This document shows positions 1 through 32,785 of a stretch of 32,785 nt of DNA, piece after piece. Positions within the stretch are counted from its first letter, which is position 1, and each line of letters opens with the position of its first letter. Location: the IMG/VR virus record IMGVR_UViG_3300010370_000134, positions 1-32,785 of that record; one strand, given 5' to 3'. Under the pieces are notes generated by a model. The model saw nothing but the letters and a program-made list of their open reading frames with translations, did no database searches and was not told the origin of the DNA. The translations under genes and the position numbers were made by a program. Source of the DNA: a virus.

Positions 1-296
1 TAGCAGGACTAGCAGCACCTCTTGTATTAGGTCAAGAGCCAACAACTATTGCAGCAACAGCAGCTGCAGGCCTTGCAATTAAGTCAGCTGGTTTTATCAA
101 AAGGCATCCAGCTGGTGTCGCACTTACTGCGGCTACATTTGCTAGCGGAGCAGCTATTGGCATGAACATTACTCCTTCTCCGGCTGCAGAAGGAAATATA
201 GAAGAGGTTATTCCGGCAAGACAGTCAGCAATTAGAAGACTAAACTATTCTACTGCAGGGTTAGTTCAGTCTATACATAATAATAGGAGGATGTAA
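1..296 (+). CDS. C-terminal end of an Ala-rich, probably membrane-active virion protein (5' end outside window)
   Basis: Only the last 97 codons are visible; the first full codon begins at position 3 and the TAA is at 294-296. The first 60 residues are rich in Ala, Gly, Val and Ile and contain two hydrophobic stretches separated by a short basic loop (IKRHP), which could be membrane-inserting helices. A polar tail follows, ending in a basic segment (NNRRM). Residues 73-93 (RQSAI...IHN) align without gaps to the C-terminal segment of the next gene product. The stop overlaps the next ATG by one base (TAATG), so the two are probably translationally coupled. No family is recognised. Hydrophobic Ala-rich tails are common in internal or ejected virion proteins, but that role is inference here. 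Confidence 0.75.
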   Translation, partial: AGLAAPLVLGQEPTTIAATAAAGLAIKSAGFIKRHPAGVALTAATFASGAAIGMNITPSPAAEGNIEEVIPARQSAIRRLNYSTAGLVQSIHNNRRM

Positions 297-916
297 TGGT
301 AAATGTAGAAAGCTTACTTAGCCCCAGCGGAGGTAGAGGTTACGAAGATACAGTAAACAGCGGCCTGTCAGGGTTAGTTTTAGGTCTTGGACTTAGCGAA
401 ACCCTATACGATAAATTTCTTGGGAAACCTGTAATGGAAGAATTCAGAAGTAGTACCCAACCTGGGTATAAAGCAAAAAGAAATAAACTACTTAAAAGTC
501 TAGAAGCATTAAATAAGAAATTAGAAACACTTTCAGACAATGACTATCCAACAGAAAACCCAGAGAAAGTTAGACGCGCAAGAGACAAAGTAAAGGAAGC
601 ACTAAAAAATCATAGAAAACAATACAAAGCCCAAAAATCAGCACTTAAGACAACTCTTGGAATAGATAAAAAATTTATTAAGGGTGCGTCCTGGATGACC
701 CTAGTGTCTTTTGGGCTAGATATAGCAATAGAAGGATTTACTCCCGGAGTCAGTAAAGTAGCAGCAAGAAATGATCAACGATCTATGGAATTCCAAAATC
801 CCCTAGATAGTCAAGCCTCATATACAATGAGGCAAAGAGCTGTAATGGCTATACATGATTCTATGATGAATGTTAAGAATGTCATAGGTAACGAAGCACA
901 ATTTATGCATCGGTAA
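296..916 (+). CDS. 206-aa protein of unknown function, candidate internal virion protein
   Basis: The ATG overlaps the preceding stop and follows an AGGAGG-like Shine-Dalgarno at 285-290. A Gly/Leu-rich stretch lies near residues 23-33. A long Lys/Arg/Glu-rich helical region (about 45-120) could form a coiled coil, and a hydrophobic segment at about 129-147 follows. The C-terminal 28 residues begin RQRAV and end EAQFMHR, and this part shares R-Q-x-A-(I/V)-xx-(L/I)-xx-S-xxx-(L/V)-xxx-I-x-N with the end of the preceding protein. I do not recognise a family. A shared C-terminal tag in two coupled genes next to the packaging genes would fit proteins sorted into the virion, but nothing in the sequence proves this. 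Confidence 0.8.
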   Translation: MVNVESLLSPSGGRGYEDTVNSGLSGLVLGLGLSETLYDKFLGKPVMEEFRSSTQPGYKAKRNKLLKSLEALNKKLETLSDNDYPTENPEKVRRARDKVKEALKNHRKQYKAQKSALKTTLGIDKKFIKGASWMTLVSFGLDIAIEGFTPGVSKVAARNDQRSMEFQNPLDSQASYTMRQRAVMAIHDSMMNVKNVIGNEAQFMHR

Positions 917-963
917 TTTATGAGACGTAAATTATAACAACCGTTGACCTTTAGATAATCCCG

Positions 964-1713
964 ATGCAAATAGAAAAACTAAAGATCCTAATATTTGATA
1001 TAGAGACTGCCCCTTCGCTCGGTTGGGTATGGGGCAAGTTTGATCAAGATGTAATAAGCTTTGATAGACACTGGTATATGTTATCATTTGCCGCAAAATG
1101 GCTAGATTCTAATAAAATTATTAGCTATGGCCTACCAGATTTTCCTGGCTATGAAAAGAATAGAGAAAATGATAAACATCTTGTCAAAAAGTTATGGGAA
1201 CTGTTAGACGAAGCTGATGTTGTTATAGCGCACAATGGGGATAAATTTGATATAAGAAAAGCTAATGCAAGATTTGTAGTACATGGGCTAAAACCTCCTA
1301 GTCCATATAAAACTATAGATACTCTTAAAATAGCTAGAAAGAATTTTGCTTTTGATAGTAATAGGCTAGACGATCTAGGAAAAGTTCTAGGCCTAGGAGA
1401 GAAGGTAAGCACCGGCGGATTTAAGCTATGGGAAGAATGCATGAGAGGAGATGAGAAAGCCTGGAATAAGATGAAAAAGTATAACAAGCAGGATGTACTC
1501 TTACTAGAAAAAGTTTACAAAGCATTAAGGCCTTGGTCTAAGTCTCATCCTAGGGTAACAGTAGACTCTGAAAATATTTGCCACTGTTGCGGATCTTCTA
1601 ATGTACAGCTTAGAGGATTTAATTATACAAAGTTTAACAAATTCCAGAGATTCATGTGTAAGGACTGCGGTTCCTGGACACAGGGTCATCCGCTAAAGCT
1701 ACAAGCAAGATAA
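964..1713 (+). CDS. DEDDy-type 3'-5' exonuclease (RNase H-like fold) with C-terminal zinc-ribbon-like cluster
   Basis: The 249-aa protein begins with the Exo I motif FDIET (D12, E14), has an Exo II motif HNGDKFD (N91, D96) and an Exo III motif YNKQD (Y173, D177). These are the ordered acidic residues of DEDDy exonucleases, which remove nucleotides from 3' ends using two metal ions. A Cys cluster follows, C206/C208/C209 and C232/C235, which looks like a zinc ribbon and may bind nucleic acid. There is no polymerase domain, so this is a stand-alone nuclease. It ends one base before the terminase gene, and this tight placement suggests a role around packaging, DNA-end processing or degradation, but the substrate is unknown. 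The start has only a weak Shine-Dalgarno; it is chosen because the Exo I strand begins within eight residues. Confidence 0.88.
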   Translation: MQIEKLKILIFDIETAPSLGWVWGKFDQDVISFDRHWYMLSFAAKWLDSNKIISYGLPDFPGYEKNRENDKHLVKKLWELLDEADVVIAHNGDKFDIRKANARFVVHGLKPPSPYKTIDTLKIARKNFAFDSNRLDDLGKVLGLGEKVSTGGFKLWEECMRGDEKAWNKMKKYNKQDVLLLEKVYKALRPWSKSHPRVTVDSENICHCCGSSNVQLRGFNYTKFNKFQRFMCKDCGSWTQGHPLKLQAR

Positions 1714-1714
1714 T

Positions 1715-3574
1715 ATGTCTGATATACAATATATTCCGGAAATAGATTATAAAGCAAATGGATTTACTCCTCTAAAAGATGCTCCCCCTGGAGATCTATG
1801 TAGTAACTGTATAACGTACTATGACATGTTGTACAAGAAAGGAGTAACAAAAAATCCTTTCCCCCCAAACTGCAAAAGACATATATCAAATGTAGCTGCT
1901 GCGCTTGACCCTAAAGATTTTAGGGACATAGACGAGTACGAGTTAGCTAAGATTATTACAGATCCTATAAGCTGGGCTTACGCTGAATTCGAGTGGGAAC
2001 CTAGATGGTATCAAGAAAGAATACTGTCATGTACATCCGATAAAAAGCTTATAAGAGGCGGTAGACGTGCAGGCAAGTCAGAGACAATGGTTATAGAGAT
2101 ATTGTTTGAATTATGCACAAATGACAATCATACCGTCCTAGTGATTGCCCCCAGCGAAAGACTGGTTAGCAGATTCTTTGATGAAATGAGGAAGTTTATA
2201 AAAAAGAGTCAGAATATAACAAACTCTATATCTAGATCTACAAAAGGTCCAAACCTTATAGAACTTAAGAATGGGTCAAAAGCGTTAGGTTTCTCTGCTG
2301 GACCGGCTAGCTCTAACGGTGCTGATAAGATCAGAGGCCAGGATGCTCACTTAATTATTATTGACGAGCTAGACTTTATTAAAGAAAAAGACATTGACGC
2401 CATCATGGCTATCTTAGCATCTCACCCAGAAGCTAGAGTTATAGCAGCTTCTACGCCACAAGGTTGGAGAAAGAAGTTCTATACTTATGTAGTAAACAAA
2501 GATATTGGATATAAAGAGTTTTGGTTTATTTCTGCAGAAAATCCTACGTGGACATCTCAGCAAGAGCAATACTTTAGGAACTCATATAATGAGGCTGCGT
2601 TTACTCACGAGTTTCTTGCAGACTTTGGAGATCTAGAGGATGGTGTATTCAAAAGAAAGCACATAGATAAGTCTATTCAAGATTATCAATATTCCGATGT
2701 ACCAGAACAAGGATATAAATATGTACTAGGTATAGACTGGAATAAGAGTGCTGGAACGCACATGGTAATAATGGGTTGGGATGGGAGTAAGCTGAAACTA
2801 GTCAATAAAATAGTTGTACCAGAATCTGAGTATATGCAGACTGAATCAGTAAATGAAATTATAAGATTACATACTATATGGAATTTTAAGCATATATTTG
2901 CAGATGCTGGATATGGCACTGCTCAAATAGAGATGATAAAAAGACATGGCCAAAGGAACCCATCAACCAGGTTGGCGGAAATAACTCAGGCCTTACATAT
3001 GAATCAGAATGTAGAAATTCTAGATCCAGTATCTGCAAAACCAGTAAAGAAGTTTGCAAAACAATTTATAGTACAGCAGACTGTAAAACTATTAGAAGAT
3101 GGAGCTATTATATTACCTAAGTCTGAAGACACAATGACTACTGTAGATGCCAAGCAGATGGGGCTTATACAGCAGATGAGAAACTACAGAGTAGAGAACT
3201 ACTCAATATATGGACTAGCAAGATTTAGTCAAGGTGAAGACCATACCCTGACGGCGTTTATGATTGCCTGTGCGTGCTTTGTTCTAGAAGAGGGAGATCT
3301 AAAAGAAGTTCAGTATTCTACTAGAATAATAGGAGTTCCTGTTACCAGCAACAATAATCCTCAGTACAGTCCTACTGAACTGGAAAGGCTAGAGGATGCC
3401 AAAAAATATAGACTAGAGATGACTACAGGAAAGGCTAATACAGGACCAAAACCAGCCGGAGTCAGGGACCTGGATGTATCGGCTAGAAAGCATGGCCACA
3501 TGTATGGGAGGTCTATGGGAAGTTCTGGTTCTACAAGAAATAACCTAGGTAGCCCTAGACGTAAGAGTTTCTGA
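1715..3574 (+). CDS. terL: Terminase large subunit (packaging ATPase-nuclease)
   Basis: The motor pumps phage DNA into the procapsid through the portal and cuts the concatemer. The N-terminal ATPase shows WYQ at 98-100 (adenine/Q motif), Walker A GGRRAGKS at 115-122, Walker B LIIIDE at 213-218 and a coupling motif ASTP at 245-248. The RNase H-like nuclease half starts with LGIDW near residue 340, continues with an acidic FADAGYG near 396, and has a late HTLTAF segment. At 619 aa it is somewhat longer than many terminases. The extra length includes an N-terminal C29-x2-C32 ... C53-x2-H56 cluster that could bind zinc, and a basic Ser/Gly-rich tail. The stop overlaps the next ATG (TGATG). No small terminase is recognisable in the window. 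Confidence 0.96.
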   Translation: MSDIQYIPEIDYKANGFTPLKDAPPGDLCSNCITYYDMLYKKGVTKNPFPPNCKRHISNVAAALDPKDFRDIDEYELAKIITDPISWAYAEFEWEPRWYQERILSCTSDKKLIRGGRRAGKSETMVIEILFELCTNDNHTVLVIAPSERLVSRFFDEMRKFIKKSQNITNSISRSTKGPNLIELKNGSKALGFSAGPASSNGADKIRGQDAHLIIIDELDFIKEKDIDAIMAILASHPEARVIAASTPQGWRKKFYTYVVNKDIGYKEFWFISAENPTWTSQQEQYFRNSYNEAAFTHEFLADFGDLEDGVFKRKHIDKSIQDYQYSDVPEQGYKYVLGIDWNKSAGTHMVIMGWDGSKLKLVNKIVVPESEYMQTESVNEIIRLHTIWNFKHIFADAGYGTAQIEMIKRHGQRNPSTRLAEITQALHMNQNVEILDPVSAKPVKKFAKQFIVQQTVKLLEDGAIILPKSEDTMTTVDAKQMGLIQQMRNYRVENYSIYGLARFSQGEDHTLTAFMIACACFVLEEGDLKEVQYSTRIIGVPVTSNNNPQYSPTELERLEDAKKYRLEMTTGKANTGPKPAGVRDLDVSARKHGHMYGRSMGSSGSTRNNLGSPRRKSF

Positions 3575-5517
3575 TGCCACAAAAAATTGGGTACAACGGA
3601 ATACCAGAATTTGATAGGCCTAGGAAGCTTATCGAAGATGAAGATTTAGGTCCAGATGTTTTACGAGATGATAAACCTCCTCCTAAGGAGGACGCTAGAA
3701 AGGTAGCGACAGAAGAACTATTTAGAGGCTTAGCTAAAACCCATTTAAAAGGTAAAGTCCTGCTTAAGGGACTAGCTGGCATGGAGCCAGCTGCATATAT
3801 CCCAATTGATGAGGGTTCTGGAGATGTATCAGCAGCAGCACTAAGACTTGCCGCATCTGAATCTAGGCAAGGTACGGTTATTACTTATGCAATGTTTCAG
3901 AGATCAGTTGATGCTATATATGAAGAAAAATGGCAAGTAAGAAGGAAGTACTTTAATACAGACATCCCAGCTACTGGGGCTTCCCAGGCTGTAATGATAT
4001 CTCAGAGCACTAAAACTACTAATGAAGGTATATTTAATGATTTCATTAACGGAGTAGGAGCAGCCGGAGCATTCTTAGCCGCTTTAGCAATAGCTCCGTT
4101 TATGTCAGACATATTTCTAGCATTGTCTAACGAAGAATCTGCTGCTAAGGTTTCTTTTTCAGCAAAAGTATTAGCTGGTATAGCTATCCTGCTAGAGTTG
4201 GGCATAAGAGCAGCCAAGATAATAGAACTGTTAAAATCTTTAAAGGTTAATATCCCAGACTCAGAAAATGTTGTTAATAACCTAGCTACAGATAGGGAAG
4301 CTAGGAATAGGGCACTACAGGGAGCCGGAGTAGACTACGAAGATCTAGTAGGATCCCTGGAAAAAGACGATAACAAAAAAATTATAGATTACGTAGCCCA
4401 ATACTACAACAGATATGGTGGACTTATAGGGCCAGGAGAATACCTGACTATAGATCACTGGATAGCTTATATGCACGTATCCCAGAATCAGCTCTTAATA
4501 AGAGGAGCTTTGGATATAGCAGATACCTACTCAGAAAAATTTGCTGAGCTGAGAAGTGGTGTTAGCTCGGACACGCCAATAATAGAATCTAGTGAAGAAA
4601 CTGTAAACTCTAAACTTCCTAGACTTGATATCTCTGTTGCTCTATCAAGCTCAACCAGAGCACTGAGAGAAAGAAGTAATGATATGTATGATGATATATT
4701 AAATGCATTTATGTACCAGATAACGGATCAAGATATATGTTGTTTAGTTTCTCTTTTTGGAGCTTTCAAAGATACTGATCTTCTTAGAACTATAGCAGCA
4801 ATCCTTAGAATTTTAGCCACTGATCTAGGATTTGAGATTGCTAACATGCTCAACCAGCTAAAGATGTATGTTACTAACATGATCATGGGAGCATTATTCC
4901 AACTTGTAAATGAAATGAATAAGATAATGCAGAATATACTACTTAAAGTTACAAAAGCCTTTACTGTAAAAATACCAGGGCTAGAGCACTGCATAGGATT
5001 ATTAAGCATAGGATGGGCAATTGTAAACGCCCTACAAGTCTTGTTCAGAATCATAAAAGACTTGATAAAAGAAATAATGTCTATAATCAATGACTATGGT
5101 AGAGGAGACAATCTTGGGTGGACGGTATCGGCCGACAGGAGGCACTTATATGGCATAGCTAGAATACTAGAAGTATTGGCCACAAGGCTAGACATGGCAA
5201 GTGTGTGTGCTACCGACACATCTGAAAGCACACCTCCTATAGCAAGAGACGTAGAAATAAGTGACATCGCGGCTGGAGATGTTATATACAACATTATAGG
5301 AAAAATGCCTCCGAGTCTAGATATCAGTAATCAAGAAATTGAAAAGTACTTCGGACAGATGCAATCTAAGACAAGCCAACGACTTAAGTTCAAGTACGGA
5401 ATATTAGACATGCAAAACGCTAAGAGCAATGATGGCAATAGTTGCATGGAACCATTGCCTCAAGAGGCTTTAGACGAGATTGTCAATAAATTAAAATCAG
5501 TCCTAAATGAAGAATAA
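3574..5517 (+). CDS. 647-aa mostly helical protein of unknown function between terminase and portal
   Basis: The start overlaps the terminase stop by one base. The protein is predicted by eye to be largely alpha-helical. Hydrophobic stretches at about 160-183 (AAGAFLAALAIAPFM) and 199-220, and a long run of hydrophobic/amphipathic helices between about 390 and 510 including FRIIKDLIKEIM, could be buried core, membrane or coiled-coil elements. The N-terminal 60 residues are charged and low in hydrophobics. I do not recognise a family. Its place between terminase and portal, in an unbroken coding string, argues for a head or head-vertex component, possibly internal. Convincing signal peptide or catalytic motifs are absent. 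Confidence 0.85.
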   Translation: MPQKIGYNGIPEFDRPRKLIEDEDLGPDVLRDDKPPPKEDARKVATEELFRGLAKTHLKGKVLLKGLAGMEPAAYIPIDEGSGDVSAAALRLAASESRQGTVITYAMFQRSVDAIYEEKWQVRRKYFNTDIPATGASQAVMISQSTKTTNEGIFNDFINGVGAAGAFLAALAIAPFMSDIFLALSNEESAAKVSFSAKVLAGIAILLELGIRAAKIIELLKSLKVNIPDSENVVNNLATDREARNRALQGAGVDYEDLVGSLEKDDNKKIIDYVAQYYNRYGGLIGPGEYLTIDHWIAYMHVSQNQLLIRGALDIADTYSEKFAELRSGVSSDTPIIESSEETVNSKLPRLDISVALSSSTRALRERSNDMYDDILNAFMYQITDQDICCLVSLFGAFKDTDLLRTIAAILRILATDLGFEIANMLNQLKMYVTNMIMGALFQLVNEMNKIMQNILLKVTKAFTVKIPGLEHCIGLLSIGWAIVNALQVLFRIIKDLIKEIMSIINDYGRGDNLGWTVSADRRHLYGIARILEVLATRLDMASVCATDTSESTPPIARDVEISDIAAGDVIYNIIGKMPPSLDISNQEIEKYFGQMQSKTSQRLKFKYGILDMQNAKSNDGNSCMEPLPQEALDEIVNKLKSVLNEE

Positions 5518-5522
5518 CTAAT

Positions 5523-7631
5523 ATGGCAAATATAAAGTTAAAGGACATTAAGCTAGCTCTTTCTGAGGCTACACTCTCTAATATACAGAGAGCCTTAGAA
5601 AAGAGGACAAAGATATTAGGAAGAGCAAGAAGTTACGAGTCTAAGGGCTATACAGAAAACTTTACAAGAAATACTAAATTTATTGCTCCAGTATACGATC
5701 TATCTGAAATAGCTAGATGTGCTGACGTTGAACCATATGTGATGAATTCTATAAAGAAGCACAGAATTCATATTCTAAAACATGGTTTTGAGATAGTAGG
5801 AAAGAATCAAAAAACTGTAGATTATGTAAACAATAGACTATACGAGATTGCTATGGTAACTGGTATACCTACCATGACTTGGGTCAGAGAGTTTGTCACA
5901 AATGTGGTAATGTACCATAATGGTTATCTGGTCATAAGAAGGGACGCTGGCAGGTCCTCTGGTAAGCAGGTCAGGATGTACGGCAAAGTAATAGATCCAA
6001 TAGCTGGTATTTTCGTGATGGATCCTATAACAACCGAGGTAGAAGTAGACTACTACGGAACTCCAATAAAATGGAGACAAGCACTGTATAATAATAACAA
6101 AGCTGAAAGAGTAGAAAAACAGTTTGATGTAGAAGATATTGTCCACGTTGCGATAGACAGAAAAACTGGATTCACATTTGGTACTCCTTATCTCATAAGT
6201 GTCCTAGACGATATTAGAGCTTTAAGAAAACTGGAAGAGCTAGCCCTAGTGCTAGCAGAAAGAGAGGCTTTTCCGCTCTACCACTACAAGGTTGGCACTC
6301 CAGATAGGCCAGCTATGATCTACGAGGACGGATCTAACGAGGTAGATACCGTAATAGGTCAGTTATCTTCTATGCCTTCTCAAGGGTACATAATAACCAG
6401 TGAAAGACATGACGTACATCTTATAAGCAGAGAAAGCTCATCATTAGATATATATCCACTAATTGACTACTTTGAATCTAGAGTTTTAGGTGGATTATCC
6501 CTATCTCCTTTAGACTTAGGTAGAGGAGATACTGCTAACAAGGGGACTGCTACTAGCGTAAGTCAGAACCTAGAGAATTCTGCCTTAGACTATCAGACCG
6601 CTATCTCTGCCCAACTGACACAATCTATAATTATACCTCTATTGCTGGAAGGAGGATTTGATGTAAACCTAGATAACATGGTTTACTTCACATTCCCGTT
6701 AATAACTAAAGAAGAGCAGAGAGCCCAAGAAAATCAGGGTCTTCAGTTAATGCTAGGAAACGCTATAACTGTTGACGAGTTCAGAAGAGATTATCTGAAC
6801 AAAAAGCCAATGTCGGAAGAAGACATGGCTAATACCCTTAGGGCAATGACTCTTGAGGACCAGATAAAGCTAGCTAGGGTAACAGCAAAAGCTAAGATGC
6901 CCCCGGCTCCTGCAGCTCCTACAAAGTCTGCTGCTAATGCAGCTGCAAATAAGGCAAAACCAGCTAATCAATACGGATCAAAGGTAAAAAGTAGATTTAC
7001 AAAGAATGATCTCTTTGAGCCATTACAGGTATACTTTGACCATCTAAAAAAGGAAATTACATCTATATCCCCTACTGATACAATTTCAGTAGAAGACTCT
7101 GTTTCTATTTACATGACTACATTCGTAAAAGACTGTGTAGCTGCAACTTCTGATTCTCTCATGGATATGGTAGACTCTGGATTCTCTGTAGCAAAGGAGC
7201 AATTTTTAGAAAGGAATTCAGATTTTAATGAACCCATAGACTATATAGGAGAAAGATCTTTGTCAAGATTCAAGACTAATTTCATTTCTGGTTCTTACTG
7301 GAAAGTCTTAAATCCACATAAGTCGGCTATAATAAAGAGTCTGACTCCAGATTCTGATAATAATTCTAGTTCTTTCTTAGCAATCAAAAATATAGAAATA
7401 ATCAAAAAATCTATACAAAGTCTGCTAAACGATCAAATTGATACCGCATTTAGATTCGGCTTCATAAAATTCGCAAAAAGAATGGGTTACAAATTTATTG
7501 AATTAGTAGATAGTACCAGCAAAGAAGTAGTTGAGCAAATACCTATAGGTGATGTCATCTATAAAGAATTCATACCAACTAAAGAAAATGCGAACTGCGA
7601 GTTGAGACTACCACTAGGAGATGTAAAGTAG
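5523..7631 (+). CDS. Portal protein with a long C-terminal extension
   Basis: Portal proteins form the dodecameric ring at one capsid vertex through which DNA enters and leaves, and which docks the terminase and neck. Typical portal features are visible: an N-terminal region with EPYVMNSIKKH near residues 70-80, a wing segment WVREFVTNVVMYHNG followed by the extended VDPI/MDP-type strand region, and a stem/crown segment with GGLSLSPLDLGRGD and the NLENSALDYQ helix near 330-365. The recognisable portal core ends near residue 465 after an Ala/Pro/Lys-rich linker begins (about 455-490). The last roughly 210 residues form an additional helical domain of unknown role. The next gene overlaps the TAG by one base. 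Confidence 0.9.
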   Translation: MANIKLKDIKLALSEATLSNIQRALEKRTKILGRARSYESKGYTENFTRNTKFIAPVYDLSEIARCADVEPYVMNSIKKHRIHILKHGFEIVGKNQKTVDYVNNRLYEIAMVTGIPTMTWVREFVTNVVMYHNGYLVIRRDAGRSSGKQVRMYGKVIDPIAGIFVMDPITTEVEVDYYGTPIKWRQALYNNNKAERVEKQFDVEDIVHVAIDRKTGFTFGTPYLISVLDDIRALRKLEELALVLAEREAFPLYHYKVGTPDRPAMIYEDGSNEVDTVIGQLSSMPSQGYIITSERHDVHLISRESSSLDIYPLIDYFESRVLGGLSLSPLDLGRGDTANKGTATSVSQNLENSALDYQTAISAQLTQSIIIPLLLEGGFDVNLDNMVYFTFPLITKEEQRAQENQGLQLMLGNAITVDEFRRDYLNKKPMSEEDMANTLRAMTLEDQIKLARVTAKAKMPPAPAAPTKSAANAAANKAKPANQYGSKVKSRFTKNDLFEPLQVYFDHLKKEITSISPTDTISVEDSVSIYMTTFVKDCVAATSDSLMDMVDSGFSVAKEQFLERNSDFNEPIDYIGERSLSRFKTNFISGSYWKVLNPHKSAIIKSLTPDSDNNSSSFLAIKNIEIIKKSIQSLLNDQIDTAFRFGFIKFAKRMGYKFIELVDSTSKEVVEQIPIGDVIYKEFIPTKENANCELRLPLGDVK

Positions 7632-9202
7632 TGAAAGCATTTAAGTTCATAGATTCAGTTCTTGTAGATCAACCTACAGAACTATCCATAAAAAGTCAGG
7701 CTATAGGAATTGTCAACTCAGGCAAGAATCCTAAATTAAAAGTAACAATGGACGCCACCCACTCCGGGGTGATTACAAATCGGAGAGTGTACCCAGGAAT
7801 AAAGGTACAAAAAGGCTATAAAACATTCTTTAGTAAAACATCTGGTGGAGAAGCTGAGTATGATAAGCCAGTCCTTCGTCACCACTCTATAGATCAGGAT
7901 CCTATAGGTAGAATAGTTAAAGCTACGTTTAGCCCTCTAAAGTCTGGTCAAGATTTTGATTATGATTACAAGATGCCGGACGCAGAAGGATCAAGAGGAT
8001 CTGGAGTAGTAACTATTGACGCGATAATAACGGACCCTGACTCGATCCAAAAGATTATAGATGGTAGATATCTGAGCATTTCTGTTGGACATAGCACAGA
8101 CTCAGTGGCCTGTTCCATCTGCGGAGATAACATATTCAAGTGCGAGCATACTCCAGGAAGGATGTATGGTCCGGGTGGAGAGGAGCTAGAAGGCGATAGC
8201 ATTGATGATGCTCTAGAGGCTAAACTCTGTTACTACATAACTGGCAATATGCAATATAATGAGGCTAGCTTTGTCAACATGCCAGCTCAGCCTCCAGCCA
8301 AGCTAATAAACTTCCAGTGGGAAGACTGCAACAAATACGAGCAGTTAAAGAAAGACAACATCCTCATAGAGTCTATGAGTAGAGGGAAAAAGGCGATGGT
8401 TCGCGCTTTCTCGCTCCAAGACGAAAGTGGGGAATATAATCTTCTGAAAGGCACCTCTCACAGTGCTCAGAAGAAGACAATTATAGAAATGACCGGTCCA
8501 AAAACTACTCCTAATGTAGACAATGTGAAGTCTGATGAGACATCAAATGTCCCTCAGGCACTTAATCCTAAGTCTAAGAAGGACGTACACATGGATTCGG
8601 ATAGGACCGATAATAGATCTAAACCTAAGGAACGCATTAACATGGACAACGAGGAACCAAAAGTGACAGATAGTGGACTAGATCCGGCTGTCTTGTCGGC
8701 CTCGCTAGAGGCACTCACGAAAGAAAGAGAAAGAATGCAGAAAGAAATGGCTGTTGCTACTACAAAAATTACAAATCTAGAGAAGACTGTTGAAGCTAAG
8801 ACATCTGAGATAGAGAGACTCTCTAAGGCTCAGACGGACATGCAAGTAGAGATGTCCAAAGCATTAGCAACGGCTCTTGCATCAGTAAGAGCACAGCTAA
8901 AGAAGCCTGACACGAATGGGCTAGATAGCCTAGATAAGTTTAACAGCTACTCTGATAAACTTTCTAAGCGTTCGGTTGAATCACTAAAAGATTCTCTTGC
9001 AGATCTCATACTAGAGCTTTCAGATCAGATGGAAGTAGAAGTAAAGAGTGAAGCAAAGAATGTTAACGAAATTGTTTCACAAGATAAGGTTACAACACCT
9101 TCTCCTGTCGATAGCAAGAACAGTGTCCAAGCTGGAAGTAAAAAGCCTTCTAAGACTCAGGACAATTTCAAGAAACCTGTTGATCAGGTTTTTGGCGACT
9201 AA
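7631..9202 (+). CDS. Prohead protease fused to a scaffold-like C-terminal domain
   Basis: Translation starts at GTG (7631-7633), overlapping the portal stop, with AGGAGA nine bases upstream. The first 240 residues resemble phage head-maturation serine proteases: a His pair (H84, H85) in VLRHHSID, followed by a Ser motif YLSISVGH (S149/S151). Such enzymes cleave scaffold and capsid proteins during maturation. A C161-x2-C164-x6-C171-x-H173 cluster right after the Ser motif looks like an inserted zinc site. From about residue 290 the protein is polar and disordered-looking, then forms a Lys/Glu-rich coiled coil at about 350-425, as expected for a scaffold. In-frame ATG codons at 8591 and 8642, each with a Shine-Dalgarno, could give a separate scaffold product. 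Confidence 0.85.
   Translation: MKAFKFIDSVLVDQPTELSIKSQAIGIVNSGKNPKLKVTMDATHSGVITNRRVYPGIKVQKGYKTFFSKTSGGEAEYDKPVLRHHSIDQDPIGRIVKATFSPLKSGQDFDYDYKMPDAEGSRGSGVVTIDAIITDPDSIQKIIDGRYLSISVGHSTDSVACSICGDNIFKCEHTPGRMYGPGGEELEGDSIDDALEAKLCYYITGNMQYNEASFVNMPAQPPAKLINFQWEDCNKYEQLKKDNILIESMSRGKKAMVRAFSLQDESGEYNLLKGTSHSAQKKTIIEMTGPKTTPNVDNVKSDETSNVPQALNPKSKKDVHMDSDRTDNRSKPKERINMDNEEPKVTDSGLDPAVLSASLEALTKERERMQKEMAVATTKITNLEKTVEAKTSEIERLSKAQTDMQVEMSKALATALASVRAQLKKPDTNGLDSLDKFNSYSDKLSKRSVESLKDSLADLILELSDQMEVEVKSEAKNVNEIVSQDKVTTPSPVDSKNSVQAGSKKPSKTQDNFKKPVDQVFGD
8579..8593 (+). promoter_or_regulatory. Internal Shine-Dalgarno and ATG for a possible free scaffold protein
   Basis: AAGGA at 8579-8583 lies seven bases before an in-frame ATG (8591, Met321 of the protease-scaffold). 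A second in-frame ATG at 8642 (Met338) has AAGGA at 8627-8631 with ten-base spacing. Starting at either would give a roughly 190-200-aa product made only of the coiled-coil scaffold part. Nested scaffold genes of this kind are established in other phages (lambda C/Nu3). Use here is inferred. Confidence 0.45.
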
Positions 9203-9221
9203 TAATTAACGGAGTTTAATT

Positions 9222-10208
9222 ATGGCATTAAGAATCCCACGTGGGTATGCGGTAAACCGCCCATACTTCCGCGAAGTCTGTGAAGGCGTGAGACCTAACA
9301 GCCAGGCAGCACCAAGACTGCCATTCACCGGACTAGCGCATGTTAGAATAGACGAAGTGCATCACGATCCTATCGTGATTGACGCAGGTACCATTATTGG
9401 TATCATAACTGGTGCAACTGGCACAGTGGCTGGCCACGGTCAGACAGATCAGAGAAAAGCGTTTGTTGCTGCCAACTCTGGCTTCTTTGTTCCAGCTATG
9501 ATGGGCTACGGTACAAACGTAGTTGCCAATCAGACTGGAATTGCAACAGCAGGCATCCTGGCAAATCAGTCAGTTCTAATTAACATTGGAACTACGGATG
9601 CAGAAACAACCTGGGGAATTGCTGGTGCGTCGGGTACTGCATTCAACGTAAACGTTGGTGAAGTTAAGCCTATTGGCGTAGTGACGCAGCCTATCTACAG
9701 CTCATATCTACCAATAGCCTTCACAAACTACAAGAGACAGCACTCAATCGGTTTTGTAACAGATTACGTTATTCAAATTCCTGCTACTAACGATGAGGAG
9801 GTAGCGATAAACGCTGGAGATGCTGTGATGTTAGGCTCTGGAGTTCACCATGGAGCCGGTGTTGCTTCTCCTTATAGCGCACAGAAGCTAGCTGGAAGAT
9901 ACGCTAAGTTTAATAGCCTTGTCAATAACGCTGAAGAGAGAAGAATAGGTAGATGTCTAAAGAAGACATACCTAGGTCAGGGCGGAGCTAGCGTAGCAGA
10001 GGGAACTCTACTAGCTAACGCTCTTGCCGATTTTACAGCTGGAGCAGATCTTGCTGCCGAATTCGCAGGACTCGAAAGAGTTCAGACTGTACCAGGTCTT
10101 CCTGGCCTCTCAGGCTCAGAGACCAAGGGTGTACCGTCGTTCTTACTTGGGGCACGCGCAGACGCTCAAAAGCGTTTCTGGGCTCTGACCATTCTAGTAA
10201 GACTGTGA
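9222..10208 (+). CDS. Virion structural protein, probable capsid decoration/stabilisation protein
   Basis: The gene sits between the protease-scaffold and the major capsid gene, preceded by an ACGGAG Shine-Dalgarno. The 328-aa product is rich in Gly, Ala and Val with alternating beta-type stretches, few charged runs and no enzymatic motif. A segment near residues 38-55 (DEVHHDPIVIDAGTIIGI) has the look of the tri-stranded decoration proteins often encoded next to capsid genes. Codon use has shifted partly towards that of the capsid gene, consistent with a high-copy virion protein. The decoration role rests on position and composition only; another head component is possible. Confidence 0.6.
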   Translation: MALRIPRGYAVNRPYFREVCEGVRPNSQAAPRLPFTGLAHVRIDEVHHDPIVIDAGTIIGIITGATGTVAGHGQTDQRKAFVAANSGFFVPAMMGYGTNVVANQTGIATAGILANQSVLINIGTTDAETTWGIAGASGTAFNVNVGEVKPIGVVTQPIYSSYLPIAFTNYKRQHSIGFVTDYVIQIPATNDEEVAINAGDAVMLGSGVHHGAGVASPYSAQKLAGRYAKFNSLVNNAEERRIGRCLKKTYLGQGGASVAEGTLLANALADFTAGADLAAEFAGLERVQTVPGLPGLSGSETKGVPSFLLGARADAQKRFWALTILVRL

Positions 10209-10227
10209 CCAATAAGGAGATAAAAAA

Positions 10228-11622
10228 ATGGAAGATATCAAATTAGACGCAACGTTTACCGAAGATCAGAAGAAGGTCGCGGTCGCACTCTACAAGAAGC
10301 TAAAGGACGAGGTTGACTCGGAGGTTAGCAAGAGAGTAGGAGACTTCAGAGGAGAAGACGAGTTTGTTGATGCCTCAGAAGACACAAAGCTGGCTCTCAA
10401 GGATCGCAAGAGACTTGACCAGATGACGAGACTATGGAAGAACAATGGCTATGTAGATGGTGCTAAGGAGCGCGTTAAGATGGAAGATCTATTCCGTAAG
10501 GATATAGAGCTCACGTCGCAGATGCGCGATAACTTCAGCACGGATCACCCACTCCTTCTTCCAAGAACAATCTCGACAATAGCTAGAGAGGCGATTGAGC
10601 CAAACCTAGTTCTTACTGGACTGCTCCAGAGAATCTCCTTCAGCAACGGCACCAGAATTGTGTTCCCTTCGTGGGGTGGCGCAATGCAGGCTGCTGACCT
10701 AGCGGAAGGTGAAGAGTATCCAGAAGGCAGCATGGAGCTAGCTGGTCAGGTAGAGGCTACGATTGGTAAGTCAGGTATTGCCCTAAAGGTTACCGAAGAG
10801 ACCATTCGTTACAGCCTTTACGACGTCGTATCGATGCAGGTACGCGCAGCTGGCCGCGCCATGGCTCGTCTCAAGGAGAAGAAGGCTGTTGACCTGATTA
10901 CGGCGGATTACGGCACAACTGTGCTTGATAACACGTCGACAGCCTACAGATCAACAACTGGACGTGATGCTTCGGGTGCCTACAATGGCACGCTAACTCT
11001 CGATGACTTGTTCGCGGCTTACGCGATCATGACAGAGAGAGGTTTCACGCCTAACACTCTGATCATGCACCCGTTTGCATGGCAGATTTTTGCGCAGGAA
11101 GGAATTGCTAGAGCCTTCGGATTCCACAACGGCCTAAGCCCACTAATGTGGCAGATGCCTCAGGGTCAGCCTGGCAACTCGCCTGGTTGGAGAGTCGGTG
11201 GTCTTAACCAGAACACCTATGTCTCGCAGCCACAGCAGCTAGCGACCACGTTTACGAACGTTCCCTCGCCATTCCCAACGACGTTCAGAATCGTCGTTAC
11301 GCCTTACATGCCATACAACGCTTCGACGCTTCGCACGGACATCGTCCTCTGCGATTCTAACGAGCTTGGCTTGCTAGTCGTCGACGAGGAGCTGACAACG
11401 GACGAGTGGACCGATCCAGCCCGTGACATCAAGAAGATCAAGATGCGCGAGCGTTACGGCATGGCGGTCATGAACGATGGAAGAGGCATTGGTCTAATGA
11501 AGGGCATCAGAGTTGCCAAGTCGTTCGACTTTGCTGATAAGTTGTCGGTGTTCGTAACTGGTCAGGGCGCAGGCCTGATAACGAACCCGCTAACATCTGA
11601 TGGCCAGAGCGGATTAGTCTGA
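10228..11622 (+). CDS. Major capsid protein (HK97-fold type)
   Basis: This 464-aa protein would form the icosahedral shell. It has a charged helical N-terminal arm (about 1-95), then a core typical of HK97-fold capsid proteins: LLPRTISTIAREAIEPNLVL, a loop rich in Gly/Asp/Glu (LAEGEEYPEG near 155-165), GKSGIALKVTEE, and a spine-helix region RYSLYDVVSMQ...AMARLKEKKAVDL (about 190-225). The late domain has FTPNTLIMHPFAW and the beta-rich VVTPYMPY segment. A strong AAGGAGA lies eleven bases upstream of the ATG. Codon choice differs from neighbours: CGC/CGT, TCG, ACG, CTC and GTC are frequent while AGA declines, as in a highly expressed gene. The gene ends in a double stop (TGATAG) followed by a stable hairpin. 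Confidence 0.93.
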   Translation: MEDIKLDATFTEDQKKVAVALYKKLKDEVDSEVSKRVGDFRGEDEFVDASEDTKLALKDRKRLDQMTRLWKNNGYVDGAKERVKMEDLFRKDIELTSQMRDNFSTDHPLLLPRTISTIAREAIEPNLVLTGLLQRISFSNGTRIVFPSWGGAMQAADLAEGEEYPEGSMELAGQVEATIGKSGIALKVTEETIRYSLYDVVSMQVRAAGRAMARLKEKKAVDLITADYGTTVLDNTSTAYRSTTGRDASGAYNGTLTLDDLFAAYAIMTERGFTPNTLIMHPFAWQIFAQEGIARAFGFHNGLSPLMWQMPQGQPGNSPGWRVGGLNQNTYVSQPQQLATTFTNVPSPFPTTFRIVVTPYMPYNASTLRTDIVLCDSNELGLLVVDEELTTDEWTDPARDIKKIKMRERYGMAVMNDGRGIGLMKGIRVAKSFDFADKLSVFVTGQGAGLITNPLTSDGQSGLV

Positions 11623-11649
11623 TAGTAAATAATTAGAATGACAAATAAA

Positions 11650-11683
11650 GGGGATGGTCCTAGATAGCTCTGGGATCGTCCCC
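11650..11683 (+). terminator. Stable hairpin downstream of the capsid gene (possible terminator or mRNA stabiliser)
   Basis: GGGGATGGTCC at 11650-11660 pairs with GGATCGTCCCC at 11673-11683 (eleven pairs, two of them G-U) around a 12-nt loop. No T-tract follows, so it is not a classical intrinsic terminator and may instead protect the 3' end of the capsid mRNA. CCTCAT (11682-11687) can alternatively pair with ATGGGG (11694-11699), which covers the GGGG just ahead of the next start codon. Confidence 0.5.
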
Positions 11684-11706
11684 TCATCAATTAATGGGGT
11701 CTTTAA

Positions 11707-14700
11707 ATGAGTAAGATAATAAATATTTACAACAGTGTAAATTCAGGAAGAATGGCTATTGTTACGTGTGGACTCCATTTTGATAAAGGCGAGCTGACGT
11801 CAACTAATCAAATTTTAACTGAACTTGGTGCTATAGGCTATCCGCTTTACGGAGGAGTGCCGTACAGACAAAGAGTCAAGTGGGAGCCATTTGGCGTCAG
11901 GCACTCTGATAACTCAATCAGATATGCTAGAGTACAGTTTAGAACTGAGATAGATCCTAATAGCGAAAAATCCTGCACTGTTAGTGTCCATAACAGCGAC
12001 TATACTGGCTATAGAGTTTTTAACTTTGATAATGCTAATTATAATATATTCTCTCAGGTTGAATTTCAACTAAGAATAAATGGGCAGACAGCAGTAATTA
12101 GAGGATCTCAGCTAAGCAACATAGATACTACAGATGATGCTGGCTGCGTCAGAAGATATAAAATATTTACTAGACCATTTAGCTCAATGCCTTGGATATG
12201 GGTAGAGCTAGTTGTAGATATTCCAAACCCTGGAGCGGTGGACGCGCAGGGAAACACCTGGACAAGTGCTCCTATACGACATGCCGAATTTTGGCTAAGA
12301 CTTGGCTGTAGTTTTGCGCAAAGAGGCCTAGGTCAAACTTATGGACCATATAACGAAGCTCAAAGTAGATTCAATTTTTCCGAAGGAATAAATCTAGACA
12401 TAGTTGGATGCGACTCTGCATTTAGATTTGAGTCCTCAGAATTATACGGAAAAACTAACGTAGGCACAGGAACTACAAGAGCTCAAAGATATTTCTTGCA
12501 CGATCATACTAATGGGTATTTTAATGCTGGTCAGATGAAGATGGGGACCTCTAAGAACTGGAAAGGGGTATTACTTCTAGGGCCAGAGCACTGGATGTTT
12601 TATCCGGAAAGAACAAGTGAGATTTCTGCGGTCGCCAGAGGCTGGGGTCCACACATGCCTCCAGTTTTTGAGAACATAGATCCGCCACCTAATGTAGCAG
12701 CTCCAAGCGATCCCAATCACAGAACAGATTGGAAAACAAGAATAAATAATTTAATCAACTCCGCAGGTTTTGGTAACCTAGGCAGTAGACCTCACAATGC
12801 AACTCCGTATGGACCTAAGCCAGATATATCAGGACCTGGAGATCAGGGATTGTTCGGATGTGCTTATCATCATGCTCCACTATATCATATAATATTATCT
12901 GCGTATCCCCTAGAGTTACCTTATATAGTAAGGGCAATGAGACTAAACGGATTCAGACCAAACTTTATATACGAAGCAGATGGCAATAAATGGAGACTAG
13001 CTAATTATCCTGCCTCGTGGATATGGAATACTGAAATTTTTAATGGTAACGGAAATATAGGCGGAGCTAGCCCAGATTTTGCCGGTGTGTTATGGATGGG
13101 CTACGGAAGCCAGGCTCAAAAATCTAATGACGCTGGAGCCGTTAGAAATTGGGACAGTCCTGACAGACAACACTGCTCAATGCAATTATTTGCTGTCGCA
13201 GCTATTATGACAGCTGATTACTTTGCCCTTGAATTTTGTGATATGTATGCAGAGTTCATTGGAGCTGGAGTATCTGGAGTAATAGGTCAAGGAATTAGAA
13301 ATGACGTAACAAATGTTATAAATAGCTGGGAAGCAGATAGAGCCTCGGCTAGAGTCCTAGAGACTCTTATACCTATGTATTATGCTACTGATAATTCGGT
13401 AGCCCGTATCGGAATAATTAGAAGATACTGGGAAGGCTATCTAAAGCTAACTAGCTGGAGATTTGGTAGAGCTCCATCTATAGATAAACTAGAATTTATG
13501 GATTGTAAAAATTCATGGGCAGGATCTACCGTCTCATGGAACCCCCCTGTAGGGGTTGCTTGGCCTGCGGTGCAGAGCTCGTGGATGCCAGGTGACCTGT
13601 TTTCTCTCTATGCAGGAGAAACTCCATTTATGTATCCATGGCAATTATCGTTTGTTGCTTCTTCCTGGTTCTTAGTTTCTAAGATGTTTAAAGATTTATA
13701 TCCTAATGGTGCTTACATGACAATAGGAAATACTTTAGCACAATCTACGATTACACTACAAGATCCAGGTGGCAATAGAGCAATTATTTCCGAGTCAATT
13801 GCTAAAAACATAGCTAGAGATGTTGCTGCAACTGTTATTCTACACTGTACATGGAAATTTGGTCCAGGAGGAGCAAGTGTTAATATAGATGGGGACGGAG
13901 TAGGTAAAGAGTTATACTTTATATCTATGAATGTTACAAAAGGGCCAACTGACACACACGTTACCCAAGAAAGAGTTAACTATTGTTTCCCACTAGGTGG
14001 CATAATAAGAGGAGAAACATCTGGTACTCAAGCAAGAATATTAGTTGTCCAAGGAGCAGACCCATGGCAACTAAACCCAAACAATGGTGACTACAGAGAT
14101 ACACTTAATGGTAAACTATATTTAGAAAAAATTAGCGGTCCAGGATTCATAAATGATGGAAGCTACATATTAGAAAATTTAAACTCTATTACTAATAACT
14201 ACAGATCTACTGAGTATTACCAAAATGGATTTGGTGCATTCTTGAATGCTGGATGGTACGGTATGCCAAGTTACTGCGTAGACGCTGGCGGCACCTCTAA
14301 TGGCTCAGCCGGATTGGGAGCTAATTACAGAAAACCATTAACCTGGACACAGATGCTTGCTGTAGATAGCAGGAGAAGATGGAATGGATATACTTTAGGA
14401 GGATGGAACTATACTCAATTTTATAGGGACTATGGTATATGGCATGCGGCTGCTGTGACAATAGTATTAGATGGTCTAAAAAATAACTACTACACTACAG
14501 CTGATGCTGCAAGATTCCCAGTCTCTAGGCTCCAGGCAAAAGCGAATGTTATAAGAGATGACATGATTGCTCTCGCATCTAACTCTAGTAATATATGGGA
14601 CCTAACTATATGGCCATTCTTTGCGATTAAGGCAGATTGGAGAAATATAGGATATATAGATATTACCACTAATAATATATTTATAGCTAGGTCTATAGTT

Positions 14701-15201
14701 CCAGCTCCGTCGATTACTGCGCAAAGAATTGTAACAAATGTAAGAAATCCTCAAGAAGTAACCGGTAGAACGCAGATACCAACTGCAGTCTTAATAGTAG
14801 TAAATCCTATAAATGTGATTATTCCTGTCTTAGGCTCTATAAATGCAAGAGGATTCCCAAATAATCGGACTGACGATCTTGCGCCCAGGATAACTTTAGA
14901 CTTTGGTGCCCAAGCGGATGCTATATCTTCTAGTACTGATATCCCTGAGTCTGGAGTGCTGGCAGTCCGTGCCCCTAGTGGGCCTATTATAAATGTAGTA
15001 ATAAATCTATCTATGGACGCTCCAACTAGGATACCGCCTGTTACAGTTTTCCCAGAAATACTAGTTGCGCCTGAAGATTACCCATTACCGACAGAAGAGG
15101 AAAATCCATTCTACGATCCTATAGATCCTAGCACTGTGATACTTCCTAGAAGGATTATCTATAGCACTGTGTTTACTCCTGATATTGGCATACCATCATG
15201 A
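11707..15201 (+). CDS. 1164-aa virion-associated protein resembling alpha/alpha-toroid polysaccharide lyases (exo-rhamnogalacturonan-lyase-like)
   Basis: The N-terminal part is beta-rich, with a GVPYRQ...FGVRHSDNSIRYARVQF pattern near residues 45-75 that resembles the N-terminal barrel of PcRGLX/YetA-type rhamnogalacturonan lyases. The middle is helical and very rich in Trp, Tyr and His, as in carbohydrate-cleaving toroids. D486-R-Q-H489 followed by an Ala/Leu helix and a second helix ending FCDMYAE matches the 'QH..., ALE' repeat pattern of such toroids. Around residues 980-1164 a beta/Pro-rich tail could anchor it to the particle. Its place just after the capsid gene suggests a head-attached appendage that binds or cuts host or environmental glycans. 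Family assignment is from remembered patterns only, and substrate and catalytic residues are not settled. Confidence 0.5.
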   Translation: MSKIINIYNSVNSGRMAIVTCGLHFDKGELTSTNQILTELGAIGYPLYGGVPYRQRVKWEPFGVRHSDNSIRYARVQFRTEIDPNSEKSCTVSVHNSDYTGYRVFNFDNANYNIFSQVEFQLRINGQTAVIRGSQLSNIDTTDDAGCVRRYKIFTRPFSSMPWIWVELVVDIPNPGAVDAQGNTWTSAPIRHAEFWLRLGCSFAQRGLGQTYGPYNEAQSRFNFSEGINLDIVGCDSAFRFESSELYGKTNVGTGTTRAQRYFLHDHTNGYFNAGQMKMGTSKNWKGVLLLGPEHWMFYPERTSEISAVARGWGPHMPPVFENIDPPPNVAAPSDPNHRTDWKTRINNLINSAGFGNLGSRPHNATPYGPKPDISGPGDQGLFGCAYHHAPLYHIILSAYPLELPYIVRAMRLNGFRPNFIYEADGNKWRLANYPASWIWNTEIFNGNGNIGGASPDFAGVLWMGYGSQAQKSNDAGAVRNWDSPDRQHCSMQLFAVAAIMTADYFALEFCDMYAEFIGAGVSGVIGQGIRNDVTNVINSWEADRASARVLETLIPMYYATDNSVARIGIIRRYWEGYLKLTSWRFGRAPSIDKLEFMDCKNSWAGSTVSWNPPVGVAWPAVQSSWMPGDLFSLYAGETPFMYPWQLSFVASSWFLVSKMFKDLYPNGAYMTIGNTLAQSTITLQDPGGNRAIISESIAKNIARDVAATVILHCTWKFGPGGASVNIDGDGVGKELYFISMNVTKGPTDTHVTQERVNYCFPLGGIIRGETSGTQARILVVQGADPWQLNPNNGDYRDTLNGKLYLEKISGPGFINDGSYILENLNSITNNYRSTEYYQNGFGAFLNAGWYGMPSYCVDAGGTSNGSAGLGANYRKPLTWTQMLAVDSRRRWNGYTLGGWNYTQFYRDYGIWHAAAVTIVLDGLKNNYYTTADAARFPVSRLQAKANVIRDDMIALASNSSNIWDLTIWPFFAIKADWRNIGYIDITTNNIFIARSIVPAPSITAQRIVTNVRNPQEVTGRTQIPTAVLIVVNPINVIIPVLGSINARGFPNNRTDDLAPRITLDFGAQADAISSSTDIPESGVLAVRAPSGPIINVVINLSMDAPTRIPPVTVFPEILVAPEDYPLPTEEENPFYDPIDPSTVILPRRIIYSTVFTPDIGIPS

Positions 15202-15206
15202 GCAAC

Positions 15207-15291
15207 CGATTTTCGGCCCTTTGCGGAGGGCAGGACCGAGCAGTGTGTGGGCAACGCCCCTACTGCTTAACCGATTGCGCCATAAAAATCG
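15207..15291 (+). ncRNA. 85-nt cloverleaf-like structured element (tRNA-sized, not a canonical tRNA)
   Basis: A 7-bp closing stem (CGATTTT at 15207-15213 with AAAATCG at 15285-15291) encloses two strong hairpins. Hairpin A is 15216-15231, GCCCT/AGGGC around TTGCGG. Hairpin B is 15239-15267, AGCAGT/ACTGCT with an inner GGGC-AAC-GCCC. The interval is richer in G and C than the flanking genes. The octamer AACCGATT occurs at 15204 and again at 15269. On the minus strand the segment TGGCGCAATCGG (15271-15282) resembles a tRNA D-arm promoter-box sequence, but neither strand gives a 5-bp/7-nt anticodon arm with U33 or a normal T-arm. Since all genes read rightward, it would be the 3' untranslated part of the preceding mRNA or a processed small RNA. 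An RNA role is inferred. Confidence 0.4.
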
Positions 15292-15310
15292 CTACCTATG
15301 GTGCAGTCTA

Positions 15311-15347
15311 GGGGGGACGTATAAGTTTGTACGTCCTCCCAATTTTT
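15311..15347 (+). terminator. Intrinsic terminator
   Basis: GGGGGGACGTA (15311-15321) pairs with TACGTCCTCCC (15330-15340), eleven pairs including one G-U, around an 8-nt loop, and is followed by AATTTTT. It closes the transcript carrying the capsid and 1164-aa genes and the structured element, and separates them from the neck genes. Confidence 0.85.
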
Positions 15348-15363
15348 AATAAAGGAAAGTAAG

Positions 15364-16104
15364 ATGGCAAGACCAAAAAAGTCTAATGAGATAGATGGAA
15401 TAATAACTTCTATGGGATCTTTAGTTCCAGATCCTTCGCAAGTTGTAGTGTCTCCAGAGGGTACAGAACCTCCTAGAATTCAATCTAGCAATTCTTTAGC
15501 AGGAAGAGAGATATCCATAAATTTAAAGGCTAGCAGTTATTTTGGAGTTGGTCCTATTTGGCTTACTCCAGAAAATTACTGGTGTGTTGTACCAGATAAT
15601 CTTACCTACGCTGAGTATGATACTATAGCAAAATCTATACAAAATGGAACTATTGTACTAGGAAAGGTATTTATCCCGCCGGTAGAGAAAGCATCTAACA
15701 CTCTAGAGAAGTACTGGCTTATGATAGAGAGAAATGGTTTTGACAATAAGAAGACTAAAGCTGACTTTTCTATGTTGATAAGAAGAGGATCCGACTCAGG
15801 ATGGACAGCTCTAGAAGTGGTAAATTATTGCCTAGAAAAGGAGAACTCCGGCAAACGCAGAAAAGAGGTCATCAGACTGCTAGAGCAAGTTATAAAGAAT
15901 TATGATGGTCCGCTCAGACTGTACGATCCACCGGATAGTGGGCAAGGCATCAAAAAAGTTACTATAACTCCAGACGGCACAATGACGGCTACTACAAACT
16001 CGGGGACTGAGATCGCAAAGCCTGTAGCGGAGCCCTCTCCTCCTAAGGACTTTGTCCGAGGGAACAAGAGCGCAAGCCAAGCTGTTAACGAAATGTTTTC
16101 CTGA
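15364..16104 (+). CDS. 246-aa protein of unknown function, probable head-neck component
   Basis: This is the first gene after the terminator, with an AAAGGA Shine-Dalgarno and a double stop (TGATAA) three bases before the next ATG. Residues 1-55 are polar and likely flexible. A compact segment around 58-100 (WLTPENYWCVVPDN...) is rich in aromatic residues. A helical, charged region at about 118-180 follows (KYWLMIERNGFDNKKTKAD, later RRKEVIRLLEQVIKNY), and the end is polar and Pro-rich. No known family is recognised. Position between capsid and neck/tail genes argues for a structural or assembly role. Confidence 0.75.
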   Translation: MARPKKSNEIDGIITSMGSLVPDPSQVVVSPEGTEPPRIQSSNSLAGREISINLKASSYFGVGPIWLTPENYWCVVPDNLTYAEYDTIAKSIQNGTIVLGKVFIPPVEKASNTLEKYWLMIERNGFDNKKTKADFSMLIRRGSDSGWTALEVVNYCLEKENSGKRRKEVIRLLEQVIKNYDGPLRLYDPPDSGQGIKKVTITPDGTMTATTNSGTEIAKPVAEPSPPKDFVRGNKSASQAVNEMFS

Positions 16105-16107
16105 TAA

Positions 16108-17460
16108 ATGGCACTAATACTAGTCAGCTCAAATCCAGAATCAGCGGCGTCTGATTTTTATATAAATAAATCTCTAGAGCTGACTTATAATCAGCCTATA
16201 GACAGCACTAGTCTAACTGATAATGTCGTATTTCTGATAGACTTAGGATCTAATCAGAATGTTCCAGTAAGTATAGCACTGAAACCTACTGATTCAAAGG
16301 TTATAGTAGTTAATCCACTTGTAAACCTAAGAGAGAATACTAGCTACAGACTTATAGTGACTGGAGTAGACCAGGGAATGGGATACTCTCTAAGAGCTAC
16401 TAGTACAGAGTTACTAGGAACAACTTCTGTAGTTTTATTTACTACCGGAGATAACGTTTATCAGATAGATACCACTATAGAAAAGCAGGCGTCTAACCTA
16501 ACTCTAGAGGGAGATTTATTTCTTCCTACAAACATAAAGGCTTTAGGATATGATTTTACTATATCTAAAGTAAGACCAAGGAATCATAGTCACGGAATAT
16601 CTGGAGCTATTACTGGAGACTCCACTGTTAGATTTAGCTTTACAAAAACTTTAATGACTGGAGTTGATTATTCAGATTGGGCTATTGTCAATGTATATCC
16701 ATTATTAAATGATCCTCAGTATTTAGCGTACAGCGGCACATTAGCCGAAAATATAGCAATACCAGGATATACTATATCCACGAATAACAAAGACCTGCTG
16801 ATATCTTTTGGTAGCGCATTACCACAAAATGTGGCGGTAGCTATAGACTTAAATAGCTCTATAACGTCTATAGACAATGAAGAATATGGGGGGGCTATGC
16901 AGTATATATTTAATACAGAGCTATCCACAATTGTGTATGGCCCAGAAATGGTGAAAAGAGAATTATCTTCTATAAACGATCAGCTAAATGACGACTATAT
17001 TGGTGCTCTCTTATTTAAAAACTCCATGTTTTTATGGGAAAGGACAGGTAGAGGCTTAAACCTAGCTGAGTATCCATTCCCAGCTAAGCGCTGGGTACTA
17101 CTAAGTACATTGCTGGATATAATGGAAGATAAAGATTATCATAAATTTGTGCTAGGAGGAACAAGGAGACAATTAGGAGATCTAAATGTTTCCATAGACA
17201 ATCCCATAGGAAGGCTAGCTTTAAAAATAGCTAGAGTTCAGAAGGAAAGGGATATAGCTTTTGAGACCCTGTTTAAAGGATGGCAGTTCAAGGCCATAGC
17301 AGGATCTACTAGAGCATCATCTTCTATAGGGGACAGACTTTGGTATGATATTAATAATAGGTACACAGATCCTAATTATAAATACTTCCAATCGAACTAC
17401 CCTGTAGCAAACGTTTACGTCAATCGTCACGCAAAAACCAATAACCCATTCTGGTACTAA
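16108..17460 (+). CDS. Structural protein with two Big_5/SbsA-like Ig domains
   Basis: Two consecutive beta-sandwich segments resemble bacterial Ig-like domains of the SbsA type. The first (about 3-115) has the typical SSNPESAASDF opening, LTYNQPID strand, TSYRLIV and a closing VVLFTTGDN. The second (about 148-270) repeats the plan with KVRPRNHSHG, VRFSFTKTLM and a closing YIFNTEL. A helical C-terminal third (about 280-450) contains EYPFPAKRWVLLSTLLDIM and ends in polar, aromatic segments. Such Ig domains often decorate phage particles or bind glycans weakly. Between head and tail genes it may be a neck whisker/collar protein or another surface appendage. The start is three bases after the preceding stop. 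Confidence 0.6.
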   Translation: MALILVSSNPESAASDFYINKSLELTYNQPIDSTSLTDNVVFLIDLGSNQNVPVSIALKPTDSKVIVVNPLVNLRENTSYRLIVTGVDQGMGYSLRATSTELLGTTSVVLFTTGDNVYQIDTTIEKQASNLTLEGDLFLPTNIKALGYDFTISKVRPRNHSHGISGAITGDSTVRFSFTKTLMTGVDYSDWAIVNVYPLLNDPQYLAYSGTLAENIAIPGYTISTNNKDLLISFGSALPQNVAVAIDLNSSITSIDNEEYGGAMQYIFNTELSTIVYGPEMVKRELSSINDQLNDDYIGALLFKNSMFLWERTGRGLNLAEYPFPAKRWVLLSTLLDIMEDKDYHKFVLGGTRRQLGDLNVSIDNPIGRLALKIARVQKERDIAFETLFKGWQFKAIAGSTRASSSIGDRLWYDINNRYTDPNYKYFQSNYPVANVYVNRHAKTNNPFWY

Positions 17461-17466
17461 AACATC

Positions 17467-17958
17467 ATGCCAAGTTTCCTTTACACACACTACAAGAAAG
17501 CAGCCCTATCCGGGGCAGTTAGACTTAATACTGACAAGATCTATGCTATGCTAGTTGGTTCATCCTACGGACCACTAGTTGCAAACGGCACAGCAGAAAT
17601 ATCCCACATAGCTACAGGAGATGTTAAAGCCTATGAAATAGCAGCAGGTGGAGGGTACACCATAGGCGGGTTAGAGCTCGTAAATAAGACTTTGGTTGCC
17701 GACACTACAGACAAAGAAGGAGTTTTTGATGCTGATGACATTACTTGGTCAAACAGCACAATTACTGCGTCTGGTGCAATCATTTATGTTTCTGGATACA
17801 ACAGCGGGCAGGCAAATGCTGAAATAGCTAAGAATGATGCTTTTGCTCAATCAAGAAGTTTCTTGATAGCGTTTGTTGACTTTGGCGCAAACCAATCCTC
17901 GTCTAACGGAACATTCAGAATATCTTGGAATAGCGAAGGCATCATTAACTGGACGTGA
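17467..17958 (+). CDS. Small beta-rich virion protein of a widespread phage structural family
   Basis: The 163-aa protein has the pattern I associate with a common phage virion family: a short N-terminal segment followed by TDKIYAMLVGSSYGP, an Ala-Gly-Gly-Gly-Tyr turn with GGLELVNKTLV, DADDITWSNSTITASGAIIYVSGY, and a closing VDFGANQSSSNGTFRISWN...GIINWT. These proteins are usually annotated as hypothetical structural or minor tail/neck proteins. It is located just before the connector genes and ends in a double stop (TGATAG). Confidence 0.7.
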   Translation: MPSFLYTHYKKAALSGAVRLNTDKIYAMLVGSSYGPLVANGTAEISHIATGDVKAYEIAAGGGYTIGGLELVNKTLVADTTDKEGVFDADDITWSNSTITASGAIIYVSGYNSGQANAEIAKNDAFAQSRSFLIAFVDFGANQSSSNGTFRISWNSEGIINWT

Positions 17959-17961
17959 TAG

Positions 17962-18570
17962 ATGCGAGACAAGGAAGTAAATCCTATAAATACTTACTTC
18001 CTTGATCTAAGGAAACATTTAGAAGATCTTCAAACTACAAAAATAGACTTAAGTGACAAGTTTGACGATCTTATGAATGAAATGCTAGAGAATGGGTTTC
18101 AGTGGTTTGGTCTACGCCAGTTAGACTACACTAAACCATGCTCATGTAAACTAGTTTCTGATCCTAGATCAGGAAATTGTAAAAGATGTTTTAGACTTGG
18201 CTACGCCTTTACTGATTACATAGTTAAAGGTTATATGTGGATTAGTGCTTTAGGAATAGAGTTTAGGACAGCTACTGGCGACATATCTACCCAAAGAAAG
18301 AACTTAGTATTAAAACATAATAGACCAGTAAATAAATTTGATAGAGTGCTTCTGTTAGACATTGATTCTGAGACTGGTAAACTAAGGCAACCACTAAAAA
18401 TAGTTAGAGATTTTTCTGTACAAGATGTTATATCCCTTACTGGCAAGAATGGTAGGGTAGAGTTCTGGAAATGCTCTATAGAAGAAAGAGCCTTAGACGA
18501 TGGTAGGTTTGCAGATCAGGGAGTAGATTTTGACTACAAGGGGAATAGGTCAAATGCGGAACCTCAGTGA
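17962..18570 (+). CDS. Neck/connector-type protein with four-Cys zinc-binding-like motif
   Basis: The 202-aa protein opens with a charged helical region and a W48-F-G-L segment. A Cys cluster C60-x-C62 ... C73-x2-C76 follows, ending in a RLGY turn, which resembles the C.C...C..C.G.GY signature seen in small proteins between capsid and sheath genes of other myophages. The remainder (about 85-200) is beta-rich, including TQRKNLVLKHN and VLLLDIDSETGKLR. A role in head completion or tail joining is suggested by position and motif, without proof. The start codon at 17962 comes three bases after the double stop of the previous gene, and the gene overlaps the next one. Confidence 0.65.
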   Translation: MRDKEVNPINTYFLDLRKHLEDLQTTKIDLSDKFDDLMNEMLENGFQWFGLRQLDYTKPCSCKLVSDPRSGNCKRCFRLGYAFTDYIVKGYMWISALGIEFRTATGDISTQRKNLVLKHNRPVNKFDRVLLLDIDSETGKLRQPLKIVRDFSVQDVISLTGKNGRVEFWKCSIEERALDDGRFADQGVDFDYKGNRSNAEPQ

Positions 18571-19618
18571 CCTTCCCGAGTTTGGAGAGAACTATATACA
18601 ATATTTTGATCCTTATTTGCAAAGCTTTGAGGTAAGGAGAAAGTCTAGAACAGACGGTAATCTATCCCTAGCTGAATCTATTGAGTATATTGGGATCCTA
18701 ATGGCTAAGCATCAAATGTCTTATATACCATCTAAAAATAATAAAAATATAATTCTGTTCCCCTTCTTATTTGTAGAGCCGAAAGAAGGAGACAAAATAT
18801 TAAATTTTGATACTAAAGAAGTCTATACTATTGATCAAGTAATAAGAAATCCAGTGACTAATCTATGGGAAGGGTTACTAAAGTTTAACTTAGTTAATCC
18901 GCCTAGCTTAGAGCAATCTCACAGTCTTCAATTTTTTACACAAAAAGATAAGTACATTAGGTTTAGACATGAGATGCCGGATGAGATCCCAAATCTAATA
19001 GGTGCAAACCTAGAGAAGCTGTTATTACAGCCTCCACCTATATTTCCAACAATAACCTGGACAGTAAAATCCGTGGAACCCGGAAGCCTAGGAAGAGTCT
19101 TTGACTCTAAAAAGGAATACAAGCCCCGACTTAGGGAGTCGGTAAAAGACCCCTTTGTCATGGGACATACTGTCGAGATATATGGACAATTCTTTGATAA
19201 CATTGTTCAATTTGATAGTTGGTCTAACGATCCACGAACCAGCGATAGACTAATTAGATGGTTTGAACAATTCATGAGATTAAAAGCTGGAAACCTAATC
19301 CAGAACGGTCTTAGTCAGTTACTATTCTTCAAACGAACCGAAGACGAGTACAATAAGACCTGGAGACAGGCTTTCTCAGTTAGAGGATCACAATACTACC
19401 TTAGGACAGAACAGCTAGAAGCGGTTTACTCTAAAGATATTCTAAATATTGACATAAACCTAGATGTTAGCTTTTCTGATCCACAAAATAGAAAATTTAA
19501 CTCGCCTAGATGGATAGCAGACCAATTAGTTACAGGTGAGCTAACCAATCAAGAATATAGAGAACTATTCTACAGATCAGGTGAGTATCAATTTGGATCT
19601 ATAGAACTACGCCAATAG
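18554..19618 (+). CDS. Probable tail-terminator/tail-completion region protein (354 aa)
   Basis: The longest open frame starts at a TTG (18530), but the ATG at 18554 is preferred: AAGGGGA lies nine bases upstream and this shortens the overlap with the preceding gene to 17 bases. The protein is globular and mixed alpha/beta, with EVYTIDQV, a proline-rich PPPIFPTITW near residue 173, VEIYGQFFDNIVQFDSWSN near 218, and LIRWFEQFMRLK. It ends with GEYQFGSIELRQ. No enzymatic motif is seen. The gene immediately precedes the sheath gene, where many myophages encode the protein that caps the tail tube and sheath and connects to the neck. Family membership is not recognised with certainty. Confidence 0.65.
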   Translation: MRNLSDLPEFGENYIQYFDPYLQSFEVRRKSRTDGNLSLAESIEYIGILMAKHQMSYIPSKNNKNIILFPFLFVEPKEGDKILNFDTKEVYTIDQVIRNPVTNLWEGLLKFNLVNPPSLEQSHSLQFFTQKDKYIRFRHEMPDEIPNLIGANLEKLLLQPPPIFPTITWTVKSVEPGSLGRVFDSKKEYKPRLRESVKDPFVMGHTVEIYGQFFDNIVQFDSWSNDPRTSDRLIRWFEQFMRLKAGNLIQNGLSQLLFFKRTEDEYNKTWRQAFSVRGSQYYLRTEQLEAVYSKDILNIDINLDVSFSDPQNRKFNSPRWIADQLVTGELTNQEYRELFYRSGEYQFGSIELRQ

Positions 19619-19628
19619 GAGATAAAAA

Positions 19629-21305
19629 ATGGCTGAATACCTTCCAGGAATTAATGTTACGCTAAACGACCTAGGGTTGAAGGTAGCACCTCCGCCCGCT
19701 GGTCCAAAGATTACTCTACTAGGAGTAACCTCAAACACAGGTCTTAGGATAAGAGAGCCTTACACGGTTGCATCCGTTGAGAAGGCAATGAATACTCTTT
19801 ACTTCGATCTTCCGAGTGGTGTCGCTCCAGGATCAATTGGTCTTGGCGTCTACGGCACGAACGGCAGAGTGCCAGGAGAGCTTGCTCTTGCTATAGAAGA
19901 GGCTATAAATGCAGGTGCGCCTAACGTTGAAATTATGATTATAAATACTTTATCAGGAAATGCTCTATTAGACTATCTACAGCCTGAGAACGGCAACTCC
20001 CAAAGATTCTTAGACCTCTCTGGGGCATACGAAGTATTAAGAAACAGAGATCTGGATGTTGTAGTGCCGGTAGGTGTTAGCATAGATGTTCTATTTACTG
20101 GAGTAGGAGAAGGGTCACTTAACTATGGCAAGCAGCTTGCTGACTTCTGCTTCAGATCAACTCAAGAGTCGAACTCTGCGGTTGGCGTAATCGGAGTACA
20201 GAAACCTACTGAGTGGGTGTTTGAGCATAGAGCGTTACTTGCTGCTAATGCTGCCTATAAAGCAGAGATTAAATCCATATTTAGCCTAACTGGTAACGAG
20301 GCAGACGGTACCAACGATATAATGATTACTGGACAGTGGACTAACTCCGCACTGTTTACAAACGAAAAGAAAAAAGACGTGTTTGCAGGCATAGAGTTTG
20401 GAATGCTGTCTGCTGCTCTAATTAATGAGTGGCACGCTTATCACTCGTATCCTGGAGATCTATCTAAGTCTGCAGTAGACATAACAAACACAACTTATTA
20501 CGCTACTCCCTACTTGAACTGGCTCTATGGAGCTGCTGACCAAGAAGGAAAAATGTTGTCTGATACCAGTGACTCTGGATCAAGAAGCGTCAACATAGCA
20601 TACTTTGACTCCTGGCAAGCAACTACCAGCGAAGGGGCGTTAGCTGTAGACGCAAGATCTAACAAGGTAGATGCTGGAGCTTATATAAGCGTCTTTAGCG
20701 CGCCTTTAAGATCAATAGGCACTTTAGTAAGGTCTGTAGCACTAGGCTACGCTGCTTCTCCTGCTAACACAAGCAGAAACACAAGCGGCGCGGCGGCTTA
20801 CGGTGGTAAGATAGTAAGTCTTGCTCCGCAGTCGTCGACAACCAACAAGCAGATAGACGGGCTAACGGCCATGAGACTCTTGTCTGCCAGACAGGCCAAC
20901 GACATGACTGGAATGCGTCACGTAACGATGTACTCCAGAACAAAAGGACTGACGGTTGCAAGCGGAGTGACAGGGGCGTTTAACGTTAGCAAGTATGTCA
21001 GATCTGACTATACAAGACTGACTACAATGAGAATTGTAGCAGCTGCAGCAGATCTAATAAGAGCCGTTGGCGATAAATACATTGGCGAGCCTAACAATGC
21101 TCCTCAGATGAACGCACTTGATGCAGAGATCGATCAGTTGCTACTGTCGATGAAGGGTCAGGGAGCGCTCAACTCCTATGACTTCTCTATATCATCAACT
21201 CCAGATCAGAGAGTGCTAGGACAGTTGGATATAAATCTAACTCTAGTCCCTGCATTCGAGATACAGGAAATAAACCTAGTAGTTTCTCTGAGCAAGGAAC
21301 TATAA
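19629..21305 (+). CDS. Contractile tail sheath protein
   Basis: The sheath forms the contracting outer layer of the tail. Features typical of the family are an N-terminal YLPGINVTLNDLG segment, a domain with alternating loops in the middle, and a conserved C-terminal domain. That domain contains RHVTMYSRTKGLTV, SKYVRSDYTRLTTMRIV and a final YDFSISSTPDQRVLGQLDINLTLVPAFEIQEI-type strand set that interlocks neighbouring subunits. At 558 aa it is in the usual size range. AGGAG lies seven bases before the ATG. Some serine, alanine and threonine codons are C/G-ending as in the capsid gene. This gene identifies the virus as a myovirus. Confidence 0.92.
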   Translation: MAEYLPGINVTLNDLGLKVAPPPAGPKITLLGVTSNTGLRIREPYTVASVEKAMNTLYFDLPSGVAPGSIGLGVYGTNGRVPGELALAIEEAINAGAPNVEIMIINTLSGNALLDYLQPENGNSQRFLDLSGAYEVLRNRDLDVVVPVGVSIDVLFTGVGEGSLNYGKQLADFCFRSTQESNSAVGVIGVQKPTEWVFEHRALLAANAAYKAEIKSIFSLTGNEADGTNDIMITGQWTNSALFTNEKKKDVFAGIEFGMLSAALINEWHAYHSYPGDLSKSAVDITNTTYYATPYLNWLYGAADQEGKMLSDTSDSGSRSVNIAYFDSWQATTSEGALAVDARSNKVDAGAYISVFSAPLRSIGTLVRSVALGYAASPANTSRNTSGAAAYGGKIVSLAPQSSTTNKQIDGLTAMRLLSARQANDMTGMRHVTMYSRTKGLTVASGVTGAFNVSKYVRSDYTRLTTMRIVAAAADLIRAVGDKYIGEPNNAPQMNALDAEIDQLLLSMKGQGALNSYDFSISSTPDQRVLGQLDINLTLVPAFEIQEINLVVSLSKEL

Positions 21306-21319
21306 GGAGGTAATGAAGC

Positions 21320-22009
21320 ATGGCTAATAAAGGTGCAGCACCATCGGGTTCACAAGGAGCTGGAGGAAGCTCTTTCACAAAAACCTATAACAGCTTCTCT
21401 GGCGTAGACATGGTTGCTACGTTCGGAGGTAAGGTTATAGGAGAGCTACAGGGTATATCCTTCACAGTTCAGAGAGAGAAGGCACCTATCTATACAATGG
21501 GAGACGCCGATCCTAGATCGTTCTCCCGTGGTAAGAGAGGAATTGCTGGATCTATCGTGTTTACAGTTTTCGATAGATCCTCACTACTGGAAGTTATGAA
21601 GGATAGACCTTATATAGCAAATCGTTACTCGATCCCTCAGGGCTTCGAGATTGCCGACGTTAACATCAATACTATAGAAATATTGCCAGGAGTCATTGCT
21701 CCTGCAGTAGGAGCAGCATCTCCTACAGTATCCAGAATTGCCTTGGACAAAGTTCTAGCAAGACCAAACTACCTAGATCAGGTTCTACCATTTGACATAG
21801 TTTTGACTGCATCTAATGAGTACGGTTCTGTAGCAAGAATGATGATTCACGGAGTTGAGATCATGAACGTCGGGTCGTCAATGTCTATAGATGACATCAC
21901 GACAGACGAGGCTTGTACATTTATTGCTACTGCGATAACGCCATGGAGCAATCAGGGCTTCGTCGTAGTTGGCAGCGACGGCAAGTCAGCCACATTCGCT
22001 GGCGGCTGA
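21320..22009 (+). CDS. Tail tube protein
   Basis: This 229-aa gene follows the sheath gene directly, with a near-perfect AAGGAGG nine bases before the ATG (21304-21310). After a Gly/Ser-rich N-terminus the protein shows the tube fold: VDMVATFGGKVIGELQGIS, VQREKAPIYTMGD, then RGKRGIAGSIVF, and a later PFDIVLTASNEYG...MIHGVEIMNVGSSMSIDD strand set. Tube proteins stack as hexameric rings inside the sheath and form the channel for DNA. The next two genes encode related proteins. A double stop and an intrinsic terminator follow, so much transcription from the sheath/tube genes should end here. Confidence 0.88.
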   Translation: MANKGAAPSGSQGAGGSSFTKTYNSFSGVDMVATFGGKVIGELQGISFTVQREKAPIYTMGDADPRSFSRGKRGIAGSIVFTVFDRSSLLEVMKDRPYIANRYSIPQGFEIADVNINTIEILPGVIAPAVGAASPTVSRIALDKVLARPNYLDQVLPFDIVLTASNEYGSVARMMIHGVEIMNVGSSMSIDDITTDEACTFIATAITPWSNQGFVVVGSDGKSATFAGG

Positions 22010-22027
22010 TAGTGTCAAAAACGTAGT

Positions 22028-22068
22028 ATAGGAGGGGCAGGAACAGTCCTGTCCCTCTCTATTATTTT
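22028..22068 (+). terminator. Intrinsic terminator after the tail tube gene
   Basis: ATAG plus GAGGGGCAGG (22028-22041) pairs with CCTGTCCCTC plus CTAT (22048-22062, one bulged T at 22058) around the loop AACAGT, giving 14 pairs followed by TATTTT. The Shine-Dalgarno of the next gene (GAGGAG) begins just after it. Partial termination would make sheath and tube more abundant than the downstream tail genes. Confidence 0.82.
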
Positions 22069-22080
22069 AGAGGAGTATCT

Positions 22081-23013
22081 ATGGCCCAAAATCCAATTAA
22101 GGTACATCAAGCTCTGCAGGCTATGGCCGGAGCTGGAATCACTGTTAATAAATGGTTGGGAAATGGCTTGGGCCAAGCTGCATGGTCTGCTGTCCAAAAC
22201 CAGAAGAGAAAATATAACGTAAATTTATTTTCTACAGAGGAAGAAGCTCAGATAAAAGCAGATGCCTCATCTAGATGGTCTAAATTTAGAAATTTTCAAA
22301 CCTTTTCTGGCTCAGATATAAAAGCTGTAATGTATTTACCTATGTTGACAAAGGCTTCCCTAACAGGTAAGGAAACAACAAAGTTTAAGATATTTGCGGA
22401 CCTGCAGACTATCTCTATATCCTCTACAAGGTCAGTATCTCCAATTAGAGTATTTGGGAGATCTAGCCCGATAGGCTATACCAGAGGAGCCAGAACTTTT
22501 GCTGGATCTTTGGTGTTTGCTACCATAAGAAGAGATCCTTTCCTAGATGTTGCAGATTCTAGTATAGCAGAAAGTCTAGTAAATTCTACAACTTCGCTTA
22601 TAGCAGATCAGCTTCCACCCTTTTCAATAGTTATAACTGCAGTAAACGAAACTGGGACTGCCGCCACTCAGATTATTCACGGAATAACTATAACCAACTA
22701 TGGCACAACTTATAGTATTGATGATCTATACACTGAGACTACCTACACTTACGTAGCAACAGACGTTCAGGTACTGTCGCCAGCTGACCTAAGACGTGGT
22801 ATTGCGCCTACCCAAGAGCAAGCATCAGCCTTCTTTAAAAGCATTACTGACCTGGTGGAGACCAGCTTGTCAAAAGCTTATGGCACTGTGGGGGAAATCA
22901 CAAATAGAATTGACTTGCTTAATAATAGAGCAAAGCTGGGAGCACTATTTAATGATCCAGCTTCTAACGACCCGTACTACTTCCAGAAACAGAATCCAAT
23001 AGTAGGGCCTTAA
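22081..23013 (+). CDS. Second tail-tube-like protein (paralog of the tube)
   Basis: The 310-aa product repeats the tube plan. Residues about 110-160 (DLQTISISSTRSVSPIRVFG, then RGARTFAGSLVF) match the tube segment ELQGISFTV...APIYTMGD...RGKRGIAGSIVF. A later FSIVITAVNETG...IIHGITITNYGTTYSIDDL stretch matches FDIVLTASNEYG...MIHGVEIMNVGSSMSIDD. It has an N-terminal extension (about 1-80) and a polar C-terminal tail (about 240-310) that the tube lacks. This suggests a minor tube ring, such as a tube initiator at the baseplate end, a tail-tip hub component or a tube terminator. GAGGAG lies seven bases before the ATG. Confidence 0.75.
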   Translation: MAQNPIKVHQALQAMAGAGITVNKWLGNGLGQAAWSAVQNQKRKYNVNLFSTEEEAQIKADASSRWSKFRNFQTFSGSDIKAVMYLPMLTKASLTGKETTKFKIFADLQTISISSTRSVSPIRVFGRSSPIGYTRGARTFAGSLVFATIRRDPFLDVADSSIAESLVNSTTSLIADQLPPFSIVITAVNETGTAATQIIHGITITNYGTTYSIDDLYTETTYTYVATDVQVLSPADLRRGIAPTQEQASAFFKSITDLVETSLSKAYGTVGEITNRIDLLNNRAKLGALFNDPASNDPYYFQKQNPIVGP

Positions 23014-23016
23014 TCT

Positions 23017-23769
23017 ATGGAACAGGTTTACATTTATTCTACAGCATCTACTGTAGCTGCGTTCTTAAATGGGTACCACATAGAGCAGGCTTATGGATTT
23101 AATTACAAAGAATCTGTGCCTAAAATTCCTATATATGGGTACAACGATTATGAGTTCTCAAAGGCTGTTCGAGGTAAGGGTATAGTTCAAGGTATATTAG
23201 TTCTAAATTTTGTTTTTCCGGGATATCTGAGTGCAGTTCTATCTCATAGGAATGATACATTTATACCTAAGTTGTATAACTATAATCTACCCGGAGGTCC
23301 AGGAGATTACTTGCCATCTACCGAAAAACAGGTACAGGAGCGTATACTAGCAAGCCTAGAAACTGAGCTACCGGCTAACTCCGGGGATGCTAGTAAAAAA
23401 GCTAGAGCTGAATTTATAGCAAAACTAATAGCAAAAAATAACCCAAATTCTAGAAAACAAACTAAGGATGCCTTATCTAGGTTTTTTAATATAGATCCAG
23501 GTAATGCTTATGATGTATCAAATCTTAGAACATCCAGGGGTAAGATCAATAGCCCATTAATAGCTAACTCAGAACCTAAGATAGGAAATCAGATAGATAT
23601 ATATTACCAGGATCCGGACTTGGCAACATGGTTTGTCAGGTTCAACAACGTACATTTCACAGACGTATCACAGAATATATCGCAGGCTGGAGCAGAAGGA
23701 AGCTCAGAGCCTCTATACGAAATTTATGAATTTATTGCTAAAAACAAAGAGATAATCGAGATAAAGTAA
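23017..23769 (+). CDS. Third, divergent tube-like protein
   Basis: The 250-aa protein keeps the N-terminal half of the tube plan: FNYKESVPKIPIYGYNDYEFS followed by RGKGIVQGILVLNF corresponds to the tube's APIYTMGDADPRSFS...RGKRGIAGSIVFTVF. Its second half also ends in a beta segment (ATWFVRFNNVHFTDVSQNIS) at the place of the tube's HGVEIMNVGSSMS. A charged insertion of about 75 residues (roughly 95-170, Lys/Ser/Asn-rich) interrupts the domain. Three tube-like genes in a row point to specialised rings along the tail. A clear Shine-Dalgarno is lacking, so this gene may depend on coupling to the upstream gene, whose stop lies four bases before it. Confidence 0.6.
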   Translation: MEQVYIYSTASTVAAFLNGYHIEQAYGFNYKESVPKIPIYGYNDYEFSKAVRGKGIVQGILVLNFVFPGYLSAVLSHRNDTFIPKLYNYNLPGGPGDYLPSTEKQVQERILASLETELPANSGDASKKARAEFIAKLIAKNNPNSRKQTKDALSRFFNIDPGNAYDVSNLRTSRGKINSPLIANSEPKIGNQIDIYYQDPDLATWFVRFNNVHFTDVSQNISQAGAEGSSEPLYEIYEFIAKNKEIIEIK

Positions 23770-23770
23770 C

Positions 23771-24139
23771 ATGGCTGACACTAATCAAATTGTAGAGACT
23801 GCTAAGAAGAACGGACATAGAGTATTTAAAGCAAAAGTAGCTGGAGTAGAGTGCATCTACCGCAGCCTTACTAGAAAAGAATTTAGGGATATTCAGAAGA
23901 AGCTAGCTGAAAAAACCGAAACTATTCGCAAAACCAGTACAGCAGAAACTGCGGAGACCCAACTGAGTCTCCTAAAGGAAGAGGGGGAGGAGGAGCTTTT
24001 CATGAGAGCTGTTCTTCAGCCTAAGATTGGGAGTCAATTAGACCTTGCTACGCTACCTGCGGGTATGATTCCATCTTTATCCGAGCTCATCATGGGAGCT
24101 TCAGGATTTGGAGATGACGTAGAGCCCCAGGAGCTGTGA
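23771..24139 (+). CDS. Tail assembly chaperone-like protein 1
   Basis: The small 122-aa protein has the position (just after the tube and before the giant tail gene) and character of gpG-type tail assembly chaperones, which bind the tape measure protein during tube polymerisation. A beta hairpin FKAKVAGVECIYRSL leads into a charged helix KEFRDIQKKLAE, a polar linker, and a helical C-terminus with LPAGMIPSLSELIMGASGFG. It ends with TGA at 24137-24139, and the following gene continues in the same reading frame after one codon. There is no typical slippery heptamer at its end, so a lambda-like G/GT frameshift is not supported. Confidence 0.65.
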   Translation: MADTNQIVETAKKNGHRVFKAKVAGVECIYRSLTRKEFRDIQKKLAEKTETIRKTSTAETAETQLSLLKEEGEEELFMRAVLQPKIGSQLDLATLPAGMIPSLSELIMGASGFGDDVEPQEL

Positions 24140-24145
24140 GATGTG
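24129..24145 (+). promoter_or_regulatory. Shine-Dalgarno and GTG start deciding the second chaperone gene
   Basis: AGGAG at 24129-24133 lies nine bases before GTG (24143-24145). The ATG at 24141 is in another frame and closes after eight codons, so GTG is the start. The Shine-Dalgarno lies within the last codons of the first chaperone gene, fitting reinitiation. Confidence 0.6.
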
Positions 24146-24781
24146 GACAGCACAGCTTATAGCCTGACCTCAGATTGTTTCGGTTTTTGGCTGCTCGATC
24201 TTCGTGAGAGGAACGAGCAGCTTTTTTTATATGACTACTTAGGTAACAAATATGTATTTCGCCCACTACTCCTATCCGAGATAGAATCTATAACAAAGGT
24301 AGCTCCAGGTATACCAGAGTATATTGTAGACGAATGGGTAGTAAATAAGTGTCTACTGGCTACAACTGCTAGTAAAGAATATTTAAACGAGACTGGACCA
24401 GCTGGCATTATACCAGCCCTTGCCGCCTCCGTGATACGGCTGTCTTCTCCTGGAGACATCATAAAGATGGCTCAAACCATTGACAGCGAGAGATCTAAAC
24501 TAGAAAGCGATCAAGGTATAATCCAAACTACCATGATAGCTGGTACAGGAAATTTATTGGGCAAAAACTACAAACAGCTAACCGCTAGAGAGCAAAGTAG
24601 ATATCTAGCTATAGCAGAAAGTATATTAGGCAAAAAATTGGAAATACAGTCTACAAAACAAACTGTAGACAAGAAAGGAAAGAAAAGACAAGTATCTCCA
24701 GAGACTGCAGCTATGCTATCTCCAGACGCAGCAGATAAACCAGACATAGAAGCCGACAATAAAATGTTTAGAGCCCTATAG
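24143..24781 (+). CDS. Tail assembly chaperone-like protein 2 (in frame with the first)
   Basis: The 212-aa protein starts at GTG with a good Shine-Dalgarno. Its first half has the same order of elements as the preceding protein: beta hairpin FLYDYLGNKYVFRPL, helix LSEIESITKV, then VDEWVVNKCLL, and a hydrophobic GPAGIIPALAASVIRLSS helix parallel to LPAGMIPSLSELIMGAS. A C-terminal extension of about 100 residues adds a QLTAREQSRYLAIAESIL helix and a Lys-rich segment. This looks like a duplicated chaperone domain with an added tape-measure-binding tail. A terminator-like hairpin with T7 lies within the first 30 codons. The TAG stop overlaps the next GTG by one base. Confidence 0.65.
   Translation: MDSTAYSLTSDCFGFWLLDLRERNEQLFLYDYLGNKYVFRPLLLSEIESITKVAPGIPEYIVDEWVVNKCLLATTASKEYLNETGPAGIIPALAASVIRLSSPGDIIKMAQTIDSERSKLESDQGIIQTTMIAGTGNLLGKNYKQLTAREQSRYLAIAESILGKKLEIQSTKQTVDKKGKKRQVSPETAAMLSPDAADKPDIEADNKMFRAL
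24190..24228 (+). terminator. Terminator-like hairpin inside the second chaperone gene (possible attenuator)
   Basis: GCTGCTCG at 24190-24197 pairs perfectly with CGAGCAGC at 24214-24221 (eight pairs), with a further TTC/GAA stem inside, followed immediately by seven Ts (24222-24228). By sequence this is an intrinsic terminator, yet it lies within codons 17-29 of a gene. It might reduce transcription into the large downstream genes. Ongoing translation could suppress it. Confidence 0.5.
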
Positions 24782-27700
24782 TGACAGGACCTCCTCCAAA
24801 CTATATTGCAGAACGCAGACAGCAAGAAATTGCTGCTCAGCAACAGGAGAACTCTAGCTGGTTACTTCCTTGGGGAATTGGCATTGGTGCGATTGCACTA
24901 GGTGCCAAAGTATACAAAACTGGTCTAGCTAAGGAAGGAAACCTAGTAGCCAACATGCTCCATTTCTTGGGGCATGGAAATAGTTTAACTTCTAATATAG
25001 ATGCTGTAGCTAACTCTGGAGTTTCCACAGCAGCCAGTGGAGCTTCTGGTATAAAAGGCATACTAACCAGTGCCTTTAATCTTAAGACTAGACAGTTACA
25101 ACTAGGACCTGTAGATCTAATAAGAGATGTAAGAGCTAGCTTAGATGTTTTAGGATCAGTAAGATCCGGAGATGTAAGAAATATACTCAAAGATAGGCTT
25201 ACTGAGAATATAAACAGACGCCATGTAAACTACGGAAATAATACTAGCTTTTTTGGAGACGAGCTACAAAGAGTAAGAATTAAAGAAGTTCTAGAAGATC
25301 AAGAAAGATGGTCTAAGGTTATAGGAAAGAATGAGTGGTCAGCCCTTAGTAAGGGTGTAGAAGAAGGATTAATAACCAAAGAAGCAGCCCTAGACAGAAG
25401 AATATTTAAAACAAGAACTGGAGATATCAGAGATGTAAGACTAAGAAATATATTTATGAGGTCTGCCCTATCTGAGACTGGGGAGTTGTCTTTAGTACCT
25501 AAAATAGATATATTTGGTCAAGCAAGTGTATTCAGATCATTAGTAGCGCAGCGACAGTCTGTTGCAGTTCTAAGATCTGCTACATCTAGAGAAACGGGAG
25601 GTAAGTTTAAAGGTCCTAGATTCTTTATAGGTGGAAATATATTTGGATATACCAAAGATGAAGCGGGTAATATAACAGAACAATTACTTGCTACAGGACA
25701 AAAACTTAGGAAGGAAGGAGATCGTTTAGAGGCGATAAGAGCAGCAAGAGAAGGAAGACTAAAACTAGAAGTAAAGAAAAGAGAAGGAGTAGTAGGAGGC
25801 CTAGTCAGTAAGTTTGAAAGGGCTACTGGAGTTGGTACTAGCTTCGCTAGCCAAAAATCATTTTTTAATAGATTAATAGAACCTATTACAAGACTTAGAG
25901 CTCTAGCTAGAGGAGAAGCAGAAGTCATAGAAGTAGAGGCTAAGAAGGGAGCCTACGCTCTTAAGGTAATAGAAAGAGAGTTTGGTGGAGAGATACCAGA
26001 GCTAATAGAAAAAAGCACTCCAGGAACAATAGTAAAAAGAAATGTTCCCTACGCCGAACTGCCTTTTGTAGAAAAATTCCTAACGCTATTAGACCTAAGT
26101 CCTAAGTACACTCTAGCTAAAGCTGGAAAGGTTTTACCAGAGCAGACTATGGTTGGTGCCGACCAGCTGGTTACTAAACCAGTTGGCACCGGCGGATTCC
26201 GAATAGTAAAGGGCAGACTAGGTAGAGAATTCTTAGAAAGTAAAACTGCTACCGGATTTTATGCAGCTCCAGAAAGCAGACTAATACCTGGTATATCCTC
26301 TATATCAGATTTTACATCTTATCTGGCCTACAGAACTTCTGGACTTGCATCTACTACTCTAGCGGGTATCAGTTATGCTCCGGCTAAAACCTTTGTAGGA
26401 AACTTAGCCAGAGTTGCTGCAGTACCTATGATATATGGAGCAGCAGCGGAAGCTCTAGAGTACGGAGATTATGCTCTAGAAACTTTAGTTGGAATATCCC
26501 CTAAGAAAACTTTAGGAAGTATATATGCCGGTATCAGAGGATTCCAGCAAGAAGCTAGAGAGCTAGTAGGAATACAGCAAGCTCTAAAATCTGCTGAAGA
26601 GAACTATCCAGGAAGCGTTGACAGTGAGCTAGGAGTAGTTCTTAGAAGTATAGTAGCACCCGCTGCAACGTTTGCTAAACTTGCAAAGAGCACTAGTATT
26701 GGAAAAGCAATAGCTGGTGCTGCTGCTGTCTTTGCTGCTATAGGAGGACCTGAACCTGGTCAATCAGCACAAGAGCTACAAGAAGAGTATAAAGGACAAA
26801 GAAAAGTAGCTATAAGAAAAGGTAGATACTGGGGAATGGGTAATACTCCTTTTGGAGGAGGAGAAATATCTAGGTATGATTATAGCTGGTATCATAAACT
26901 TATGTCTGACTATAGGTATAAATCTATCTATGGATCAAAGGATGAGTACTTCACTTATCATAGTAATGTCTTTGGCGTTCCGTTCCCAACTCCTAGCAAT
27001 CTAGGCGGTCTGCTCAATATATTCAATCCATACAGACTAGAAGAACGTCTATCAGAAACTAGGCCATACGAAGCTACATCTGAGATGTTTGAGGAGGTCC
27101 CAGTATTTGGACCAATCCTGGCATCTACTATAGGTAGGATGATAAAGCCTAGCATAGAGAGAGATCCAAGTAGATATATATCTAAGACTGGAGTTTTACC
27201 AGGCGGACTAGATCCACAGACAGCTAGAGATCTAGGTATCCCAGATTTAAATATTACTGCTCCAGATTTTGATGATCCTATAGCTAGAATTCAGAAGATG
27301 GCAAATGTTGCCACTGAACCTCTAGGTGTCTATAAATTTGCAATGGAATTCTTTGGTGTAAAATTCAGTCCGGAGTTCCAGCAGCGTGCAGAGTCAAGTT
27401 TAATAGACTCGCCTTCTAGACAACTTTATGGTATGCAGCTAGGAGGTATGTTTGGGCAGACAGAGTTTCTAAGAAGATTTATGTTATCTGATTACGGTAT
27501 AACTGTTAATACTGCTGCAATGGTAAACAGAGTCGGCAATATGACGCCAGACTGGTTACCAGGATCTAACTCAAGATTTGAAAGAGACAGATCTTATTTT
27601 ATTGACTTTGGAACTGGAGACCCATTCTTAAAGGTAGAAGACGCAGAATCCAGACTTCCTGGCGCAGGCTATGAATCTTTAAACCCTCTACACTCTGGTA

Positions 27701-29073
27701 GGCCAGGAGAGTATGATGCAGTAGACAGATTCTTAATTCTAGCTGATGTCGCACCTTATAGCCAAGCATTTAAGTCTTACGAAAAGATGATTAGCGGTAT
27801 GCGGTTAGATGAGTTTTGGCAAGGTAAAGTAGCCAGAGCTCTTGAGTATAAGAAAGGTATGACTTCTATAGAAAATAGATATCCTAGACATATGGACTCT
27901 CTTATAAGTATTAACGAGAGTCTACAAACTAATCCTGTATATAATGTTACAAGAAATCTTTACGACACTATAACACATGACTTTTTAGCTGAAATACCAT
28001 GGATAGGATCTAAGCTTGCGCCGTTTAGAGATCCTTATGAGAAGTACAGAAAGCAGTATGTAGAAGGGTCTGAGTTCCCTTCCTGGTTTTATCCTGGCGA
28101 AGACATAATCAGACCTATACTGACCGAAACAGCTTTATCTAATCCATTTATTGGAGCAGTTAAGGGAGCTGGTTTAGCAGTTATGATGAGTAATCCATTT
28201 ACAAAATTTATGAATCCTCTAGCTATAAGTCAAACTCAATCATCTTTCTTTAATGTACCGATGATTTCTGCTGGAGCTGCGGCAGGAGCTAGCTTAAGTG
28301 TGGGCAGAAGCTTACTTGGAATGGAGCAAAATTATGTACCAGATCATGTTAGAGCAGAATCTGAAACTATAGAATACTTAGACAAGATTACATATCTTAA
28401 AAATAGAGCTCTAGAAGAGCAAGCTATTGAGATGGGCCTACCTTCTCAGGCAAAAGAATTTAGAAGGCTACAAAGAAAGACAATGGTCGGAGCTAGAAAT
28501 CCTGTAAGCATAAGAGCAGCTCTGCCTAAGTCTTCTGATAAAAGATATTTTGATGTCTTCTTACAGACTCCTATAGAAAAAAGAGATGAGCTTCTACAGG
28601 GTTTGCCTCCTTACATGGGCTACGCTCTGACTAAAACTTGGGAAAGAGATATAGGAAAACAGGAGCAGGCCGATGCTGAGACAGCGGCTTTCTTTGCTGA
28701 AAAAGAGATACCTGACACTGATTGGCTAGGTTGGCACCCATCAGTAGACATACCGTCCATGAAATTGAATATAGTTCAACATGGGATAAACGGCATATCA
28801 GACAACTATCATAGATTTGGTTTTTACGAGTCTCACGAGAGAACGCTAAAGCAGAACTATCCCGATCTAGCTAATCAATCTATTAACTTTACTGCACCAA
28901 TTAACTATGCCAATCATAAAAATATGTATAGGACTTTGGGTCAAAATATTACTAATAATCTAAGAGGATCTGTATCTATGGACGCTACTGCATATGGAGC
29001 AAGATACACCACTAGACTGCAAATAGATAGGTCTAAAGAATTATTAAACGACTACAGAAACGAGAGTAGATAA
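24781..29073 (+). CDS. 1430-aa large virion protein in the tape-measure position
   Basis: Translation starts at GTG overlapping the chaperone stop (TAGTG). The protein has a Gln-rich N-terminus, a hydrophobic segment at about 27-42 (WLLPWGIGIGAIALGA), a charged helical region to about 430, Ala-rich hydrophobic stretches at about 540-570 and 627-657, a basic aromatic segment RKVAIRKGRYWGMGN near 675, and hydrophobic segments near 1121-1140 and 1160-1175. Long segments rich in Tyr, Pro and Arg between 680 and 1150 are not typical of a simple coiled-coil tape measure. Position after the chaperones makes it the best tape-measure candidate, with membrane segments suited to channel formation during ejection. 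An internal-ejected-protein role together with the following RNA polymerase-like gene is equally possible. Confidence 0.6.
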   Translation: MTGPPPNYIAERRQQEIAAQQQENSSWLLPWGIGIGAIALGAKVYKTGLAKEGNLVANMLHFLGHGNSLTSNIDAVANSGVSTAASGASGIKGILTSAFNLKTRQLQLGPVDLIRDVRASLDVLGSVRSGDVRNILKDRLTENINRRHVNYGNNTSFFGDELQRVRIKEVLEDQERWSKVIGKNEWSALSKGVEEGLITKEAALDRRIFKTRTGDIRDVRLRNIFMRSALSETGELSLVPKIDIFGQASVFRSLVAQRQSVAVLRSATSRETGGKFKGPRFFIGGNIFGYTKDEAGNITEQLLATGQKLRKEGDRLEAIRAAREGRLKLEVKKREGVVGGLVSKFERATGVGTSFASQKSFFNRLIEPITRLRALARGEAEVIEVEAKKGAYALKVIEREFGGEIPELIEKSTPGTIVKRNVPYAELPFVEKFLTLLDLSPKYTLAKAGKVLPEQTMVGADQLVTKPVGTGGFRIVKGRLGREFLESKTATGFYAAPESRLIPGISSISDFTSYLAYRTSGLASTTLAGISYAPAKTFVGNLARVAAVPMIYGAAAEALEYGDYALETLVGISPKKTLGSIYAGIRGFQQEARELVGIQQALKSAEENYPGSVDSELGVVLRSIVAPAATFAKLAKSTSIGKAIAGAAAVFAAIGGPEPGQSAQELQEEYKGQRKVAIRKGRYWGMGNTPFGGGEISRYDYSWYHKLMSDYRYKSIYGSKDEYFTYHSNVFGVPFPTPSNLGGLLNIFNPYRLEERLSETRPYEATSEMFEEVPVFGPILASTIGRMIKPSIERDPSRYISKTGVLPGGLDPQTARDLGIPDLNITAPDFDDPIARIQKMANVATEPLGVYKFAMEFFGVKFSPEFQQRAESSLIDSPSRQLYGMQLGGMFGQTEFLRRFMLSDYGITVNTAAMVNRVGNMTPDWLPGSNSRFERDRSYFIDFGTGDPFLKVEDAESRLPGAGYESLNPLHSGRPGEYDAVDRFLILADVAPYSQAFKSYEKMISGMRLDEFWQGKVARALEYKKGMTSIENRYPRHMDSLISINESLQTNPVYNVTRNLYDTITHDFLAEIPWIGSKLAPFRDPYEKYRKQYVEGSEFPSWFYPGEDIIRPILTETALSNPFIGAVKGAGLAVMMSNPFTKFMNPLAISQTQSSFFNVPMISAGAAAGASLSVGRSLLGMEQNYVPDHVRAESETIEYLDKITYLKNRALEEQAIEMGLPSQAKEFRRLQRKTMVGARNPVSIRAALPKSSDKRYFDVFLQTPIEKRDELLQGLPPYMGYALTKTWERDIGKQEQADAETAAFFAEKEIPDTDWLGWHPSVDIPSMKLNIVQHGINGISDNYHRFGFYESHERTLKQNYPDLANQSINFTAPINYANHKNMYRTLGQNITNNLRGSVSMDATAYGARYTTRLQIDRSKELLNDYRNESR

Positions 29074-32000
29074 TGGCAGCACCAGATAACCCAATCCAAG
29101 CTACTATAGATAAACTATTTTCTGGTGGTGCTTCAAAGACCTCAGACTACCTACTCAAGCTATCTGAATTTAGATCATCCGTTGGACTTAGTCCGATGGA
29201 AAGAGCTTCATTCTTAATTGCTAGCACAGATCCATTTGGAATACTTAGAAGATATGGAGAGTTTAGTAAAACTAGAACTTTAGAGGGATCTGCTAAGTTC
29301 AAAGGATCGACTCTAGAAAGGGTTAAAGTATTAGATAGATTTCAGAGCGTATCTGCAAAGATTAGCTCTTTTATGTCCGGAGGAAAGTTTGATATAGATA
29401 CATTTGATGTATTTCCTCAGCTAAAAACTGGTTTACAGAAAAGACTATATTCTGCTTTTGGCAGGTTGTCACAAGTAGAAGGCTTAGAATTATTAGAGAA
29501 GGGTAAGGAAATATACCTTGGTAGCGCACAGTTAGGTTTTATACCATTACCTGTACAAGGTGCAAAAGGCACTCTAGAAGGCGGAATTGTACAGTTAGGA
29601 CAAAGTCGTAGAGGTGCTTATCAATTAATGACTATGGGCCGTGAACTATCTGAACAATCCTACTCTGAAGTATTCTATAGAAAACTAGCTGAAGTGGTGG
29701 AAGATCTGAGCGACAGAAAACTGTCTGCTCCAGGAGCTGCAGAAAGAGTAATAAAAAAATTAAAAACTATATCCACACAACAAGTAGGCATAAGCGCAAC
29801 TGGAAAGGCGCTAAAGCTGTCTGCACTACTTGGATCTCCAGAAAAGATAAGAGGGATGTCTGACACGGCTTTGACCGCAATGTATCAAGGTCAGCAAGCT
29901 GTAGTAGTAGAGGAGTCATTGGGCAGGGCTGGTAAATCTGGAGAAGAGTTTGTAAGTGAAATATTTAGGAAGAGAAAAGAATTTACTGATGCTAAAAGAG
30001 TTATAAGTCAGCTAACTAGTAGCAGAGGAGTCTCTATACCTGAAGATATTCCGTTCTTGAATAAGGCTCGATTTGGCGGAAAGATGCCAACTGCAGGTCA
30101 AGCTATTAGGGCTGCCTACGAGGTTGTAGATAGATACACATCTGTAGATCTGCCTGCAATGTATGAGAAGTTAGGCATATCAGGAATGTCCCCTATGAGC
30201 AAGGCGGACTTCCTTGTAGAAGCAAAGAAAAGACTTGTAGTATCAGCTAGCTCAGCAAATAGACTATTTGGAGCATTCTTTAGCAGAAGAGCTAGAGAAA
30301 AAGGTATGCATCAGGAATATAAATCTGCTGGAATTTCTAGATTAGAGTCTAGACAGATTATAAAATCAGGAGGAAGACCAGTACCTTTCTTTGCTACTGA
30401 AGAACAATTACTTCAAACTCCTAGAAAATTAGTAGCCACTAGAAGACCATTTAGAGCTTTAGTCTTAGACTTTAACAGTGAAATTGCTTCTCAGATATTT
30501 ACTCAAGATGCAGGAGCAATATTTACAGAGAAAGGTTTAGCTGGTGTAGCTAGAAGACAGCATCTTGGTCAGATAAAAATAAAAGGTGCAGGAGAAAATC
30601 TATTACACGCATTTGAAACTTTAACTGGAGTTAGTGCATTAGATAAAAACGCCTTAGGAACTCTTGAAATATCTAGAGCAGAATTCCAAAGAGCAACTAA
30701 CTTTTCAATAAAAAGACACTTCCTTACCGAGAGAGAAAGTGCAATAAGAAGTCTGGCTTATTCCTATTCTGGCAAAACAAAAACTTATACGGAGAGAGCT
30801 GGGTTTGGTATACTTAAACAAATAAGCGAATCTACATCTGCACTAGGAAGGATAGCTGGAGAAGGAGGCATACTTGTAGCTCCTGCCTATGAACAAGGCA
30901 CTCTAAAAATGAATATAATGTCCAAAGGCATGGTTGCCGCTGGATCTACTGGATTAGTTTTAGGAGGAGTAAGAGAAACTGGAATTGCTACAAGAACTGA
31001 CCATGTGTTAAATAGAGACTTAGATGCAGTAGGAGGTCTTAGAAACAAACTAGCTCAAGCTTTTGGTGTAGATCTAATTATAGCAAAAACAGATTTCCAA
31101 AAGATGGCTACTCTCGATGTCTTCCTAGAAAACTTCCATTCTATTTTACAAAGAAATGGTCTACAGGATCAGTTTAGTAAAATTCTAGGGAAGGGAAGCC
31201 AGGTTGTTGTTGCAGGAGGAGGATACACTGTTGCTACTGCTGCTTCAAAAGGTGAGGCCGCTAAACGCGCAATGCGAGTTATAAAAGAATTGAGAAGATT
31301 GGGTAATGCTGATCCAAAGTACAGAGAAATTGCGGATCAGATGCTGAGAGAAAGAACTAAATCAGTAGGTAAAGTAGGATTTGGTGGACCTATAAACTTA
31401 GCTAGAATTGGAGCTGCTGCCTCGCTTTCCGGCCTAACCGAGATGCAGAAGATTGCTGGAGCAGGAACTATAGTTGAGCTGCCTGGATTTATAAGATCAG
31501 ACCAAAGATTAGACACTAACATGTCTAATAGGATTAAGATAACTTTAGGTAAGTTTAAGACTCTAGCGTTTGGCTCAGCAATGCTAGGTTATAAAAATGC
31601 TATGGAAGATCCGCTAGTTAGAGACCTAGCGTTTAGATATAAGATGTTTAACTGGAATCCAAAGAAGAATGACTTTGTTCTAGGTAACGATCATCCTATA
31701 AAGAAATTCCTAAGAGCTCTAACTGATCCAGATGCTCTCAAGTTAAAAGAGTCTGAAATCATAAAGATCAAAAACGGAGAGCTTTTCCTAGGAGATAAGA
31801 AGCTAAAAGCTTTACCAGATATACAACAATTTTCTAGCAAGTCTGGCGGAGTCAGCAAAGAAGCTTTGAAAGGTACAATACTAGATCCAGACATTGGTGA
31901 TTTTTTCTATCTTGATCTAGGAAAGAAAACAAAATTAAATCTACTAGGGCAGGATGTAAAAGGTAAAGACATTCTAGGAGGAATGGAGCATAGATATATA

Positions 32001-32785
32001 CCAATTCCTAAGAAGCTGATCAGGGCTGATAAAGCAGTAGATGGAAGGATAGTTATAGGCAAAACCCACCCTGGGTATGCTATGCTACAGATGCTTACTA
32101 ATATAGAAGGCGGAAGAGGAGGGCAAGACATTGCTCCAGCTGCAATGAGAGCTATATTTGAAAAACTTGGCGGTAAGAAAGGCTTGCTAGCTAAGATGCA
32201 TACTATACACTTAGACGAAGGATTCTCAGGAAGACTGGTTCCTCAACAATCTATTCTGTTGAATGCGGCTGACTTTACCACTCCAAGTAAGATATTTGAT
32301 GCCGCTGTATCGAGAGAACAATTAATATCTGCAATAGAAACTAGGCGCGGCCAAGTAGACAAAAAATTATATGAGAGACTTCTAAAGACTGCTAAAGAAG
32401 ATAAATATATGTTCAGTATGCTTATGGCTGACCCAACCCAGAGACCTGGGCATATGTCAGCGTTTAGAATTGAGTTACTTGATACTGCACTAGACGTTAA
32501 AGCAAGAGGTAGAGTTCCTATAGAGTCTTTAGGCATAGATGTGCAGATGCATCCCCTAGCCTATAAATTATTTGAAAGAGATACAGATAACGACAGAATA
32601 GCTATGCGGCTCCTAGGGGGCTCAACAGCTGAACTAGAAGAAAGAATTGCTAGACAAGTTTCTGCTATTGAGCCTTCTCTAGGTTACTTTGCAGAGAAAT
32701 TCTCTAAAGCTGCCGAAACTGCTACTGCAGTAGGAAAAGTAACTCAAGAAACTTTAGGAGAGATGTTCTCAGCTTTTATAGGACA
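29073..32785 (+). CDS. Divergent RNA polymerase beta'-like catalytic subunit (3' end outside window)
   Basis: The ATG overlaps the preceding TAA (TAATG); 1237 codons are visible without a stop. The last 230 residues carry the beta' double-psi-barrel signatures in order. RYIPIPKKLIRADKAVDGR resembles the IPPELRP...DGGR lead-in. GKKG at 1034-1037 and SGR at 1052-1054 match GKQG...YSGR. ADPTQRPGHMSAF (1119-1131) matches RAPTLHRLGIQAF without gaps. QMHPLAYKLF (1158-1167) precedes D1170-T-D1172-N-D1174, the counterpart of the metal-binding DFDGD. Beta' barrels use the three Asp to hold catalytic Mg2+ for RNA synthesis. The first 980 residues are unassigned and may hold a beta-like barrel. Bridge helix and trigger loop would lie beyond the edge. 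Changes (N for G in the triad, altered RAPTLHR) show strong divergence. Confidence 0.8.
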   Translation, partial: MAAPDNPIQATIDKLFSGGASKTSDYLLKLSEFRSSVGLSPMERASFLIASTDPFGILRRYGEFSKTRTLEGSAKFKGSTLERVKVLDRFQSVSAKISSFMSGGKFDIDTFDVFPQLKTGLQKRLYSAFGRLSQVEGLELLEKGKEIYLGSAQLGFIPLPVQGAKGTLEGGIVQLGQSRRGAYQLMTMGRELSEQSYSEVFYRKLAEVVEDLSDRKLSAPGAAERVIKKLKTISTQQVGISATGKALKLSALLGSPEKIRGMSDTALTAMYQGQQAVVVEESLGRAGKSGEEFVSEIFRKRKEFTDAKRVISQLTSSRGVSIPEDIPFLNKARFGGKMPTAGQAIRAAYEVVDRYTSVDLPAMYEKLGISGMSPMSKADFLVEAKKRLVVSASSANRLFGAFFSRRAREKGMHQEYKSAGISRLESRQIIKSGGRPVPFFATEEQLLQTPRKLVATRRPFRALVLDFNSEIASQIFTQDAGAIFTEKGLAGVARRQHLGQIKIKGAGENLLHAFETLTGVSALDKNALGTLEISRAEFQRATNFSIKRHFLTERESAIRSLAYSYSGKTKTYTERAGFGILKQISESTSALGRIAGEGGILVAPAYEQGTLKMNIMSKGMVAAGSTGLVLGGVRETGIATRTDHVLNRDLDAVGGLRNKLAQAFGVDLIIAKTDFQKMATLDVFLENFHSILQRNGLQDQFSKILGKGSQVVVAGGGYTVATAASKGEAAKRAMRVIKELRRLGNADPKYREIADQMLRERTKSVGKVGFGGPINLARIGAAASLSGLTEMQKIAGAGTIVELPGFIRSDQRLDTNMSNRIKITLGKFKTLAFGSAMLGYKNAMEDPLVRDLAFRYKMFNWNPKKNDFVLGNDHPIKKFLRALTDPDALKLKESEIIKIKNGELFLGDKKLKALPDIQQFSSKSGGVSKEALKGTILDPDIGDFFYLDLGKKTKLNLLGQDVKGKDILGGMEHRYIPIPKKLIRADKAVDGRIVIGKTHPGYAMLQMLTNIEGGRGGQDIAPAAMRAIFEKLGGKKGLLAKMHTIHLDEGFSGRLVPQQSILLNAADFTTPSKIFDAAVSREQLISAIETRRGQVDKKLYERLLKTAKEDKYMFSMLMADPTQRPGHMSAFRIELLDTALDVKARGRVPIESLGIDVQMHPLAYKLFERDTDNDRIAMRLLGGSTAELEERIARQVSAIEPSLGYFAEKFSKAAETATAVGKVTQETLGEMFSAFIG

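Follow-up and report, generated by a model that had tools for sequence, protein, structure and literature searches.

The left end of the 32.8-kb virus record analysed here in full (the window) raises the question of whether two adjacent reading frames end in one common C-terminal tail, and of what the ends of such proteins do. ORF A (3..296, + strand) is cut at its 5' end by the window, leaving 97 residues visible, and ORF B (296..916, + strand) encodes 206 aa, which the ORF list and an AlphaFold2 model present as a helical body with a conserved C-terminal tail. Both genes lie just upstream of the large terminase gene, and from their stop/start overlap we conclude that they are translationally coupled. 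Between B and the terminase lies a DnaQ-like 3'-5' exonuclease gene (964..1713, + strand; phrog_403, E 4e-93), which occurs there in the window group only and is without the tail; the terminase large subunit (1715..3574, + strand; phrog_2, E 1.5e-38) is the usual downstream neighbour of B in the synteny table. Portal and further structural genes complete the gene content. Neither the Rfam scan of positions 1-3000 nor the tRNA scan over the window returned anything.

The large terminase matches those of Moorella phage MTATph1, Bacillus phage KLEB27-3 and Acinetobacter phage ME3 (TerL E 2e-69, 2e-50 and 1e-43), and a 1430-aa large tail protein also matches proteins of these three phages (E down to 3e-16). 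On the basis of these two homologies, we assign the window to the MTATph1/KLEB27-3/ME3 (0305phi8-36-like) lineage of large contractile-tailed phages; the ME3 terminase is annotated as similar to that of 0305phi8-36. Directly after its major capsid gene the window encodes a protein of 1164 aa (11707-15201), and at that position the three isolates encode a far smaller protein (at most 528 aa).

The original prediction held that A and B share an ungapped C-terminal motif, between 219-284 (RQSAIRRLNYSTAGLVQSIHNN) and 830-892 (RQRAVMAIHDSMMNVKNVIGN). Letters and coordinates are correct, and the ungapped match of 21-22 residues with 6 identities is present. It is, however, no better than that of shuffled tails: its best ungapped BLOSUM62 score of 21 is equalled by 18-25% of them (p 0.18-0.25), the identities give p 0.09-0.20, and in a comparison of the full proteins another segment outscores it. 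Across 20 genomes with both genes, the median p for A-B tail similarity was 0.53, with 1 of the 20 below 0.05, and just the window and L004, a close relative, showed the predicted register. The R-Q-x-A-I half is not kept among A relatives (ARQSAI in the window, ARESAT in L004, NQRSTV in L010, EGIDDK in MTATph1), whereas M-R-Q-x-A-V is nearly invariant in B. Since the alignment does not exceed that of shuffled tails, the claim of a common tail fails; we regard the resemblance as chance, and a motif common to A and B cannot be shown from these sequences. Each tail is strongly conserved by itself, and the two are distinct.

The tail of A belongs to a family of its own. The 20 A proteins end in a core resembling TLGASGDLVFGLHNxR, with the motif G-x-L-V-F-x-L-H-N-x-R-x-G, and upstream of this core they all carry an acidic-glycine element (AEG or DG). 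In the family alignment, the window carries the upstream element as AAEGN (183..197, + strand), resembling AAAEGV in L071 and DADGV in the Bacillota relatives, and the core as LNYSTAGLVQSIHNN (240..284, + strand); the full-length relative in L004 has 427 aa and the same tail. Bacillota-type genomes arrange the genes as T1 - C - A - B - terminase; the C-terminal sequence of T1 is GxIVFDLFNxRTGHHKMGNAKF. None of 200 column-shuffled controls scored as high as the T1 and A tail profiles, the two tails within single genomes are mostly in the same register, and the family pattern G-x-[IL]-V-F-x-[LM]-x-N-x-R-x-G is found at the C terminus. Searches of whole records gave two matches per record, T1 and A, in most Bacillota-type records. 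Other phages have the gene for U in front of B. U proteins comprise 1000-1300 aa and contain an SNase domain (PF00565), to which several members add a match to DnaQ-like exonucleases; the U tail, ...FNSPIGHHRM, matches that of T1 with 0 of 150 controls as high. By these profile comparisons, a C-terminal motif is common to T1 and A, and to U and T1, within this cluster.

Other genes of the cluster have features of their own. The U proteins directly upstream of B (L005:5262-9143, L024:1827-4862 and L012:2334-5564) also carry a ...TDFGSGWQG-like motif, which was seen in an L073 protein as well. The product of C, between T1 and A (L046:4533-5438 and equivalents), has its own recurring end, VSKQAxxILNNRQ..., for which no similarity to the A, B and T1 tails was detected. 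Upstream of T1/A lies a gene for a Cys-rich protein of 230-290 aa (MCKGxxCPxxxxCPL...RCPLE; L046:2447-3175, L004:7638-8501), which is conserved across the lineage, has no PHROGs match and is a possible candidate for the small terminase.

The B tail is a C-terminal module of 29-39 residues, TMRQRAVxAIHxSxLNARSALGxEAxxMH, present in the window as NPLDSQASYTMRQRAVMAIHDSMMNVKNVIGNEAQFMHR (797..913, + strand), with M, R, N, G and E invariant among 16 diverse tails. Profile search found it in 28 viral contigs and then in 22 further loci. Further carriers are the isolates MTATph1, KLEB27-3 and ME3, two phage-plasmids of 220-240 kb (pAD3 of Bacillus velezensis and pN497-ZHONG of Cytobacillus oceanisediminis), one 9.9-kb plasmid and two bacterial chromosomes. 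It always lies 0-15 residues from the C terminus, and each of 16 whole records has one strong copy, except G013 with two identical ones; G011 adds a weak second. While all 253 tail pairs were significant, only 50 of the 253 body pairs were detectably related, and identity between B proteins was 57% in the tails against 18% in the bodies. Bodies of the window group have nothing detectable in common with other B bodies, the body clusters are unrelated, and the proteins range from about 115 to 546 aa. Sequence comparison thus indicates that the B tail is kept nearly constant while the body in front of it changes completely.

An AlphaFold2 model built on 23 sequences predicts a single C-terminal helix at residues 173-205 of B (812..910, + strand; block pLDDT 78-88). 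The model is poor overall (pLDDT 65, pTM 0.34), with the tail as its best-predicted part, and that of a Bacillota-type B was unusable (pLDDT 52). The B tail is probably helical, as had been suggested, but the amphipathic character attributed to this helix was not borne out, as its hydrophobic moment does not rise above that of shuffled sequences. Nor did the suggestion of a cleavage tag gain support. The invariant G-x-E of the tail fits neither the L/I-x-E nor the A-x-E protease motif, and a check for G-x-E-A sites in six proteins encoded near the portal and major capsid genes of the window gave a single match, in a putative protease/scaffold protein.

Two alternatives bear on how these ends should be read. 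That the A and B tails are one motif that has since diverged seems to us highly improbable. Weak profile signals point that way (12 of 200 column-shuffled controls as high for A-B, with the best local alignment in another register, and 7 of 150 for U-B), as does a V-x-x-I-[HQ]-x-[SN]-like stretch in both tails; pooling T1, A and U against B gave 10 of 300 controls as high, in an inconsistent register with the U rows one column off, and is not counted as evidence. Against it stand the lack of conservation of the predicted register, the median p over the 20 genomes and the T1-B comparison, in which 123 of 200 shuffles scored as high, that is, no signal. The other alternative concerns A alone, whose last residues (RRM) likely also encode the ribosome-binding site and coupled start of B: a codon listing of 21 A genes places AGGAGG, the likely Shine-Dalgarno sequence of B coding for RR of ...NNRRM, and then ATG TAATG with the stop/start overlap at 285..298 (+ strand). 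The final two or three residues of A, doubling as this site, therefore need no protein-level explanation. It is nevertheless very unlikely that conservation of the A end as a whole is a by-product of the embedded site. RRM/RKG codons do spell AGGAGG, AAAGGGG and similar sequences, and the terminal KG is absent where the site follows the stop (L055, L058 and L068), but this accounts for the last 2-3 residues only; those genomes still largely preserve the core LVFGLHNxR, and T1 has the same core, yet its site lies after the stop. One of these loci, L068, shares a 170,948-base contig with L069, which contains two oppositely oriented A-B regions whose tails are identical; the cause is a large inverted duplication or else an artefact of assembly.

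With two separate tail families established, the pattern of the B tail on otherwise unlike proteins in related genomes is the one expected of a sorting or assembly tag. The general idea of such a tag gains from the recurrence of the B tail in relatives and from the motif common to T1/A and T1/U; a single tag on both A and B does not stand. We tentatively propose, at slightly less than even probability, that the tails are tags for docking or packaging, carried by virion-assembly or internal proteins, since they combine a conserved tail, an exchangeable body, a fixed place among head genes and, in one tail family, nuclease domains. Each tail would bind a conserved head-assembly partner (portal, core/scaffold or capsid protein), variable cargo such as Gly-rich bodies or nucleases might thereby be built into the head, and this cargo could perhaps be ejected with the DNA; both virion location and partner are inferred here. 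In KLEB27-3, A, B, T1 and U are annotated as hypothetical, and genes further on as structural protein. Points against docking are the hydrophobic moment at chance level and three orphan B genes with an intact tail and no phage head genes nearby (L048:5642-6601, L049:5620-6626 and L050:5983-6523).

Alternatively, the B tail could be no tag but the functional end of its protein. One such reading, which we consider unlikely, makes the tails the working end during infection, as part of a DNA-delivery conduit or in contact with host membrane or DNA. Helical, membrane-active ejection proteins are known from other phages, and the bodies here are rich in Gly, which makes up about 13% in many members, and contain dispersed hydrophobic stretches; few of them, however, reach transmembrane-level hydrophobicity, and a tail that stays constant while its body is replaced fits docking better. 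Small terminase genes usually sit directly 5' of the large terminase gene, and the near-invariant position of B there could make B (and A) part of the DNA-packaging machine, as a factor that resembles a small terminase or loads the terminase, which the tail would contact. Of 49 loci, 45 indeed have a terminase gene no more than 4.4 kb downstream of B; in many it comes next, and in some accessory genes or homing-endonuclease (LAGLIDADG) reading frames intervene. This assignment is still rather improbable: searches of Pfam, PHROGs and NCBIfam gave no helix-turn-helix or small-terminase family match for B relatives, the additional B of G011, at 117 kb, is remote from the terminase gene, and the orphan B genes occur without a terminase. 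On a 204,633-base contig (L023:9203-10111, L073:5067-6418), a regular A and a divergent B lie near the terminase. The other B on this contig, at ~117 kb and amid different genes, is the more typical of the two and a paralogue unlinked to the terminase.

The orphans occur in two contexts. On plasmid pAciIRM and in Lederbergia panacisoli, B stands between a helix-turn-helix (HTH) gene and a small ORF of 73-76 aa, similar between the cassettes; in Bacillus safensis, B and a small ORF lie beside a type III R-M-like pair. Because the HTH - small ORF pair exists without B on B. subtilis plasmid pNIB353_5 (L075), B seems to have been inserted into a pre-existing pair. A speculative extension of the docking proposal, to which we give little credence, is that a widespread phage lineage uses the B tail as a portable C-terminal signal for virion packaging, and that plasmids and chromosomes captured whole B genes to enter or poison its virions. 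Candidates for such capture are a restriction-modification plasmid and two chromosomes of Bacillaceae; in two of these three cases B sits in a regulator-B-small ORF cassette.

No significant family in Pfam, PHROGs or NCBIfam covers A, B or T1, and a PDB sequence search with both tail profiles gave no match. At the least, the tails define protein families beyond these three collections, encoded next to the terminase gene in many genomes of large phages and useful for annotating them. Should the tails prove to label proteins for the virion, they would single out the cargo among the unannotated proteins of these phages, nuclease fusions included, and would offer a C-terminal means of loading foreign proteins into the heads of large phages.

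Terminal tags on phage head proteins are a known kind of element; the C-terminal families found here seem to have no annotation so far. The precedent is phage T4, in which a short conserved tag targets internal proteins while their bodies diverge (PMC9026906). Like the capsid-targeting sequence (CTS) of T4 IPI-III, the tails are short conserved terminal segments on otherwise diverging small proteins, a pattern that holds for the B tail in particular. The CTS brings cargo into the head, a role that is only proposed for the tails here; it is N-terminal, comprises 10-19 residues and is removed by gp21 after E, whereas the tails are C-terminal and span about 20-35 residues. The ejection-protein propeptides of the giant phages SPN3US and phiKZ are comparable in that several head proteins of a large phage are thought to be targeted by a terminal segment. 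They differ in being N-terminal, often longer than 100 residues and cleaved at A-x-E; the invariant G-x-E of the B tail is unlike both this site and the T4 motif. A further parallel is the 0305phi8-36/BtI1 lineage, related to these phages according to the ME3 terminase annotation and likewise containing an SNase-bearing protein. The excerpted text of the paper on these phages (PMC2147016) makes no mention of tails of this kind; it proposes that paralogue domains anchor enzymes to the virion, and it describes an SNase domain on the hub protein of BtI1, which shows that nuclease domains do occur on virion proteins of this lineage.
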